A stretch of 64,000 nt of DNA from Luteitalea sp. TBR-22 (GTDB lineage Bacteria; Acidobacteriota; Vicinamibacteria; Vicinamibacterales; Vicinamibacteraceae), in NCBI RefSeq assembly GCF_016865485.1, contig NZ_AP024452.1, positions 890,501 through 954,500 of the forward strand, in the 5' to 3' direction. Made by a program: the position numbers and the translations under genes. Shown here piece after piece: positions 1 through 64,000 of this stretch (positions within the stretch are counted from its first letter, which is position 1; each line of letters opens with the position of its first letter). A model generated the notes under the pieces. The model did not search any database and was not told the DNA's origin. It saw only the letters and a program-made list of their open reading frames with translations.

Positions 1-276
1 CATCGTCATGCTGCCGCTCGAGTCGAGCATCACGGCGACGGTGACCGGCTGGATCTGGTTGTCGAAGAGGACGATCGGGACCTTGGTCTTCTCGTCGTAG
101 ATCTCGAAGTCGCCCTGCTCGAGGCCGGGCACCAGGCGCTTGTTGGCGTCGGTCACCGTGACGTACACGGGCACGTTCTGCGCGCCCACACGGAAGGTGG
201 GCTGCTGGGCCCGCAGCAGGCGGGTCGCGGCCAGCGTCGCAGGAACCGAGAGGAACAGGTCACGCCGGGTGATCAT
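1..276 (-). CDS. VWA-domain (VWFA-related) secreted protein, N-terminal part
   Basis: Partial gene: the 92 N-terminal codons read leftward and run off the window edge. The start ATG is at 276-274. The N-terminus (MITRRDLFLSVPATLAATRL) carries a twin-arginine-like RRDLF motif followed by a hydrophobic stretch, so export is likely. A beta-rich segment with VYVTVTD and FEIYDEK follows, then VAVMLDSSGSM, a MIDAS motif (DxSxS) opening a von Willebrand factor A domain. This order is typical of the VWFA-related family abundant in Acidobacteriota. The specific ligand is unknown. It is divergent from the gene at 302, leaving only 25 bp between the two starts. Confidence 0.8.
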   Translation of the reverse strand, partial: MITRRDLFLSVPATLAATRLLRAQQPTFRVGAQNVPVYVTVTDANKRLVPGLEQGDFEIYDEKTKVPIVLFDNQIQPVTVAVMLDSSGSMTM

Positions 277-301
277 GGTTCTAGCCTAGCAAAGGTCGAG
301 C

Positions 302-1357
302 ATGCGGACGGGACGGCGCGTCTTGACGCCACCACCGGCGGCGGCGACACTGGGCGCCGATTCCATGCCGACGCCCGTCGTCTCCACCACGGGACGCGGC
401 CTCCCTCGATGGGACGCCGCCGCGCTCGTCCTGGCCTGCCTCCTCGCGGTGGCCGGCCCGGACGCGTCGGCGCAACTGGGCGTCCGCGAGATGGCCGGCG
501 CCCCGACCTACCGCGAACTGCTGCATGCCGGCGACGTCCTGCTGGCCTACGTGCAGCCCTCGCCCGCTGACGGCCTGGAAGGCGCCGCCCTGCGGCTCAC
601 CGAGCGCGGGCGCACCCGCGACATCTCGCTCGAGGGCTCGTTGACCGCGCGCCTCGCCCGCGGCATCGGGCGGGTGTGGTGGCTGCCCGACGCCCGTCGG
701 GCGATCCTCCACGTCGATCCCGCCCACGATGCGGCCGGCCTGCTGATCGTCGACGCGGCGACCGACCGGGTGATCGATGCGGTGATCGGCCGCGACCTCA
801 CGCCCTCGCCCACGGGACGCCACTGGGCCTTCGAGGAGGACGCCCCCAGGCACGCCGCCGCCTGGCCCAACACCGAGACGGTCTACGCGATCTACGACGC
901 GGCCACCGGCGCGGAGGCCCTCGCGCGGGCCTGTCCGACGGCCGACGATCGCTGCCGCGGCGAGGTGGTCTTCCTGCCGGACCGACTGGCGCTGTGCCAC
1001 GGCATCGCGCGCGAGCGTGGGGGCTCCTGCCTCGTGCCGGGCCGCCTCCCGCGGCATGCCCGCCGGTCGCCCTTCTCGTGGTTGTCGCCGTCCGAGGTCG
1101 CCTGGGTCGACGTCGATCTCACGCGCGAGGAGGCCACGCTGGTGCTGGCGACCGTCCGCGAGGACGCCCCGGCGCGCGTCCACACCGTGCCGCTCGAACG
1201 TTCCCGCGTCATCGAGGACGTCGACCTGCCGCCCGTCCGCGAGGCCTGGCGCATCGATCGGATCACGCGCGACGGCGACCCGTCGCGCGTCTGGCTCCAT
1301 TTCCGCACTCGCGTGCCGCAGGCGCCGCTGCAGCGCCTCGGCATCCGACTTTTCTGA
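302..1357 (+). CDS. Secreted hypothetical protein
   Basis: I do not recognise the family of this 351-residue product. A hydrophobic stretch (about residues 38-55, AALVLACLLAVAG) followed by DASA looks like a signal peptide. It fits better with the internal ATG at 365 (MPTPVVSTTG) than with the first ATG at 302, which has a purine-rich AAAGGTCGAG just upstream. The body alternates short beta-like segments and contains WWLPDARRAIL and WLSPSEVAWVD, which suggests a beta-propeller-like or TolB-like fold; that is inference only. The stop lies 16 bp before the amidohydrolase start, so the two are probably co-transcribed. Confidence 0.6.
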   Translation: MRTGRRVLTPPPAAATLGADSMPTPVVSTTGRGLPRWDAAALVLACLLAVAGPDASAQLGVREMAGAPTYRELLHAGDVLLAYVQPSPADGLEGAALRLTERGRTRDISLEGSLTARLARGIGRVWWLPDARRAILHVDPAHDAAGLLIVDAATDRVIDAVIGRDLTPSPTGRHWAFEEDAPRHAAAWPNTETVYAIYDAATGAEALARACPTADDRCRGEVVFLPDRLALCHGIARERGGSCLVPGRLPRHARRSPFSWLSPSEVAWVDVDLTREEATLVLATVREDAPARVHTVPLERSRVIEDVDLPPVREAWRIDRITRDGDPSRVWLHFRTRVPQAPLQRLGIRLF

Positions 1358-1373
1358 GAGAGGCTTGGACGAG

Positions 1374-2900
1374 ATGGCACGAGGATGGCTCTCGCGGCGG
1401 ACGTGGCCGCTGGCGGCACTGGTCACGATGGTGGGCGCGGCCGTGATGGCGCCGTCGGCGCAGGTGCGTCCGGCGGGCCGCGACACCGCCGTCCATGCGC
1501 GCAAGCCGGCGCGTCTGCTGATCCGGCACGCGATGGTGATCTACGGCAACGGCAAGCCGCCCTACGGGCCGATGGACATCCTCGTGCAGGACGGGACGAT
1601 CGCCAACGTCGCGCCGTCGCTGCCCGTCGAGGCCGACGCGGTGATCGACGCAACCGGCAAGTACGTGATGCCGGGGCTTGTCGACACCCACATGCACTGG
1701 CACGACGAGCGCGCCGGCATCCCGATGCCGATCCAGTACGAGCGCAACCTGTACCTGGCCAACGGCGTCACGCTCACCCGCGAGAACGGCGGCAACTTCA
1801 CCAAGAGCAAGCAGTGGCAGGCCGAGTCGGCCGCCGACCAGATCGTCGCGCCGCGCATGCAGGTCTATTGGGTCGTGTCGCGCGGCAACGGGACGGCCGA
1901 GGCCATCCGCGCCAACGTCCGCGAGGCGAAGGCGCGCGGCGCCGACGGCCTGAAGATCTTCGGCATGGATCGCGATCAGCTCGAGGCGACCATGGCGGAG
2001 GCCAGGGCGCAGGGCCTGAAGACCACCACGCACATCGCCGTCGAGGAGGTCACGGCGAAGGACTTCGCGGAGCTCGGCGTCGATTCCATCGAGCACTTCT
2101 ACGGCATCGCCGACGCGGCGCTCGACGGCGTACAGCACTTCCCGGCCGACATGAACTACAGCAACGAGCTGATGCGGTTCTCGCGGGCCGGCGAGCTGTA
2201 CGCGCAGGCCGACCCGAAGAAGCTCGACGAGGTGCTCGACCTGATGGTGGCAAAGAAGGTGGCCTGGAGCCCGACGCTCTCGATCTACGAGGCCAGCCGC
2301 GACGTCATCAAGGCGCAGAACCTGCCCTGGTACAAGGAATACCTCCACCCGGCGCTGCAGGCCTTCTTCGAGCCGAACCTGGCCAACCACGGGTCCTACT
2401 TCGTGGGCTGGACCAACACGATGGAGGTGCGCTGGAAGCAGCAGTACCGCATCTGGATGGACGCCCTGAAGTCGTTCGGCAACAAGGGCGGCGTCATCAC
2501 CACCGGTGACGACGCCGGGTTCATCCACTCGCTGTACGGTTTCGGCCTCGTGCGCGAGCTCGAGCTGCACGAGGAGGCCGGCTTCCACCCGCTCGACGTC
2601 ATCAAGCACGGCACCGTCAACGGCGCGACGCTGCTGGGCATGGGCGACAAGCTGGGACGCGTGCGCCAGGGCTTCCTCGCCGACCTGCTGGTGGTGAACG
2701 GCAATCCGCTCGAGAACCTGCGCGTGCTGAACCCGTATGGCGTCGAGGTGATGAAGGATGGCCGCATGACCCGCGGCGGCGGCATCGAGTGGACGATCAA
2801 GAACGGCATCCCGTACCACGTGCCGACGCTGATGAAGGAAGTCAAGGCCATGGTCGAGGCCGACAGGAAGAAGCCCGAGGCGCGGCCGACCGCGCCGTGA
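1374..2900 (+). CDS. Exported metal-dependent amidohydrolase
   Basis: 508 residues. The N-terminus (RRTWPLAALVTMVGAAVMAP) is a signal peptide. The mature part follows the amidohydrolase superfamily layout: a composite beta domain (VIYGNGKPPYGPMDILVQDG), the metal-binding HxH in GLVDTHMHWHDE (about residues 104-112), later histidines in THIAVEE and SIEHFYG, a final aspartate in TTGDDAG, and the C-terminal ADLLVVNGNPLENL strand typical of imidazolonepropionase/prolidase-type amidohydrolases. The substrate cannot be told from sequence; a cyclic amide or dipeptide is plausible. The start ATG at 1374 was chosen because it precedes the signal peptide, has a GA-rich upstream segment and leaves a 16-bp gap to the preceding stop. 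Confidence 0.85.
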   Translation: MARGWLSRRTWPLAALVTMVGAAVMAPSAQVRPAGRDTAVHARKPARLLIRHAMVIYGNGKPPYGPMDILVQDGTIANVAPSLPVEADAVIDATGKYVMPGLVDTHMHWHDERAGIPMPIQYERNLYLANGVTLTRENGGNFTKSKQWQAESAADQIVAPRMQVYWVVSRGNGTAEAIRANVREAKARGADGLKIFGMDRDQLEATMAEARAQGLKTTTHIAVEEVTAKDFAELGVDSIEHFYGIADAALDGVQHFPADMNYSNELMRFSRAGELYAQADPKKLDEVLDLMVAKKVAWSPTLSIYEASRDVIKAQNLPWYKEYLHPALQAFFEPNLANHGSYFVGWTNTMEVRWKQQYRIWMDALKSFGNKGGVITTGDDAGFIHSLYGFGLVRELELHEEAGFHPLDVIKHGTVNGATLLGMGDKLGRVRQGFLADLLVVNGNPLENLRVLNPYGVEVMKDGRMTRGGGIEWTIKNGIPYHVPTLMKEVKAMVEADRKKPEARPTAP

Positions 2901-3569
2901 GTGACGGCCGCGATGCTGCGACGCGGGAATGCCGGGAGGATGGGGCGGCACGGGCAGCCTGACATGAGCGGGGTCGGTGCCGTGGTCGGTGTGGTGGAGC
3001 GTGGCAGCACGGCCGTGCTGGTGACCATCGGGCCCGACATGCGAGTGCTCGACAGGCGTCGCGTCGACCTCATCGCGCCTGGCCTGCCGACGCACCCGCA
3101 TCATCACGAGGGCTCGTGGGCGGTGGGACGCTATCTGGGGACACCCGGGGCCAGGCCGATGCCGCTGGCCGACGCGGTGGCGCTCGTGGAGCAGGTGCGC
3201 GCATCGGCCGAGCGCCTTGCAGGCTCGGCGCTCGACTCGCTGGCCGCCGACGTCCCTGCACCGATCACGCGCCTGGCCCTCCGCGCGTGCCCGCCGCTTC
3301 CGCCGACCGTCGAGGCGCGCATCCGGGACCACCGGGCGCAGGCGATGGCCGACTCCGTCATGTACCGACGAGCGTTGGCCGGCGCAGCGAGCGAGCGCGG
3401 CTGGTCCGTGCACTGGTACGACGTCGACCGCGTGCACCTCGAGGTCGCGGCCGTGCTGGGCCGCGACGACGTGGAGGTCGCCCTTCGCGAGATGGGCCGT
3501 GGACTCGGGCCGCCGTGGCAGGAGGCGCATCGTCGGGCCGCCGCGGCGGCGCTTGCCGCACGCCGCTGA
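2901..3569 (+). CDS. Conserved hypothetical protein
   Basis: Up to 222 residues with no recognised family. The start is uncertain: a GTG directly abuts the upstream stop (2901), with in-frame ATGs at 2913, 2940 and 2964. The last begins MSGVGAVVGVVERG, where the beta-rich core starts. The core has alternating strands and helices (VVGVVERGSTAVLVTIGP, then helices rich in Ala and Arg, then WSVHWYDVDRVH), which could be an RNase H-like fold; this is a guess. No signal peptide or membrane segment is visible, so it is probably cytosolic. It may head the 3.7-6.7 kb run of small enzymes, although a ~100-bp gap separates it from the next gene. Confidence 0.55.
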   Translation: MTAAMLRRGNAGRMGRHGQPDMSGVGAVVGVVERGSTAVLVTIGPDMRVLDRRRVDLIAPGLPTHPHHHEGSWAVGRYLGTPGARPMPLADAVALVEQVRASAERLAGSALDSLAADVPAPITRLALRACPPLPPTVEARIRDHRAQAMADSVMYRRALAGAASERGWSVHWYDVDRVHLEVAAVLGRDDVEVALREMGRGLGPPWQEAHRRAAAAALAARR

Positions 3570-3667
3570 GCTTTGCGCGCGACACCCTGGTGTGGTCGCA
3601 TAGTGGCCGGCGTCCTGCTCACGTCGTGTGGGTCCTGCGCGCGCCGAGAGACGGAGGTCCACGCCAC

Positions 3668-4207
3668 ATGGCCAGGTCGCAACCACACGCCCTCCTGGAG
3701 GTGCTGCGGGCCCGCTTCGCCGCGCACGGCCAACGGCACGCCGGCACCGAGTGGGACGACGTGCAGGCGAGGCTGCAGAAGCATCCCACTGCCCTGAAGG
3801 TTCTCGCCGAGATGGAGGCCACCGGTGGTGAGCCCGACCTCGTCGACCTGGGCGACGGCGCGTTGCGCTTCGTCGACTGCGCGCCTGAGAGCCCGGCGGG
3901 CCGGCGGAGTCTCTGCTACGACAGGCAGGCACGCGTGGGGCGCAAGAACAACGCCCCGTCCGGGAGCGCCGTCGAAATGGCTGAAGCCATGGGCCTCGCG
4001 CTGCTCACCGAGGACCAGTACCGGGCGCTGCAGGGGCTCGGCGAGTTCGACAGGAAGACCTCGAGCTGGATCGGCACGCCCGAGGACGTCCGATCACTGG
4101 GGGGAGCGCTCTTCTGCGACCGCCGCTTCGGCCGCGTGTTCACGTACCACAACGGCGCGGATTCGTATTACGCGGCGCGCGGCTTCCGCGGCGCGCTGCT
4201 CCTGTAG
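3668..4207 (+). CDS. DUF4256 family protein
   Basis: 179 residues matching the full length of the DUF4256 family: LLEVLRARFAAHGQRH near the N-terminus, WDDVQARL, EMEATGGEPDLVDL, the very conserved ESPAGRRSLCYDR, then KTSSWIGTPEDVRSLGGALF and the C-terminal FTYHNGADSYYAARGFRG. The function of the family is not known to me. The start ATG at 3668 follows a GA-rich leader and sits where the family begins. There is no signal peptide. A methyltransferase follows after about 10 bp on the same strand. Confidence 0.85.
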   Translation: MARSQPHALLEVLRARFAAHGQRHAGTEWDDVQARLQKHPTALKVLAEMEATGGEPDLVDLGDGALRFVDCAPESPAGRRSLCYDRQARVGRKNNAPSGSAVEMAEAMGLALLTEDQYRALQGLGEFDRKTSSWIGTPEDVRSLGGALFCDRRFGRVFTYHNGADSYYAARGFRGALLL

Positions 4208-4217
4208 CTGGAGCCGC

Positions 4218-4616
4218 GTGTCGCCAGGGCAGCCGCGCGTGAGTGAGCGCCTGGTGCGACTCGTCGAGGCACTGGAGATCCGCCCGGGGGATCAGGTGCT
4301 CGAAGTCGGCTGCGGCCACGGCGTGGCGGCCGGCCTGGTCTGCGAGCGACTTCGCACCGGCCATCTCGTGGCAATCGACAGGTCGCCCGCGATGATCGCG
4401 GCTGCCACCAGGCGCAATCGACCGCATGTCGCGGCCGGTACGGTGGAGTTCCTCGTCGCCGACGTGCGCGAGTACGCCCCGGGGGCGCGGCGCTTCGACA
4501 GGATCTTCGCGGCGCGGGTCGGGCTCTTTCATCGCGAGCCTCATCTGGTGCACGCGCTGCTCGATCGTTGGCTGGCGCCCAGAGGGCGGATCGTCGTGGT
4601 GTACGACGAACCGTGA
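4218..4616 (+). CDS. Small class I SAM-dependent methyltransferase
   Basis: 132 residues. The N-terminal half carries motif I (VLEVGCGHGVAAGL, about residues 26-39), the acidic residue at the end of beta-2 (VAIDRSPAMI), and later FLVADVREY and a final strand (GRIVVVYDEP). This is a Rossmann methyltransferase core without the usual C-terminal beta hairpin, so it is short for the family (about 200 residues or more). It is either a minimal enzyme or a C-terminally reduced one. Start: GTG at 4218; an in-frame GTG at 4239 (MSERLVRLVE) is also possible. The substrate is unknown. It lies between DUF4256 and the DinB-Arr gene. Confidence 0.65.
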   Translation: MSPGQPRVSERLVRLVEALEIRPGDQVLEVGCGHGVAAGLVCERLRTGHLVAIDRSPAMIAAATRRNRPHVAAGTVEFLVADVREYAPGARRFDRIFAARVGLFHREPHLVHALLDRWLAPRGRIVVVYDEP

Positions 4617-4656
4617 ACCGGCGCGCGCGACACGGAGACAGGATGGTGCAGGACCG

Positions 4657-5562
4657 ATGAACGAGACCCGCCGACTGCTGCAGCACTTCCTGGCAGCGAT
4701 TGCCTACCGGACGCAGAAGGCCCTGCGGGGCGCGCCGGACGACTTCGGCGAGTTCCGCGCCGGGGTCCACGTGCGAACGCCGCACGAGCTCGTGTGGCAC
4801 ATGACCGGCGTCATCGGGTACGCCCGCACGATGCTCCACGGCGGCGTGTTCGCGCCGCCCCGTCTGGCGACCCTCGCCGACGAGGTGACGCGCTTCCACG
4901 AGGTGCTCGCGCGCTTGCGTGACGACCTGGCCGACGCCGGACTCGAGGCGCAGATCAGCGACGAGCAGTTCCTGCAGGGGCCGCTCGCCGACGCGATGAC
5001 GCACGCCGGCCAGCTCGCGATGTTGCGGCGCCTGGCGGGGTCGCCGGTGCCGTCGGAGAACTTCATCCACGCAGCCGTCACCGCCGCGAACGTGAGCGGC
5101 GAGCAGCCGCTGCCGGCAGCGCCGGACCCGTGGTGGACGCCCGATCAGCCGCCCCTGCCACCGGCGCCGGAGCCGCTTGGGGTCGAAGGCCTCACCTACT
5201 ACCACGGCACGCGCGCCGACCTGAAGCCCGGGGACGTCATCCAACCTGGCTCGGCGTCGAACTACACGGACCGGCGGTCGCCCTGGGTCTACTTCAGCGC
5301 AACGCTCGACGCCGCCACATGGGGCGCGGAACTGGCGCGCGGGGAAGGGCGAGAGCGCATCTACGTCGTCGAGCCGACCGGACCGTTCGAAGACGACCCC
5401 AACCTCACCGACAAGAAGTTCCCTGGCAACCCGACCAGGTCGTATCGTTCCCGCGAACCACTCCGGATCATCGGCGAGCATACGGGGTGGACCGGGCATG
5501 GCGCGGAGGTCGTCCAGGCGATGAAGGACGCCATCGCCGGCCTCGAGCCGATCGACGATTGA
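4657..5562 (+). CDS. DinB-like / Arr-type (rifamycin ADP-ribosyltransferase) fusion protein
   Basis: 301 residues in two parts. Residues 1-150 form a helical DinB/YfiT-like four-helix bundle (RTPHELVWHMTGVIGYA, ADAMTHAGQLAMLRRLAG). After a Pro-rich linker (about 152-175), residues 179-281 match rifampin ADP-ribosyltransferase closely: YYHGTRADLKPGD, VYFSATLDAATWGAELA, IYVVEPTGPFEDDPN, TDKKFPGNPT, SYRSREPLRIIGE. The Arr family active-site residues His, Tyr and Asp correspond to H183, Y212 and D246/D247. Arr inactivates rifamycins by ADP-ribosylation using NAD+. The usual Arr is a free-standing protein of about 140 residues, so the DinB half is the unusual part. Start ATG at 4657; the next gene begins 33 bp after the stop. 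Confidence 0.85.
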   Translation: MNETRRLLQHFLAAIAYRTQKALRGAPDDFGEFRAGVHVRTPHELVWHMTGVIGYARTMLHGGVFAPPRLATLADEVTRFHEVLARLRDDLADAGLEAQISDEQFLQGPLADAMTHAGQLAMLRRLAGSPVPSENFIHAAVTAANVSGEQPLPAAPDPWWTPDQPPLPPAPEPLGVEGLTYYHGTRADLKPGDVIQPGSASNYTDRRSPWVYFSATLDAATWGAELARGEGRERIYVVEPTGPFEDDPNLTDKKFPGNPTRSYRSREPLRIIGEHTGWTGHGAEVVQAMKDAIAGLEPIDD

Positions 5563-5595
5563 GCTCGCCCATGCCAGGAGCAGCGGAGGAGTGAC

Positions 5596-6234
5596 GTGAA
5601 CGGACCGGACCCGCGCAACCCGCACCCGATGGCGGGCTTTCCGCAGGTGTGCTTCATCAGGAACACCGTCAGCAACCCGAACATCATCGTCGGCGACTAC
5701 ACGTACTACGACGATCCGGAGGACTCCGAGGGCTTCGAGCGGAACGTCCTCTACCACTTTCCGTTCGTCGGCGACCGCCTGGTGATCGGGAAGTTCTGCG
5801 CCATCGCGCGCGGCGTGCAGTTCATCATGAACGGCGCCAACCACCGGATGTCGGGCATCTCCACCTACCCGTTCGAGATCTTCGGCAACGGGTGGGAGGC
5901 CGTCGCGCCGGCTGACGGCGAGCTGCTGCACAAGGGCGACACCGTGATCGGCAACGACGTGTGGATTGGCTACGAGTCCCTGGTGATGCCGGGCGTCCAC
6001 ATCGGCAACGGGGCCATCGTCGCGGCGCGTTCGGTGGTGGTCAGCGACGTGCCGGCGTACGCCATCGTCGGCGGCAATCCGGCGCGGGTGATCAGGGAGC
6101 GCTTCCCGCGTGACGTCGCCGCGAGGCTCGAGTCCATCGCGTGGTGGGACTGGCCGATCGACAAGGTGACGCAGCACCTGCAGGTGATCGTGTCCGGCGA
6201 CGTGGATGCCCTCGAAGCATGCGCCAGGTCGTGA
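5596..6234 (+). CDS. Vat-type xenobiotic O-acetyltransferase (left-handed beta-helix)
   Basis: 212 residues, the normal length for the Vat/CatB xenobiotic acetyltransferases, which acetylate streptogramin A or chloramphenicol using acetyl-CoA. Visible features are the hexapeptide repeats (LVIGKFCAIARGVQFI; TVIGNDVWIGYESLVMPGVHIGNGAIVAARSVV), the catalytic His in MNGANHRM (H83), STYPFEIFG, and the C-terminal SIAWWDWPIDKV. These match the Vat family better than generic maltose or serine acetyltransferases. Whether this copy acts on an antibiotic is unproven. Start GTG at 5596 with CGGAGGAG just upstream. It directly follows the Arr fusion and precedes a VOC gene. Confidence 0.85.
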   Translation: MNGPDPRNPHPMAGFPQVCFIRNTVSNPNIIVGDYTYYDDPEDSEGFERNVLYHFPFVGDRLVIGKFCAIARGVQFIMNGANHRMSGISTYPFEIFGNGWEAVAPADGELLHKGDTVIGNDVWIGYESLVMPGVHIGNGAIVAARSVVVSDVPAYAIVGGNPARVIRERFPRDVAARLESIAWWDWPIDKVTQHLQVIVSGDVDALEACARS

Positions 6235-6262
6235 CCATCGGACATCCGGGACGGGAGGCCCC

Positions 6263-6697
6263 ATGCGACTGGTCAGCACCGTGATCTACGTGGACGACGT
6301 CGTGAGGACCATCGGGTTCTACGAGGCGGCGTTCGGCTGCGGCGTGAAGTTCCTGGACGCGGATGTCCGGATGCCCGGGCGCATCGACGGACAGGTCTAC
6401 CAGTTCGCCGAACTCGACGTGGCAGGCGCGACCCTGCAGTTCGGCACCCATGCCCTCGGGGCCCTGTTGATGCCTGGCTTCGAGCGTCCGTCAGGCGGCG
6501 GACCGTCGGGCGTGGAGATCGCCTTCTACACCGACGACGTCCCGGGCGCGTTCGCGCGTGCGGTTGCGGCGGGCGCCACGCCGCTGCGCGCGCCGGAAAC
6601 GATGCCCTGGGGGCAGGAGGTCGCCTACGTGCGCAGCCTGGAGGGCACGTTCATCGGCCTGTGCGCGCCGATTGGCGAGCCCGCCGACCCGTCCTAG
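6263..6697 (+). CDS. VOC-family (glyoxalase/bleomycin resistance fold) protein
   Basis: 144 residues with two beta-alpha-beta-beta-beta units of the vicinal oxygen chelate fold: VIYVDDVVRTIGFYEAAFGC at the N-terminus and EIAFYTDDVPGAFARAVAAG in the second half, ending EVAYVRSLEGTFIGLCAP. Family members include glyoxalases, dioxygenases and drug-sequestering proteins, and the sequence does not settle which. Start ATG at 6263, preceded by GGGAGG at a good distance. It closes the plus-strand run of small modifying enzymes. Confidence 0.8.
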   Translation: MRLVSTVIYVDDVVRTIGFYEAAFGCGVKFLDADVRMPGRIDGQVYQFAELDVAGATLQFGTHALGALLMPGFERPSGGGPSGVEIAFYTDDVPGAFARAVAAGATPLRAPETMPWGQEVAYVRSLEGTFIGLCAPIGEPADPS

Positions 6698-6725
6698 GAG
6701 TACGGCTGGAGTCGGGTGCTGCCGG

Positions 6726-7832
6726 TCAAGCGCCGCAGGGGCCGAGCGACGCCGGGTCGAACGCGGCGAACACGATCGCGCTCACCGTGCCGCGCTCGTA
6801 CAGGATCCCGACGCGGCCGTCGGGCAGCGTCGCCAGCGTGGAGTACGACGCGGCCCCCGGCTCGACGACCAGGCGCGACGTCCAGGTCGCCCCGTCATCG
6901 CACGACTGCTTGACGACGATGTTCTCGCGCCTGTCGCGGCTCTCGGTGTTGCTGAAGAGGAGCACGCGCGCGCCGGCCGAACCGGACGGGGCCTCGGGAT
7001 GCAGGCGCACGATGGCGCCGTTGTTGGCCGGGTCGATGAGCTGCGGCTCGTCGCGCCACCCGGTCCACGTGGCGCCCCCGTCGGAAGAGAACGCCACCTT
7101 GCGGTATGGCTTGGCGCGGCTGTTCAGCATCAGGCGTCCGTCGGAGAGTTCGACGGTCTTGTTCTCGTCGGCGCCGGGCCCGACCAGTGCGCCCATGCGC
7201 CACGTGTCGCCGTGGTCGTCGCTGTACGCGCTGGCGGCGAAGACCTCCTTGCCGCGGCGCACCACGTACTGCTGCACGAGGCGCCCCGCGTACCTGCCGT
7301 AGCGCAACTGGATGCCCTGGCCCGATGCGGCGAAGATGCCGCCCCACGCCGGATCCTTGATCGCGCCGGTGATGCGGCGATGCGTCCAGGTGAGGCCGTC
7401 GTCGTCCGAACAGGAGTAGTCGGCCTGCTGGACGTCCGGGTCGTCGTGACGGTTGCCGGTGGCCGAGCCGAAGAATCCCTGCCGCACGCTCGCGGCGTAG
7501 AAGAGGAAGATGCGTCGCGTCGTCCTGTCGACGACGAAGCTGGGATCGCCGAAGCCGGCCGGGCCGTCGGCACCGCGCACCACCGACTGTGGACCCCACG
7601 TGGCGCCGCCGTCGGTGCTGCGCCTGATCACGACGCTGATCGGGTCGGGCAGGTCCTTCAGCGTCGGCCGTGCGTCCCACGCGGCCAGCAGCGTGCCGCG
7701 CGTGGTCACCGTGAGCGCCGGGATGCGATAGAACGGCGAGCCGACACCGGCCACGGCCAGATCCTGTTGTCGCATCGCTGGCGACTGGACGCCGAGCAGC
7801 AGCGCCAGCAGGGAGATCGGCAGGAGTCGCAC
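6726..7832 (-). CDS. Secreted sialidase (exo-alpha-sialidase, BNR repeats)
   Basis: 368 residues with an N-terminal signal peptide (LLPISLLALLLGV). The sequence shows the sialidase arginine motif (FYRIPAL, about residues 34-40) and five Asp boxes: STDGGATW, SDDDGLTW, SDDHGDTW, SSDGGATW and SCDDGATW, the mark of a six-bladed beta-propeller sialidase. It also has a conserved GDPSFVVD and a late acid/Tyr region (GILYERGT). It probably releases terminal sialic acids from glycoproteins outside the cytoplasm. It is convergent with the VOC gene (28 bp apart) and divergent from the alcohol dehydrogenase at 7880. Confidence 0.88.
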   Translation of the reverse strand: MRLLPISLLALLLGVQSPAMRQQDLAVAGVGSPFYRIPALTVTTRGTLLAAWDARPTLKDLPDPISVVIRRSTDGGATWGPQSVVRGADGPAGFGDPSFVVDRTTRRIFLFYAASVRQGFFGSATGNRHDDPDVQQADYSCSDDDGLTWTHRRITGAIKDPAWGGIFAASGQGIQLRYGRYAGRLVQQYVVRRGKEVFAASAYSDDHGDTWRMGALVGPGADENKTVELSDGRLMLNSRAKPYRKVAFSSDGGATWTGWRDEPQLIDPANNGAIVRLHPEAPSGSAGARVLLFSNTESRDRRENIVVKQSCDDGATWTSRLVVEPGAASYSTLATLPDGRVGILYERGTVSAIVFAAFDPASLGPCGA

Positions 7833-7879
7833 GCGCGCATGATACGCGCAGCCGCCCGAGGCGGTAGGCTGGAGGTCGC

Positions 7880-8926
7880 ATGGCGATGCACGGTGTGTGC
7901 TTCAGGGCTCCCGGCGAGGTGGCGTGGCAGGAGGTGGCCGAGCCACGCCTCGAGATGGCGACCGACGCGATCGTGCAGGTGGACCTCGCGGGGCTGTGCG
8001 GGTCGGACCTGCATCCCTACTTCGGTCGTGAGGTCGGGCTCGACCCGGGGACGGTGATGGGGCACGAGTTCGTGGGGCGCGTGATCGACGTCGGCGACGA
8101 CGTACGCGGCGTGCGTCAAGGCGATCGCGTGTTCGCGCCGTTCTCGACCAGTTGTGGCGAGTGTGCGACCTGCCGCACCGGGCTCACCAGCCGGTGCGAG
8201 CGCGGGCAGTTGTTCGGGTGGATCAGCGGCGGGGTCGGGCTGCACGGCGGCCAGGCGGAGCGGGTGCGGGTGCCGCTGGCCGACGGGACGCTGAAGGTCG
8301 TGCCGGATGGCCTGTCGGACGAAGCGGCGTTGCTGCTCGGCGACAACCTCGGCACCGCCTGGTACTGCGCCGAACTCGCCGAGCTGCACCCCGACGGCAT
8401 CGTCGTGGTGATCGGCTGCGGATCGGTGGGCCTGCTGGGCATCCTCGCGGCGCGGGCAGAGGGCGTGACGCGTGTCGTCGCCGTCGATCCGGTGCCGGAG
8501 CGCCGGGCGCGTGCGGCCGCCCTCGGCGCCGAGGTATGCGAGCCCGGCCCGGACGTGGCGCGCGTGGTTGCGTCCCTCGGCGGATCGCGGGGCGCCGACA
8601 GCGTGATGGAGTTCGTCGGGCTGCCGTCGGCGCAGCGCCTGGCGTGGGAGGTGCTGCGGCCGGGCGGCGTGATGGCGGTGATCGGCTGCCACTCGGCGCC
8701 GTTCGCCTTCTCGCCGTCGGAAGCCTACGACAAGAACCTGACGTACAGGACCGGCCGCTGCCCGGCCCGCCGGCAGATGGAGCGGCTCACCGACCGCGTG
8801 ATGCGCGACCTCCCGCAGGTGACGCAGGTGATCACGCACCGCTTCGCGCCGCAGGACTGCGTGCGCGCCTACGACGTCTTCGCCCACCAGCGCGACGGCT
8901 GCGTGAAGGCGGTGTTCGAGTTCTGA
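7880..8926 (+). CDS. Zinc-dependent alcohol dehydrogenase (MDR family)
   Basis: 348 residues. GroES-like N-terminal domain with catalytic zinc ligands C40 (GLCGSDLH) and H62-E63 (GHEFVGRV), and a structural zinc site C92, C95, C98, C106 (CGECATCRTGLTSRC). The nucleotide-binding Rossmann fold starts at VVVIGCGSVGLLGILAA (about residue 175). It resembles threonine/polyol dehydrogenase-like enzymes, but the substrate is not assignable. Start ATG at 7880 with GGAGGTCGC directly upstream. The gene is divergent from the sialidase across about 47 bp. Confidence 0.88.
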   Translation: MAMHGVCFRAPGEVAWQEVAEPRLEMATDAIVQVDLAGLCGSDLHPYFGREVGLDPGTVMGHEFVGRVIDVGDDVRGVRQGDRVFAPFSTSCGECATCRTGLTSRCERGQLFGWISGGVGLHGGQAERVRVPLADGTLKVVPDGLSDEAALLLGDNLGTAWYCAELAELHPDGIVVVIGCGSVGLLGILAARAEGVTRVVAVDPVPERRARAAALGAEVCEPGPDVARVVASLGGSRGADSVMEFVGLPSAQRLAWEVLRPGGVMAVIGCHSAPFAFSPSEAYDKNLTYRTGRCPARRQMERLTDRVMRDLPQVTQVITHRFAPQDCVRAYDVFAHQRDGCVKAVFEF

Positions 8927-8933
8927 GCGGGGA

Positions 8934-9131
8934 CGGGAATCGGGAATGGGGAGTCGGGAGTCGCCGAGGGGCCGCGAGCAGGGGTTGCCAATCGAACAAC
9001 CGCCTCTCGCATCGCCGCTGACGTCCGAGGAGCCGGCTCGCGTCAGCCGTTTCGTTTCCCGACTCCCGACTCCCGACTCCCGACTCCCGACTCCCGACTC
9101 CCGACTCCCGACTCCCGACTCCCGACTCCCG
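8934..9131. repeat. Heptamer repeat region with inverted arms (cgggaat / gactccc)
   Basis: Gap between the alcohol dehydrogenase stop and the convergent aldehyde dehydrogenase stop. From 8934 to 8963 there are four imperfect units of CGGGAAT/CGGGAGT. From 9061 to 9130 there are ten perfect tandem copies of GACTCCC. The two blocks are complementary, so the gap can form a long hairpin and may act as a two-way terminator. The right block ends 3 bp from the aldehyde dehydrogenase stop. Confidence 0.9.
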
Positions 9132-9133
9132 TT

Positions 9134-10579
<1,446 letters not shown>

Positions 10580-10704
10580 GGGGGACAGGGTAATACTGAA
10601 ATGCTGCGATGCAGGGACTGCCGGCCGTCACGGGAACGCCGGAGGGCCAGCCGCAAGGGCCCGCCCGCCGGGGGGACGGTGCCCGAAACCGGGAGCCTGG
10701 ACTC

Positions 10705-11520
10705 GTGCGACTGATCTTCACCGACCTCGACGGCACGCTGCTCGATCACCACACGTACTCGGCCGAGCCGGCGCGTGAGGCACTCGAGGCGTGCCGCGTG
10801 GCGGGCGTGCCGGTGGTGCCGTGCAGCAGCAAGACCTTCGCCGAGATGCGGGCACTCGCGCGTGCGCTCGCCCTGGCGCCGGCGCCGCTGCTGGTCGAGA
10901 ACGGCAGCATGGTGTGGTTCCCGCGGGATTGGCCGGCGGTGCCCACGGCGGCGCTGCCCACCGACGATGGGTGGCAGGTCGTCCTCGGCACGCGCGCCGA
11001 CCTGCTCCGCGACGTGCTCGAGCGCGTGGCCGCCACGGTGGGTGGTCGGCTGCGGCCCATCGCCGACATGCCAGTCGAGGAGGTCGTCTCGCGCACCGGG
11101 CTGTCGCCGGCGACGGCCGCCCTGGCCATGGCACGCGAGTTCTCGCAGCCGTTCCTCGTCGACGGCGACGACCCGCCGCTCTCGGTGCTCGATGCGGCGG
11201 CGCGCGTGCACGGCGCGCGTGTCACGCGGGGCGGGCGCTTCTTCCACCTGCTCGGGCCCACCGACAAGGGCGCAGCCGTCGCGGTGGTCCGCGCGACGTG
11301 CCCGGCCGGCCACCGCGCGCTCGGCCTCGGCGACGCGCCCAACGACCTCCCGCTGCTGCAGGCCGTCGACGATCCGGCCGTCGTGCCGCAACCGGACTCA
11401 GGCCTGCACCCGGCACTGGTGCAGGCCCTGACGTCGTCCGTCCATGCCCCCTGCGCGGGTCCGGCCGGGTGGTCGGCCGTCGTCCTCGACTGGCTCGCCC
11501 GCACGGGGCCCTCGGCATGA
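10705..11520 (+). CDS. MpgP/GpgP-type HAD phosphatase (mannosyl- or glucosyl-3-phosphoglycerate phosphatase)
   Basis: 271 residues. HAD-superfamily type IIB with motif I at the extreme N-terminus (LIFTDLDGTLLDHHTY, nucleophile D7 and D9), motif II VPCSSKT, and the motif IV region LGLGDAPNDLPLL. The insertion LLVENGSMVWFP is characteristic of the MpgP family. It would dephosphorylate mannosyl- or glucosyl-3-phosphoglycerate to the compatible solute. Because a GpgS-type synthase lies 0.9 kb away, the glucosyl substrate is more likely. Start GTG at 10705 (GGGAG upstream), which places motif I at the terminus as in the family; an upstream ATG at 10609 would add an unlikely extension. Confidence 0.82.
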   Translation: MRLIFTDLDGTLLDHHTYSAEPAREALEACRVAGVPVVPCSSKTFAEMRALARALALAPAPLLVENGSMVWFPRDWPAVPTAALPTDDGWQVVLGTRADLLRDVLERVAATVGGRLRPIADMPVEEVVSRTGLSPATAALAMAREFSQPFLVDGDDPPLSVLDAAARVHGARVTRGGRFFHLLGPTDKGAAVAVVRATCPAGHRALGLGDAPNDLPLLQAVDDPAVVPQPDSGLHPALVQALTSSVHAPCAGPAGWSAVVLDWLARTGPSA

Positions 11521-11595
11521 CCGTGCGTTTCGTGCCAGCATCGGCGTTTCAAGGGACACGGGCGGCCGGGCGGGCCGTCACCTCCAGGGGAGAGC

Positions 11596-12390
11596 GTGGT
11601 GGCTGATTCGGTTGCGTTCACGGGCTCCGTCGCGGAGCACTACGACAGCAAGCTCGGGCCGATGTTCTTCGAGCCGTACGGACGCGACATCGCCGCGCGC
11701 CTCCCGGCGCGGGCGAGCCGGGTCCTCGAGATCGCCGCAGGCACGGGCGTTGCCTCGCGCCACCTGCTGGCCGCCCTCGCGCCTGATGCGACGTTGACGG
11801 TGACCGACCTGCAGGAGGCCATGCTGCAGATTGCCCGGGGCAAGCTCGACGACCCCAGGGTCGAATGCCGGCAGGCCGACGCGCTCGCCCTGCCGTTCCC
11901 CGATCACAGCTTCCACGCGGCGTTCTGCCAGTTCGGGCTGATGTTCTTCGCCGACAAGGCCGCGGGCCTGCGCGAGGCTCGTCGGGTGCTCACGCCGGAC
12001 GGGACGCTGGTGCTCAGCACCTGGGGCTCGCTCGACGACAACCCGATCGCCCGGTTCGCACACGAGGAAGTCGCCGAGGCGTTGCCCGACCCACCGCCGT
12101 TCCTGCATGTGCCGTTCGGCCTGCACGACGTGGACTTCGTGACCACGCTGCTGCACGGGGCGGGCTTCAGCTACGTCCGTTCCGACACCGTCGAGGTCGT
12201 GGCCGAGAGCCCGTCGGCGCACGCCGCGGCCATGGGGCTCATGTGCGGTTCGCCGATGTTCGCGCAGCTGCAGGAGCGGGGCGCCGACGTGCGGCGCCTG
12301 GTGGAGCTCGTGGCGGCGCGCCTGGCGCGCGAGGGCGGGTTCGCGCCCATGCGCCTGCCGATGAAGGCGTACGTCTTCACGGCGCAGTAG
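11596..12390 (+). CDS. Class I SAM-dependent methyltransferase (UbiE/Methyltransf_11 type)
   Basis: 264 residues. The Methyltransf_11 core is clear: VLEIAAGTGVASRHLLAAL (motif I), TVTDLQEAMLQIA, CRQADALALPFPDHSF, CQFGLMFFADKAAGLREARRVLTPDGTLVLSTW. The C-terminal part (about 155-264) is a variable substrate domain. The substrate is unknown. Its position between the MpgP/GpgP-type phosphatase and the GpgS-type synthase raises the idea of a methylated glucosylglycerate, as made by some mycobacteria, but nothing in the sequence proves it. Start at the tandem GTGs 11596/11599 after AGGGGAGAG; an ~75-bp gap follows the phosphatase. Confidence 0.8.
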   Translation: MVADSVAFTGSVAEHYDSKLGPMFFEPYGRDIAARLPARASRVLEIAAGTGVASRHLLAALAPDATLTVTDLQEAMLQIARGKLDDPRVECRQADALALPFPDHSFHAAFCQFGLMFFADKAAGLREARRVLTPDGTLVLSTWGSLDDNPIARFAHEEVAEALPDPPPFLHVPFGLHDVDFVTTLLHGAGFSYVRSDTVEVVAESPSAHAAAMGLMCGSPMFAQLQERGADVRRLVELVAARLAREGGFAPMRLPMKAYVFTAQ

Positions 12391-12433
12391 CGTCGCGGCT
12401 CACGCCCGGCCCTCGGCGTTCAGCCCGCGGACC

Positions 12434-13651
12434 TCACGCCGCGTTGTCGGCGCGCACCGCGTCGCGCAGGTCGTCGAGCATCGTCGGCAGGGCGGCGATC
12501 ACGCGGTTCCAGTTGGGGATGAGCGGCGTGCCGAGCGGGTCCTCGAGGAACTGCCGACTGGCGATCTGGACGCCGCGCGCGAAGGCCTCCACGGCGCTCT
12601 CCTCCTCGTGCCTGTCGAACTCGAGGCCGTTCAGCATCGCGTCGTGGTGGAACCGCAGCAACGTGTCCTCCGCCGTGCGCACGTAGGCGGCCTCCAGCGT
12701 GCGGAAGGTCCCGCTCGACATCACGAGCCCCTCGGATGCGAGCTGTCGGAACAACGACTTGCAGATGTCGACGGTCATCTTCAGTAGACCCGTGGACGCA
12801 TCGGTGGGCGACACGATCTGGTGCTTGTGGTCGTAGCGGTCGGCGATGCCCACCTGGCAGATGCGGCGCAGCGAGGTGTTCCGGTAGACCTCGCCGAGCA
12901 TGCCCACCTCGAGTCCCCAGTCGCCGGGGATCCGCACGGCGCGGACCAGGTCGATGTCCATCGCGAACTCGCCGGCGAGCACGTAGCGGAAGCTGTCCAT
13001 GTACGCCAGCAGCGGGCTCGGCCCGACGATGCGCGTGAGGCTGCGGATCAGCGGCGTCATCAGCAGTCGCGTCACGCGCCCGTGCATGCGGTTGCTGCCG
13101 ACTCGCGGATAGAAGCCCTTGGCGAAGGCATACCCGAGCGTGGGATTGGTCACCGGGTAGCACAGGCGCGCCAGCATCGAGCGCTCGTACGTCACGATGT
13201 CGCTGTCGTGCAGGGCGACGACGTCGCAGTCGGCCTCGCCGAGGATGTAGCCGTAGGTCATCCAGCACGAGCGGCCCTTGCCCTGCTCGCCGATCGGCAG
13301 CGCGGCGGCGCGGATTTCGCTGTAGAGTTTCTGGAGGCGGGGGCCGTCGTGCCACACGATGGTGACGGGCGTGGTGACGCCGTCGAAGGCGCGGCGAGCG
13401 GCGTCGAAACCCTGGCGATCGGCCCGATCCAGCGAGACGACGATGCGACGGAGGTAGGGCACGCGCGCCAACTCCTCGATGATGCGCGGCATGGCGGGCC
13501 CGTCGAACTCGGTCACGAGCGCCGGCAACAGGAGCGCCGTCGGTCGTGCCCGCCCGTGAACGACGAGTTCGGCCTCGAGACGCTCGAGTGCCTCGGCGGT
13601 GCCGAGGTTGTGGATCGTGGTGAAGACGCCGACCTGATAGAAGTCGCTCAC
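12434..13651 (-). CDS. gpgS: Glucosyl-3-phosphoglycerate synthase (GT81)
   Basis: About 405 residues. The sequence follows the long GpgS type: a GT-A fold start (DFYQVGVFTTIHNLG), a WHDGPRLQKLY region, GEQGKGRSCWMTYGYILG, the metal-binding DXD-type motif ALHDSDIVTYERSML, and PVTNPTLGYAFAKGFYPRV, then IPGDWGLEVGMLGEVYRN, ADRYDHKHQ and LEFDRHEEESAVEAF. The enzyme couples NDP-glucose to 3-phosphoglycerate, the first step to glucosylglycerate, an osmoprotectant. I chose GTG at 13651 (VSDFYQVGVF), which leaves a 68-bp divergent gap to the SCO1 gene; an ATG at 13717 would butt against that gene. It is convergent with the methyltransferase. Confidence 0.85.
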   Translation of the reverse strand: MSDFYQVGVFTTIHNLGTAEALERLEAELVVHGRARPTALLLPALVTEFDGPAMPRIIEELARVPYLRRIVVSLDRADRQGFDAARRAFDGVTTPVTIVWHDGPRLQKLYSEIRAAALPIGEQGKGRSCWMTYGYILGEADCDVVALHDSDIVTYERSMLARLCYPVTNPTLGYAFAKGFYPRVGSNRMHGRVTRLLMTPLIRSLTRIVGPSPLLAYMDSFRYVLAGEFAMDIDLVRAVRIPGDWGLEVGMLGEVYRNTSLRRICQVGIADRYDHKHQIVSPTDASTGLLKMTVDICKSLFRQLASEGLVMSSGTFRTLEAAYVRTAEDTLLRFHHDAMLNGLEFDRHEEESAVEAFARGVQIASRQFLEDPLGTPLIPNWNRVIAALPTMLDDLRDAVRADNAA

Positions 13652-13719
13652 CGCGCCATCATTGGCGCCCGTCTCGCGCGGCGCAAGCTGAGCAGGTCGG
13701 CCGCGCGGAGATCCCATCT

Positions 13720-14619
13720 GTGATACGTAAGCACATCCTCTCGTGGTCGTTCCTCTGCGCGCTCGGTCTCGCGGCCCCTGGCTGCAGCGGTGGGGCCGGG
13801 GCTCCCGCGTACGAAGCGTCGGCCACGGCCCGCCGCTATCCGCTCACTGGCGTCGTCAAGGGCGTGGATGCCGGTGCGCGCCAGCTGAGCGTGTCGCACG
13901 AGGCCATCCCTGGGCTGATGGACGCCATGACGATGAGCTTCCCGGTGAAGGAGGCGTGGGCCGTGGACGTCGCCAGGGTCGGTGACCGGCTGACCGGCAC
14001 CCTGGTCGTGGACGCGGGCCGGTCGTGGATCGAGGGGGTGTCGCTGAGCAAGCCGCCGGCCGGCGAGCAGGCCACTGGCGGGGCATCGAGCGCCACCGAT
14101 GCGGGCATCGGCCCCGCGCCGGGGACGCCGCTTCCCGCCACGCCCCTCCGGGACCAGGCCGGCCGCGTGGTGACGGCCCGCGACTTCGCGGGGCGGGACG
14201 TGATCGTCACCTTCATCTACACGCGGTGCCCGCTGCCGGACTTCTGCCCGCTGATGATGACGCGGCTCAACGAGGCCGCCGCCCGGCTGCGCAAGGCCGG
14301 CCGGCGCGACGACGTCCAGATGGTGGCCATCTCGATCGACCCGACGCGCGACACCCCGGAGGTGCTGGCCGAATACGGCCGTCAGCACATCACCGGCGAG
14401 GAGGGCGACCCGTTCCGACGCTGGTCGCTGCTGACCGGCACGCCCGACCAGGTGCGGACGTGGGCGCAGTTCTTCACGCTCACCTACGAGAAGGAACGCA
14501 ACGAGATCGCCCACGGCCTTCGCACCGCCGTCGTCGATCGCGAGGGCCGGGTGGTGGGCGTACTGCGTGGCAACCAGTGGACCACCAACGAGCTGATGGC
14601 GCTGCTGCCGGCCAGGTGA
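13720..14619 (+). CDS. SCO1/SenC-family lipoprotein with N-terminal copper-binding (CusF-like) domain
   Basis: 299 residues. Lipoprotein signal with the lipobox LAAPGC (Cys22). Residues about 40-105 (YPLTGVVKGVDAGARQLSVSHEAIPGLMDAMTMSFPV) match the copper-binding DUF/CusF-like module common in front of SCO domains. Residues about 140-299 are a thioredoxin-fold SCO1/SenC domain with TRCPLPDFCPLMM and the third copper ligand His in IAHGLRTAV. The two cysteines are separated by five residues rather than the classical three. Its role is copper delivery to cytochrome oxidase or redox work in the periplasm. Start GTG at 13720. The gene is divergent from gpgS. Confidence 0.87.
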   Translation: MIRKHILSWSFLCALGLAAPGCSGGAGAPAYEASATARRYPLTGVVKGVDAGARQLSVSHEAIPGLMDAMTMSFPVKEAWAVDVARVGDRLTGTLVVDAGRSWIEGVSLSKPPAGEQATGGASSATDAGIGPAPGTPLPATPLRDQAGRVVTARDFAGRDVIVTFIYTRCPLPDFCPLMMTRLNEAAARLRKAGRRDDVQMVAISIDPTRDTPEVLAEYGRQHITGEEGDPFRRWSLLTGTPDQVRTWAQFFTLTYEKERNEIAHGLRTAVVDREGRVVGVLRGNQWTTNELMALLPAR

Positions 14620-14708
14620 GCGACGGGCCGGGGCCGGCCGGCACCGCGAACTTGTCGCCGCGTCGTCTCGTACGAGAATGGGTTGCCCGTCCCGCGGGCC
14701 CCATCACC

Positions 14709-17700
14709 ATGCCCCATTCCGTGCCTGCGCGCCTGCGCCGCCTCGGCGGCCTCGCCTCGTTCCTCGTCCTGGCTGCCGGCCTGCCGGCAGCCGCGATCGA
14801 CACCACCGACACCCGGATGCTGTCGCAACCGGCGATCAGCGCGCGGCACATCGCGTTCACGTACGCCGGCGACCTGTACGTCGCCGACCACGACGGCCGC
14901 AATGCCCGCCGGCTGACCAGCGACGAGGGCGTGGAACGCGCCCCGGCGTTCTCGCCCGACGGCACGCACCTGGCTTTCAGCGCCGAGTACGACGGCAACG
15001 TCGACGTGTTCGTCGTCCCGGTCAGCGGCGGCCTCCCGCGCCGCCTCACGTGGCACCCCGGGCCCGACGTGGTACAGGGCTTCACGCCAGACGGTGCCCG
15101 GGTGCTCTTCACCTCGCCGCGCGCGGTGTTCACCGGCCGGTACACGCAGCTGTTCACCGTGCCCGTGCAGGGCGGCGTGGAGTCGGCCTTGCCGATCCCC
15201 AACGCCTCGCGCGCCAGCTACGCCGCCGACGGCAGCCGCATCGCGTACAACCCGCTGGCGCCGGCATTCCTGCAGTGGAAGCGCTACCGAGGCGGGTCGG
15301 TCGCGACGATCGTGCTGTACGACCCCCGCACGCACGCCACCGAGAAGGTCGCGCAGCCGGCCTCGCGGGCCAACGACGCCGACCCCGTGTGGATGGGCAA
15401 CGCGGTGTACTTCCGGTCGGACCGCGACGGCGAGTTCAACCTGTATCGCTACGAGCCGGGCTCCAAGCAGGTGAGCCGGCTCACCTCGCATGCCGACTTC
15501 CCGGTGCTCGGCATCGCGGCCGCCGCCGGCAAGGTGCTGTACGAGCAGGCGGGCTGGCTGCACATGTACGACGTGCAGTCGAAGCAGTCCAGGCGACTGG
15601 CGATCGGCATCGGCGCCGACCTGGTGGAACTGCGTCCGCGCTTCGTCAAGGGACCCGAGTGGATCCGCAGCATGGCCGTGTCGCCTTCGGGGGCCCGGGT
15701 GGCGCTCGAGTATCGCGGGGAGATCGTCACGGTGCCGGCCGAGAAGGGCGATCCGCGCAACCTGACCAACACCGTCGACGTGCACGAGCGATCGCCCGAC
15801 TGGTCGCCCGACGGGCAGAAGATCGCCTACTTCTCCGATGCCGGTGGCGAGTACGCCCTGCACGTCCGCCCGCAGGACGGCAAGGGCGCGCCGATGGTCG
15901 TCAAGCTCGCCGGCAGCGGCTTCTACGATGGCCTGCTGTGGTCGCCCGATGGCGCGCGTCTCGCGTTCCGCGACAACGGCCGCACCCTGTACGTGCTCAC
16001 CGTCGCGACCGGGGCCATCGCCAGGGTCGCCACCGAGCCGATCTATCGCCCCGGCGCGTTCTCCGACACGTCGTACAGCTGGTCGCCCGACGGCAGGTGG
16101 CTCGCCTACACGACCACCACCCGCACCCAGATCCAGACGGCGCACGTGTGGTCGACCGAGACCCAGAAGTCGCACCCGGTGAGCGACGGCCTCAGCGACG
16201 TCGGCGAGCCGGTGTTCGATCGCAACGGCAAGTACCTGTACCTGCGGGCCTCGACCGACGCCGGCCCGGTGCGTGACTGGTTCTCGCAGGCCAGCGCCGA
16301 CATGCGCTCGACCAGCGCGATCTACCTCGTGGTGCTGAAGAAGGGCGAGCCGTCGCCGCTGGCCAAGGAGAGCGACGAGGAGAAGGGCAAGAAGGACGAG
16401 GCTGGCGACGAGGGCAGGAAGGCGGAATCGAAGTCCGAAGGGAACGACGGGGCCAGTGCGAACGGCGGAAAGACGGTGGCGACGGTAATCGACGTCGACG
16501 GACTGGCCTCGCGCATCGTCGCGCTGCCGGTGCCGGCCGGCGAGTACTCGGCGCTGCAGCCCGGAGAGCCCGGCACCGTGCTGTTCCTGCGGAGTGCCGA
16601 CGGCAAGTCGTCGCTGCAGCAGTTCGCCCTGAAGACCCGCAAGGTCGAGACGTTGGTACCCGCGGCCGAGGGCTACACCGTGACCGCCGACGGCAAGAAG
16701 CTGCTGTACCGCAACGGTTCGTCGTTCCACGTCGTCCCGGCGTCCAAGAAGACCGACGGCAGCGAGGGCAAGGTGAACGTCGAGGCGGTGCAGGTGCGCA
16801 TCGACCCGCAGGCCGAGTGGCCCCAGATCTTCGACGAGGCCTGGCGCATCAATCGCGACTACTTCTACGCGACCAACTACCACGGGCGCGACTGGCCCGC
16901 GATGCGGAAGAAGTATGCCCAGTTCCTGCCGCACCTCGCGCACCGCGCCGACCTGGCGCGCGTGATCCAGTGGATGCTCAGCGAACTGGCCGTCGGCCAC
17001 TCGTACGGCGGCGGCGGCGACGTACGTCGCAAGCCGGGCATCGTGCCGGGCGGCCTTCTCGGCGCCGACTTCGAGGTGGTCGACGACCGCTACCGGATCC
17101 GCAAGGTGTACGGGGGGCTGAACTGGACGCCGGCGCTCCGATCGCCGCTCACCGAGCCGGGCGTGGACGTCAAGGCCGGCGAGTACCTGCTCGCGGTCAA
17201 CGGCGTCGACCTGCGCGCCACGACGACCAACGTGTACGCGCCGTTCGAGAACACCGCCGGCAAGCTCGTCGAGATCACCGTGGGACCGAACGCCGACGGC
17301 AGCGGCTCGCGCACGGTCTCGGTGGTGCCCATCGAGAGCGAGGCGGCGCTCCGCAACCGCGACTGGGTGGAGGGCAACCTGCGCAAGGTGACCGAGGCCA
17401 CGCAGGGACGCGTCGCGTACGTGTACGTGCCCAACACCGCCGGCGCGGGGCACGAGTACTTCAAGCGCTACTTCTACCCGCAGACCAATCGCGAGGCGGT
17501 CATCGTCGACGAGCGCTTCAACGGCGGCGGTCAGGTGGCCGACTACTACATCGACCTGCTGCGCCGGCCGCTCGTCAGCTACTGGGCGACGCGCCACGGC
17601 GACCCGATCCGCACGCCGGCCGCGGCAATCCTCGGGCCCAAGGTGATGATCACCGACGAGACGGCGGGCTCGGGTGGCGATCTGCTGCCCTGGATGTTCC

Positions 17701-18002
17701 GCAAGTTCTCGCTCGGTCCGATCGTCGGCAAGCGGACGTGGGGTGGCCTGGTCGGGATCCTCGGCTACCCCGTGCTGATGGACGGCGGCACGGTGACGGC
17801 CCCCAACCTCGCGATCTTCACCGACGAGGGCTGGGTGGTGGAGAACGAGGGTGTGCCCGCCGACATCGAGGTGGACCAGACGCCCGCCGACGTCATCGCC
17901 GGTCGGGATCCGCAGCTCGAGCGCGCCATCAAGGAGGCGCTCGACCTGCTGGCGAAGAATCCGGTGAAGGTGCCGGCGCGCCCGAAGGATCCGGTCAGGT
18001 AA
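14709..18002 (+). CDS. Tricorn-type protease homologue, exported
   Basis: 1097 residues. A signal peptide (LASFLVLAAGLPAAA) is followed by TolB/PD40-type beta-propeller repeats (APAFSPDGTHLAFSA, ERSPDWSPDGQKIAYF, YSWSPDGRWLAYT). A Lys/Glu-rich low-complexity linker sits around residues 555-590. Then come the tricorn C1 helical domain (FDEAWRINRDYFYATNYHGRDW), a PDZ domain (about 795-880), and the S41-like C2 catalytic domain with VDERFNGGG and the nucleophile Ser988 in DETAGSGGDLL. The family cleaves peptides and oligopeptides. Archaeal tricorn is cytosolic, whereas this one has an export signal. Start ATG at 14709. It follows the SCO1 gene by 89 bp. Confidence 0.9.
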   Translation: MPHSVPARLRRLGGLASFLVLAAGLPAAAIDTTDTRMLSQPAISARHIAFTYAGDLYVADHDGRNARRLTSDEGVERAPAFSPDGTHLAFSAEYDGNVDVFVVPVSGGLPRRLTWHPGPDVVQGFTPDGARVLFTSPRAVFTGRYTQLFTVPVQGGVESALPIPNASRASYAADGSRIAYNPLAPAFLQWKRYRGGSVATIVLYDPRTHATEKVAQPASRANDADPVWMGNAVYFRSDRDGEFNLYRYEPGSKQVSRLTSHADFPVLGIAAAAGKVLYEQAGWLHMYDVQSKQSRRLAIGIGADLVELRPRFVKGPEWIRSMAVSPSGARVALEYRGEIVTVPAEKGDPRNLTNTVDVHERSPDWSPDGQKIAYFSDAGGEYALHVRPQDGKGAPMVVKLAGSGFYDGLLWSPDGARLAFRDNGRTLYVLTVATGAIARVATEPIYRPGAFSDTSYSWSPDGRWLAYTTTTRTQIQTAHVWSTETQKSHPVSDGLSDVGEPVFDRNGKYLYLRASTDAGPVRDWFSQASADMRSTSAIYLVVLKKGEPSPLAKESDEEKGKKDEAGDEGRKAESKSEGNDGASANGGKTVATVIDVDGLASRIVALPVPAGEYSALQPGEPGTVLFLRSADGKSSLQQFALKTRKVETLVPAAEGYTVTADGKKLLYRNGSSFHVVPASKKTDGSEGKVNVEAVQVRIDPQAEWPQIFDEAWRINRDYFYATNYHGRDWPAMRKKYAQFLPHLAHRADLARVIQWMLSELAVGHSYGGGGDVRRKPGIVPGGLLGADFEVVDDRYRIRKVYGGLNWTPALRSPLTEPGVDVKAGEYLLAVNGVDLRATTTNVYAPFENTAGKLVEITVGPNADGSGSRTVSVVPIESEAALRNRDWVEGNLRKVTEATQGRVAYVYVPNTAGAGHEYFKRYFYPQTNREAVIVDERFNGGGQVADYYIDLLRRPLVSYWATRHGDPIRTPAAAILGPKVMITDETAGSGGDLLPWMFRKFSLGPIVGKRTWGGLVGILGYPVLMDGGTVTAPNLAIFTDEGWVVENEGVPADIEVDQTPADVIAGRDPQLERAIKEALDLLAKNPVKVPARPKDPVR

Positions 18003-18038
18003 CGTCTGACGTTAGACGTCAAACGTCAAACGTCATCA
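18003..18038. repeat. Heptamer repeat (acgtcaa type) at a convergent gene junction
   Basis: Just after the tricorn stop and running into the stop codon of the PP2C gene are several imperfect copies of a 7-bp unit (AGACGTC, AAACGTC, AAACGTC). The left part is also self-complementary (GACGTTAGACGTC), so it may fold. It belongs to the family of short tandem arrays seen at many junctions in this window. Confidence 0.75.
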
Positions 18039-18647
18039 ACGGCGGCGGAGGGCGACGACGGTCATGTCGTCGGCGCGGCCGTGCTTGCCGGCGACGTCGA
18101 TCAGCATCGACGGCAGGTCGGCGAAGTCCTGCATCCGCGCCGCCATCACCGTGCGATGGACGATGGTGAGCGGCAGGGGGGTCCACGCGCCGTCGCTCAT
18201 GAGGAGCAGCGTGTCGTGCGGATCGAGCGGTTCGTGGATCGGTGAGGCCTCGGCCTCGCCGGAACCGATGCGTCGTCCCGGCTGCTCCGAGAGGATCCGG
18301 CATCCCGTTTCGTTGACCAGGTACGCCCGGGAGTCGCCGGTGTAGGCCCCGAGCACCCGGTCTCCCACGACCGCGATGCCGACGAAGGTCGTCTCGCTGC
18401 CGCCCGCCAGCGCGCCATCCGTGCTGCGGACCCAGTGGGCCCACGCCGGAAAGCTCTGCACCTGCAACAGCCCGCCTTCGATCTGCCGCGCGAACAGGCG
18501 CAGCACGTGGGCGGCGCAGTGCTGCGCGGCGCCCGCACCGTCGCACAGGGCCGCGACGATGGAGGAGGGGCGCCAGATCCAGTAGGCGTCCTCGTTCACC
18601 GTCCCGCCGTCGCGTGGCCGGCTGGCGCCGTAACACTCGACCTTCAC
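18036..18647 (-). CDS. PP2C-family Ser/Thr protein phosphatase
   Basis: 203 residues from GTG 18647 (VKVECYGASRPRDGG). PP2C motifs in order: GTVNEDAYWI (metal-binding Asp), ALCDGAGAAQH (second metal Asp), VGDRVLGAYTGDSRAYLV, LLLMSDGAW, and DDMTVVALRR at the C-terminus. It would dephosphorylate Ser/Thr proteins, most likely substrates of the kinase encoded upstream on the same strand. The frame stays open upstream through a purine/pyrimidine-skewed repeat that would encode a Pro-rich tail. I reject that as coding because the PP2C fold starts at the chosen site. Confidence 0.82.
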   Translation of the reverse strand: MKVECYGASRPRDGGTVNEDAYWIWRPSSIVAALCDGAGAAQHCAAHVLRLFARQIEGGLLQVQSFPAWAHWVRSTDGALAGGSETTFVGIAVVGDRVLGAYTGDSRAYLVNETGCRILSEQPGRRIGSGEAEASPIHEPLDPHDTLLLMSDGAWTPLPLTIVHRTVMAARMQDFADLPSMLIDVAGKHGRADDMTVVALRRR

Positions 18648-18924
18648 GTCGCGGATATCGGCAGGGAAGGGCGGCGGCTGCAATGGGCCGGCGGGACCAG
18701 GGGACGAGGGAGAAGTACGCGAGGGACAAGGAGTACAAGGGACGAGGGGCAAGGACGCGAGGGACGAGGGAGTCCGAGGGACCGGGGGCAAGGACGCCAG
18801 AGACAACGGAGTCCGAGGGACAGGGGAAGGCTCGAGAGGCGGCTCCTCCCTTGTCCCTGAGGGCTTGCCGCCTGTCCCTTGCATTCCTTGTGACTGGCGT
18901 CCCTGTCCCTTGTCACTCGTATCC
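18648..18924. repeat. Low-complexity, self-complementary spacer between PP2C and kinase genes
   Basis: The plus strand from about 18688 to 18838 is a string of related words (GGGACGAGGGA, GGGACAAGGAG, GGGGCAAGGACGC, GGAGTCCGAGGGAC). From about 18845 to 18920 it carries their complements (TCCCTTGTCCCT, CTGTCCCTTG, CCTTGTCACTCG). The spacer can therefore fold into a large imperfect hairpin. A partly regular unit around AGTCCGAGGGAC occurs at least twice. No start codon with a convincing ribosome site is visible inside. Confidence 0.75.
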
Positions 18925-20778
18925 CTACGGCTGCCGCTCGACGTGCACGCCGTGGCCGGCGAGGGTCGTGAGCACCTGTTCGTAGGACCTGCCGTTGAGG
19001 CGCAGCACGATGGGCGTGGTGCCGACCTCCAGCGTGAGCCAGTGGCTGGGCCCACGACGCAGCGAGAACCGTCCGGGCTTGCGGGTGTTGTACGTGGCGC
19101 GGGCGATTGCGTCGTAGGCGATGGAGCGCTTGGCGACGCCGTCCTCATCGAGCACCACCACCCGCTTCTGGTCGAGGCGCACCGAGACGTCGATCTCCTC
19201 GTCCTCGTCGTCCACACGGTCCATCAGGATCAGATCCTTGAACTCGATGGTCGCAGGGACGGCCGTTGGCGCCGGCGCGGCCGCGGGCGTGGGCGGCGGC
19301 TCGGGGGCGGGTTCCGGCGCGGGCCCCGGTGCCGCCGTCGCCGGGGCCGCAGTCGCAGCGGCCTCTGGCGCCGCCGTGACGCCCGTGCCGACGCGCGGGG
19401 CGGCGGTGCCCTTGACGGCAACGCCCGCCGACGGGCGGCTTGCGGAGGCGCGCGCAGTGGGAGCGGCAGGTGACGCGTCGGCCGCCGGACTCTCGCCTTC
19501 CACGGCTGGCGTCGTCGCCTCGCCCTGCGGCATCGGTGGCGTTTCGCGGACCGCCGCGGGCGATTGCGCCGGGGTCTCGGCCGACGCGCCGCTGCTCGCG
19601 ACGGGCGCCGAGACGATCCTCGGCGTGACCAGGCGGGTGCGTCCGAACATCGCCCAGCCGGCGCCTGCTGCGCCGACCAGGAGCACCACGGGAATGGCGT
19701 ACGCGAGGGCGCCGACCTTCCGCGTGCGTGCCACGGGCACACCGGCCGGCGGAGGCACGACCGGCGGCGGTGCGGCCATCGGCGGCACGACGGGCGCTTC
19801 TCCGGTCGTTGGAGCGACGGGCGCCGTCACGGTCCGCGAACGGTCCACCGGCAGCGAGGCGGCGCTGCCGGTCACGTGGCTCCCCGTACCGGGAGCGACA
19901 TGGCCGGTCGCGGTCGGGATGGCGACCTCCACGAGCGGCGGCAGCGGCGGCGGGGCGAGGACCGGCGTCGTCGCTGCCGCCTGCAGTTCCTGCCGCATCC
20001 GGGCGGCGGTCGGCGTGCGATCGATCGGATGGCGAGCCAGGGCACGCAGGAGCACCGGCACGAACGCGGCCGCCTGCGGCGGCAACAGGCTTGCGACGTC
20101 TGGAGCCGGACCATCGACGATCTCGCGGATGAGTCCAGCCGTCGTGGTTGCCCGGTACGGCCGCCTTCCGGCCAGCATCTGGCAGAGGACCACCGCGAAC
20201 GCGTAGATGTCGGCGCGTCCGTCGATGTCCTCGTCGAGGACCTGCTCGGGCGCCATGTAGGTCAGCGTCCCGACGGCGTGCCCGGTCTGCGTCGGCCCCT
20301 CGGTGCCGACGATGCGGGCAATGCCGAAGTCGAGCAGTCGGGCCCGGTTGCGCTCGTCGATCAGGATGTTGGCGGGCTTGATGTCACGGTGGACGACGCC
20401 GAGCTCGTGCGCATACTCGAGGGCATCGAGGACGTGGCCGGCCCACGTCACCACCTGGGGCACGTCGAGGGGCTCGCCGCGCTCGAGCCGCTTCTGGAGC
20501 GCCTCGCCCCTGACGAACTCGGTCACCATGTACAGCACGCCCTCGTGCTGCGAGAAGCCGTAGAGGCGGAGGATGTGGGGGTGGTCGAGTCGGGCGAGGA
20601 TCTGCGCCTCGCTGCGGAACCGCTCCGTGGCGGTCCCCTGCGCGTCGGCGTCCTCGCGCAGGACCTTGATGGCCACCTGCCGGCCGAGCATCTCGTCGGT
20701 GGCCAGGTAGACGGCACCCATGCCGCCCTGCCCGAGGAGGGCGTCGATCCGGTACTGCCCGAGTCGTGTGCCGATCAT
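18925..20778 (-). CDS. Transmembrane Ser/Thr protein kinase (PknB/Stk type)
   Basis: 617 residues from ATG 20778 (MIGTRLGQYRIDALLGQGGM), with CAGGAG upstream. Kinase domain 8-270: Gly-rich loop GQGGMGAVY, ATP-binding Lys38 (VAIKVL), catalytic VVHRDIKPANIL (D132), DFG at 150-152, APEQ in the P+1 loop. A Pro/Ala/Thr-rich linker follows, then one membrane segment (ALAYAIPVVLLVGAAGAGWAMFG, about 370-395). A second low-complexity Pro/Ala region then leads to a small C-terminal domain (FKDLILMDRVDDEDEEIDV to HGVHVERQP). The C-terminal domain, probably outside the cytoplasm, is of unknown fold and resembles PH/SHOCT-like beta modules. The PP2C gene downstream is its likely partner. Confidence 0.88.
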   Translation of the reverse strand: MIGTRLGQYRIDALLGQGGMGAVYLATDEMLGRQVAIKVLREDADAQGTATERFRSEAQILARLDHPHILRLYGFSQHEGVLYMVTEFVRGEALQKRLERGEPLDVPQVVTWAGHVLDALEYAHELGVVHRDIKPANILIDERNRARLLDFGIARIVGTEGPTQTGHAVGTLTYMAPEQVLDEDIDGRADIYAFAVVLCQMLAGRRPYRATTTAGLIREIVDGPAPDVASLLPPQAAAFVPVLLRALARHPIDRTPTAARMRQELQAAATTPVLAPPPLPPLVEVAIPTATGHVAPGTGSHVTGSAASLPVDRSRTVTAPVAPTTGEAPVVPPMAAPPPVVPPPAGVPVARTRKVGALAYAIPVVLLVGAAGAGWAMFGRTRLVTPRIVSAPVASSGASAETPAQSPAAVRETPPMPQGEATTPAVEGESPAADASPAAPTARASASRPSAGVAVKGTAAPRVGTGVTAAPEAAATAAPATAAPGPAPEPAPEPPPTPAAAPAPTAVPATIEFKDLILMDRVDDEDEEIDVSVRLDQKRVVVLDEDGVAKRSIAYDAIARATYNTRKPGRFSLRRGPSHWLTLEVGTTPIVLRLNGRSYEQVLTTLAGHGVHVERQP

Positions 20779-20855
20779 CCCCGCTCCTGTGCGCGCCGCG
20801 CGCACGGCCCTCGTCGCGTCTGCTGCAGGCGGCGAAACGCGTGGTCCCGGCGCGC

Positions 20856-20896
20856 AGTATAGCTTTGACAGGCCACGACGCGTCGTGGCGAAATAA
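20856..20896. promoter_or_regulatory. Divergent promoter region with perfect 16-bp palindrome
   Basis: Between the kinase (leftward) and the TIM-barrel gene (rightward). A perfect palindrome CCACGACGCGTCGTGG spans 20873-20888. A TTGACA hexamer at 20865-20870 points right, with a weak AT-rich -10 (around 20890-20896). A TATACT hexamer on the minus strand (20856-20861) points left. The palindrome would overlap both promoters, so it is a good candidate operator for a dimeric regulator that is not encoded here. Confidence 0.5.
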
Positions 20897-20917
20897 CGCC
20901 GAATCCGGAGTCTTCCC

Positions 20918-21826
20918 ATGTTCACGCGACGTGATTTCCTCAGGACCGCCTCGGTTGCGGGTGCCGCGATCGCGGCATCCGACCTGTCGTTCGCGATGGC
21001 CGCCCCCGAAAAGGGCCGTTTCGCCATCTCACTGGCCGAGTGGTCGCTGCACAAGGCGCTGTTCGCCAAGCAGATCACCAACCTCGACTTCCCGCGCCTG
21101 GCCAAGGAGGAGTACGGCGTCACGGGCCTCGAGTACGTGAACCAGTTCTTCAAGGACAAGGCCAAGGACACGGCCTACCTGTCGGACCTGAAGAAGCGCG
21201 CGGAGGGCTACGGGCTGAAGAACGTCCTCATCATGATCGACGGCGAGGGCATGCTCGGCGCTCCGGACCAGGCCGAGCGGACCAGGGCGGTGGAGAACCA
21301 CAAGCCCTGGATCGATGCCGCGAAGTTCCTGGGCTGCCATGCCATCCGGGTCAACGCCGCGAGCCGTGGCGAGTATGCCGAGCAACAGAAGCTGGCCGCC
21401 GACGGGCTGCGTCGCGTCGGCGAGTACGGCGCCACGCAGGGCATCAGCGTCATCGTCGAGAACCACGGCGGGTTGTCGAGCAACGGGCAGTGGCTGTCGG
21501 GCGTGATGAAGCTGGTGGGCCTGCCCGGCGTGGGGACGTTGCCAGACTTCGGCAACTTCCGCGTCAGCAAGGACGAGGAGTACGACCGCTACAAGGGCGT
21601 GTCGGAACTCATTCCCTATGCGAAGGGCGTGAGCGCCAAGACGCACGACTTCGACGCGCAGGGCAACGAGACCCACACCGACTACAAGAAGATGCTCGAC
21701 ATCGTGATTGCCTCGAAGTACCGCGGCTTCATCGGCATCGAGTACGAGGGCTCGGTGCTGAGTGAGCCCGACGGCATCAAGGCGACCAAGGCGCTCCTCG
21801 AGCGGCACCTCCAGGGCTATCTGTGA
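20918..21826 (+). CDS. Tat-exported sugar phosphate isomerase/epimerase-like TIM-barrel protein
   Basis: 302 residues. A textbook twin-arginine signal ([20 protein letters not shown]) is followed by an AP_endonuc_2/xylose-isomerase-like TIM barrel: [59 protein letters not shown] (metal Glu), [28 protein letters not shown]. It probably isomerises or epimerises a sugar outside the cytoplasm; the exact substrate is unknown. The stop overlaps the start of the next gene by 4 bp (GTGA), so the two are translationally coupled. Confidence 0.87.
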
Positions 21827-24516
21827 TCAGACCCGTTCTTGCGACCTCCCTGGCCGTCATGCTCTCGGGCATGGCGGCCTCGCCGTCTTCCGCCCAGCCC
21901 GCGAAGGCGCCATTGGCCTTCGCCCCGGGCACCCGCTACGACGCGGCGATTCCCACCCTGCAACAGGTGCTCGGACACGAGCCGGGCGCGCGCATCACGC
22001 CCCCCGACGGCGTGATCACCTACCTGAAGGCGCTGGCGCAGGCCGCGCCGACGCGCACGCGGTTCATCGAGTACGGTCGGACGTGGGAAGGCCGTCCGCT
22101 CGTGGTGCTGGCGATCGCCTCGGCGGATCGCATCGCGCAACTCGACAGCGTGCAGGCGGGCCTGAAGAAGCTCGCCGACCCGCGCGGCCTCGCGGCCGGT
22201 GAGGAGGAACGGCTGGTCGGGTCGCTGCCGGTCGGCGTGTGGCTGATGCATGCCGTGCACGGCAACGAGATCTCGTCGGTCGACGCCGCGTTGCTCGAGG
22301 CCTACCACCTGCTCGCCGCCCAGGGGGACGCGCAGGTGGACGCCATCCTCCGCGAGACGCTGGTGCTCATCGACCCGCTCGAGAATCCCGACGGCCGGGC
22401 ACGGTTCGTCGCCTCGAACACGCAGGCGATGGGGCCCGATCCCGATCCGGAGCCCTTCTCGGCCGAGCACAACGAGCCGTGGCCCGGCGGCCGGTCGAAC
22501 CACTACCTGTTCGACATGAACCGCGACTGGTTCGCGCAGTCGCAGGCCGAGACCCGCGGGCGCACGAAGTTCTACCTGCAGTGGTTCCCGCAGGTCGTCG
22601 TCGACCTGCACGAGATGGGCGGCGACTCGTCCTACTACTTCGCGCCGCCGGCCGATCCGCTCAATCCGTACATCACGCCGCAGCAGGTGGGCTGGTTCAA
22701 CACCATCGGCAAGGCCAACGCGGCGAAGTTCGACGAGCGCGGCTTCGCGTACTTCAACCGCGAGGTGTACGACTCGTTCTACCCGGGGTACGGCGAGTCG
22801 TGGCCCATCTTCCACGGGTCGATCGGCATGACGTACGAGATGGCGTCGGCGCGCGGCCTCGTGTGGCGCCGCACCGACGACGACCTGCTGACCTACCGCG
22901 ACGGGGTGCTGCGCCACTTCACGTCGGCGATCACCACGCTGGCGACGTCGGCGGCCAATCGCCGGCAGATCCTGAAGGACTTCGTCGACTACCGCCGCAG
23001 CGCGATCGCCGAGGGCGACAAGGGGCGCACGCGGGCCTGGCTGATCCCGGTCGGCGCCGACCCGGCGCGGGCGCATCGTTTCGCGCAGCTGCTGCGTGAC
23101 CAGGGCTTCGACGTGCAGCAGGCCACCGAGGCGATCGCCATGGGCACGCGGACGCTGGCGGCCGGCACCTACGTGGTGCCCGCCGCACAGCCTGCGGGAC
23201 GGCTGCTGGTGAACCTCCTCGATCCGGCCATCGCGCAGCCCGAGGCCTTCGTGAAGGAGCAGGATCGCCTGCGCAAGAAGCGGCTGCCCGACCAGATGTA
23301 CGACGTCACCGGCTGGCACCTGCCGTCGGCCTATGACGTCGAGGTCGTGGCGTTCGATCGCCCGGTCGCCACCCTGCGCACCAGGCCCGCCGCCGCGCCG
23401 GCCGCCATGACGGTGCCGGTCGCGAAGGTCGGCTACCTGATGCCGTGGGGGCTGGGCACCGCGAGCCTCGTCGTCGCCGCGCAGAAGGCAGGCGTCCGCG
23501 TGCGCTTCGCCGACCAGGGCTTCACGCTCGCTGGCCGCGCCTATCCTGCCGGCACCGCCATCGTGCGGACGTCGGAGAATGGCGAGGACCTCGCGGCCGT
23601 GCTGGGGCGCCTGGCCGCCGAGCACCACGCCGAGGTCGTGCCGGTCGACTCGGCCTTCACCGAGGGCGGCATCTCGCTGGGCAGCAACCGCGTCGTCGCC
23701 CTCAAGGCGCCGCGCGTGCTGCTGGCCTGGGACACGCCCACCTCGTCGCAGAGCGCCGGCTGGGCGCGATACGTGCTCGAACGACGCTTCGGCCAGCGCG
23801 TCTCGGCGGTGCGGGTGAACGCGTTCGGCATGGCCGATCTCACGCGCTTCGACGTCGTGGTGCTGCCGTCGGGGAACTACCAGCAGGGCCTCAACGGTCC
23901 CGCGCTGCAGCGGCTGAAGGACTGGGTGTCGGCTGGCGGCACGCTGATCACCATCGCCGAGGCGAGCCGGTGGGCGACGCGCGACGGCGTGAACCTGCTC
24001 GACACGACCACGGAGTTGCGTGATGGCCGGCCGGAAGGTGGAGCCACGGGCGGCACGGGTGGCCCGGGCGGCAACCGCCCCTCGAGCGGCCAGGGCAGCA
24101 CGTCCGGCGACAGCAGCAAGCCGCTGGATCTCGAGAAGGCGACGCTGCCGAAGGACGAGCCGCCGTTTGCCACGTCGGGAGCGCTGGTCAAGGCCAACCT
24201 CGATCGCGAGCACTGGCTCGCCGCGGGCACCGACGGCGACATCCACGGCATGGTCGAGGGTTCGCGGATCTTCACGCCCATCACGCTCGACAAGGGCCGC
24301 AACGTCGCGACCTGGGCGGCCGGCGACGACGCGGTCGCCGCGGGTCTGGTGTGGCCCGAGGCGAAGGCGCAACTGGCCAACAAGGCCGCGGTGATCGCGC
24401 AGCCGCGTGGCCGCGGTCACGTGATCGCGTTTGCCGAGGACCCGAACTTCCGCGCCTTCACCGAGGGCACGGAGCTGCTGTTCATCAACGCGGTGCTGCT
24501 CGGCCCCGCGCACTGA
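21823..24516 (+). CDS. Secreted M14-family zinc carboxypeptidase, ~900 aa type (copy 1)
   Basis: 897 residues with a signal peptide ([20 protein letters not shown]). The M14 domain occupies about 45-370: zinc ligands H146 and E149 in [26 protein letters not shown], the third ligand H263 in [10 protein letters not shown], and a catalytic Glu in GMTYEMAS (about 344). The remaining ~500 residues include a Rossmann-like part ([32 protein letters not shown]) resembling class I glutamine amidotransferase-like domains, and a Gly/Ser-rich loop around residues 735-765. It probably trims peptides in the periplasm. Start GTG at 21823 overlaps the preceding stop. Confidence 0.88.
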
Positions 24517-24524
24517 GGACGAAC

Positions 24525-24660
24525 CTGGCAATTTGAAATTTGAAATTCGAAATTCTCCTGGCGCGGGCCTTCGGCCACGCGCCTCGGGATGCCGCGAGCG
24601 AGCGAAGGCCTGATGGCCGAGCCGCCGACCAATTTCGAATTCCGAATTTCAGATTGCCAG
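24525..24660. repeat. Inverted repeat with 30-bp arms (gaaattt heptamers)
   Basis: Arms at 24525-24554 and 24631-24660 are inverted complements with about three mismatches. Each arm is made of 7-bp units such as GAAATTT and GAAATTC. The ~76-bp GC-rich centre has further complementary words (GGGCCTTCGGCC, GGCCGAG). The right arm contains the stop codon of the GNAT gene and the left arm starts 8 bp after the peptidase stop, so it may serve as a two-way terminator. Confidence 0.85.
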
Positions 24661-25179
24661 CATGCGTTCGTAGATGAGCGCTTCTGGCGGTCCCCCCTGT
24701 TCTCCGTGCGGAGCGTAGATGGGGCGCGTGCCAGCGGCCGCGAAGCCGCACGACTCGTAGAAGCGCATCGCCTGCAGGTTGCCCGGCATCACCGCAGCCT
24801 GCAGGCACAGTGCCGAGGCACGCTGCGCGTCGGCGACGACGTGCTCGAGCAACTGCCGCCCGATGCCGCGGCGTTGCGCGTCGGGCGCCACGTACAGCAC
24901 GAACAGCTCCCACGTGGCCTCGTGCCCGCTGCTGCGTCCGCTGCCGGCGACGCCGACCACCCTCCGGTCCTCCTGCGCCACGGTGAACCCTGACCACGTC
25001 GAGGTCGGCGTCGTCTCGCGGCGCAGGCGCTCGACGCCGTAGAAGTGACCGAGCACGCGCTCGAGGTAGTCGGGCGAGACCAACGGGGCGTAGGCCTGCC
25101 GCGCCGCGCGCCCGCACACGTCGGCGATCGCGGCCGCGTCGTCGGTGGTCGCCGGGCGGAGGAAGGCGCTGGAGGTCAC
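24649..25179 (-). CDS. GNAT-family N-acetyltransferase
   Basis: 176 residues. GNAT motif A is plain: LFVLYVAPDAQRRGIGRQLLEHVV, with acetyl-CoA loop RRGIGR. It is followed by LQAAVMPGNLQAMRFYESCGF (motif B), and preceded by the N-terminal strand FLRPATTDDAAAIADVCGRA. The substrate is unknown. The GTG start at 25179 overlaps the stop of the upstream SGNH lipoprotein gene by 4 bp, so they form a two-gene unit. The last codons lie inside the right arm of the 30-bp inverted repeat, so the repeat sequence forms the C-terminus (YERMLAI). Confidence 0.85.
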   Translation of the reverse strand: MTSSAFLRPATTDDAAAIADVCGRAARQAYAPLVSPDYLERVLGHFYGVERLRRETTPTSTWSGFTVAQEDRRVVGVAGSGRSSGHEATWELFVLYVAPDAQRRGIGRQLLEHVVADAQRASALCLQAAVMPGNLQAMRFYESCGFAAAGTRPIYAPHGEQGGPPEALIYERMLAI

Positions 25180-26099
25180 CCGACGAGGGTCATGGCCGCG
25201 CAGCTCGAAGGCGGCGCCGGGGCGGTGCCCGAGGTGATGGCCTGCAGGAAGGTCTCGGCGACCAGGGCGTATCCCTGGTCGCTCGGGTGGAAGCCGTCAG
25301 GGGAGTACGTGCCCGGCTGATAGCTGCGCGGCTCGCACATCAGGTCGACGACGGGCACCCGGCTGCTGAGCGGATTGATTGCCTCGCGCGTCAAGCGCAC
25401 CGCTATGTCCTGCACGATGCGCCGTTCGGCGACGGGGCGCCCTTCCAGGTACGGCAGCGCCCCGAAGTTCGGCAGGTTCGCGACGACGATGAAAGCGCCC
25501 GGTGCCCTGGCGCGGATGCTGTCGATGAGGCGTCCGTAGTCGCGCGCAAAGCCCTGCACCTGCTGGGCGACGAATGACGATGGGTCGGCGCCTCCGCGAC
25601 CGGCCGCCACGGCCAGCGCCAGGGTGTTCGTGTCGTTGCCGCCCGCGAAGATCGTCACCAGCGTGGTCGTGGGTGGGACGAACGGCGCCAGCTGCGTGAG
25701 GAAGTTGCCGGGGATGTTGCGCCCGAGTTCGTCGCCGATGGCCTCGATGTCCGGACCGAGGACACCGCCGGGGAGCGCCAGGTTCAGCAGCGCGACCGTC
25801 CGTGTCTCGGCCAGCCGACGCTGGATCAGGCCGACGTAGGCGGTGCTCTCGCGGCAACTGGTGGCCAGCGGCAGGCACGGCACGCTGGCGCCGACGCCCG
25901 CCGCGTCGCTGGCGCCAATCGCGGTGTACACGACCGGCGCGTTCTGGGCCGGCGGCGACGGAGAGGTCGGCGTGGTCGACGAGCCGCCACCGCTGGAACA
26001 GGCGGCCAGGAGCGCCAGCGACGCGGTGAGCGCCGCCGCGCAGGCGCCACCACCCCGGCTGCTATCATGCGCGCTGCACGCGCGCCGCGTTCCTCGCAT
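25176..26099 (-). CDS. SGNH-hydrolase lipoprotein
   Basis: About 307 residues. The lipobox LLAAC follows a short signal and a Ser/Thr/Pro linker (SSGGGSSTTPTSPSPP). The catalytic domain has block I YTAIGASDAAGVG (Ser nucleophile), the FAGGNDTN block (Gly/Asn oxyanion) and block V SPDGFHPSDQGY (Asp/His). It is probably an esterase or lipase anchored in the outer membrane. The start is problematic: ATG 26099 gives a plausible lipoprotein signal but overlaps the divergent peptidase start at 26098. Longer frames upstream look non-coding. Confidence 0.8.
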   Translation of the reverse strand: MRGTRRACSAHDSSRGGGACAAALTASLALLAACSSGGGSSTTPTSPSPPAQNAPVVYTAIGASDAAGVGASVPCLPLATSCRESTAYVGLIQRRLAETRTVALLNLALPGGVLGPDIEAIGDELGRNIPGNFLTQLAPFVPPTTTLVTIFAGGNDTNTLALAVAAGRGGADPSSFVAQQVQGFARDYGRLIDSIRARAPGAFIVVANLPNFGALPYLEGRPVAERRIVQDIAVRLTREAINPLSSRVPVVDLMCEPRSYQPGTYSPDGFHPSDQGYALVAETFLQAITSGTAPAPPSSCAAMTLVG

Positions 26100-28845
26100 G
26101 CCCATGAACCCGTCCCGTCTCCGTCCACGGCACGTGCTGCGTGCCCTCGTCGTCGCCGGTGCCCTGGCCTGTCCGGCCGTGGCCGTTCCCGCGTTGGCCC
26201 AGGCGCAAGCCGTGGCGCAGGGCGTTCGCGTGACGTCGCCGAAGGAACAGTTCGGCTTCGCCATCGGCGACGACTACCAGCTCGCGACATACGAGCAGTT
26301 GTCGGCCTACTGGTCGCGGCTCGACGCCGAGTCCGATCGGATGTCGCTGGTGGACATCGGCCGGACCGCCGAAGGCCGCACGCAGTGGATGGCCATCATC
26401 ACCTCCCCGGAGAACCATCGCAAGCTCGGGCGGTTGAAGGAGATCGCGCGGCGGCTGGCGCTGGCCGAGGACGTGGCCACCGATGCGGAGGCGCGCGCGC
26501 TCGCGGCCGAGGGCAAGGCCGTGGTGTGGATCGACGGCGGGCTGCACGCCAACGAGACGCTCGGCGCCCAGCAGTTGATCGAGACGGTGTACCAGCTCGT
26601 GAGCGGCGATGACGCCGAGACGCGGCGGATCCTCGACGACGTGGTGGTGCTGGCCGTGCACGCCAATCCCGACGGGCACGACCTCGTCGCCAACTGGTAC
26701 CTCCGCGAACGCGACCCGCTGAAGCGATCGCTCGACGACCTTCCGCGGCTCTACCAGAAGTACGCCGGGCACGACAACAACCGCGACTCCTACATGAGCG
26801 CGTTGGCCGAGACGGCCAACATGAATCGCGTCCTGTACCGCGAGTGGTTCCCGCAGATCGTCTACAACCACCACCAGACCGGACCGATCGGCACGGTGAT
26901 GTTCGCCCCGCCGTTCCGCGATCCCTTCAACTACGTGTACGACCCGCTGGTGCCGACCAGCCTCGACCTCGTCGGTGCGGCGATGCACACGCGCTTTGCC
27001 GCCGAAGGCAAGCCCGGCGTGACGATGCGGCGCGGGTCCAACTACTCGACCTGGTGGAACGGCGGCCTGCGCACCACCGTGTACTTCCACAACATGATCG
27101 GGCTGCTCACCGAGACGATCGGCAACCCGACGCCCATCGAGATCCCGTTCCGGCCGGAGAAGACCCTGCCGGGCGGCGACCTGCCGTTCCCGATCGACCC
27201 GCAGCCCTGGCACATGCGCCAGAGCGTCGAGTACTCGCTCACGGCCAACCGCGCCGTGCTCGACCTCGCCTCGCGCTACCGCGAGCAGTTCCTGTTCAAC
27301 ATCTGGCGCATGGGCCGCAACGCCATCGAGCGCGGGCAGCGCGACACCTGGACGATGTATCCGCGACGCGTGCAGAAGGTGCAGCAGGCCGCAGGCGGGG
27401 CGCTTGCCGGGCGACGGACGGGCGGCGCGCCACGGGCGTTGTTCGACTCGGTGCTGCGCGACCCGGCGCTGCGTGACCCGCGCGGCTACGTGCTGCCTGC
27501 CGACCAGCCCGACTTCCCGACGGCGATCGCCTTCGCCAACGCCCTCATCCGTGCCGGCGTGACCGTGCATCGCGCTGCCGCGCCCTTCACGGTGGGCGGC
27601 ACGACGTACCCGGCCGGCTCACTCGTGGTGAAGACCGCGCAGGCCTTCCGGCCTCACGTGCTCGACATGTTCGAGCCACAGGATCATCCGGACGACTTCC
27701 AGTACCCGGGCGGACCGCCGATCCCGCCATACGACAGCGCGGGCTGGACGCTCGCGTTCCAGATGGGGGTCCGCGCCGATCGGATCCTCGACGGGTTCGA
27801 CGGGCCGTTCGAGAAGGTCGCCGACCAGTTGCCGATCCCGGCCGGGCAGGTCACCGGCGCGGCGACGTCGGCAGCCTACGTGTTCCCCCACGCGAGCAAC
27901 CAGGCGTTCCGGGCGATCAACAGGCTGCTCGAGCAGGGCGAGGCGATCGACTGGCTGCCCGACGGGCGCTTCCGCGTCGCCGCCACGCCGCTCACCCGGG
28001 CGCGCCTCGAGGAGGTGGCGCGTGCGACGGGCGTTTCCTTCGAGGGCACCTCGCGCGAAGCGATCGCGGGCAGTCGCCCGGTGACGCCGGTCCGCCTGGC
28101 GCTCTGGGACCGCTACGGCGGCTCGATGCCGTCAGGGTGGCTGCGCCTCGTGCTCGAGCAGTTCGAGTTCCCTTACGAGGTGGTGTACACGCCGCAGATC
28201 GATGCCGGCCTGCTGGCGGGGCGTTACGACGTGCTCGTGCTCCCCGACGGGGCGATCCCCGAGGGGAACGGGGGCGTGCCGCGGATGCCCCGGCCGGAGT
28301 CGGTGCCCGAGGAGTACCGAGCGCGCATCGGCGCGTATTCCGGCGCGTCGACGTTGCCGCGGCTGAGGGCGTTTCTCGAAGGTGGTGGTGCGGTGCTGGC
28401 GATCGGCGGGTCGACCTCGCTGGCCGCCCACCTCGGTGTCCCGGTCGGCAACAAGCTGGTGGACGCCAGGGGCGCGCCGTTGCCCGAGGAGGCCTACTAC
28501 GTCCCCGGGTCCATCCTGCGCGTGAAGGTGGACGCCACGCACCCCATCGCGCACGGGCTGTCGAGTGAGGTCGACGTCTACTTCGACAACAGTCCGGTGT
28601 TCACCCTGCCACCCGACGCGTCGGCCGCAGGCCTCAGGCCCATCGCCTGGTTCGACTCGGCCACGCCGTTGCGCAGTGGCTGGGCGTGGGGCCAGGACCG
28701 GCTCCAGGGCGGCGTCGCGGTCGCCGAGGCGCGGGTGGGGAAGGGCTCGCTCGTGCTGTTCGGGCCGGAGATCACGTTCCGCGCGCAGCCGCACGGGACG
28801 TTCAAGTTCCTGTTCAACGGCATCATCCGCGGCGCCAGCCGCTGA
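26098..28845 (+). CDS. Secreted M14-family zinc carboxypeptidase, ~900 aa type (copy 2)
   Basis: 915 residues from ATG 26098, or 913 from ATG 26104. A signal peptide ends about PALAQAQA. M14 features: SLVDIGRTAEGRTQWMAII, zinc ligands H150/E153 in GGLHANETLG, VLAVHANPDGHDLVANWY, NNRD, and YNHHQTGP for the third ligand. The C-terminal half includes LALWDRYGGSMPSGWLRLVLEQ and DVLVLPDGAIPEG, a glutamine-amidotransferase-like Rossmann part shared with the other two M14 proteins here. It likely degrades peptides outside the cytoplasm. Start spacing is odd: it overlaps the divergent lipoprotein start. Confidence 0.87.
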   Translation: MPMNPSRLRPRHVLRALVVAGALACPAVAVPALAQAQAVAQGVRVTSPKEQFGFAIGDDYQLATYEQLSAYWSRLDAESDRMSLVDIGRTAEGRTQWMAIITSPENHRKLGRLKEIARRLALAEDVATDAEARALAAEGKAVVWIDGGLHANETLGAQQLIETVYQLVSGDDAETRRILDDVVVLAVHANPDGHDLVANWYLRERDPLKRSLDDLPRLYQKYAGHDNNRDSYMSALAETANMNRVLYREWFPQIVYNHHQTGPIGTVMFAPPFRDPFNYVYDPLVPTSLDLVGAAMHTRFAAEGKPGVTMRRGSNYSTWWNGGLRTTVYFHNMIGLLTETIGNPTPIEIPFRPEKTLPGGDLPFPIDPQPWHMRQSVEYSLTANRAVLDLASRYREQFLFNIWRMGRNAIERGQRDTWTMYPRRVQKVQQAAGGALAGRRTGGAPRALFDSVLRDPALRDPRGYVLPADQPDFPTAIAFANALIRAGVTVHRAAAPFTVGGTTYPAGSLVVKTAQAFRPHVLDMFEPQDHPDDFQYPGGPPIPPYDSAGWTLAFQMGVRADRILDGFDGPFEKVADQLPIPAGQVTGAATSAAYVFPHASNQAFRAINRLLEQGEAIDWLPDGRFRVAATPLTRARLEEVARATGVSFEGTSREAIAGSRPVTPVRLALWDRYGGSMPSGWLRLVLEQFEFPYEVVYTPQIDAGLLAGRYDVLVLPDGAIPEGNGGVPRMPRPESVPEEYRARIGAYSGASTLPRLRAFLEGGGAVLAIGGSTSLAAHLGVPVGNKLVDARGAPLPEEAYYVPGSILRVKVDATHPIAHGLSSEVDVYFDNSPVFTLPPDASAAGLRPIAWFDSATPLRSGWAWGQDRLQGGVAVAEARVGKGSLVLFGPEITFRAQPHGTFKFLFNGIIRGASR

Positions 28846-28886
28846 CCGCCGGAACCGGGGGCGCCTGGGCCGCGTACCGTCCGGTC

Positions 28887-29747
28887 ATGCGGCTCCTCCT
28901 GTCGATCACTGCCGGCGCCGTGGCGCTGGCAACGGTCACGCTCCCGGCGCAGTCCCCCGAGGCGTGGACCTCGCTCGTCGAGGCCGAGCGCGCCTTCGCG
29001 GCCCATTCGGTGCGGACGACGATGCGCGAGGCCTTCCTTGCGCACCTGTCGGAACGCGCGGTCCTGTTCAGCCCGGGGCCGGTCAACGGGCACGCCTTGT
29101 ACGCCAACGCCCCGGCACGGCCAGGGCAGTTGAGCTGGGCACCCGAGGTCGTCGACATCGCCGCGTCGGGCGACTTCGGCTACTCGACCGGGCCGCATCA
29201 GTTCCGGCGCGCCGCCGATGGCCCCGTGATGCGCCAGGGCTACTTCTGCAGCGTGTGGGGACGCGACGGACAGCAGGCCTGGAAGGTGCTGGTCGACCTG
29301 GGCATCTCGCAGCCGCAGCCGCTGTCGCTCGACGTCACCCCGCGGCGACCCGCGGCAGCTCCCGCCGTGTCGGCGGGCAGCGCGGCGCAGGCACGCGCCT
29401 CGCTCGAGGCAGCGGAGAAGCGACTGACGGCGGCGCTGGCCGTCGACCAGGTGCAGGCCTATCGCGCCGCGCTGGCCCCGCACGCGCGCGTCTATCGCGA
29501 CGGCAACCCGCCGGCCGAAGGCGTGGAGGCGGCCGTGGCCCTGCTGTCCCGACGAGGCGCCGTCACGAGTGCGGCGCCCGAGGCCTTCGAGATCGCCTCG
29601 TCCGGGGACCTGGCCTATGCGCACGGGCGGCTGGCGCTTGCCGGCGCCCGCGCCGACGCGCCGCCCGTCCACTACGTGCGAGTGTGGCGGCACCAGGCGG
29701 AGGGCTGGCGGGTGGTCCTCGACGTGGACACCTGGACCGCCCCGTAG
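28887..29747 (+). CDS. Secreted protein with two SnoaL/DUF4440-like domains
   Basis: 286 residues with a signal peptide (LLLSITAGAVALATVTLPAQ). Two NTF2-fold units are seen: residues about 25-150 (SLVEAERAFAAHSVRTTMREAFLAHL to KVLVDLG) and about 170-286 (ASLEAAEKRLTAALAVDQ to WRVVLDVDTWTAP). Both end in the family's W+VVLD strand. NTF2-like proteins bind small ligands or act as isomerases; the role here is unknown. Start ATG at 28887, 41 bp after the M14 peptidase stop, so co-transcription is possible. Confidence 0.75.
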   Translation: MRLLLSITAGAVALATVTLPAQSPEAWTSLVEAERAFAAHSVRTTMREAFLAHLSERAVLFSPGPVNGHALYANAPARPGQLSWAPEVVDIAASGDFGYSTGPHQFRRAADGPVMRQGYFCSVWGRDGQQAWKVLVDLGISQPQPLSLDVTPRRPAAAPAVSAGSAAQARASLEAAEKRLTAALAVDQVQAYRAALAPHARVYRDGNPPAEGVEAAVALLSRRGAVTSAAPEAFEIASSGDLAYAHGRLALAGARADAPPVHYVRVWRHQAEGWRVVLDVDTWTAP

Positions 29748-29758
29748 TTCGAGACTGC

Positions 29759-31615
29759 CTACATCTTGTGGAGGGGCGGGCGCGGGAGCGCGGGCATCGG
29801 CTCGGCCGGGCGTCGCTCGCCCTGTTCGCGCCAGCGGTGCTTGTCCTGGTACATCCGCGCATCGGCGGCGGCCAGCAGCGCCTCCGACGAGTCGCCGTCA
29901 CGCGGGAACACCGCGGCGCCGATGCTCACGCTCATCGTGAACGAGCGCCCATCCGGCAGCCGCATCTGGTGCCGGGTGATCTGCTGCTGCAGGTGGCGCA
30001 GCCGATCCTCGGCCTCCTCGCGGCCGCACTCGGGCATCATGATCACGAACTCGTCGCCGCCATAGCGCGCGCACACGTCGTAGGGCCGCACCGACTGCCG
30101 GAGCACCGAGGCGAGTTCGCGCAGCGCCAGGTCGCCGACGGGGTGGCCTTCGGAGTCGTTGACGACCTTGAAGTCGTCGACGTCGATCAGCAGCAGCGCG
30201 AGCCGCGAGGCCTGCCGCGCGGCTCGGGCGAGCTCCTGCGTCAGGTGCATCCACAGGAAGCGCGTGTTGGGCAGGCCCGTGAGCGGGTCGGTGAGCGCCT
30301 CTTCCTGCGCGCGCGCCAACTGCAGGGCGTGGCTCACGACCGGACCGGCCTGTCGGGCCACCATCTCGAGCAGGCGGCACTCGTCCTGCGTGTAGCAGCC
30401 GGGCGTCACGTGATAGATCGCCAGCGCGCCCACCAGCTCGTTCTGCTCGCCGTACAGGGGACACACGATGGACGACCGCAAGCGCGTGGCGGCGGCGGCG
30501 CGGGCGTCCATGCAGGCCTGCGGGTCGCCGTTGGCCACCGCCCGCTGTTCCCGGAGCGACTGGCCGAACATGCCGGCGTCGGTGGCCACCTGCACGGTCG
30601 CCAGCATCTCGGCCTCGATGCCCTCGGTGAATGCCGCCTTGAACAGCCGCGCCTCGGGGTCGTGCAGGTAGAGCGCCGCGCTCGAATACGGAATCACGCG
30701 CCGGAGCTTCTGGGCGAGCAACTGCGCCGTGCCCTCCACGCCGAGCCCGGCGCTGATTGCCTGGGAGATCTCGAACAGCGCGACGTCCTCGCGCCGTGCC
30801 GAGACGATCGATCCCAGCGACGCGTCGGTCGTGACCACGGCGGGACCAGCACCTGCGTCGATGGTCGGCAGCAGCGTGATGAACCGCTCGACGATGGCCG
30901 GGTCGAGCGACTTGCCTTCCTCTTCGCGCAGCACGGCGACGGCGGCTTCCCGGGTGAGGCGATCGCGGTACGGCCGCTCGCTCACCAGGGCGTCGTAGCA
31001 GTCGACCACGGCGAGCACGCGTGCCCCGACGGGAATGGCTTCCTTGGCCAGGCCTTCGGGGTACCCCTTGCCGTCCCAGCGCTCGTGGTGGGACCGCACG
31101 AACCCGGCGACGTTTGGCGGCAGGGGCACGCCGCTGATCAGGTCGGCGCTGACCTGCGGGTGGATGCGGATCTTGTGGAACTCCTCGACCGACAGCGGCC
31201 CCGGCTTGGCCAGGATGTGATCCGGGACGGCGAGCTGCCCGATGTCGAGCAGCAGGGCCGCCGTGCGGACGGCCTCGATGTCGGAAGCCGGCAGGCCGAC
31301 GGCCTGGGCGAGCTGGGTGGCCCAGGTCCGGCGGCGGGTCAACCGGGTGCCCGACGGGTCGTGCTTGGCGTCGATGGCGCCCGCGAGGGCCTCGACCAGC
31401 GACGCATGGACGTACCCCACCGCTGGCGCTCGCCCGGCATTCCGGTCGACGCGCAGGCCGAGGACCGCCACCACCGCGATGCCTATCCCTGCGCCGACCA
31501 CCAGCGCACCGGCGACAGCCTGTCCGGCGGCGAGCAGCAGCGTGCCGACGACGGCACAGGTCGCGGCCAGGGCCAGCAACCGGGAAGGAGGCGAGGTCAC
31601 GGACACTACCGCCAC
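29759..31615 (-). CDS. Membrane diguanylate cyclase with degenerate HD-GYP and GAF domains
   Basis: About 618 residues. Two N-terminal membrane segments (LLALAATCAVVGTLLLAAGQ; ALVVGAGIGIAVVAVLGL). An HD-GYP-like domain (about 80-240) keeps HHERWDGKGYPEGL but reads LLDIGQLAVPD where HD-GYP enzymes have LHDIGK, so the HD pair is lost. A GAF domain follows (about 265-420), then a GGDEF domain (about 435-590) with an intact YGGDEF and, five residues upstream, RPYD, the RxxD inhibitory site. It probably makes cyclic di-GMP under GAF control; the HD-GYP part is likely a sensor rather than a phosphodiesterase. I chose GTG 31615 because of GGGGGA upstream and direct entry into the membrane segment. 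Confidence 0.85.
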   Translation of the reverse strand: MAVVSVTSPPSRLLALAATCAVVGTLLLAAGQAVAGALVVGAGIGIAVVAVLGLRVDRNAGRAPAVGYVHASLVEALAGAIDAKHDPSGTRLTRRRTWATQLAQAVGLPASDIEAVRTAALLLDIGQLAVPDHILAKPGPLSVEEFHKIRIHPQVSADLISGVPLPPNVAGFVRSHHERWDGKGYPEGLAKEAIPVGARVLAVVDCYDALVSERPYRDRLTREAAVAVLREEEGKSLDPAIVERFITLLPTIDAGAGPAVVTTDASLGSIVSARREDVALFEISQAISAGLGVEGTAQLLAQKLRRVIPYSSAALYLHDPEARLFKAAFTEGIEAEMLATVQVATDAGMFGQSLREQRAVANGDPQACMDARAAAATRLRSSIVCPLYGEQNELVGALAIYHVTPGCYTQDECRLLEMVARQAGPVVSHALQLARAQEEALTDPLTGLPNTRFLWMHLTQELARAARQASRLALLLIDVDDFKVVNDSEGHPVGDLALRELASVLRQSVRPYDVCARYGGDEFVIMMPECGREEAEDRLRHLQQQITRHQMRLPDGRSFTMSVSIGAAVFPRDGDSSEALLAAADARMYQDKHRWREQGERRPAEPMPALPRPPLHKM

Positions 31616-31690
31616 AGTATCCCCCGGCGCGCGACTTCGCGGCAACGGCCTGCCTTGACGCGTGCTCCGGCGGGATGTCAGTCTGAGGGG

Positions 31691-32059
31691 ATGGGAGTGG
31701 CGTTGGCGACCCGCCTGCGGGCGCTGTGGCTCGTGTGCCTGCTGGTGTTCGCCCCAGCGGGACCTGCGGGCCTGATCCTTTCCGGTCATCCGACCGGTGA
31801 GGACACGCACCTCTCCGCCGTGGCGCACGATGCCACCGACCACGGCATCTCCGCGGGGGCCCTCGCCGAGGCTGCCCCCGATCGACACTGCCTCTATTGC
31901 CAGACGGCGTCGTCGCACCGGTTCGGCCGGGTCGACGCCGCCACGCACCCGCAGGCGCCTTCCAGCACGCCCATCGTGTGGGTGGAGTTGCAGGAGGGGG
32001 CGCCCCGCTCCGACTCCCGCGCCGCGCTTCCCGCGCGCGCCCCGCCCGCCCGCGCCTGA
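31691..32059 (+). CDS. Small exported metal-related protein (DUF2946-like)
   Basis: 122 residues. The signal/anchor segment (LRALWLVCLLVFAPAGPAGL) precedes a His-rich stretch (HPTGEDTHLSAVAHDATDH) and a HCLYCQTASSHRFG motif, which resembles the Cys/His signature of DUF2946 proteins found beside copper or zinc TonB receptor genes. The tail is Pro/Ala-rich. The assignment rests on this motif and on the TonB receptor 150 bp downstream, so it is tentative. Start ATG at 31691 follows CTGAGGGG. Confidence 0.6.
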   Translation: MGVALATRLRALWLVCLLVFAPAGPAGLILSGHPTGEDTHLSAVAHDATDHGISAGALAEAAPDRHCLYCQTASSHRFGRVDAATHPQAPSSTPIVWVELQEGAPRSDSRAALPARAPPARA

Positions 32060-32213
32060 TCGGCCGTCCGGCCGACCGGTTTCCGTCCCCCATTTGTCGA
32101 CAGTGAACGAGGCGCGGGTCCGCAGCGGGACCGCGCCGACGGCATGCGCATGCACTGCCGTCATGACGCGCGCCCATCGCCGCGTCGCCACGCTGCGTGT
32201 GGAGCCTGGTTCA
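32060..32213 (+). promoter_or_regulatory. Leader between the DUF2946-like gene and the TonB receptor
   Basis: 154 bp without a coding region. Self-complementary words are present (GGCCGTCCGGCC near the left end; GCATGCGCATGC around 32140-32152), the second being a possible dyad for a metal regulator. No clear -35/-10 pair is visible. A regulatory role is inferred from position only. Confidence 0.3.
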
Positions 32214-34475
32214 ATGGTGCGTATCGGTATGTTCCCTTCGGCGGACCTCCGCCGTGTCCTCCGGCGGTGTGCGGCCGCTTGCGTCCTGGTGGCGCTGGCC
32301 GCCGTCCCGTCTCTCGCCCAGCCCGCTGGGGAAGCCCAGGTCCGCGGCCGCGTCGTCGCCGGCGAGACCAAGACCGCCCTTCCGGGCGTGACCATCACCG
32401 TCGAGGAACGCGGCACGATGGCCGTGACCGACGACGCCGGTGCCTTCGCCATCGCGATCCCGGCGACGGGCGTCGTGCACGTGCGGGCCAGCGCGCCGGG
32501 CTTCCTTCCGAGCCGTCGGGAGGTGTCGGCCAGCGCCGCCACCGGCCCGATCGAGATCGTCCTGCAGGACGACCTGCACTACGCCGAGGCGGTCACCGTC
32601 GGCCCGGCGCCGCGTGATCCGTTCGAGTCGTACCAGCCGACCTCGGTCCTGTCGGGCCAGGAACTCGACCTGAAGACCGAGGCCTCGCTCGGCGGCCTGC
32701 TGCGCAACGAGCCGGGCGTGGCGGAGCGGTCGCTCGGCCCCGGGCCGTCGCGCCCGATCATCCGCGGGCAGGATGGCGACCGCGTGCTGATCATGCAGAA
32801 CAGCCAGCGGACGGGCGACCTCTCGAGCCAGTCCGGTGACCACGGCGTGACGATCAACCCGGCGGCGGCGACGCAGGTCGAGGTCGTGCGCGGCCCTGCC
32901 ACGCTCCTGTACGGGGCCAACGCCATCGGCGGCCTGGTCAACGTCATCGACAACCAGATTCCGAAGCAGCCGGTGACCCGGCCGATGGGCAACACGCAGG
33001 TCGACCTGGCCACCAACGCCGGGCAGGCGAGCGTGGCCGGAGACCTGACCCTGGGCAACGGACGGTGGGCGCTCAACCTCGGGGCCTCGACCCGTCGGTC
33101 CGGCGAGTACGACACGCCTGAGGGGCCGGTGGACAATTCGCAGTCGCGGGGTTCGTTCGGCAGCGTGGGCGTCGCCAGGACAACGGCCGACAGCTACCTC
33201 GGCGCAGGCGTGCAACTCGACGACACGCGGTATGGCGTGCCCGTCGTGCACGGGGGCGAGATCGAACTGACCCCGCGTCGGCAGGTGTACAACACGCGCG
33301 GCGAGTTCCGGAACCTGCAGGGCCCCTTCAGCTCGGTGCGCGGGTCGGTGGCCTACCACCGCTATCGGCACGACGAGATCGAGGGTGACGCCATCGGCAC
33401 GGCCTTCCACAACGACCTGCTCGATCTGGACCTGCGGGCGACGCACGCGCCGATCGGGCGGATGACGGGGACGGTCGGCGTGTCGGGATACGCGCGCGCC
33501 TTCGAGGCCATCGGCGAGGAGGCGCTCTCGCCGCGCGTCGAACAGACGGTGTTCTCGGCCTTCTCGTACCAGGAAGTCGCGTGGTCGCACCTGACGCTGC
33601 AGTTCGGCGGCCGCTACGACCACACCGGCTACTCTCCCGAGGGCGGCCTGCGCCCCCGGACGTTCGACAACGTCTCGTTCTCGGTCGGCTCGCTCTTCCG
33701 GCCCTCGGAGCAATCGACGCTCGCGGTGAGCTTCGCGCGAGCGGCCCGCAACCCGGCGCTCGAGGAGCTGTACTTCTTCGGCGAGCATGCCGGCAACATC
33801 GCCTTCGAGATCGGCAACCAGGACCTCGAGTCCGAGGTCGCCTACGGCCTCGACGTGTCCTATCGCGTGCGCTTGCCGAGGGTGTCGGCCGAGGTGACGT
33901 ACTTCAACAACACCATCGACAACTACATCTTCCGCAACGAGATCTCCGAGGAGGAATTCGAGGAGCGCTTCCCGGAGGCCGGGCACGGCGAGGACCACGA
34001 GCACGAGGGCGAGGTCGAGGAGTACCCGTACGTGGAGTTCATCGGCCGCGACGCGCGCCTGCAGGGCATCGAGGCGCACGCCGACATCGACGTCGCGGCA
34101 GGCTTCCACCTCGAGGCCGGCATCGACACGGTCCACGGCTCGCAGCGCGACAGCGGTGACCCGCTGCCGCGCATCCCTCCGGTGCGCTTCACCGGGGGCG
34201 TGCGCTACCACCGGAACGCGCTGCAGGCCGGTGCCCAGGTGGTGAGCGCGGCCAGCCAGGAGCGCGTCTACGGCGTGGAGACGCCGACCGACGGCTACAC
34301 GACGCTGCGCCTGTTCGGCGCGTACTCGCTGCAGGCCGGCCGCGTGGTGCACACGATCTCCGGCCGCTTCGACAACGTCACCAACGAGCTGTACCGCAAT
34401 CACCTCAGCCTGGTGAAGGACATCGTGCCGGAGATGGGCCGCAACGCGCGCATCACCTGGAGCATCAAGTTCTAG
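32214..34475 (+). CDS. TonB-dependent outer-membrane receptor, probably for a metal
   Basis: 753 residues from ATG 32214 (alternative ATG 32229). A signal peptide ends about PSLAQP. An N-terminal carboxypeptidase regulatory-like Ig fold follows (VRGRVVAGETKTALPGVTITV to PIEIVLQD). The plug comes next (SVLSGQELDLKTEASLGGLL, RPIIRGQDGDRVLI, VEVVRGPATLLYGANAIGGLVNV), then a 22-strand barrel ending ITWSIKF with the terminal Phe needed for assembly. A His/Glu-rich loop (AGHGEDHEHEGEVEE, around residues 588-602) suggests a divalent metal such as zinc or copper, as in ZnuD-type receptors. The DUF2946-like gene upstream agrees with this. No TonB/ExbB genes are nearby. Confidence 0.87.
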   Translation: MVRIGMFPSADLRRVLRRCAAACVLVALAAVPSLAQPAGEAQVRGRVVAGETKTALPGVTITVEERGTMAVTDDAGAFAIAIPATGVVHVRASAPGFLPSRREVSASAATGPIEIVLQDDLHYAEAVTVGPAPRDPFESYQPTSVLSGQELDLKTEASLGGLLRNEPGVAERSLGPGPSRPIIRGQDGDRVLIMQNSQRTGDLSSQSGDHGVTINPAAATQVEVVRGPATLLYGANAIGGLVNVIDNQIPKQPVTRPMGNTQVDLATNAGQASVAGDLTLGNGRWALNLGASTRRSGEYDTPEGPVDNSQSRGSFGSVGVARTTADSYLGAGVQLDDTRYGVPVVHGGEIELTPRRQVYNTRGEFRNLQGPFSSVRGSVAYHRYRHDEIEGDAIGTAFHNDLLDLDLRATHAPIGRMTGTVGVSGYARAFEAIGEEALSPRVEQTVFSAFSYQEVAWSHLTLQFGGRYDHTGYSPEGGLRPRTFDNVSFSVGSLFRPSEQSTLAVSFARAARNPALEELYFFGEHAGNIAFEIGNQDLESEVAYGLDVSYRVRLPRVSAEVTYFNNTIDNYIFRNEISEEEFEERFPEAGHGEDHEHEGEVEEYPYVEFIGRDARLQGIEAHADIDVAAGFHLEAGIDTVHGSQRDSGDPLPRIPPVRFTGGVRYHRNALQAGAQVVSAASQERVYGVETPTDGYTTLRLFGAYSLQAGRVVHTISGRFDNVTNELYRNHLSLVKDIVPEMGRNARITWSIKF

Positions 34476-34516
34476 GCGCCCCTCCGGCTGCTGACGCGGC
34501 CTCGGGCGCCAACGTT

Positions 34517-34549
34517 CTCACGCGAGCGTCATCGCGACGCTCGCGTGAG
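34517..34549. terminator. Two-way terminator hairpin
   Basis: A perfect 14-bp stem (CTCACGCGAGCGTC at 34517-34530, complement at 34536-34549) with a 5-nt loop ATCGC lies between the convergent TonB receptor and adenosyltransferase genes. There is no long T-tract, as usual at this GC content. Confidence 0.65.
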
Positions 34550-34583
34550 CGCTGACGCGTGTCGGGGCGGTCCCGGCGAGTCC

Positions 34584-35147
34584 TTACAGCGTGCTGTTCC
34601 AGAGCGGTTCCGGCACGCCGCGCTGGTGGTTCTCGTAGCGCGCCATGACGAACAACGCGTCCGAGAGCCTGTTCAGGTAAGGAATCACGAACGCGCCGAC
34701 CTGCTCGGCGTGCGCCAGCGCGATCGCCTCCCGTTCGGCGCGGCGGCACACCGTACGGGCGACGTGGAGGTGCGCGGCGCCTGGCGCGCCGCCGGGCAGG
34801 ATGAAGTTCTCGATCGGCCCGACCACCTCGTTCAGCTCGTCCATCAGGCGCTCGAGGGCCTCGACGTGCCGGGCCTCGATCTGCGGGATCCGGTAGGTGG
34901 CCTTGTCTTCCTCCAGGAAACACAGGTCGGACCCGAGGTGGAACAGCTCGTTCTGCACCACCGGCAGCGTCTCGGCCAGCCGCGGCACCAGGCCGTGCGC
35001 CAACGCAACGCCGATCGCGGAGTTCAGCTCGTCGACCGTCCCGTAGGTCGCGACGCGCAGCGCGTCCTTCGGGACGCGTTGCCCACCCCCGAGCCCGGTC
35101 GTCCCATCGTCTCCCTTGCGTGTGTAGATGCGGGTCAGGCGAGGCAT
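34584..35147 (-). CDS. ATP:cob(I)alamin adenosyltransferase (PduO type)
   Basis: 187 residues, the usual length for PduO/MMAB-type adenosyltransferases. N-terminal [20 protein letters not shown] (ATP-binding), [21 protein letters not shown], and the C-terminal signature [26 protein letters not shown] with [13 protein letters not shown]. It makes adenosylcobalamin in the cytoplasm, which suggests B12-dependent enzymes elsewhere in the genome. Start ATG 35147 was chosen because the domain begins there. The upstream open frame runs through the gggcacc repeat and would only add ARCPVPG-type repeats. Confidence 0.92.
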
Positions 35148-35161
35148 CTCACCATCATAAG

Positions 35162-35242
35162 CGGGCACCGGGCACCGGGCACCGGGCACCGGGCACCGGG
35201 CACCGGGCAGCGGGCACCGGGCACCCGGGCACCGGGCATCGG
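35162..35242. repeat. Heptamer tandem repeat (gggcacc)
   Basis: About eleven copies of GGGCACC, mostly perfect, with single-base variants (GGGCAGC, GGGCATC) and one 1-bp insertion near 35225. The array lies in the divergent gap just upstream of the adenosyltransferase start (15 bp) and about 90 bp before gluQ, so changes in copy number could affect expression. Confidence 0.92.
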
Positions 35243-35329
35243 GTTCGCAGGGCAGGGGAGGCGGCCGCTCCACGGGTGGCCTGTCGCACGACGCCTGTAG
35301 CTCCGCCGGTTTGAGGCATCCTTGAGCCC

Positions 35330-36172
35330 GTGATCGTCGGTCGTCTTGCCCCCACGCCCTCCGGACGGCTGCATCTGGGCAACGTGTGCGCGTTCGCGGC
35401 GGCGTGGCTGTCGGCGCGGGCCGACGGCGGCCGGCTGTTGCTGCGCATCGAGGACGTCGACGTGACGCGCGCGCGGCCGGAGGTGGAGCAGTCGCTGCGC
35501 GACGACCTGGCGTGGTTGGGGCTCACGGCCGACGAGGAAGTGGCGCGGCAGTCGTCGCGCGACTACGCGCCGGCGCTCGCGCGGCTGGCGCCGCGCCTGT
35601 ATCGGTGCCAGTGCACGCGCGCCATGCGCGAGCAGCCGTTGCCCGCCGGCGCCGGGTGCCAGGGCCACTGCGTGGATCGCGGCCACACTGACGGGGCGAT
35701 CCGGTTCAGGCTCGACGCGGGTCCGATGACGTTCGTCGACCGTCGCTGGGGTCCGCAGCGCACCGACCCGCGCACGTTCGGCGACCCGATCCTCGTCCGC
35801 CGCGACGGCCTGGTGTCGTACAACCTGGCCGTCGTGGCCGACGACGTCGCCGACGGCGTCACCGATGTGGTGCGGGGCAGCGACCTGCTCGAGTACACGG
35901 CGGTGCAGATCCAGCTCTGGCAGGCGCTTGGCGCGCCGCCGCCACGGTGGCTCCACGCGCCGCTCGTCCTCGGCGCCGACGGGAAGAAGCTGTCCAAGTC
36001 GCACGGCTCGGCGCACGTCGGCGCGATGCGCGACGCCGGGGCGACGCCGGCCGACGTGTGGCGCGTGGTGCTGCCGTGGCTCGGCATCCCCGGGGCCTCG
36101 TCGCTGGCCGAGGCGCTGCCGCGGTGGGATCCCGCCGCCGGCCCGCGCGGCCCCATCACGCTGCCCCGCTGA
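35330..36172 (+). CDS. gluQ: Glutamyl-Q tRNA(Asp) synthetase
   Basis: 280 residues: a truncated class I glutamyl-tRNA synthetase that lacks the anticodon-binding domain, as in GluQ/YadB. Visible are [16 protein letters not shown] (HIGH-like HLGN), [14 protein letters not shown], the zinc-binding cluster with CQCTR and [18 protein letters not shown], and the KMSKS-type KKLSKS near residue 222. It attaches glutamate to queuosine at the wobble base of tRNA(Asp). Start GTG at 35330 because it places the catalytic fold at the N-terminus. It is convergent with the SGNH gene. Confidence 0.9.
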
Positions 36173-36209
36173 ACGCGGAAGGAACAGGCGCGGCCGGCTG
36201 TTCGCGCCG

Positions 36210-36842
36210 CTACCCGAGCACGGCGCGGACCACCGGACGCAGCGCATCCGCCATGCGCCGGTACACCGCCGGCGAGGGGTGCAGCCCGTCCGGTGACTCG
36301 CGCAGGCGGTCCGGTGCGTCGGGGTGCGCCGTTGCCGCGCGCGTGTCGCAGAACGCCATGTGCGGGGTGCGCACGGCGAGGTCGGCGATCCAGGCGTTCA
36401 CGGCGTGCATGCACGCGATGTGCGCCGGCGTGGCCGAGTCGAACGGGATGATGCTGCAGGCGACGACGGGGATGCGGGCGTCCAGGGCGCGCGCGTACAT
36501 CGCCTCGAGGCGCGTCGCGATGGCCGAGGCCTCGTCGCCGTCGTACACGTCGTTGACGCCGGCGAGCAGGATCAGCAGGTCGGGTGCATGCGCGAACACG
36601 TCGCGCTCCATGCGGGCGGCGATGTGCTCGGTGCGCTCGCGGTTGACGCCGCGATTGAGGACGCGCCACGTCGGCTCGGCCTGCATCAGCCACCACGCGT
36701 ACTGGCTCGTGGCGTCCCCCGCGCCGTCAGGCGGTGCCTCGACCGGCGACAGGAAGCCAGGCGTCCCCGCCGTCGTCGAGTCGCCCAGCGCCACGATCGT
36801 CCGCGCCGGGCCGTGGGCGGCGGCCCGGCCGTCGTCCATCAC
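36210..36842 (-). CDS. SGNH/GDSL-family hydrolase
   Basis: 210 residues with no signal peptide. Block I TIVALGDSTTAG (Ser nucleophile), the oxyanion Gly in NRGVNRERT, block III LLAGVNDVYD (Gly/Asn), block V SPDGLHPSPAVY (Asp/His). It is probably a small cytosolic esterase; the substrate is unknown. Its start overlaps the stop of the upstream dipeptidase gene by 4 bp (GTGA), so it is the last gene of a three-gene leftward unit with the CoA-transferase and dipeptidase upstream or nearby. Confidence 0.85.
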   Translation of the reverse strand: MMDDGRAAAHGPARTIVALGDSTTAGTPGFLSPVEAPPDGAGDATSQYAWWLMQAEPTWRVLNRGVNRERTEHIAARMERDVFAHAPDLLILLAGVNDVYDGDEASAIATRLEAMYARALDARIPVVACSIIPFDSATPAHIACMHAVNAWIADLAVRTPHMAFCDTRAATAHPDAPDRLRESPDGLHPSPAVYRRMADALRPVVRAVLG

Positions 36843-38158
36843 CGTGCGGCGGGGGCGACCGGCTGGCCGCGCTTGGTGACGTGGTCCACGCCCTCGATCG
36901 TCCTGATGGAGGGCGCCTCGGCCTTCATCGAGGCAGCGACGGCCTCTGCGGCGCGCATCACGCGCAGGATGTTCCGGCTGGTGATCTTCGTCAGGTCGTC
37001 CTCGGTGTAGCCGCGACGCGCGAGTTCCGCCAGCAGGGCCGGGTAGGTGCCGACGTGCTCGAGGCCCTGGACGACCGACGTGATGCCGTCGAAGTCGCCG
37101 CCGAGGCCGATGTTGTCGATGCCGGCCACCTTGCGCACGTGGTCGATGTGGTCGGCGACCTGTGCAATCGTGGCGCGTGGCTCGGGGTTGGCCGCCTTCC
37201 AGGCGTCCACGGCCGCCTTGAGACCGGCTGCGTCGGCGCCGAACTGCGCCTGCAACCGCGTGGTCTCGGCGGTGAGCCGCCGGTTGTACGCGGCCACCTC
37301 TGGCGACACGAAGCCAGGCACGAACGTCGCCATCACGATCCCGCCGGTGCGGGCGACCTCACGCAGGATGTCGTCGGGGACGTTGCGCGGCACGTCGCAC
37401 ACGGCGCGCGCGTTCGAGTGCGAGAAGATCACCGGCGCCTTCGACACGCGGATGGCGTCGGCCATGGTGTCGGCCGACGTGTGACTGAGGTCCACGAGCA
37501 TCCCCAGCCGGTTCATCTCCCGCACCACCTCCTCGCCGAAGGCCGACAGGCCGTTGGACCTCGGGGTGTCGGTGGTGGAGTCGGCCCACGGCACGTTCTT
37601 GCTGTGAGTGAGTGTCATGTAGCCGGCGCCCACCCGATGGAGCGCCCGCAGCGTCGCGAGCGAGCTGTCGATCGAGTGGCCGCCCTCCACGCCCATCAGC
37701 GAGGCCACCTTGCCGGCCTTCATCGCCCGCTCCGCCTCGTCGGCGGTGCGCACGAGTGCGAAGACCGACGGGTACCGCCGCACCATCTGGTGCACGGCAT
37801 CCATCTGCTCGAGCGTCGCGCTGACGGCGGCGTCGCCCTGCAGGTCCACCGGCACGTACACCGACCAGAACTGGCCGCCGACATGGCCGGCGCGGAGGCG
37901 CGGCACGTCGGTCATCAACTGCGGCTGCGGCTTCGACACGTCGATCCGGTCGAAGTCGTAGTCGGCGCGTACCCGCATCTCCCACGGCAGGTCGTTGTGG
38001 CCGTCGAAGACCGGCGCCCTGGCGAGCGCCCGCTCGACCACCGCGGGGGCCTGCGCCTGGGCACTGATCGTGGCCAGGCCGACGCACAGCGCCACGCTCA
38101 CCACGTGTAGCCGCCGGGCTTGCCCGGCGGTCAGCCTTCCCATCATTCCTGCGCGCAT
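36839..38158 (-). CDS. Membrane dipeptidase (M19, renal dipeptidase family), exported
   Basis: 439 residues with a signal peptide (VVSVALCVGLATISAQAQA). M19 hallmarks: FDGHNDLPWEMR (HxD zinc ligands), MGVEGGHSID (bridging Glu), MTLTHSKNVPWADS, DLSHTSADTM and IFSHSNARAVC (His ligands), and LGGDFDGIT. The enzyme hydrolyses dipeptides, including D-amino-acid-containing ones, at a binuclear zinc site. Start ATG 38158 has GAGGG upstream. It is co-directional with the CoA-transferase gene 15 bp to the right and overlaps the SGNH gene on its left. Confidence 0.92.
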   Translation of the reverse strand: MRAGMMGRLTAGQARRLHVVSVALCVGLATISAQAQAPAVVERALARAPVFDGHNDLPWEMRVRADYDFDRIDVSKPQPQLMTDVPRLRAGHVGGQFWSVYVPVDLQGDAAVSATLEQMDAVHQMVRRYPSVFALVRTADEAERAMKAGKVASLMGVEGGHSIDSSLATLRALHRVGAGYMTLTHSKNVPWADSTTDTPRSNGLSAFGEEVVREMNRLGMLVDLSHTSADTMADAIRVSKAPVIFSHSNARAVCDVPRNVPDDILREVARTGGIVMATFVPGFVSPEVAAYNRRLTAETTRLQAQFGADAAGLKAAVDAWKAANPEPRATIAQVADHIDHVRKVAGIDNIGLGGDFDGITSVVQGLEHVGTYPALLAELARRGYTEDDLTKITSRNILRVMRAAEAVAASMKAEAPSIRTIEGVDHVTKRGQPVAPAAR

Positions 38159-38173
38159 GCGTGCCCTCGATCC

Positions 38174-39460
38174 CTAGACGTGACGGATCTCGGCGAGCTG
38201 CTTGCGGAGCTCGCCGCGGAAGTCGGGATGCGCGATGCTGATCAGCATCTCCCCGCGTTCCCTGATGGAGGCGCCGTGCAGGTTGACCGCTCCGTACTCG
38301 GTGACGATCCAGTGCACGTGGCCGCGGGTGGTGACCACGCCGGCCCCGGGCTTGAGCGATGGCACGATGCGCGACAGCGTCCCCTTCGCCGCAGTGGACG
38401 GCAGCGCGATGATCGGCTTGCCGCCGGGCGACAGGGCCGCGCCGCGGATGAAGTCCATCTGCCCGCCGATGCCGGAGAAGATGCGGTAACCGATCGAATC
38501 GGCGCACACCTGGCCGGTCAGGTCGATCTCGAGCGCCGAGTTGATGGCGACGACCCGCGGGTTGCGCCGGATCTGCGCCGTGTCGTTCGTACGGTCGCAG
38601 GGGTGGAACTCGACCTGCGGGTTGTCGTCCACGAAATCGAACAGGCGTCGCGTGCCGTTGACGAACGACGTGACCGTGCGGTTGGGGTGCACCACCTTGT
38701 GCCGGTTGGTGATCACGCCGTTCAGCTGCAGGTCGATCAGCCCGTCCGAGAACATCTCGGTGTGCACGCCGAGCTCCAGCTTGTTGCCAAGGCGCCGCAG
38801 CACCGCGTCGGGAATCCCACCGATGCCCATCTGCAGCGTGGAGCCGTCCTCGACGAGCTCCGCGATCAGCTCGCCGATGGCGGCCTCGATCTCGGTCTCC
38901 GGCGCCGGCTCGTGCTCGTGGAGCGGCCGGTCGTTGGCCACGAAGGCGTCGAGGCGCTTCACCGGCACCACCACGTTGCCGCGCGTCCGCGGCATCCGGC
39001 TGTTCACCTCCGCGATCACCAGCGTCGCGGTGTCGGCCGCGGCACGGGCCGCGTCGACCGACGTGCCCAGGGTGCAGAACCCGTGGCGATCCGGCGGCGA
39101 CAGTGTCAGCAGCGCGGCATCGAGCCTGACCTGCCCGGAGAGGAAGAGTCCGGGGATGTCCGACAGGAAGATCGGCACGAAGTCGGCGCGCCCCTCGTTG
39201 ATCGGGCCACGCAGCGGGGCGCCGGTGAACAGCGACACCGAGCGGAACTGGCCCTCCTTGTCGGGCTCGGCAAACGGCGCCGGGCCAGCGGTGTGGAGGT
39301 GGTAGATGGTGACGCCTTCGAGATCGGTGCGACGCGCGAGCGCCTCGAGCAGGGTGGTCGGCGTGGCCGCCGCACCGTGCACGAAGATCTTCATGCCGCT
39401 GCGGATGCCGGCGACCGCCTCGTCGGCCGATACCGCGCGGGAGGTCCAGTCGGAATTCAT
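38174..39460 (-). CDS. Acetyl-CoA hydrolase / 4-hydroxybutyrate CoA-transferase family protein
   Basis: 428 residues. N-terminal domain SGMKIFVHGAAATPTTLLEALARR, then PIFLSDIPGLF, LTLSPPDRHGFCTLGTSVD, and the C-terminal domain with IGGIPDAVLRRL, HTEMFSDGLIDL, GIGGQMDFIRGAALS, GVVTTRGHVHWIVTEYGAVNLHG (catalytic Glu in TEYG). It belongs to the Cat1/AbfT family, which moves CoA between short carboxylates such as acetate, butyrate and 4-hydroxybutyrate. Start ATG 39460 precedes the domain directly. A heptamer array lies 12 bp upstream. Confidence 0.88.
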   Translation of the reverse strand: MNSDWTSRAVSADEAVAGIRSGMKIFVHGAAATPTTLLEALARRTDLEGVTIYHLHTAGPAPFAEPDKEGQFRSVSLFTGAPLRGPINEGRADFVPIFLSDIPGLFLSGQVRLDAALLTLSPPDRHGFCTLGTSVDAARAAADTATLVIAEVNSRMPRTRGNVVVPVKRLDAFVANDRPLHEHEPAPETEIEAAIGELIAELVEDGSTLQMGIGGIPDAVLRRLGNKLELGVHTEMFSDGLIDLQLNGVITNRHKVVHPNRTVTSFVNGTRRLFDFVDDNPQVEFHPCDRTNDTAQIRRNPRVVAINSALEIDLTGQVCADSIGYRIFSGIGGQMDFIRGAALSPGGKPIIALPSTAAKGTLSRIVPSLKPGAGVVTTRGHVHWIVTEYGAVNLHGASIRERGEMLISIAHPDFRGELRKQLAEIRHV

Positions 39461-39472
39461 GGTGGGTATTGT

Positions 39473-39514
39473 GGATCGGGGATCGGGATCGCGGATCGAG
39501 GATCGGGGATCGGG
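39473..39514. repeat. Heptamer repeat (ggatcgg)
   Basis: About six units of GGATCGG/GGATCGA, some one base short, in the divergent gap between the CoA-transferase and the M20 amidohydrolase. The same word family appears in inverted orientation at 50473-50515, eleven kb away. Confidence 0.85.
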
Positions 39515-39587
39515 CAGGGTGGCACGCAGGGCTGCGCACGGAACGGCCGACGCCCGGACCCGCCCCGGGAACAGGTACCATCGCCGG

Positions 39588-40877
39588 ATGCGACTTGCGA
39601 CCCTCCTCGCATCGGGATTGGTGCTCGGCCTGCCCCTGACGACGGCCGCCCAGGACGTCAGCTTGCCCGCCCAACTCCGACAGCGGGTGGCAGCGGAGGC
39701 GGCCGCGATGGCGCCGGCCCTCGTGGCGACCCGGCGCGACATCCACGCGCATCCCGAACTCGGGTTCCGCGAGACCCGCACCGCGAAGCTCGTCGCCGAC
39801 CGGCTCCGGTCCCTGAAGTTCGACTCCGTGCGCGAGGGCGTCGGCGTCACCGGCGTCGTCGCCGTGCTGAAGGGCGGCAAGCCCGGGAAGGTCGTGGCGG
39901 TGCGGTCCGACATGGACGCGCTGCCCATCCCCGAGCTGATCGACGTGCCCTACAAGTCCACCGTGCCCGGCGTGAAGCACGCGTGCGGCCACGACGGGCA
40001 CGTGTCCATCGCCCTCGGCGTCGCCGAGATCTTCAGCCGCATGCGGGCCGACATCCCCGGCACCGTGGTGTTCCTCTTCCAGCCGGCCGAGGAGGGCGAT
40101 CCGGACGGCGGCCTCACGGGCGCCCAACGCGTGCTCGACGACAGCGGACTCGCGACCCCGGCGCCGTCGGCGATCTTCGGGCTGCACGTGATGCCCACCT
40201 TGCAGGCCGGCACCATCGGCGTGAACCTCGGCCCGGCGATGGCGAGCAGCAACAGGTTCACCATCACGATCACGGGCAAGAAGACGCATGCCGCGTACCC
40301 GCACACCGGCGTCGATCCGATCCCCGTGGCGGCGCAGGTGGTGTCGGCGCTGCAGACCATCCCGAGCCGCATGAACAACGCGGCCGAGCCCATCGTGCTG
40401 TCGGTGGGCACCATCCAGGGCGGCAACCGCTACAACATCATCGCCGACAGCGTCACCCTCACCGGCACGCTGCGCACCCTCGCCAAGGACGGTCCCGAGC
40501 GCGTGCGCGGGCTGATGGAGCGGATGCTGAAGGGCCTCACCGAAGCCTCGGGCACGACCTACACGCTCGACTGGCCCGTCGGCAATCCCGTCACCTTCAA
40601 CGAGGAGTCGCTGGCCGCGGCCAGCGTGCCGGTGCTCGCCGAGGCCGTGGGGGACAGGGCGCGCATCCTCGCGCCGCCGCCCCAGATGGGCGCCGAGGAC
40701 TTCGCGCTCTACCAGCAGCGCATGCCGGGGCTGTTCTTCTTCCTCGGCGTCGGCAACACCGAGAAGAAGATCACCGCGATGATCCACACCGAATACTTCG
40801 ACATGGACGAGACCGCCATGCCAATCGGCGTCCGCGCGCTCGCCGGGGTGACGCTCGATTACCTGTTCAGGAAGTAG
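39588..40877 (+). CDS. Exported M20D-family amidohydrolase
   Basis: 429 residues with a signal peptide (LLASGLVLGLPLTTAAQ). M20D (hippurate/IAA-amino-acid hydrolase-like) features: RRDIHAHPELGFRETRTA, VAVRSDMDALPI, KHACGHDGHVSIALG (metal ligands), VVFLFQPAEEGDPDGG (catalytic Glu), GLHVMPTLQAG, the dimerisation/lid domain (about 190-300), and PPPQMGAEDFALY near the end. It hydrolyses N-acyl amino acids or similar amides. Start ATG 39588 precedes the signal peptide. Confidence 0.9.
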   Translation: MRLATLLASGLVLGLPLTTAAQDVSLPAQLRQRVAAEAAAMAPALVATRRDIHAHPELGFRETRTAKLVADRLRSLKFDSVREGVGVTGVVAVLKGGKPGKVVAVRSDMDALPIPELIDVPYKSTVPGVKHACGHDGHVSIALGVAEIFSRMRADIPGTVVFLFQPAEEGDPDGGLTGAQRVLDDSGLATPAPSAIFGLHVMPTLQAGTIGVNLGPAMASSNRFTITITGKKTHAAYPHTGVDPIPVAAQVVSALQTIPSRMNNAAEPIVLSVGTIQGGNRYNIIADSVTLTGTLRTLAKDGPERVRGLMERMLKGLTEASGTTYTLDWPVGNPVTFNEESLAAASVPVLAEAVGDRARILAPPPQMGAEDFALYQQRMPGLFFFLGVGNTEKKITAMIHTEYFDMDETAMPIGVRALAGVTLDYLFRK

Positions 40878-41077
40878 CGGTAGGGCGGGTCTCCGACCGC
40901 GCCGTTGGTCGACAGCGGCCGCGTGGGACACACGGCCCTACCCTTCAGTCGATAGCCGTCGCCTGGGGCGACGGTCAGTGATGCCTCGCTGAGCGTCGGG
41001 CAAGCCCGACGCCTACGGCTGAACGGCCCCGACGCCTGCACCTGAACGGGCGGCGACGCCTGCCCGTGAAGCGGCCC
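40878..41077. repeat. Cluster of dispersed hairpin repeats (REP-like)
   Basis: The 200-bp gap between the amidohydrolase and the Feo operon is full of dyads. 40881-40909 is an imperfect inverted copy of 43761-43789 (word ACCAACGGCGCGGT). 40955-40974 is a CCGTCGCC/GGCGACGG hairpin, like 54244-54261. 40993-41016 is the hairpin GCGTCGGGCAAGCCCGACGC plus CTAC, found in opposite orientation at 54281-54305. No gene is visible. Confidence 0.8.
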
Positions 41078-41287
41078 TTACGGCCGCTGCGGCGGCTTGT
41101 TCGCGGCGCAGTGGCTGCAGGCAGGACCCGCCGCGTGCGGCCCGCCCGCGGCGCCGGCCTGACCGGCCGGCGGGCGCGGCTCGAACACGCCGAGCACGCG
41201 TCGCAGGACCACCCCCAGCGCCCCCAGCGCCACGAGCGACACCGTGGCGTGCTGCATCAGGTCGCCGGCGCTCGCGCCGCCGAACAT
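41078..41287 (-). CDS. Small FeoB-associated Cys-containing membrane protein
   Basis: 69 residues, starting in a TGATG overlap with the feoB stop (ATG 41287). One N-terminal membrane helix (MQHATVSLVALGALGVVLRRVLGVF), a Pro/Gly/Ala-rich linker, then ACSHCAANK at the C-terminus. This layout (single helix followed by a CxxC tail) matches the FeoB-associated Cys-rich family, whose members are encoded directly after feoB and are thought to help ferrous iron transport. The coupled start supports it being real. Confidence 0.75.
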   Translation of the reverse strand: MFGGASAGDLMQHATVSLVALGALGVVLRRVLGVFEPRPPAGQAGAAGGPHAAGPACSHCAANKPPQRP

Positions 41288-43299
41288 CACGCGATCCCCC
41301 CGGCCCGGAGCGCCTGGTAGACGATCAGCGAGGTGACGTACGCCAGCGTCGACATGTACGCGAACTGCAGGACCGCATACCGCCCCGACCCTGTCTCGCG
41401 ACGGGTCACGGTGAGCGTCGGCAGGCACTGCATGGCGAGCACGAAGAACACCAGCGCGCTCGCCGAGGTCGCCGTCGTGAACAGCGGCGTGCCGTCGTCG
41501 CGCGCCGCGCCGCGGATCCGCTCGATCACGCCGGCATCCACGTCGGCCTCGCCCGACCCACCGACCAGCACCGACATCGTCGACACGAACACCTCGCGCG
41601 CGAGGAAGCTCGTGAGGATCCCGACGGTCAGTTGGGCGTCGAAGCCGAGCGGCGCGAACACGGGCTGCGCCAGCCGACCCATCCGGCCGGCGATCGAGCC
41701 CCGCTGCTGGGCGCGGGCCTCGAGCTGGGTGGCCTCTTCGACCAGCGCCTGCTGCCGGGTCGCATCCGTCGTGCGCTCGGCCTGCGCCCGCAAGGCAGTC
41801 GCGCGTTCCGGCGCGGGCGTGTGTGGGTAGGCGCTGAGCCACCACATGAGGATGCAGATGGCCATGATCACCGTGCCGGCCGTCTGCAGGAACGACAGCC
41901 CCTGATCCTTGGCCGTGATCACGGCGTTGGCCAGCGACGGCCACTTGTAGGTCGGCAGTTCCAGCACCATCGGCCGAGCCTTGCCGCGCAGCCACGTGCG
42001 GCCGAACACCATGGCCGTGCCCAGGGCTGCGAGCGCCCCCAGCAGGTAACACGCCGTGAATGCCGCGGCCGCGTACAGGGGATGACGTGGGAACAACAGG
42101 CTCGTGAGCAGCACGTACACCGGAAGGCGAGCCGAGCAGCTCATGAGGGGCGCGACGAGGATCGTGGCCAGGCGATCGCGGCGATCCGGGATCAGGCGGG
42201 TGGACATGATCCCGGGCAGCGCGCACGCCGACGAGGTCAGCAGCGGCACGAACGCGTGGCCGGGCAGCCCGAACCGGCGCAGCACGCGGTCCATCACGAA
42301 GGCGGCCCGCGCCAGGTAGCCGGTGTCCTCCAGCAGGCTGATCAGGAAGAACAGCAGGCAGATCTGCGGCAGGAAGACCACCGTGCCCGCCACGCCGCCG
42401 ATGATGCCCTGCGACACGAGATCACGCACGGGACCGTCGGGCAGCAGGCCGGAGGCGAAGTCGCCGAGACGCGCGAACGTCGCCTCGATCAGGTCCATCG
42501 GGATGGTGGCGAGCGCGAAGAGCGTGTAGAACAGGCCGCCCATCACGACCACGAACACCACGAGTCCGAACACGGGATGCGTGAAGACCCTGTCGAGCCC
42601 TTCCGTGAAGGCGTCCCGCGCGTGTGGCGACGAGGGCCGGCCCGCGCTGTAGGACATCACGTCGTCGGCCCACAGCGTCAGGGCCTCGATCGTGGCCCCT
42701 CCGGCCGGCACGCCCGCCTCGGCCGGATGATAGGCGTGTGGCTGCGCAAGCGCGCGCGCCAGCTCCGTGCGGACCTCGTCGACGCCGTCGCCGCGCCGGG
42801 CAATCATCGGGATCACCGGACAGCCGAGTCGCTCCGAGAGCTTGCGGGCGTCGATCGTCAGGCCCCGGCCCTGCGCGAGGTCGATCATGTTCAGGGCGAC
42901 CACGACCGGCAGGCGGTAGGCGAGGAGCTCGCCGACGAGCACGAGGTTGCGCGTCAGGTTGCACGCGTCGATCACGACCAGGACGGCGTCGGGCTGGCGG
43001 TAGAGCCCCGAGCCGCTGAGCACGTCGCGGGCGATGCGCGTCTCCGGCATGTCGAGCGCGAGCTCGTACAGGCCGGGCAGGTCGATGATGTCGGCCAGCC
43101 ACTCGCCGGGCAGGGCGGCGCGGCCGACCCGCGACGTGGTGGTGGTGCCGGGGAAGTTGGAGGTCTTGGCCCGTGCCCCGCACAGGCGGTTGAACAGCGT
43201 GGTCTTGCCGGTGTTGGGATTGCCGACGAGTGCGATCCGGGCCGGTTCACGCGCGACGACGCGACGCGGGCTTGCCGTTTCCGGCGCGTCGACCGCCAT
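41287..43299 (-). CDS. feoB: Ferrous iron transporter FeoB
   Basis: 670 residues. N-terminal G domain: G1 GNPNTGKTTLFN (27-38), G2 region NFPGTTTTS, G3 DLPG, G4 ALNMIDLAQ. Then come a GDI helical domain and two Gate/Nucleoside-recognition membrane repeats (GIIGGVAGTVVFLPQI, FGLPGHAFVPLLTSSACALPGIMSTRL, MSCSARLPVYVLL). The conserved Cys in SSACALPG and the SCSARLP motif of FeoB are present. It imports Fe2+ across the inner membrane. A soluble loop of about 60 residues rich in Ala/Arg/Glu (about residues 490-550) is unusually long. The gene follows feoA by 1 bp. Confidence 0.95.
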   Translation of the reverse strand: MAVDAPETASPRRVVAREPARIALVGNPNTGKTTLFNRLCGARAKTSNFPGTTTTSRVGRAALPGEWLADIIDLPGLYELALDMPETRIARDVLSGSGLYRQPDAVLVVIDACNLTRNLVLVGELLAYRLPVVVALNMIDLAQGRGLTIDARKLSERLGCPVIPMIARRGDGVDEVRTELARALAQPHAYHPAEAGVPAGGATIEALTLWADDVMSYSAGRPSSPHARDAFTEGLDRVFTHPVFGLVVFVVVMGGLFYTLFALATIPMDLIEATFARLGDFASGLLPDGPVRDLVSQGIIGGVAGTVVFLPQICLLFFLISLLEDTGYLARAAFVMDRVLRRFGLPGHAFVPLLTSSACALPGIMSTRLIPDRRDRLATILVAPLMSCSARLPVYVLLTSLLFPRHPLYAAAAFTACYLLGALAALGTAMVFGRTWLRGKARPMVLELPTYKWPSLANAVITAKDQGLSFLQTAGTVIMAICILMWWLSAYPHTPAPERATALRAQAERTTDATRQQALVEEATQLEARAQQRGSIAGRMGRLAQPVFAPLGFDAQLTVGILTSFLAREVFVSTMSVLVGGSGEADVDAGVIERIRGAARDDGTPLFTTATSASALVFFVLAMQCLPTLTVTRRETGSGRYAVLQFAYMSTLAYVTSLIVYQALRAGGIA

Positions 43300-43300
43300 C

Positions 43301-43591
43301 TCAGCCCTCGTGCGACTCGGGGACCACCATGATGCCGTTGGCCACGGCCTGCGACAGGCCGATGCGCGTGGAGCGCACCTGGACGATGCAGGGCTCGCCA
43401 GCCTTGCAGAGGGTCAACTGGCACTCGCGGGTCAGGCCGAGCGCGCGGAGGAGGTCGCACGACGCCGGGTCGAGTTCGGCGGTCGCCTTGAAGCGGGCGA
43501 TCGCACCATCACGCAGCGAACTCAGCGGGATGGGAGACCCTGCGGGTTGCGCCACGCCCGAAGGCGCGGGGGAGACGGCGTGCTTGGCCAT
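43301..43591 (-). CDS. feoA: FeoA-domain protein
   Basis: 96 residues. A ~20-residue Pro/Ala/Ser-rich N-terminal extension precedes the SH3-like FeoA core (IPLSSLRDGAIARFKATAELD, LLRALGLTRECQLTLCKAGEPCIVQVRSTRIGLSQAVANGIMV). It acts with FeoB in ferrous iron uptake. The first gene of a three-gene leftward operon, it is preceded by a Fur-like box at 43670-43684. Confidence 0.9.
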   Translation of the reverse strand: MAKHAVSPAPSGVAQPAGSPIPLSSLRDGAIARFKATAELDPASCDLLRALGLTRECQLTLCKAGEPCIVQVRSTRIGLSQAVANGIMVVPESHEG

Positions 43592-43669
43592 TGGGAGGCG
43601 TCCGAGCGTGGCCCATCGGAAGATGGCGACCTGCCCGGTCCGATTTCTGCGTCGATCCTAGCACGGAAC

Positions 43670-43684
43670 TGAGACTGTTTCTCA
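43670..43684. promoter_or_regulatory. Candidate Fur box upstream of feoA
   Basis: TGAGACTGTTTCTCA fits the 7-1-7 Fur consensus TGATAATnATTATCA at the outer TGA/TCA and several inner positions. It sits 79 bp upstream of the feoA start and about 135 bp before the divergent osmC-like gene. Expected role: iron-dependent repression of feoAB. Confidence 0.5.
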
Positions 43685-43760
43685 AGTCGCACGATGTGGT
43701 GTCACCACCGGCGGGTCGGGCGCATCCAACTCACAGGCGCCCGGCCGGCTCCTGACTCAT

Positions 43761-43789
43761 ACCAACGGCGCGGTTGGAGACCGCGCCCT
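43761..43789. repeat. Dispersed repeat copy (accaacggcgcggt)
   Basis: 29 bp, inverted relative to 40881-40909, with about four mismatches. Its core GCGCGGTTGGAGACCGCGC is an imperfect hairpin. It lies 29 bp before the OsmC-family start. Confidence 0.75.
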
Positions 43790-43818
43790 CCCCCGGTGCC
43801 TCCTTTCCGCTACCGCCC

Positions 43819-44229
43819 ATGGCCAAGACACTCGAAGTCAGCCTCACCTGGAACCACGACCAGGTGTTCGACACACATCTCGCGACCGGCTCCGGCCCCG
43901 TGCTCGATGGCGATGGCGCCGAGGGGGCATCGCCGACGCAGGCCGTCGCGCTCGCCCTCGGCGCCTGCATGGGCATCGACGTCGTGAGCATCCTCAAGAA
44001 GGGACGGCACGACCTGCGGGCACTCCGCGTGAAGGTCACAGGTACGCGGGCCGACGGGCCGCCGTCCTACTTCACCGGCTGGATCCTGCATTACGAGATC
44101 ACCGGCCCGGTACCCGATGCGGCCATCGAGCGCGCCATCGCGCTGTCGAGGGACACCTACTGCTCGGTGTGGCACAGCCTGCGGCGGGACGCGCCGCTCG
44201 AGGTCACGTACACTCGCGTGGATGGCTGA
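43819..44229 (+). CDS. OsmC/Ohr-family protein
   Basis: 136 residues. OsmC fold with the two conserved cysteines of the peroxidase site: LALGACMGIDVVSIL (Cys about 52) and SRDTYCSVWHSLRRD (Cys about 114). The first strand KTLEVSLTWNHDQVF is typical of the YhfA-like OsmC subgroup. It probably reduces organic hydroperoxides. Start ATG 43819 because the fold begins there. It overlaps the next gene by 8 bp. Confidence 0.87.
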   Translation: MAKTLEVSLTWNHDQVFDTHLATGSGPVLDGDGAEGASPTQAVALALGACMGIDVVSILKKGRHDLRALRVKVTGTRADGPPSYFTGWILHYEITGPVPDAAIERAIALSRDTYCSVWHSLRRDAPLEVTYTRVDG

Positions 44230-45334
44230 ACCGGCCCCGCCAGGGACCCCGCGGCCGTCACGGCACCGAGCCGGCTACATCGACTGGCTCCGCGGCCTGG
44301 CGGTCGTCATCATGATCCTCGCGCACGTGGTCGACGCCTGGACGGTGGTCGGCCCGACGCGTCAGTCGCGCCCGTATTTCTGGTTTCTCGTGCTCGCGGG
44401 CATGGGCGCGCCCCTCTTCCTCTGGCTGGCCGGCCTCGCCGTGCCGCTCGCGGCGCATGCACGGGTCAGGCGCGGCGCCTCGGTGGCCGAGGCGAGCTGG
44501 ATGCTGCAGAAGCGCGGGTGGGCGATCTTCGGGCTCGCCCTGCTGTTCCGCCTGCAGGCCTGGCTGTTCAGCGCCGGCGCGACGCTGTACGGCATCCTCA
44601 AGGTCGACATCCTCAACGTGATGGGCCTGTCGCTGGTCGCGGCCGGGTGGCTGTGGGGCCGCGCGTCGACTCGGCGAGGTCGGGTGTCGCTGGCCACGGC
44701 CGCGACCCTGGCGGTGCTGGTGCTCACGCCGCTGCTGCGCGTCTGGACCTGGCCTGCCCTCATCCCCGACCCCATCGAGGCCTACCTCCGGCCGCCGCCG
44801 GCCCGCAGCACCTTCACGCTGTTCCCGTGGGCGGCCTTCGCCCTGGCGGGCCTGGCGCTCGGCGAGTGGCTCGCCACCACGACCGCCGAGGCGCGCGACA
44901 GGTTCCACGGCTGGTGCGTCGCGGGCGGGCTCGTGGTGGCGGTGATCGCCTACCAGCTCTCGTTCCGCCCGACGCTGTTGCCCGGCTCGAACTTCTGGAC
45001 GACATCACCGGCGTTCTTCGCGATCCGGCTCGGCGCGATGACCGCCGTGTTCGGCATGCTGTACTTCGGGCTCGCACCAGGGGGTGTCTGGGCGCGGCTG
45101 ACGCCGCCGCGCCACTGGAGCCCGATGGAGCTGCTGGGGCGCACCTCGCTGTTCATCTACTGGGTGCACGTCGAGCTGGTCTACGGCGTGCCGTCGATCC
45201 GCCTCCACAAGGCCCTGTCGTTCAACGGCGCGCTCGTCGCCTTCGCGCTCTTCACGCTCCTCATGCTGGTGCTGGCCATGGCCAAGTCCCGCTACTGGGA
45301 CAAGGACGCGCCTTGGATAACGCTTGACGCTTGA
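44222..45334 (+). CDS. Multi-pass membrane acyltransferase-like protein (DUF1624/HGSNAT type)
   Basis: 370 residues with about ten membrane helices. The N-terminal YIDWLRGLAVVIMILAHVVD matches the first helix of the DUF1624/heparan-alpha-glucosaminide acetyltransferase group, with the Arg and His in helix 1 typical of acyltransferases that work across the membrane. Further helices: YFWFLVLAGMGAPLFLWLAG, ALLFRLQAWLF, LFIYWVHVELVYG. It likely acetylates a surface sugar, target unknown. The start lies inside the end of the OsmC gene. The last three codons (LDA) are within the heptamer array that follows. Confidence 0.75.
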   Translation: MAEPAPPGTPRPSRHRAGYIDWLRGLAVVIMILAHVVDAWTVVGPTRQSRPYFWFLVLAGMGAPLFLWLAGLAVPLAAHARVRRGASVAEASWMLQKRGWAIFGLALLFRLQAWLFSAGATLYGILKVDILNVMGLSLVAAGWLWGRASTRRGRVSLATAATLAVLVLTPLLRVWTWPALIPDPIEAYLRPPPARSTFTLFPWAAFALAGLALGEWLATTTAEARDRFHGWCVAGGLVVAVIAYQLSFRPTLLPGSNFWTTSPAFFAIRLGAMTAVFGMLYFGLAPGGVWARLTPPRHWSPMELLGRTSLFIYWVHVELVYGVPSIRLHKALSFNGALVAFALFTLLMLVLAMAKSRYWDKDAPWITLDA

Positions 45335-45381
45335 CGCTTTTAACGACTAACGACTAACGACTAACGCCTGACGCCTGACGG
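45317..45381. repeat. Heptamer repeat (tgacgct / aacgact / gcctgac)
   Basis: Three linked sets of 7-bp units: TGACGCT twice, AACGACT three times, GCCTGAC twice, in one stretch. The left set includes the stop codon of the membrane acyltransferase gene; the right edge is 11 bp before the MBL gene start. Confidence 0.88.
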
Positions 45382-45392
45382 CGAGGAACCCC

Positions 45393-46415
45393 ATGCGAGT
45401 TGCCATCTCCCTGTTCTCCTCCCTGCTCGTCGCCGCCACCGCGTCGGCGCAGCCGACGCTCGACATCTATCACGTGGACGTGGAGGGCGGCGCGGCGACG
45501 CTCATCGTGTCGCCGGGGCGCGAGTCGGTGCTCGTCGACGCGGGGTGGCCGGGCAACGGTGGGCGCGACGTCGCGCGCATCCGTGCCGCGATGCAGGCCG
45601 CCGGGATCTCGCGGATCGACCACATGATCACCACGCACTACCACACCGATCACGTCGGCGGCGTCCCGGCCCTGAAGGCCGCCGTGCCGATCGGGCAGTT
45701 CCATGACCACGGCCCCATGAGCCCGCCGTACGCGCAGGACTACGCGAGCAACTACGAGGCGTACGTCGCCGTGGTCAGCGACCGCCACACGCTGAAGCCG
45801 GGAGACACGCTGTCGCTGAAGGGCGCCGCTGGTGGGCCGCCCGTGGTGCTGTCGTTCGTCGCCGGGCACGGCGTGGTCCACACCAGGGCCGGCGCGCCTG
45901 CCAACGCCGCGTGCGCCACTGTCGCGCCCAAGCCGGAGGACCCGTCGGACAACGCTCGCAGCCTGGGCTTCACGCTCGCCTACGGGGCGTTCGACTTCTT
46001 CGACGCCGGCGACCTGACCTGGAACGTCGAGGCAAAGCTCGTGTGTCCGGCCAACACGCTCCCGAAGGTCGACGTCTACCAGGTCACGCACCACGGGCTC
46101 GACCAGAGCAACCACCCGCTGGTGCTGCAGGCGCTCGCCCCGACCGTGGCGGTGATGAACAACGGCGCGAAGAAGGGCGGCTCGCCGACGACGGTGCAGG
46201 CCCTCAAGGCGCTGCCGTCGCTGCAGGCGCTCTTTCAGTTGCACCGCAACGTGGCGACGGGGCCCGGCGACAACACGACGCCGGAACTCATCGCCAATCT
46301 CGACGAGGCCCCCGACGCCGGACACATGGTGAGCATCCACGTCCGCGCCGATGGCCGGTACGAGGTGGTGAACCACCGCACCGGCGACAAGCGGGCGTAC
46401 GCGTCGAACAGGTAG
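45393..46415 (+). CDS. Secreted metallo-beta-lactamase-fold hydrolase
   Basis: 340 residues with a signal peptide (AISLFSSLLVAATASAQ). MBL signature TTHYHTDHVGG (HxHxDH), an upstream strand VLVDAGWPGN, and later DAGDLTW and YQVTHHGLDQSNHP providing further metal ligands. It resembles ComEC/Rec2-type and other exported MBL hydrolases without a membrane part. The substrate is unknown; there is no evidence that it acts on beta-lactams. Start ATG 45393, with GAGGAACCCC upstream. Confidence 0.87.
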   Translation: MRVAISLFSSLLVAATASAQPTLDIYHVDVEGGAATLIVSPGRESVLVDAGWPGNGGRDVARIRAAMQAAGISRIDHMITTHYHTDHVGGVPALKAAVPIGQFHDHGPMSPPYAQDYASNYEAYVAVVSDRHTLKPGDTLSLKGAAGGPPVVLSFVAGHGVVHTRAGAPANAACATVAPKPEDPSDNARSLGFTLAYGAFDFFDAGDLTWNVEAKLVCPANTLPKVDVYQVTHHGLDQSNHPLVLQALAPTVAVMNNGAKKGGSPTTVQALKALPSLQALFQLHRNVATGPGDNTTPELIANLDEAPDAGHMVSIHVRADGRYEVVNHRTGDKRAYASNR

Positions 46416-46449
46416 GGCCCGGTCCCGGGCCGCGTTGCTGCGCCTCCCC

Positions 46450-46959
46450 CTACGGGCGCGACGCGTGTGCCTCGACGAACCACATGTACTTGTCGATCTC
46501 GTGGGCGATTTCCGTGAACAGGTCGGCGGTCACGGCGTCCTCGAGCTCCGTCGCGTCCTCGATCGCCTGTCGGAGCGCGGTCCCGAACCTGGCCAGCGCC
46601 GATGAGACGCAGTCCACGTGCGCGTGCCAGTCCTGTGCCTCTGCCGGGTAGGGCGGCAGTGTCGTGCGTTCCACGACGGCCTGCGCCGTGCCGACCGCGA
46701 TGCCGCCGAGCATGACGGCGCGCTCCGCGATCTCGTCCTTGAACTTCGCGGCAGCCTCCGCCACCTGGTCGAACAGCTCGTGCAGGCCGATGAAATTGGG
46801 CCCCTTGACGTTCCAGTGGGCCTGCTTGGCCTGCAGCTCGAGGTCGATGACGTCGGCCAGCCGCGCGTTCAGCAACGCAATCGCCTGCGTGCGTGTCTCG
46901 ACGTCGAGGCCGTGCTTGGTGGCGGTGAGCGGCACCTCTGCAGTGGTTCGGGTGGTCAT
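46450..46959 (-). CDS. dps: Dps-family DNA-binding ferritin
   Basis: 169 residues, normal for Dps. The ferroxidase site pattern is intact: KQAHWNVKGPNFIGLHELFDQV and KFKDEIAERAVMLGG. The N-terminal tail (MTTRTTAEVPLTATKHGLD) is short and only mildly basic. It oxidises Fe2+ with peroxide and stores iron while protecting DNA. It is convergent with the MBL gene; a GGCCCGG/CCGGGCC dyad at 46416-46431 may terminate both. Confidence 0.93.
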   Translation of the reverse strand: MTTRTTAEVPLTATKHGLDVETRTQAIALLNARLADVIDLELQAKQAHWNVKGPNFIGLHELFDQVAEAAAKFKDEIAERAVMLGGIAVGTAQAVVERTTLPPYPAEAQDWHAHVDCVSSALARFGTALRQAIEDATELEDAVTADLFTEIAHEIDKYMWFVEAHASRP

Positions 46960-47027
46960 GTTCGATTAGACGCGCCACCGCCACGGCATGGCAACCACGA
47001 CCATGGGATCCACCACTGGCCGCCTGG

Positions 47028-49817
47028 TCACTGCGCGGCCGTGACCGTCGATGCCTCCTTGGCCTTCTTCGCGGGGACGTCGTTCCAGAACAGGACCGCC
47101 GCATTGAAGAGCATCCCGAACTCGCCGTGGTTCTGCCAGCGGTAGCAGGGATTGGTGGCAAAAGCGACGACCCGTCCCTGCCCCATCGGCGTGTCCACGA
47201 GGGCCGGACGGCGACGGATCTCCGCCGACCCGCGCATGAGCCCGCTCAGCACGCCTTCGTCGCCACCGGTGAATCGCATCAGGACCTGCTCGGCCACGTC
47301 CTCGGTCGGTACCTGCAACAGCGGTCCATTGGCGTACCGCACGGGCAGACGGGTCTTCGCGTAGCCGAAGAAGATCGGGTGCTCCGGTCGCAGCACCTCC
47401 ACCTCGACGATCGGGCCGGGGGCATAGAAGGCGGCGGTGGGCCGCGTGGCCGTGACGGTGCGTTGGAGCCCGAACTCGGCCGGCATGTACGACGACGCGC
47501 CGAGGGTGACGAGGACGCCGCCGTCCTCGACGAACTTCTGCAGTTGGACGACACCCTCGAGGCCCATCCCGCCCGTGATGTCGTCGGACTCACCGTACTG
47601 GCCCAGCGTCGGGAACTGCGGATCCTTCCGGTAGGCCAGGGGACCGCCCTTGCGCTCCACGTCGTACACGAGTGACTTGCCCGTCGTCGCCTGGTTGGGC
47701 ACAAGGATCACGTCGTACGCCTGGCGGAGCGAGCCCTGGCGGACGCGCTCCTTGTAGATCAGGTCGTAAGGGATCCCGAACGTGTCGAAGGCGTGCCGCA
47801 CCCAGCCGACCTCCTGCGTCCGGCCCCAGGTCGAGAACATCGCCAGCCGTGGCAGGTCGACGGCCACGGTCGCGACGTCCGGCATCGTGGCCAGGCCGGT
47901 TGCGGCGAGTCCGAGCGACGTGACGGCGTCGGTCAATGCGGCGCCGGCCGAGGCAGGCACGATGAACGACCCCGCCGGGTACCTCACGTCGCCGACGCTG
48001 AAGCCGGCCGACGTGGCGCGCACGTCCACGGTGCGGCCGAGCGCCAGGCGCAGGCGCACCATGTCGTTCGACCCGTGGTGCGGCACCACCCATGCTGCCG
48101 GCGCCGCCGGGCCCGACACCGTGCCCTTGCGGGCCAGATCGGTCACGGGTGAGGCCGGTGCCTCGAGGACGGCCTTGTCGGCAATCGGCTTGACGTCCAC
48201 CTGCAACATCAACCCCATCGTCCAGCCGGTGTCGTCGTAGGTGCGCAGCGAGGGGTCGGGAAAGGTCTGCTTCTCGAGCAGCGTCTTGACGAGCCGTCCA
48301 TAGGGCTGGTCGCGACGGATCACGTACGAACCCGCCGGGTAGACCGTGTCGGCCACCTTCACGTCAGCCGTCGCCCGCGAGATCTCGATGCCCTGACGCA
48401 TCAGCAGGAACAGCAGGGTGTCGACGCGCGTCTGGTCGGGCTGGCCTGCCGGCACGATGTAGGCGTACGGCGCCTCCGTCCTGCCGGCCTCGAGGCTGTT
48501 GCGGCTCTTCCTGTAGAAGTTCTCGACCAGCACCTCGGGGAAGGCCGATGCGTACTGCAGCGCCGACAGCACGGCGGTCTGCATGTAGTTGGTGTTGTTG
48601 CGCATCGACCACGTGACCTCCTTGTACGGTGGCAACGGCCGGTACCACTCCCGACTGGTCTGCCCGGCGCCGCCGTCCGGTGGCGCCACCCGCCGCTTCA
48701 TCGTCGTCGCGCCGCCGTTGCCGAACGTCTCGTACATGCGGACCAGGCCGTTGTGGTTCGACGACATGAAGGCGAGATAGCCGGGCGACCACATGTCGAC
48801 GAACCCGTGCGTCCACACGCCGGGCATGCCGTACCTGGTGAGCTGCATCATCTCGAAGTTGGCAAACATCGGCAGCTCGCCGTACACGATCGGGTCGAGG
48901 TTCGGGTTCTGCGGCGCCTGGCCCGAGAAGGTGTAGAGGAAGGGCACCGACTCGTGCAGGTCGTGCATCACCGGCGGGTGCGTCTTCAGGTACCACTCGA
49001 GGTGGGCGCGCAACGTGACCTGCGAGTAATTGATGTCGCGGTTGTTGTCGTGGAAGATGTACTTCCCCCAGTAGGGAGGCCCGGTGATGCGGTCCTTCTC
49101 CTCGGTGATGTCCACCATGTACTTGCGGTACCAGTCGACGTAGCGATCGCGCCCGTCGGGATCGCTGGCCGGCGTGAAGCTGACGATGATGCGGTCGCGG
49201 ATCTGCCGGATCAGCGGGGTGTCCTCCGCGACCAGCCGGTAGGCGAGTTCCATCAGCATCTCCGGCGGCCCCGTCTCCGCGCTGTGCAGGCCGGCCATCA
49301 GGTGATAGATGGGCGGCGTGCTCGCGACCAGCCGGCGCGCCTCGTCCTCCGACAGGCCGCGAGGATCGGCGAGCCGGCCCAGGCTCGCGATGTGCGTGTC
49401 GAGCTGCTTCATGGTCGACTCGCTCGCGACGTAGACGACGTTGACCTCGCGGCCTTCATCGGTCCTGCCGATGGTCGTCACGCGGATGCGCGGCGACGCC
49501 TTCTCGAGCGCGCGGTAGTACGCGAGCGCGTCGGCGGTCTTGGTGAGCCGCTTCGGCGTGCCGACGTGATAGCCGAGCACGTCCTTCGGCGTGGGGATGC
49601 CCTTCACCAGCGGCAGGTGGTCGACCAGGGGGCTCAGGAACTCCGGCCCGGTCGTCCACTCGCGGACGCGCGCCGCGAAGTCGGGATCGGTGGCTGCCGA
49701 GGCCGACGAGGTGCGCGTGCGCGTCGCGTCACGCGCGGCCGGTTGCGCATGCGGCACCGCGCCGAGGGGCAGTGCCAGGAGCAGGACGAGGACCCATCGA
49801 GGAAGGCGCGCGGACAT
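47028..49817 (-). CDS. Secreted M14-family zinc carboxypeptidase, ~900 aa type (copy 3)
   Basis: 929 residues with a signal peptide (WVLVLLLALPLGAVPHAQ). M14 domain: VTTIGRTDEGREVNVVYVAS, zinc ligands H178 and E181 in AGLHSAETGP, SFTPASDPDGRDRYVDWY, NNRDINYSQ, MHDLHESVPF (third ligand). The C-terminal half has the shared Rossmann-like part (LPRLAMFSTWGRTQEVGWVRHAF, YDVILVPNQATTG) and ends with GEFGMLFNAAVLFWNDV. It probably digests peptides outside the cytoplasm. Unlike copies 1 and 2 it stands alone, next to the non-coding region at 49.8-50.5 kb, which lies just upstream of its start. Confidence 0.88.
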   Translation of the reverse strand: MSARLPRWVLVLLLALPLGAVPHAQPAARDATRTRTSSASAATDPDFAARVREWTTGPEFLSPLVDHLPLVKGIPTPKDVLGYHVGTPKRLTKTADALAYYRALEKASPRIRVTTIGRTDEGREVNVVYVASESTMKQLDTHIASLGRLADPRGLSEDEARRLVASTPPIYHLMAGLHSAETGPPEMLMELAYRLVAEDTPLIRQIRDRIIVSFTPASDPDGRDRYVDWYRKYMVDITEEKDRITGPPYWGKYIFHDNNRDINYSQVTLRAHLEWYLKTHPPVMHDLHESVPFLYTFSGQAPQNPNLDPIVYGELPMFANFEMMQLTRYGMPGVWTHGFVDMWSPGYLAFMSSNHNGLVRMYETFGNGGATTMKRRVAPPDGGAGQTSREWYRPLPPYKEVTWSMRNNTNYMQTAVLSALQYASAFPEVLVENFYRKSRNSLEAGRTEAPYAYIVPAGQPDQTRVDTLLFLLMRQGIEISRATADVKVADTVYPAGSYVIRRDQPYGRLVKTLLEKQTFPDPSLRTYDDTGWTMGLMLQVDVKPIADKAVLEAPASPVTDLARKGTVSGPAAPAAWVVPHHGSNDMVRLRLALGRTVDVRATSAGFSVGDVRYPAGSFIVPASAGAALTDAVTSLGLAATGLATMPDVATVAVDLPRLAMFSTWGRTQEVGWVRHAFDTFGIPYDLIYKERVRQGSLRQAYDVILVPNQATTGKSLVYDVERKGGPLAYRKDPQFPTLGQYGESDDITGGMGLEGVVQLQKFVEDGGVLVTLGASSYMPAEFGLQRTVTATRPTAAFYAPGPIVEVEVLRPEHPIFFGYAKTRLPVRYANGPLLQVPTEDVAEQVLMRFTGGDEGVLSGLMRGSAEIRRRPALVDTPMGQGRVVAFATNPCYRWQNHGEFGMLFNAAVLFWNDVPAKKAKEASTVTAAQ

Positions 49818-49970
49818 GCCGCGGATTATGGCCGCAGCCCGGCACCGAGGGAAATGCCGCCCACCAGATTCGTGATCGACACGTCCCTTTTCGTGATCGC
49901 CGAGTCGCGCCGCGCCCGTGCCGCCCCGACCACCGCGCGAGATCCCGACGTATCACGCCATTTGCTGGTG

Positions 49971-49986
49971 TGGCATGCCGGTTGCT
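49971..49986 (+). promoter_or_regulatory. Sigma-54 (-24/-12) promoter of RNA copy 1
   Basis: TGGCATGCCGGTTGCT matches the RpoN consensus TGGCACGN4TTGCW at every defined position except one (T for C at position 6). Expected transcription start near 49997. CGTGATCG words lie about 79 and 100 bp upstream, a usual distance for enhancer-binding proteins. Confidence 0.7.
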
Positions 49987-49996
49987 CTTGTTCCAG

Positions 49997-50086
49997 GCGT
50001 CGGCGGCTTGTTTGTGGCACGAGGCCACATTGCTGGGGAGCCAGGTCGTCGGCAGCAGGGGTCACGCGGCATCGCGCGGCCTCTGC
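49997..50086 (+). ncRNA. Candidate structured small RNA, copy 1
   Basis: Predicted transcript of about 90 nt or more. It is about 80% identical to copy 2 with no indels. Structure visible by eye: hairpin 1 TGTGGC/GCCACA (50013-50018 and 50024-50029) with loop ACGAG; a conserved middle TGCTGGGGAGCCA; a conserved TCGTCGGCAGCA; and hairpin 2 pairing GCAGGGGTC (50055-50063) with GGCCTCTGC (50078-50086). Compared with copy 2, two stem bases differ and both changes give G:U pairs, so pairing is kept. A second strong hairpin follows at 50097-50127. The targets are unknown. Confidence 0.6.
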
Positions 50087-50096
50087 GTACTTCTCT

Positions 50097-50127
50097 GGCC
50101 CGTCGTGCCGTCAAGGTGCGACGGGCC
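50097..50127 (+). terminator. Hairpin terminator after RNA copy 1
   Basis: Perfect 9-bp stem GGCCCGTCG (50097-50105) with CGACGGGCC (50119-50127), 13-nt loop, followed by TTCTCGCGTTT. This may be the real end of transcript 1. Confidence 0.55.
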
Positions 50128-50305
50128 TTCTCGCGTTTGCAGGAACGTCCTCGGCCCTGGGCCGTACCGTCGGCACGACGTGATCGCCGGGCCACGACCA
50201 AAGTTGTCAGTCGAGCCCCACATTCGTGATCGCCGCGGTCGCCTCGCGGTCGGCGATTGGCGATTTCCTTCGACAAAACAAGCCTGATCGCATCGGAGCG
50301 CCTTC

Positions 50306-50321
50306 TGGCATGCCCGTTGCT
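50306..50321 (+). promoter_or_regulatory. Sigma-54 (-24/-12) promoter of RNA copy 2
   Basis: TGGCATGCCCGTTGCT, again matching the RpoN consensus with only one deviation, the same one as in copy 1. Expected transcription start near 50331. CGTGATCGCC words lie about 80 and 127 bp upstream (50226 and 50179). Confidence 0.7.
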
Positions 50322-50330
50322 CCAGTGAAG

Positions 50331-50421
50331 GCTGTCGGCGGTATGTTTGTGGCACGATGCCACAGTGCTGGGGAGCCATATCGTCGGCAGCAGAGGCCAC
50401 GCAATTCTGCGCGGCCTCTGC
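50331..50421 (+). ncRNA. Candidate structured small RNA, copy 2
   Basis: Predicted transcript of about 90 nt, equivalent to copy 1. Hairpin 1 TGTGGC/GCCACA with loop ACGAT (starting 50348). The conserved TGCTGGGGAGCCA and TCGTCGGCAGCA are present. Hairpin 2 has a perfect 9-bp stem GCAGAGGCC (50390-50398) with GGCCTCTGC (50413-50421), followed by a C/T-rich run (CCGTTCTTCCC) that could complete a factor-independent terminator. No open frame with a start and ribosome site is present in it. Function unknown. Confidence 0.6.
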
Positions 50422-50472
50422 CCGTTCTTCCCTTCGCCCTTCCCTTCTTCCCCCTTCTCCCGTCTCCCCCTC

Positions 50473-50515
50473 CCGATCCGCGATCCTCGATCCCCGATCG
50501 TCGATCCCGGATCCG
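50473..50515. repeat. Heptamer repeat (cgatccn)
   Basis: Six units of the CGATCCG/CGATCCC/CGATCGT family, inverted relative to the array at 39473-39514. It lies about 35 bp before the pxpA start and after RNA copy 2. Confidence 0.85.
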
Positions 50516-50550
50516 CGCCCGCCCCTTCTCCTTCCGGTATCGTGTCCTCC

Positions 50551-51324
50551 GTGCGTCTCGACATGAACGCGGACGTGGGCGAGCACGACGGACCGCCGCT
50601 CGAGGACGCCCTGGCCCTGCTGCGCCTGGTCACCTCCGCCAACATCGCCTGCGGAGCGCACGCCGGCGACGACGAGAGCATGAGACTCACGGCGCGTGCC
50701 GCGGCGGCTGGCGGCGTGCAGGTCGGCGCGCATCCGTCGTTCCCCGATCGCGAGGGCTTCGGGCGACGGGTGCTGCCGCTGTCGCCGGCGCAGGTCCGTG
50801 ACGAGGTCGCGCGCCAGGTGCAGCGCCTGGCCGGACTCGCTGCCCTGGAAGGCGTGCCGGTGCGCCACGTGAAGCCCCACGGCGCCCTGTACAACCTCGC
50901 GGGGCACGACCGGCGCGTCGCCGAGGCGATCGTGGCGGGCATCGTCGCCGTCGATGCGGCCCTGGCCTTGTACGCGCCCCACGGCACTGCGCTTGCCGAC
51001 GCCGGCCACGCCGCGGGCCTTCGCGTCGTCGCGGAGGGCTTCCTCGACCGGGCTTACGAAGATGACGGGTCGCTCACGTCCAGGGCGGTGGAGGGCGCAG
51101 TGCTGCACGACGCCGACGCGGCCAGCGTGCGGGCGCTCGCGTGGGTGCGCACGGGCCTGGTCACGGCGCGGTCGGGGCAGCTGATCCGGTTGCCGCTCGA
51201 GACACTCTGCGTGCACGGCGACACCCCCGGCGCCGCGGCGATGGCGGCCCGCGTCCGTGCGGCGCTGAGGGCGGCCGGCGTCAGAATCGTGCCGGCTCTC
51301 GCGCCCTCGGAGGATCGCGCGTGA
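50551..51324 (+). CDS. pxpA: 5-oxoprolinase subunit A (LamB/YcsF family)
   Basis: 257 residues, the family length. N-terminal VRLDMNADVGEHDG matches the family start (usually DLNADLGE), then TSANIACGAHAGDDESM, VGAHPSFPDREGFGRR, PVRHVKPHGALYNLAGHD, AEGFLDRAYEDDGSLTSR and LCVHGDTPGA. PxpA works with PxpB/PxpC to open 5-oxoproline to glutamate with ATP; B and C are not in this window. Start GTG 50551 (an in-frame GTG at 50542 is possible); no strong ribosome site is seen. The stop overlaps the TSUP gene by 4 bp. Confidence 0.9.
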   Translation: MRLDMNADVGEHDGPPLEDALALLRLVTSANIACGAHAGDDESMRLTARAAAAGGVQVGAHPSFPDREGFGRRVLPLSPAQVRDEVARQVQRLAGLAALEGVPVRHVKPHGALYNLAGHDRRVAEAIVAGIVAVDAALALYAPHGTALADAGHAAGLRVVAEGFLDRAYEDDGSLTSRAVEGAVLHDADAASVRALAWVRTGLVTARSGQLIRLPLETLCVHGDTPGAAAMAARVRAALRAAGVRIVPALAPSEDRA

Positions 51325-52094
51325 CGCTGCTGCTGGTCGGTACCGTCGCGTTCCTCGCCTCGGCCCTCACCTTCATCTCGGGCTTCGGGCTGGGCACGCT
51401 GCTCATGCCCGTGTTCGCGCTGTTCATGCCGCTGGAGCGGGCGATAGCCGCGACGGGGGTGGTGCATTTCCTCAACAGCCTGTTCAAGTTCGCGCTCGTC
51501 GGCCGCCGGGCCGACTGGCCGATCGTGGCGCGCTTCGGCCTCCCCGCGCTGGTCGCCTCGCTGCTCGGCGCGTGGTGGTTGGTGCACGTCTCCGCGCAGC
51601 CGCCGCTGTTCTCGTGGTCGCTCGGCACGCGGGTCCTGCAGGTGACGACGGCGCGTGTGCTCATCGGCGCGCTGCTGCTGGTGTTCGTGCTCGTGGAGTG
51701 GGTGCCGCGGTGGAAGGCCCTCACGTTCCCGCCGAGCCTGATCCCGCTCGGTGGCGTGCTCAGCGGCCTCGCGGGCGGCGTGTCGGGCATGCAGGGCGCG
51801 CTGCGCTCGGCGTTCCTCGCGCGAGCCGGCCTGTCGCGGGACGCCTTCATCGCGACAGGCGTGGCGATCGCCTGCCTGATCGACGTGTCGCGCCTCGGCG
51901 TCTATGCTCGGGGCTTCCGCGCGCATCGCCAAGCCATCGACGAGACGCTGCTGCTGGTGGCCATCGCGGCGGCGTTCGCGGGCGCGCTGGTCGGGCGGCG
52001 CTACCTGGAGCGCCTGACGATGGAGGCGGTGCGGCACGTGATTGCGGTGCTGCTGTTGCTGGTGGCCGTGGCGATGGCGATCGGGCTGATCTGA
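51321..52094 (+). CDS. TSUP (TauE/SafE) family membrane permease
   Basis: 257 residues with about eight membrane helices in two TauE-like halves: LLVGTVAFLASALTFISGFG, LLMPVFALFMPLERAIAATG at the start, then LIPLGGVLSGLAGGVSGMQG and ALRSAFLARAGLSRDAFIATG in the second half. Family members export or import sulfite, organosulfonates or other anions. The start GTG is inside the pxpA stop (GTGA), so the two are coupled; the transported compound could relate to oxoproline use, but this is speculation. Confidence 0.85.
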   Translation: MTLLLVGTVAFLASALTFISGFGLGTLLMPVFALFMPLERAIAATGVVHFLNSLFKFALVGRRADWPIVARFGLPALVASLLGAWWLVHVSAQPPLFSWSLGTRVLQVTTARVLIGALLLVFVLVEWVPRWKALTFPPSLIPLGGVLSGLAGGVSGMQGALRSAFLARAGLSRDAFIATGVAIACLIDVSRLGVYARGFRAHRQAIDETLLLVAIAAAFAGALVGRRYLERLTMEAVRHVIAVLLLLVAVAMAIGLI

Positions 52095-52109
52095 GGACGA
52101 GGGAGACTC

Positions 52110-54236
52110 ATGGGGCGAGCGACGCGCGGACATCTGGTGTGGTGCATGGCGATGCTGGTGGTCGGCGCGGGCCGTCCCGGCGCGGCGCAGACCCGCGGGC
52201 TCACGCCGGCCGACTTCTACAGCGAGGTCACTGTCGAGGAGGTCGCGATGCGGCCGCAGGGCGACCTGGTCGCCTTCACGGTGATGACCATCGTCGAGAA
52301 GGAGAACACGCGGCATCGCGAGATCTGGCTGCAGCCGATCGCCGGTGGCGCGCCGTCGGGCGCGGCGTACCGCTTCACGTCGCCGACCGAGAACTCGGGG
52401 CAGCCACGCTGGAGCCCGGACGGCACGCTGCTCGCGTTCACCTCGAAGCGCGACAAGGACGAGAACGGCACGTGGTTCGCGCGGGTCGGCGCCCAGGGCG
52501 GCGAGGCCTTCCACGTCGCCGGCGTCGAGGGCGAGCCGACCTGGTCGCCCGACGGCAAGTGGATCGCCTACGTGAAGGCGCCGATGCGCGACAGGGACGG
52601 TGACGGGACGCCCGACAAGAAGGACGAACGCGAAGGCTGGGTGGCGCCCGATGCGGTCTCGCGCACGCTCGACGCGAAGCGGTTCGATGGGCGCGTCGTC
52701 ACCTCGACGCGCTACAAGTCCAACGGCACGCTCACGTGGATGCCGCACTATGCGACGCGCGACGTGGCCCAGATCTTCGTGGTGCCCGCCGCCGGCGGCA
52801 CGCCGGTGCAGGTGACGCGCCTGGCCTTCGCCCCGTCGCAACTGGAGTGGCTGCCCGACAGCACGACCATCCTCTTCACGGGCGACGACCAGCAGGACAA
52901 CGAGCTCAATCGCGACCTGACCGCCGACATCTATGCCGTGGCCCGCACCGGCGGGGAACCGCGCCGGCTCACGCGCAATCCTGGCGCCGAGCGGTCGGCG
53001 TCCGTGTCGCCGCGCGGTGACCGGATGGCTTTCCTGTTCCAGGCGGCGGTCGGCGAGGAGACCGACATCCTCGTCGCGGAGCTGGCCTCCGACGGCAGCC
53101 TGCGCGGCTCGCCGCGCAACCTGACCCGCGCGTGGGACCGCGTGCCCGGCGTGCCGCGGTGGACGGCGGACGGGCAGCGCGTCAGGTTCGACGCCGAGAT
53201 GAACGGCAATGCGCACGTCTTCGAGGTGCCAGCCGACGGCTCGGGGGCAGTCGCGGCGGTGACCCGCGGCGAGGTCACGATCAAGGGCGCGTCCGAGAGC
53301 CGCGACGGCGCGGTGATGGCCTACCGGCTCGACTCGCCGCTCTCACCGCCTGAGCTGTTCGTCGCCGCCGGCGACGGCAGCCGCGCGCAGCAGGCGACGC
53401 GGTTCAACGAGGCCTGGCTGTCGCGCGTGACGCTGGTGCCGCCGGAGCGTCTCACGTGGAGAGTGGCCGACGGCACGACCGTCGAGGGCTGGCTGGTGAA
53501 GCCAGTGGCCTACGAGCCGGGGCGATCGTACCCGATGGTGCTGAAGATCCACGGCGGCCCGCACACCCAGTACGGCAACACCTGGTTCTCGACGTTCCAC
53601 ATCCTGTCGGCGTCGGGCTTCTTCGTGCTGTACCCCAACCCGCGCGGGTCGTCGGGGTACGGCCACGCGTTCACCTACGCAACGCGCGGCAAGTGGGGCG
53701 AGCTGGACACCGAGGACTACCTGAAGGGCGTGGATGCGGCGCTGGCGCGCTACAAGGACATCGACCCGAAACGGCTCGGCGTGTCGGGGGGCAGCTACGG
53801 CGGCTTCATGACCAACTGGCTCAGCGCCAACACCACGCGTTTCGCGGCGGCGGTGACGAGCCGGTCGATCACCAACTGGGAGAGCTGGTACGGCACGTCG
53901 GATGCCCAGCGGCTGACCGAGCACGAGTTCTTCGGCCCGCCGTGGGAGCAGCGCGAGCTCTATCGACGGCTGTCGCCCATCTCCTACGTGGAGAAGGTGC
54001 GCATCCCGACGCTGATCATCAACGGCGACCAGGACTGGCGGACGCCGCCCGGCGACGGCGAGCAGTGGTTCATGGCCCTCAAGAAGCGTGGCGTGCCGGT
54101 GGAACTGGTGGCCTATCCGCGGTCGACGCACGACCTCTCGCGCACCGGCGAGCCCTGGCTGCTCGTCGATCGCCTCGAGCGGATCCGCAGCTGGTTCGAC
54201 CACTGGCTGAACAAGCAGCCGCCTGCGTCGAAGTGA
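52110..54236 (+). CDS. Secreted S9-family prolyl oligopeptidase/dipeptidyl peptidase
   Basis: 708 residues with a signal peptide (CMAMLVVGAGRPGAAQ). A beta-propeller N-terminal domain with TolB-like repeats (QPRWSPDGTLLAFTS, EPTWSPDGKWIAYV) is followed by an alpha/beta-hydrolase domain. Nucleophile Ser562 in GVSGGSYGGFMTNW, acid Asp in INGDQDWRTPP, His in PRSTHDLSR. The layout matches S9C acylaminoacyl- or DPP4-like peptidases. It probably cleaves oligopeptides outside the cytoplasm. Start ATG 52110 with GAGGGAGACTC upstream, 15 bp after the TSUP stop. Confidence 0.92.
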   Translation: MGRATRGHLVWCMAMLVVGAGRPGAAQTRGLTPADFYSEVTVEEVAMRPQGDLVAFTVMTIVEKENTRHREIWLQPIAGGAPSGAAYRFTSPTENSGQPRWSPDGTLLAFTSKRDKDENGTWFARVGAQGGEAFHVAGVEGEPTWSPDGKWIAYVKAPMRDRDGDGTPDKKDEREGWVAPDAVSRTLDAKRFDGRVVTSTRYKSNGTLTWMPHYATRDVAQIFVVPAAGGTPVQVTRLAFAPSQLEWLPDSTTILFTGDDQQDNELNRDLTADIYAVARTGGEPRRLTRNPGAERSASVSPRGDRMAFLFQAAVGEETDILVAELASDGSLRGSPRNLTRAWDRVPGVPRWTADGQRVRFDAEMNGNAHVFEVPADGSGAVAAVTRGEVTIKGASESRDGAVMAYRLDSPLSPPELFVAAGDGSRAQQATRFNEAWLSRVTLVPPERLTWRVADGTTVEGWLVKPVAYEPGRSYPMVLKIHGGPHTQYGNTWFSTFHILSASGFFVLYPNPRGSSGYGHAFTYATRGKWGELDTEDYLKGVDAALARYKDIDPKRLGVSGGSYGGFMTNWLSANTTRFAAAVTSRSITNWESWYGTSDAQRLTEHEFFGPPWEQRELYRRLSPISYVEKVRIPTLIINGDQDWRTPPGDGEQWFMALKKRGVPVELVAYPRSTHDLSRTGEPWLLVDRLERIRSWFDHWLNKQPPASK

Positions 54237-54310
54237 GGCCTGACCGTCGCCCAAGGGCGACGGCTACGCCCAGGAAACGTGTAGGCGTCGGCCTTGGCCG
54301 ACGCCCGTTC
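54237..54310. repeat. Two REP-like hairpins
   Basis: 54244-54261 (CCGTCGCCCAAGGGCGACGG) and 54281-54305 (GTAGGCGTCGGCCTTGGCCG followed by ACGCC) are near-perfect dyads matching the elements at 40955-40974 and 40993-41016. They fill the gap between the convergent S9 peptidase and the end of the arginine cluster. Confidence 0.8.
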
Positions 54311-54322
54311 GGCGTCATTCCT

Positions 54323-54547
54323 CTACCCGTCGCGCTCGACCTTCGTCACCTGGTTGAGGAGGATGTGCAGCTTGACGCGGTCGCCGGGGTGGAGCCCGGT
54401 GTCCACGTCCTCTCCCCCGACCCTCGCCACCTGCGGCACGAGGTCTTCGTCGTCGGCCTTGACGTAGTGGACGTCGTAGGAGACCTGCCCGTGGATGCTG
54501 ACGGGCTGCAGCTTCGTGAGGACGCCGATCTGGATGCCGCGAAGCAT
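54323..54547 (-). CDS. Small hypothetical protein downstream of argF
   Basis: 74 residues (MLRGIQIGVLTKLQPVSIHG to VKLHILLNQVTKVERDG). It is beta-rich with no signal or helix bundle, and resembles a small barrel or TOBE/SH3-like fold; family not recognised. The start lies 10 bp after the argF stop on the same strand, so it is probably the last gene of the arg transcript. A GGGCAGGTGAC segment upstream may serve as the ribosome site. Confidence 0.6.
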   Translation of the reverse strand: MLRGIQIGVLTKLQPVSIHGQVSYDVHYVKADDEDLVPQVARVGGEDVDTGLHPGDRVKLHILLNQVTKVERDG

Positions 54548-54557
54548 GCGCCTATTG

Positions 54558-55538
54558 TCACCTGCCCATGAGGAGCATGAGCAAGGCCTTTTGCGCGTGC
54601 AGGCGGTTCTCGGCCTGGTCGAAGATGATGGAGGCCGGTCCGTCCATGACCTCGTCGGTCGCCTCCTCGCCACGGTGGGCGGGCAGGCAGTGCATGAAGA
54701 CGGCGTCGCCGGCCGTGCGCATCAGGGCCTCGTTCACCTGATAGGGGGCGAAGACCTTCCGGCGGTGCTGCGCCTCGGCTTCCTGCCCCATCGACGTCCA
54801 GGCGTCGGTGTAGACGGCGTCGGCGCCCTGCACCGCCTTGCGCGGATCGCGGATCAGGGTGTAGGTGGCGCCCTTGCGCGCCAGGCCCTCGAGTTGGGCG
54901 ACGGTCTGCGGCGTGAACTCGTAGTCGGCCGGCGCCGCGAGCCTGACGTGCATGCCGAGCATCATCGCGCCCTGCGCCAGCGAGGCCGCAACGTTGTTGC
55001 CATCGCCCACGAAGGCGATCGTCCTGCCGCGCAGCTCGCCGAACAGCTCCGCGAGGGTGAGCAGGTCGGCCAGCGCCTGGCAGGGGTGTTCCTCGTCGGT
55101 GAGGGCGTTGACCACATGCAGGCGCGGCGCCGCGGTCGCGAACTCCACGAGACGGTCCTGCGCGAAGGTCCTGATCACCACCGCCGACACCCAGCGTTCG
55201 AGGTTGCGGGCGACGTCGGCGATCGGCTCGCGCTCGCCCATGGCGACGTCCTGCGGGGGGGCGATCACGTCGCCGCCGAGCTCGCGCACGGCGATCTCGA
55301 ACGTGCAGCGCGTGCGCAGCGACGGCTTCTCGAAGAGCAGCGCGACGTGCTGGTTGGCCAGCGCCGTCGCCCCGTAGCGACGCACGCCCCTGGCCCGCTC
55401 CTTCTTCAGCTGCAGGCCGGCCTGCAACACGTCGGCGAGCTCGGCCGGCGACAGGTCGGGCAGCGACAGGAAGTGCTGCGTACGGAGCGAGCGGACGGCC
55501 CTGGGGGACCTGGGCGTGCGAGTGGCGCGTGTAGGCAT
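54558..55538 (-). CDS. argF: Ornithine carbamoyltransferase
   Basis: 326 residues. Carbamoyl-phosphate site FEKPSLRTRCTFE (family KPSxRTR), DVAMGEREPIADVARNLERW, NALTDEEHPCQALADLLT (HPCQ), FVGDGNNVAASLAQGA, and the ornithine-binding FMHCLPAHRGEEATDEV. It forms citrulline from ornithine and carbamoyl phosphate. The N-terminus has a basic extension of about 18 residues before the fold starts (LRTQHFLSLPDLSPAEL). No ribosome site is visible before ATG 55538; a heptamer array sits there instead. Confidence 0.93.
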   Translation of the reverse strand: MPTRATRTPRSPRAVRSLRTQHFLSLPDLSPAELADVLQAGLQLKKERARGVRRYGATALANQHVALLFEKPSLRTRCTFEIAVRELGGDVIAPPQDVAMGEREPIADVARNLERWVSAVVIRTFAQDRLVEFATAAPRLHVVNALTDEEHPCQALADLLTLAELFGELRGRTIAFVGDGNNVAASLAQGAMMLGMHVRLAAPADYEFTPQTVAQLEGLARKGATYTLIRDPRKAVQGADAVYTDAWTSMGQEAEAQHRRKVFAPYQVNEALMRTAGDAVFMHCLPAHRGEEATDEVMDGPASIIFDQAENRLHAQKALLMLLMGR

Positions 55539-55542
55539 GGAA

Positions 55543-55650
55543 CAGGCTCAGGGCTCAGGGCTCAGGGCCCAAGGCTCAGGGGAAGATCAAAGGCCCAAGG
55601 CCCAAGGCCCAAGGTCCAAGGCCCAAGGCCCAAGGCCCAAGGCCCAAGGC
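55543..55650. repeat. Heptamer repeat (ggctcag, then ggcccaa)
   Basis: In the gap between argJ and argF. About four units of GGCTCAG (55545-55580) change into about nine units of GGCCCAA (55588-55650) with a few variants (GGTCCAA). The array ends five bp before the argF start codon on the minus strand. Confidence 0.9.
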
Positions 55651-55703
55651 GCACGGCCAGGGCTCGAAGGCCGACGGCCGAATGACCAAGGCCGGCGTTC
55701 GGC

Positions 55704-56912
55704 CTACGTCCGGTACTCCGCGTTGATCTGCACGTACTCCTTGCTCAGGTCGCACGTCCACATCGTGGCTTCCTCGCCACCGCCGGTGCCGAGGTCGACG
55801 CTCACGCTGATGTCCTTGCCCTGCAGGTACTCGGCGGCCTGCGGCGCGCGCTCGTCGAACGGGCGTCCGCCCTCGAACAGCACGATGTCGCCGATGCGTA
55901 CCGCGGCGTCCTGCAGCACGAAGCCCACCCCGGCGCGCCCGGCCACCGCCACCAGCCGGCCCCAGTTGGGGTCGCCGCCATGAATCGCGGTCTTCACGAG
56001 CAGCGAGTTGGCGATGGCGCGCGCCGCCTGCTTGGCCTCGTCGTAGGTGCGGGCGCCGGTCACCTGCACCGTCACCAGCTTGGTGGCGCCCTCACCGCCG
56101 CGCACGATCTCGGTGGCCAGGAAGCGGCACACCTCGTACAGGGCGTCGGACAGCACCGGCACGTCGGCCTCGCCGATCGTCACGCCGCTCGCGCCGTTGG
56201 CCAGCAGCGCGACGCAGTCGTTGGTCGAGCACTCGCCGTCGACGGTGATCGCGTTGAAGGTGTGCTCGGTCACCTCGCCGAGCACGCGCTGCAGCAGGGG
56301 CGCGGGCACCGCCGCGTCGCACGTCAGGATGCCGAGCATCGTTGCCATGCGGGGCTCGATCATGCCGGAGCCCTTGCAGATGCCGCCGATGCGGAAGGTG
56401 CCGGCCGGCGTCGTGACCTCGACGGCACGCTCCTTGGGGAAGGGGTCGGTGGTCATGATGCCGCGCGCGGCGCGCATGTGCCCGTCGACCGACAGCACGT
56501 CGGCGGCGGCGATGATGCCGCCGGTCACCGTGCGCGGATCGAGCTGCACGCCGATGACGCCGGTCGACATGACCAGGACCTCCTCGAGGTCGCAGTCGAT
56601 GGCGCGGGCGGTCTCGGCGGCCATCAGGTGGGCGACCTGCCGCCCCTGGTCACCCGTGCACGCGTTGGCGCAGCCCGAGTTCACCACCACGGCGCGGGCG
56701 TGGCCGCGCGTCGACTGCAGGTGGTCGCGCGAGACGACGATCGGCGGCGCGACGGCCAGGTTGGTCGTGAACACCGCAGCCGCGGTCGCCGGCCTGTCGG
56801 AGACCACCAGCGCGAGGTCGAGCTTCTCGGGATTGGCCTTGATGCCGCAGTGCACGCCGGCGGCGAGAAAGCCGGCCGGCGCGGTGATGCCACCTTCAAT
56901 GGTCGTGATCAT
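55704..56912 (-). CDS. argJ: Glutamate N-acetyltransferase / ornithine acetyltransferase
   Basis: 402 residues. N-terminal GGITAPAGFLAAGVHCGIK, VVVNSGCANACTGDQG, STGVIGVQLD, then the self-cleavage site ICKGSGMIEPRMATMLGIL (Thr nucleophile of the ATML motif), and C-terminal KTAIHGGDPNWGRLVAVAGR and GQGK-like EYLQGKDISVSVDLG. It transfers acetyl from N-acetylornithine back to glutamate. The start ATG 56912 overlaps the stop of the upstream acetyltransferase gene by 4 bp (ATGA). Confidence 0.95.
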   Translation of the reverse strand: MITTIEGGITAPAGFLAAGVHCGIKANPEKLDLALVVSDRPATAAAVFTTNLAVAPPIVVSRDHLQSTRGHARAVVVNSGCANACTGDQGRQVAHLMAAETARAIDCDLEEVLVMSTGVIGVQLDPRTVTGGIIAAADVLSVDGHMRAARGIMTTDPFPKERAVEVTTPAGTFRIGGICKGSGMIEPRMATMLGILTCDAAVPAPLLQRVLGEVTEHTFNAITVDGECSTNDCVALLANGASGVTIGEADVPVLSDALYEVCRFLATEIVRGGEGATKLVTVQVTGARTYDEAKQAARAIANSLLVKTAIHGGDPNWGRLVAVAGRAGVGFVLQDAAVRIGDIVLFEGGRPFDERAPQAAEYLQGKDISVSVDLGTGGGEEATMWTCDLSKEYVQINAEYRT

Positions 56913-57514
56913 CGATGCAGGACGAGGACGGACGAGTCGGCGGTCCGGGGTTGGGCGGCGCGGCGACCGTGCCGCACGGCCGTCATGCTGCCGATCTGCG
57001 TGCCGCGCAGCGGCAGCGCCACCGCGTACTGCCCGCAGGTGCGGAACTTCGGGCAGCCGACGCAATCGGTCGCGATCTTCTCGGGCAGCCAGGTGTGGGG
57101 AACGATCGTGAAGCCGAGGCGGACGAAGTGCGTCGCCTCGTGCGTGAAGGCGCACAGCGTGCCGAACTGCTCGCGGCGCGCCGTGGCCCCGAGCGACTCG
57201 ATCAGCGCCGGGCCGAGCCGCTTGCCGCGGTGCGCGCGGTCGATCACCAGCGATCGCACCTCGGCGACCGTGCCGCTCAGCGGCGCGAGCTCCGCGCAGC
57301 CGACCAGCGCCTCGCCGGCCATGATGACGAGGAAGCGCTCCGCGTGGCGCCGGAGGTCCTCGAGCGTCCGCGGGAGCAGGTGGCCCTCGTCGAGCGCGCC
57401 CATGATGAGGCCGTGCATGGCCTCGGCCTGATCGGACCGGCCACGGGCGATGGTGTAACCCTCGGGCAGGTCGCGCGACTGCACGACCTCGATCGGGGAG
57501 AGGCTCGACGTCAC
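56909..57514 (-). CDS. argA: GNAT N-acetyltransferase, probable N-acetylglutamate synthase (short ArgA type)
   Basis: 201 residues from GTG 57514. GNAT core EVRSLVIDRAHRGKRLGPALIESL (acetyl-CoA loop RGKRLG), CAELAPLSGTVAEV, and FVRLGFTIVPHTWLPEK followed by a Cys cluster DCVGCPKFRTCGQYA. This cluster and the ~170-residue core are features of the short ArgA enzymes that lack an amino-acid-kinase domain. It would prime the pathway by acetylating glutamate. Embedded between argD and argJ with overlapping starts and stops. An unrelated GNAT remains possible but less likely. Confidence 0.8.
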   Translation of the reverse strand: MTSSLSPIEVVQSRDLPEGYTIARGRSDQAEAMHGLIMGALDEGHLLPRTLEDLRRHAERFLVIMAGEALVGCAELAPLSGTVAEVRSLVIDRAHRGKRLGPALIESLGATARREQFGTLCAFTHEATHFVRLGFTIVPHTWLPEKIATDCVGCPKFRTCGQYAVALPLRGTQIGSMTAVRHGRRAAQPRTADSSVLVLHR

Positions 57515-57515
57515 C

Positions 57516-58727
57516 TCAGGCTCCTTCCACGGCCGTGAGCGCAGCATCGAGCCGCGCCAGGGCCTCCGCAATCTCGGCCTCGGTGATCACGTAGGGCGGC
57601 AGCATGCGCACCACGCGCTCGGCAGTCCGGTTCACGATCAGGCCACGCTCGAGCGCCGCGGGCACCACCGGCGCCGCGTCGCGGTCGAGGACGAGGCCCT
57701 GCATCAGGCCGGCGCCGCGCACCTCGACGACCATCGGGTGCCTCGCCTTCAGGGCCTCGAGCCCGCTGGCGAAGACCGGTCCGACGCGGCGCACGTGATC
57801 GAGCAGCCCGCCCTCCAGCGTCTCGAGCACCGCGAGCGCCGTGCGGCAGCCGAGCGGGTTGCCGCCGTAGGTCGTGCCGTGATCGCCCGCGCTGATCGAC
57901 GCCGCCACGCGCGACGACACCAGCACGGCCCCGATCGGGAACCCGCCACCGAGCGCCTTGCCCACCGAGATCAGGTCGGGGCAGAGCCCGATGGCCTCGA
58001 AGTGGAACATGTGGCCCGTGCGCCCGAGGCCCGACTGCACCTCGTCGGCGATGTAGAGCGCGCCAGTGGCGCCGCAGGCCTTGTTGATCGCCGCGACGAT
58101 CTGCGGCGGCAGCGGCCGGACGCCGCCCTCGCCCTGGATCGGCTCGGCGATGATGGCGGCCGTGTCGTCACTGACGGCCGAGAGCAGGTCGTCCGGATCC
58201 TCGTTGGACACGAACCGCACCTCGGGCACCAGCGGACCGAAGGGGTCGCGGTAGTGCGCGTCCCAGGTCGTCGACAGCGCACCCATCGTGCGTCCGGAGA
58301 ACCCGCGCTCGAAGGCGATGAACTGCTTGCGCGGCTTGCCGGCCGTGTACCAGAAGCGGCGGGCGAACTTCAGGCAACCCTCGACCGCTTCCGCGCCGCT
58401 GTTGCAGAAGAAGGCGCGCTCGAGGCCGGACGCCTTCGTGAGCTTCTCGGCGAGCGGACCCTGGAACGGGTGGAAGAACAGGTTCGACGTGTGGACCAGC
58501 GTGCCCACCTGATCGCGCACCGCCTCCACCATCGCCGGGTGCGCGTGTCCGAGCACGTTGACGCCGATGCCCGACAGCAGGTCCAGGTACCGCTTTCCAT
58601 CGTCGGCGACGAGCCAGACGCCCTCCCCACGCACGAACACGACCGGCTGACGCTTGTAGGTCTGCAGCACGTGCGCGGCCTCGACGGCCTGGATGGTCGT
58701 GGCGGTCGGTTCGGTGGCGGTGGACAT
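57516..58727 (-). CDS. argD: Acetylornithine aminotransferase
   Basis: 403 residues from ATG 58727 (AAGGAG six bp upstream; a GTG at 58748 lies in the repeat and is less likely). Class III PLP aminotransferase: LDLLSGIGVNVLGHAHP, FFCNSGAEAVEGCLKFAR, AIIAEPIQGEGG, YIADEVQSGLGRTG, PLP Lys in SVGKALGGGFPIGAVL, and HGTTYGGNPLGCRTAL. It transaminates N-acetylglutamate semialdehyde. The same enzyme may also serve lysine synthesis. Confidence 0.94.
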   Translation of the reverse strand: MSTATEPTATTIQAVEAAHVLQTYKRQPVVFVRGEGVWLVADDGKRYLDLLSGIGVNVLGHAHPAMVEAVRDQVGTLVHTSNLFFHPFQGPLAEKLTKASGLERAFFCNSGAEAVEGCLKFARRFWYTAGKPRKQFIAFERGFSGRTMGALSTTWDAHYRDPFGPLVPEVRFVSNEDPDDLLSAVSDDTAAIIAEPIQGEGGVRPLPPQIVAAINKACGATGALYIADEVQSGLGRTGHMFHFEAIGLCPDLISVGKALGGGFPIGAVLVSSRVAASISAGDHGTTYGGNPLGCRTALAVLETLEGGLLDHVRRVGPVFASGLEALKARHPMVVEVRGAGLMQGLVLDRDAAPVVPAALERGLIVNRTAERVVRMLPPYVITEAEIAEALARLDAALTAVEGA

Positions 58728-58740
58728 CGGGGGCTCCTTC

Positions 58741-58827
58741 GATTTCACGATTTCAGAATTTCAGAATTCCTCGACCGCGCGTGGCGACCCGAACGAAATT
58801 CTGCAATCTTGCAATTCTGCAATTGCG
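58741..58827. repeat. Octamer repeat with inverted arms (atttcaga / tgcaattc)
   Basis: Left block 58741-58770: three 8-bp units of the ATTTCAGA type. Right block 58795-58827: three 8-bp units of the TGCAATTC type, partly complementary to the left. It lies between argB (stop at 58830-58828) and argD (start 58727), inside the arg transcript. This is one of the few arrays with an 8-bp period. Confidence 0.8.
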
Positions 58828-59616
58828 TTACGCGATCCGTGTGCCGCGGCGTTCCGCGATTGCGGCGGCCGTCCTGCCTTCGACGATCGCGACTGCGGCG
58901 ACGCCGCGCGCCTTTGCAGCCAGGGCCGCCCGCAGCTTCGCGATCATGCCGGCCGACGCCGTGCCGTCCTGCATCAGCGCCTCGGCTTCCGCGGGCGTGA
59001 GCGTGGGGATCGTCTGACCGTGACCGTCGAGGACGCCGGCGGTGCCGCCCGTCAGCAGCAGTTCCCGGGCGCCGATACCGGCCGCCACGTGCGCGGCCAG
59101 CGTGTCGGCGTTGACGTTCAGCACGCCGTCGCTCTCGGAGATGCCGAGGCTGGCGATCACCGGCACGTAGCCGCCGTCGAGCAGGTGCCGCACGAGCCCG
59201 AGATCGGCGCCTGCCTCGGGCTCGCCCACCAGCCCGAGGTCGACCGAGGTCCCGGCCGCCGTCACGTGCGCGGCGGCGCGCGTCGACCGCGCCAGTCCCG
59301 CATCCACGCCGGAGAGGCCGACGGCCTTCACGCCGACCGACACGAGGTGCGCCACCAGGCGCGTGTTGATCGTCCCGCCGAGCACCGCGACGACGGCCTC
59401 GAGCGTCGGCGCGTCGGTGATGCGCAACCCGTCGACGGCCTGCTTGGCGACCCCGCGCCGCGCCAGTTCTGCGTCGATCTCGCGGCCACCCCCATGCACG
59501 ACGACGAGCGGACCCGCGGCGGCCTGCGCCACGAGCGCCTCGCCGACGGCCGCGAGCCGCTCCTCGCTCTCGACGAGTTCGCCGCCGAACTTCACCAGCA
59601 CCGGCCGCGGCGTCAC
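58828..59616 (-). CDS. argB: Acetylglutamate kinase
   Basis: 262 residues. Amino-acid-kinase fold: VLVKFGGELVE, VVVHGGGREIDAELARRG, DGLRITDAPTLEAV, GLSGVDAG, YVPVIASLGISESDGVLNVNADTLAAHVAAGIGARELLLTGGTAGVLD, and GTASAGMIAKLRAALAAKARG. It phosphorylates N-acetylglutamate. It lacks an N-terminal helix extension, so it is probably the arginine-insensitive dimer type; that is inference. Start GTG 59616 overlaps the argC stop by 4 bp. Confidence 0.94.
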   Translation of the reverse strand: MTPRPVLVKFGGELVESEERLAAVGEALVAQAAAGPLVVVHGGGREIDAELARRGVAKQAVDGLRITDAPTLEAVVAVLGGTINTRLVAHLVSVGVKAVGLSGVDAGLARSTRAAAHVTAAGTSVDLGLVGEPEAGADLGLVRHLLDGGYVPVIASLGISESDGVLNVNADTLAAHVAAGIGARELLLTGGTAGVLDGHGQTIPTLTPAEAEALMQDGTASAGMIAKLRAALAAKARGVAAVAIVEGRTAAAIAERRGTRIA

Positions 59617-60614
59617 AGCAGGCCCTCCGCCTCCGGGAAGCCGTGGAGCAGGTTGAACTGCTGGAGCGCCTGTCCCGCGGCGCCCTTGAGCAGGTTGTCG
59701 AGCACCGCGACCACGATCAGGCGTCCGGTGGCCTCGTCGACCTTCCAGCCGATGTCGCAGAAGTTCGTGTGCGCGACGTGCTTGATCTCGGGCAGGCGAT
59801 CCCCGGTGAGCCGCACGAAGAAGGCGTGCGCGTAGGCGGCGCGCATCGTGTCGGCGACCTGCGCGGCGGTGACGCCGGGCTTCAGCCGCGCGTAGGTCGT
59901 CGACAGGATGCCGCGGTCGAGCGGCACCAGGTGCGGTGTGAACGTCACCGGCAGCCCGAGCGCCTGCTCCATCTCGGGCGTGTGGCGGTGCCCGAAGAGG
60001 CTGTACGCGGCGACGCTGCCGTGGTTCTCCGAGAAGTGCGTGCGTTCGCTGGCGCCCTTGCCGGCGCCCGAGATGCCGGACTTGGCATCGACGATGACGT
60101 CGCCCTGCAGCAGCCCGGCCCTGGTCAGGGGCAGCAGCGACAGCAGGGCAGCGGTCGGGTAACACCCCGGGCACGACACCAGACGGGCCGCTGGCACGGC
60201 GGGGCCATCGAACTCGGGCAGGCTGTAGAGGGTGCCGTCGGGCAGCGGGTCGGGCGTGGCAGGGTAGAACTTCCCACGCAGGGCTGGGTCCTTGAGGCGG
60301 AACGCCCCCGACAGGTCGATGACCCGGTGGCCGCGCGCCAGCAACTCTGCGGCACTGGTGGCAGCAAACGCTTCGGGCGTGCTCAGGAACACGACGTCGC
60401 AGCCCGCGAGAGCCTCGGGGGAGTAGCCGGTGATCTCACCGTCCCAGATGCGCGCCAGCGCCGGCAGGCGGCGCGGCTGCTCGGTCTGGCTCGAGCCGAG
60501 CGCGGCCTTGAGGAGGGCCCGGGGATGCCGGGCGAGGAGCCGGACCAGTTCCTGGCCGCCATAACCCGTGGCGCCCACGACCCCGACCCCGATGCGTTGC
60601 TGTCCGTCTGTCAT
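59613..60614 (-). CDS. argC: N-acetyl-gamma-glutamyl-phosphate reductase
   Basis: 333 residues. NADP-binding GVVGATGYGGQELVRLLARHP, DVVFLSTPEAF, and DLSGAFRLKDP, the catalytic Cys in VSCPGCYPTAALL, DAKSGISGAGKGASERTHFSE and FTPHLVPLDRGILSTTYA. First gene of the leftward arg transcript. ATG 60614 was chosen because the Rossmann strand begins 8 residues later; an ATG at 60641 would extend through the ARG-box region. No strong ribosome site is visible. Confidence 0.95.
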   Translation of the reverse strand: MTDGQQRIGVGVVGATGYGGQELVRLLARHPRALLKAALGSSQTEQPRRLPALARIWDGEITGYSPEALAGCDVVFLSTPEAFAATSAAELLARGHRVIDLSGAFRLKDPALRGKFYPATPDPLPDGTLYSLPEFDGPAVPAARLVSCPGCYPTAALLSLLPLTRAGLLQGDVIVDAKSGISGAGKGASERTHFSENHGSVAAYSLFGHRHTPEMEQALGLPVTFTPHLVPLDRGILSTTYARLKPGVTAAQVADTMRAAYAHAFFVRLTGDRLPEIKHVAHTNFCDIGWKVDEATGRLIVVAVLDNLLKGAAGQALQQFNLLHGFPEAEGLL

Positions 60615-60732
60615 CTGAATACTTATGCGAAAGAACGCCAAGTATGCAGACAGCCCCTCCCGAGCGCAAGGGAAATCTTTGGTGCTTTGCGTGCCTGCGG
60701 TCTCCTGCTAGGATGCATACGCCTGCATAAAG
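60615..60732. promoter_or_regulatory. argC/argR divergent control region with ARG-box-like sites
   Basis: AT-richer than its surroundings. ARG-box-like words: TGAATACTTATGCGA at 60615-60630, AAGTATGCAGA at 60640-60650, and a TGCATACGCCTGCATA pair at 60713-60728. A sigma-70-like promoter for argR is TTGCGT (60687-60692), 16-bp spacer, TAGGAT (60709-60714), overlapped by the last ARG box. Expected role: arginine-dependent repression of both units and autoregulation by ArgR. Confidence 0.6.
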
Positions 60733-61218
60733 ATGAAAGGCACGAGACACGGCGTCATTCTGGACGTCATCGAACGGGAGAGCATCTCGAGCCAGGAGAT
60801 GCTGCGGCAGCGCCTGCACGACCGCGGGGTCGACGTGACGCAGGCGACGCTGTCGCGCGACCTCAAGGAACTCGGGGTCGTCAAGCGGGCCAGTGACGGC
60901 GCCTACCAGCGTCTCGCCGCCGGGGTCGTGTCGTGGCCGGCCGATGCCCTGGCGAACCTGCAGCGCACCACGACCGAGTTCCTCAAGCGCTCGGATCGCT
61001 CCGAGCAGCTCGTCGTGCTGCGCACCGACTCGGGGCAGGCCGCCCTGCTGGCCATCGCCATCGACCGTGCCCCGGTCCCCGAGGTGCTCGGCACGGTGGC
61101 CGGCGACGACACCATCCTGGTCATCTGCCGCGATGCCCGCGCCGCCGAGGCACTCGTGGCGCGCCTCGACGCGTGGCGGACCGGCGCCACGGCTCGCATG
61201 CCGGCCCTTGCCCGGTAA
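60733..61218 (+). CDS. argR: Arginine repressor ArgR
   Basis: 161 residues, standard length. N-terminal winged helix with GVILDVIERESISSQEMLRQRL and the recognition helix VTQATLSRDLKELGVVK. C-terminal oligomerisation/arginine-binding domain with LRTDSGQAALLAIAIDRAPVPEVLGTVAGDDTILVICRD. It acts as a hexamer that binds ARG boxes when arginine is present. Divergent from argC and followed by the argG-like gene after 15 bp. Confidence 0.95.
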   Translation: MKGTRHGVILDVIERESISSQEMLRQRLHDRGVDVTQATLSRDLKELGVVKRASDGAYQRLAAGVVSWPADALANLQRTTTEFLKRSDRSEQLVVLRTDSGQAALLAIAIDRAPVPEVLGTVAGDDTILVICRDARAAEALVARLDAWRTGATARMPALAR

Positions 61219-61233
61219 GGACACGACGACACG

Positions 61234-62262
61234 ATGACGCAACCACGGGTGGTGCTCGCCCATGCCGGCGATGCCGGGACGCTCTGCGCGATTCCCTGGC
61301 TGGCCCGCGAGGCCGAGGTGGTCACCGTGACGGTGGACGTGGGGCAGGGCGACAGCCTGCTGGCGGTGCGTGAGCGCGCGCTCGAGGCCGGTGCGGTCCG
61401 TGCCCACGTGCTCGACGCCCGCGAGACCTTCGCACACGACATGGTGTTGCCGGCGCTGCGGGCCGGCGCGGTCGGCTTCGACGGCGATCCGCATGCGGCC
61501 GTCCTGGCGTTGCCGTGCGTCGCGGCGCAGGTGGCCACCGTGGCGGCGATGGAGCAGGCCGATGCGCTCGCGCACGGCGGGTCGGGTCAGGCGGCGGCGC
61601 GCATGGCACGGCTGCTGGGCGCCACCTCGCGCATCCCGGTGTATCCGAGCGTCGAGACGATGCCGGCCGAGGCCAGGGCTGCCGCGATGGCGCAGCTGCA
61701 GGCCGACGTCGAGGGCGTTCCAGCGGCGCGCGCCACGCTCTGGGGCCGCTCGCTCGCCACCGCGGGCGACCTGGCGGCGCCCGTCGCCGAGGCGCTCTTC
61801 AGCCAGACCCGCGCCGCGACGCGTGGTCCGGAGGCGCCTGCCACGCTCGACCTCCACTTCGAGGGCGGCACACCGCGTCGCGTCAACGGGGTCGCCATGC
61901 CGCTCGTGGAACTGCTCAGCAGCCTTGATACCATCGCCGCCGCGCACGGCGTGGGCCGCGTCGACGTGCTGGTGCCCGAGGGCGATGGCGTGCGGCGCGA
62001 GGTGGCCGAAGCCCCGGCGGCGACCGTGCTCCAGGTCGCCTTCCGGGAGCTCGAGGCCCTCACGCTCCCGTGGTCGCTGCGGACGCTGCGTCGCAGGCTC
62101 GCCGAGAGTTACGTGGACCTGCTGAGAACCGGCGACTGGCACGGCCTGACGCGCGCCTCGATCGACGCGCTGGCCGACCGAGCGCTGAAGGACGCCACCG
62201 CCACCATCCTGCTGCGGTTGTACAAGGGCGGGGTGCAGGTCGTGGGGCGCGAGCGCGGCTAG
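61234..62262 (+). CDS. Argininosuccinate synthase-like protein lacking the PP-loop signature
   Basis: 342 residues, against about 400 for bacterial ArgG. The overall match is clear: VVTVTVDVGQGDSLLAVRERALEAGA, RAHVLDARETFAHDMVLPALRAGA, ADALAHGGSGQ (113-119; ArgG AHGxTGKGND), ATLWGRSLA (LWGRS at 169-173), VNGVAMPLVELLSSLDTIAAAHGVGRVD. But the ATP-binding AYSGGLDTS has become LAHAGDAGT (8-16), the GNDQVRFE segment and the ENRxVGxKSR segment are gone, and the C-terminal tail of about 60 residues is missing. The frame is intact. Its place between argR and argH argues for a role in arginine metabolism, either as a divergent synthase or a non-catalytic partner. Confidence 0.8.
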   Translation: MTQPRVVLAHAGDAGTLCAIPWLAREAEVVTVTVDVGQGDSLLAVRERALEAGAVRAHVLDARETFAHDMVLPALRAGAVGFDGDPHAAVLALPCVAAQVATVAAMEQADALAHGGSGQAAARMARLLGATSRIPVYPSVETMPAEARAAAMAQLQADVEGVPAARATLWGRSLATAGDLAAPVAEALFSQTRAATRGPEAPATLDLHFEGGTPRRVNGVAMPLVELLSSLDTIAAAHGVGRVDVLVPEGDGVRREVAEAPAATVLQVAFRELEALTLPWSLRTLRRRLAESYVDLLRTGDWHGLTRASIDALADRALKDATATILLRLYKGGVQVVGRERG

Positions 62263-62272
62263 CGCGCTCGCG
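62248..62272 (+). terminator. Hairpin across the argG-like stop codon
   Basis: Perfect 10-bp stem CGCGAGCGCG (62248-62257) with CGCGCTCGCG (62263-62272). The TAG stop lies in the loop. Followed by TCCCCCCTG, so it could terminate or attenuate before argH. Confidence 0.5.
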
Positions 62273-62281
62273 TCCCCCCTG

Positions 62282-62308
62282 TAATTTCAAATTTCGAGTT
62301 TCAAATTA
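62282..62308. repeat. Heptamer repeat/dyad in the argH leader (aatttca)
   Basis: Units AATTTCA, AATTTCG, AGTTTCA, AATTACA. The outer ends are complementary (GTAATTT and AAATTAC). It lies directly before the argH start, where no ribosome site is seen. Confidence 0.75.
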
Positions 62309-62311
62309 CAC

Positions 62312-63691
62312 ATGTCCACCCTTTGGTCTGGTCGTTTCGCGAGTGCCCCTGATCAGGGCGTGTTCGCGTTCGGTGCCTCGTTTGCCTTCGATCGCCGCCT
62401 GTTCGAGGACGACGTGGAGGGCAGTCGCGCCTGGTCGGAGGCGCTGCTGAAGGCCGGCGTGCTGTCGGCCGACGAGCAGCAGGCGCTCGACCGCGCGCTC
62501 ACCGATCTGCGGGAGGCGGCGGCCGCCGACCCGGCGTTCGTGTCGGGTGAGGACGAGGACGTCCACTCGTTCGTCGAGCGACAGCTGGTGGCCCGGGTCG
62601 GCGCCACGGGCAAGCGGCTGCACACCGGGCGCTCGCGCAACGAGCAGGTCGCGCTCGACCTGCGCCTCTACCTTCGCCGCGCGATTCGCGCGCAGCAGGC
62701 GCGGCTGTGCTCGCTGGTCGATGCCCTGTGTGCCCGGGCAGCGGCGGCCGGCGACGCGCCGCTGCCGGCCTACACCCACCTGCGCCGGGCCCAGCCCGTG
62801 CTCGAGGCGCACTACTGGCTGGCGCACGCCTCGGCCTTCCGCCGCGCCTGCGAGCGCCTCGATGCCGTGTACGCCGAAACCGACGCGCTCCCGCTGGGTT
62901 CCGGCGCAATCGCCGGCAACTCCTTCCCGATCGACGTGGAGTTCCTGCGCGAGCGCCTCGGGTTCTCGCGCGTGGTGCTCAACAGCATGGACGCGGTGGC
63001 CGACCGTGACTTCGTGTCGAGCTTCCTGCACGCCTGCTCGCTGGTGATGGTTCACATCAGCCGTCTGGCCGAGGATGTGATCATCTACGGCTCCGAGGAG
63101 TTCGGTTTCTTCGAGCTCGACGATTCGGTGACCACCGGCAGCAGCCTGATGCCCCAGAAGAAGAACCCCGACCCCATGGAACTCGTACGTGGAAAGACGG
63201 GGCGGGTCATCGGTCGCCACACGGGCTGGCTGGTCTCGATGAAGGGCCTGCCCAGCGGGTACAACAAGGACCTGCAGGAAGACAAGGAGGCGGTGTTCGA
63301 CACCGAGGACACCGTCGCGGGGAGCCTCATGTCGTGCGAGGCGGTCGTGCGGACGCTGCGGGTGCGTCGCGACGTGACGCAGCGTGCAGCAGGAGGCTTC
63401 ATGCTCGCCACCGACGTGGCCGACTACCTGGTGCGCAAGGGCCTGCCATTCCGCGATGCCCACGAGCTTGTCGGCGGCATGGTGCGGACCTTGCTGGAAG
63501 AAGGACGAACGATCGAGTCACTCACTCCTGACGAGTGGCGGCGCTTCTCGCCGCTGTTTGCCGACGATGTGGTGGCGGCGATCACGCCCCTGGCCTCGAT
63601 CGGGGCACGGCGGACGCCGCAGAGCACCGCGCCAGGCGCGGTGGCGGCGCGACTGGACCAGATGCGGGAATGGCTTGAGTCGCGCGGATGA
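62312..63691 (+). CDS. argH: Argininosuccinate lyase
   Basis: 459 residues. Fumarase/aspartase superfamily: SGRFASAPDQGVFAFGASFAFDRRL, DEDVHSFVERQLV, LHTGRSRNEQVALDLRLYLR, YTHLRRAQPVLEAHYWLAH, DALPLGSGAIAGNSFPID, and the signature TTGSSLMPQKKNPDPMELVRGK with the catalytic Ser. It splits argininosuccinate to arginine and fumarate. The QPV (residues usually QPxTxAHxL) variant is minor. Start ATG 62312. Confidence 0.95.
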   Translation: MSTLWSGRFASAPDQGVFAFGASFAFDRRLFEDDVEGSRAWSEALLKAGVLSADEQQALDRALTDLREAAAADPAFVSGEDEDVHSFVERQLVARVGATGKRLHTGRSRNEQVALDLRLYLRRAIRAQQARLCSLVDALCARAAAAGDAPLPAYTHLRRAQPVLEAHYWLAHASAFRRACERLDAVYAETDALPLGSGAIAGNSFPIDVEFLRERLGFSRVVLNSMDAVADRDFVSSFLHACSLVMVHISRLAEDVIIYGSEEFGFFELDDSVTTGSSLMPQKKNPDPMELVRGKTGRVIGRHTGWLVSMKGLPSGYNKDLQEDKEAVFDTEDTVAGSLMSCEAVVRTLRVRRDVTQRAAGGFMLATDVADYLVRKGLPFRDAHELVGGMVRTLLEEGRTIESLTPDEWRRFSPLFADDVVAAITPLASIGARRTPQSTAPGAVAARLDQMREWLESRG

Positions 63692-63702
63692 TGTGCTAGT
63701 AT
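63675..63702 (+). promoter_or_regulatory. Sigma-70-like promoter before the last gene
   Basis: TTGAGT (63675-63680), 16-bp spacer, TAGTAT (63697-63702), overlapping the end of argH. It would drive the gene starting at 63776 with a leader of about 65 nt. Confidence 0.5.
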
Positions 63703-63775
63703 CCGGTGACCTCCTTTCCGTTGGGTCTGTCGCGGAGATCCCGACCCGCCTGGGACGTACTTCCGGGAGCTGTTG

Positions 63776-64000
63776 ATGCAAGAGCGCCGGCTTCGGCTGG
63801 GTGAGACGCTGGACGACTACTGTCCGCGCGAGAAACGCCTTACCAATCATGTGATCGTCGCGCTGGTCGGCGACGAGGTCCGCACCACCCGGTGCTCGAC
63901 CTGCGATACCGAACACGTCTACAAGCAGGGCAAGGTGCCAGCCCGCCGCAAGAAGGCGGAACCGCAGGCGGCCCTGTACAAGACGGTGCTCGACAACATC
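63776..64000 (+). CDS. Zinc-ribbon-like hypothetical protein, N-terminal part
   Basis: 75 codons, cut by the window edge. MQERRLRLGETLDDYCPREK is followed by VIVALVGDEVRTTRCSTCDT: one CP and one CxxC spaced by about 27 residues, consistent with a zinc ribbon. A basic segment (KVPARRKKAEPQ) follows. It may be a nucleic-acid-binding or scaffold protein of unknown function. Start ATG 63776 with GGGAGCTGTTG upstream, and a promoter-like pair 75-100 bp before. Confidence 0.65.
   Translation, partial: MQERRLRLGETLDDYCPREKRLTNHVIVALVGDEVRTTRCSTCDTEHVYKQGKVPARRKKAEPQAALYKTVLDNI

Follow-up and report, generated by a model that had tools for sequence, protein, structure and literature searches.

The window, by which we mean the whole 64,000-nucleotide stretch of DNA analysed, carries one RNA gene twice (49971-50086 and 50306-50421), and these tandem loci almost certainly represent a real RNA gene family, defined by a promoter, an enhancer-like site, a structure and a terminator and present mostly in one copy per genome. 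The first-pass annotation had read the pair as a duplicated sigma-54-dependent regulatory RNA, a proposal that gains support, as promoter, stems and terminator are kept in relatives and a coding explanation fails. Comparison of related sequences establishes the boundaries of the predicted gene, its structure, its conservation and its autonomy from the neighbouring genes. The RNA would very probably be controlled by sigma-54 together with an enhancer-binding protein and is likely to act in trans; the fuller reading, held tentatively and with a little less than even confidence, is that of a free-standing regulatory RNA gene in tandem duplicate which may bind a protein through its hairpin P3.

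The two blocks lie 335 bp apart without indels and share 94 of 121 positions (49971-50091 against 50306-50426), the runner-up ungapped match of the block within the window sharing 57 of 121, and at the offset of 335 bp the identities per 30 nt drop from 28 inside the block to 9-13 outside it, in agreement with the spacing and the loss of conservation described initially. Both copies are on the forward strand. Each opens with a sigma-54 promoter box, TGGCATGCCGGTTGCT in copy 1 (49971-49986, predicted start about 49997) and TGGCATGCCCGTTGCT in copy 2 (50306-50321, predicted start about 50332); nowhere else in the 6.47 Mb genome is TGGCATGCCSGTTGCT matched exactly. These paired boxes had been pointed out before, as had TGTGGC/GCCACA, TGCTGGGGAGCCA, TCGTCGGCAGCA and a terminal hairpin, all of which are present, and the changes between the two terminal hairpins (G/A and T/C) do retain pairing, with G:U against A:U and U:G against C:G. 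In contrast to the fold first proposed, hairpin P2 and a short P3 (GCU-GGGG-AGC) sit inside a stem P1 of 12 bp, and the second hairpin then follows; TCGTCGGC, which had been taken for a separate motif, belongs to the long stem P1 as its 3' strand, the 5' strand starting about 2 nt past the predicted start, and TGCTGGGGAGCC is now seen to contain a 3-bp hairpin with a G4 loop. In copy 1, the junction core at 49999-50053, identified by fold, covariation and model match, consists of P1 (49999-50010 with 50042-50053), P2 (about 50013-50029) and P3 (GCTGGGGAGC, 50032-50041), and the terminator-like hairpin is folded from 50055-50086; in copy 2, the core at 50334-50388, identified by fold and model match, consists of P1 (50334-50345 with 50377-50388), P2 (about 50347-50365) and P3 (50367-50376), with the terminator-like hairpin folded from 50390-50421. 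Overlooked at first were the repeats TTCGTGATCG before both copies, read from the sequence as enhancer-like sites, which in copy 1 form two direct repeats 100-130 bp upstream of P1 (49869-49899; units at 49869-49878 and 49890-49899) and in copy 2 a single element (50223-50232) that was partly matched in a search for repeat plus box. Of the two, copy 1 has diverged more, as its identity to the genus's single copies is 76-83%, against 82-88% for copy 2.

The architecture of the RNA is a three-way junction, with P1 at the predicted 5' end, a variable hairpin P2 and a near-invariant P3, after which comes the terminator-like hairpin. Folded singly, the two window copies are more stable than shuffled sequence (z -3.85 and -5.82, with 0 of 200 shuffles each), and so is the copy of another genome, G001 (z -5.50), whereas four distant members (L008, L010, L011 and L012) fold no better than shuffles (z -0.78, -0.91, -0.98 and -1.75) and the best single-sequence fold of L008 is not the junction, so that the structure rests on covariation. 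In the alignment fitted to the covariance model, 94.4% of the cells pair and two-sided changes occur in 18 of 22 pairs. As such an alignment leans towards the structure, 35 divergent members were re-aligned by sequence alone, and RNAalifold arrived at this junction again de novo: 94.5% of 697 cells were paired, 14 of 20 pairs showed two-sided changes, and covariation was 0.537 against 0.247 in the shuffled control and at most 0.113 in slid controls. The two-sided changes fall in P1 and P2 and none in P3, whose three pairs hardly ever change. The G-run of P3 is present in 102 of 102 loci (length 4 in 49, 5 in 19 and 6 in 34), an invariance owed in part to selection, P3 being included in the model by which the members were detected. 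The P2 loops are unconserved, with GG in 62 of 102 loci only, and a conserved second site in the P2 loop was accordingly rejected. Loci from two genomes of another genus in the same family (L108 and L146) display a variant P3, GCTGGGGAGA, together with a sigma-54 box and a terminator-like hairpin.

BLAST gave matches in 12 of 60 genomes, namely this one, four others of the genus, each with a single copy, and seven weak ones elsewhere in the order Vicinamibacterales, of which the four distant members named above show the same arrangement on reading. A first covariance model, built from nine sequences of the junction only, with promoter and terminator left out, reached, with E values up to 0.1, 97 of the 162 genomes in the order, some of them by false matches; with E values up to 0.01, a second model, built from 91 matches, picked out 99 of the 193 genomes in the class, every one of which belongs to the 162 of the order. 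The match in G007 (L151) comes with neither promoter nor terminator and looks degenerate, either a remnant or false. Across 396 genomes of the phylum, the second model gave 38 matches, 31 in the order and seven weak ones elsewhere, which on inspection were rejected as they lack a fitting promoter or terminator. The strict filters of these model searches lose some weak matches. A pattern of promoter plus P3, searched across a genome collection described as holding 84,980 species, occurred on 23 contigs, of which 18 contain the junction and bear the label Acidobacteria, Vicinamibacteria, Vicinamibacterales or Vicinamibacteraceae; the five labelled as other phyla were discarded as chance, with a model score of at most 17.6 bits or no junction match. 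For the counts, four of 96 model matches, coding-like sequence without the box, were dropped (L084, L103, L109 and L110), and 10 of 13 further loci of the order were kept, with L150 and L151 dropped for want of a box and L159, which has one, for lying at a contig end. Weak matches L111-L121 were left out of the counts; on inspection, L111 proved to be a clear member that has both the box and a terminator-like hairpin, L120 has a clear core, and the other nine look false. The resulting 102 loci, with 94 distinct cores, are related to each other, and the counts are therefore not independent events.

The sigma-54 box, the enhancer-like motif and the terminator were excluded from the covariance model, which describes the junction only. 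The strict box GGYAY-N5-TTGC lies within 60 nt before P1 in 76 of 102 loci, with its first G at -31 to -24, against 0/99 and 0/102 in shifted windows and 0/102 on the other strand (77/104 on adding L111 and L120, and 78/120 if all dropped and uncounted rows are restored), and the relaxed box GGYA-N6-TTG is found in 92 of 102 loci against 0/99, 3/102 and 0/102 in the controls. In some genera of family f2, TTGC is replaced by TTGT or TTGG. An rpoN gene occurs in 146 of the 162 genomes of the order, this one included. Further upstream, at -180 to -80, a [CT]GT[AG]A[TG] site, defined by motif only, is present at 75 of 99 loci against 9 of 98 and 13 of 100 control windows, and a motif search returned CAnA..TGTAAk..ACrAAnT, starting 97-116 nt before P1 in 71 of 100 sequences with a score of 1190, against 764 in control windows, a control that comprised 98 sequences and fewer restarts. 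The repeat of this genus looks different, with TTCGTGATCG instead of TGTAAK; combined with a sigma-54 box, a repeat of this type occurs at seven places in three of the five genus genomes, five of which are the RNA gene and the remaining two coding-like by eye. A terminator-like hairpin follows downstream in 92 of 102 loci, against 2/98, 3/100 and 12/102 in the controls, although the U-tract behind it is weak in this genus, window copies included. The expectation that promoter, stem and terminator be conserved in relatives is thus borne out, from all four other genomes of the genus to 99 of 162 genomes of the order. The loci had also been described as noncoding, and a protein-coding explanation indeed fails, as core lengths modulo 3 are spread over all three classes and any one frame is open in at most 53 of 102 loci. 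The locus L120 (genome G069) combines a clear junction and a terminator-like hairpin with a GGGGTCAGACCCC-type repeat at the promoter position and has no sigma-54 box, and reads as if the promoter had been lost.

Most carriers have a single copy, and the window pair is the only adjacent pair among 95 sources of model matches. Two to three copies per genome, on separate contigs and not in tandem, were seen in G015, G059 and G044 (family f10) and in G130 (f2). Neighbours were counted with a simple gene caller that misses some genes visible by tblastn, pxpA included; those called are a DGQHR/DndB-like gene (PF14072, TIGR03187) at 64 loci, pxpA at 46 and an M14 peptidase gene at 35. In the window, the conserved neighbours outside the RNA gene are an M14 zinc carboxypeptidase gene on the reverse strand (47028-49817, PF00246) and pxpA, encoding the LamB/YcsF-type 5-oxoprolinase subunit A, on the forward strand (50563-51324, PF03746, E 1.5e-80). 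The RNA is at the 3' side of the DGQHR gene in 64 of 64 loci, 39 convergent and 25 on the same strand. Dependence of the RNA on this neighbour was rejected, since the gene was not found in either of the two genomes of this genus that were searched (this genome, G000, and G001). The DGQHR gene itself is highly conserved: 27 genomes in which no RNA was matched carry it at 76-93% identity to the probe, and its 3' side revealed no convincing hidden RNA in the 19 of these RNA-negative genomes in which the gene end was located.

The position of the RNA upstream of pxpA and on the same strand, shared by the genus with members of families f5, f8, f9 and f13, might suggest a cis-acting leader or attenuator of pxpA. 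Among the 46 copies with pxpA called nearby, however, only 19 have it immediately downstream in the same orientation, 13 have it upstream and divergent, and nine upstream and codirectional, and the junction is followed by a terminator-like hairpin, which makes a leader highly improbable. The neighbourhood can be read as one ancestral block in which the RNA gene flipped, and flipping relative to its neighbours argues for an autonomous unit, not a leader. That the duplication arose by chance or is of a non-RNA nature, for example a protein-binding DNA repeat, is scarcely credible; the loci are known from sequence alone, which leaves some room for it, but compensatory changes across the order and the fixed positions of promoter and terminator speak against it.

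The combined pattern of enhancer-like site and sigma-54 box occurs at 52 places in 45 of the 162 genomes of the order, against three for the reversed pattern, and by reading of the list 28 of these places are RNA genes and 24 are others. Four of the 24 (in G012, G092, G121 and G126) precede a gene for a PAS histidine kinase followed by one for an NtrC-type response regulator. Kinase and regulator domains were scanned in G126 only, and the other three pairs are its relatives by tblastn, with 52-63% identity for the kinase and, for the regulator, 72-85% over partial sequence and 79% over the whole in G012. The signature ahead of such a pair makes an autoregulated NtrC-type two-component system a concrete guess for the activator of the RNA. 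Against this candidate, two of the four operon genomes (G012 and G092) have no RNA. The combined pattern is absent from this genus in the search of the 162 genomes, and in the 0.72 Mb sampled from this 6.47 Mb genome (36 stretches of 20 kb) the pair was not found, only paralogues of 43-48% identity. The operon loci (L248:899-3516, L249, L236 and L234/L277) come from four genomes of three families and have a gene for an ABC-F-like ATPase, named by eye, upstream.

The signature also stands ahead of pilM (PF11104) in one genome and, in another, ahead of a GspH-like pilin gene assigned below the Pfam cut-off (L225 and L235), and a link of the regulon of the RNA to type IV pili is possible on this basis. 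At L245, L246, L253, L254, L255 and L223, the signature stands ahead of a gene for an uncharacterized protein with DEWGIYDP near its start, in five g36 genomes and, as recognized by eye, one f5 genome, and without a Pfam match for the one tested. In six g16 genomes (L239-L244), it stands ahead of a conserved ORF of about 72 aa (beginning MSVVRILGFSTL in L239, where it has no Pfam match), with a DNA methyltransferase-like gene, by eye, following it in L239 and L240.

As to how the RNA might work, we infer the use of sigma-54 in vivo, an activator, an action in trans and a protein partner. An activated NtrC-type enhancer-binding protein would occupy the site about 100 bp upstream, sigma-54 RNA polymerase would start about 2 nt before P1, and termination behind the second hairpin would leave a transcript of about 90 nt with nearly all of its bases paired. 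This RNA would work in trans with P3 as the contact, as GCU-G4..6-AGC, directly continuous with P1, is the only near-invariant exposed element and thus the likely business end. P3 may bind a protein instead of pairing with one mRNA, acting as a CrcZ-like decoy or cofactor, and the tandem copy might raise the dose or split regulation. The lack of two-sided changes in P3 while P1 and P2 covary, together with its G-run in all loci, suggests recognition of the hairpin itself.

Which partner P3 would contact has to be weighed against the known RNA-binding regulators. Hfq is undetected in 43 of 99 carriers, CsrA in 64 of 99 and both in 33 of 99, absences which are inflated by incomplete genomes. Hfq presence is unrelated to the RNA (p 0.52), with Hfq in 56 of 99 carriers, and dependence on Hfq as a general trait was rejected on the 43 carriers without it. 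The gene csrA is commoner in carriers (35/99 against 8/63 non-carriers, Fisher p 0.002, uncorrected for kinship) and present in this genome, and the GGGGA of P3 and the GGA of some P2 loops would fit a titration of CsrA by GGA-containing loops in the style of CsrB/RsmZ. As a general mechanism, such a CsrA sponge is nonetheless rejected, since 64 of 99 carriers have no detectable csrA; in family f15 the RNA is found in 11 of 12 genomes and csrA in one, the P2 loops are not conserved and the A of P3 is base-paired, so that CsrA titration appears very unlikely.

A different use of the same RNA gene would be that of an antisense sRNA, whose P3 loop of four to six G, its stem either closed or opened, pairs with C-rich mRNA, mostly without Hfq. 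Conserved short seeds are typical of pairing sRNAs, and the G-run, the only near-invariant exposed bases, would offer just such a short conserved seed, an obvious one for C-rich targets; the Hfq of the majority of carriers would be at its disposal. On the other side stand the carriers without detectable Hfq, the variation of the loop length from four to six, the P3 stem without covariation, and the complement GGCTCCCCAGC, which is not enriched. In the five genus genomes, the one exact 11-nt complement of P3 that was tested occurs at 24 places (six being RNA genes) against 46 for the reversed control; in this genome it occurs at eight places, two of them the antisense strand of the RNA, against 10 reversed, and in the draft genome G003 the RNA is its sole place. 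Pairing of the G-loop with C-rich mRNA is therefore possible rather than probable, yet comes close behind protein binding. The lean towards protein binding is drawn from the P3 stem that does not covary, the drift in loop length, the unenriched complements and the frequent lack of Hfq. If taken to its most specific form, protein binding would mean an order-wide RNA of Acidobacteriota, switched on by an NtrC-type two-component system (which also governs the operon encoding it and a number of type IV pilus genes), whose near-invariant G-loop hairpin sequesters a global RNA-binding protein that is neither Hfq nor CsrA, a speculative picture to which we give only a small chance. The one third of carriers without detectable Hfq and CsrA would point to a post-transcriptional route bypassing the two best-known RNA-binding regulators, and with defined parts, a candidate activator and a single near-invariant hairpin, the function is directly testable.

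Among known RNAs, no Rfam 15 family reaches the gathering score, whether in the window or in the 20 other loci scanned; a relaxed scan of 49850-50560, with E values up to 10, gave five matches, all far below their own cut-offs. The check suggested initially had included Acido-1 (RF01686) and Acido-Lenti-1 (RF01687), which match neither in the window and the 20 loci nor in the relaxed scan. Targeted searches of one literature collection found no sRNA work on Vicinamibacterales. The sRNAs GlmY/GlmZ, Qrr1-5 and NrsZ are sigma-54-dependent, and several of them exist in more than one copy. Their architecture is different from the RNA described here, which is also set apart by having no Rfam 15 match, and the likeness to GlmY/GlmZ remains an analogy only. 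CrcZ carries A-rich Hfq-binding motifs. It counters Hfq-Crc, whereas Hfq is so often undetected in carriers of the present RNA, a GC-rich three-way junction without an Rfam match. The likeness lies in the two RNA genes, as CrcZ/CrcY of Pseudomonas/Azotobacter have RpoN-dependent promoters switched on by the response regulator of CbrA/CbrB (PMC6292655), where predicted sigma-54 boxes stand here. Acido-1 and Acido-Lenti-1, presented as candidate structured RNAs of Acidobacteria (PMC2864571), share the phylum with the RNA, and their models do not match it. Similar in promoter layout is Pxr of Myxococcus, which has a predicted sigma-54 promoter with an upstream enhancer-binding region and three predicted stem loops, the stem loops being conserved across myxobacteria (PMC5684412); by these three stem loops it is set apart from one three-way junction plus terminator. 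As judged from its predicted promoter and fold, the RNA is a new family within a known kind, the sigma-54-dependent small RNA.
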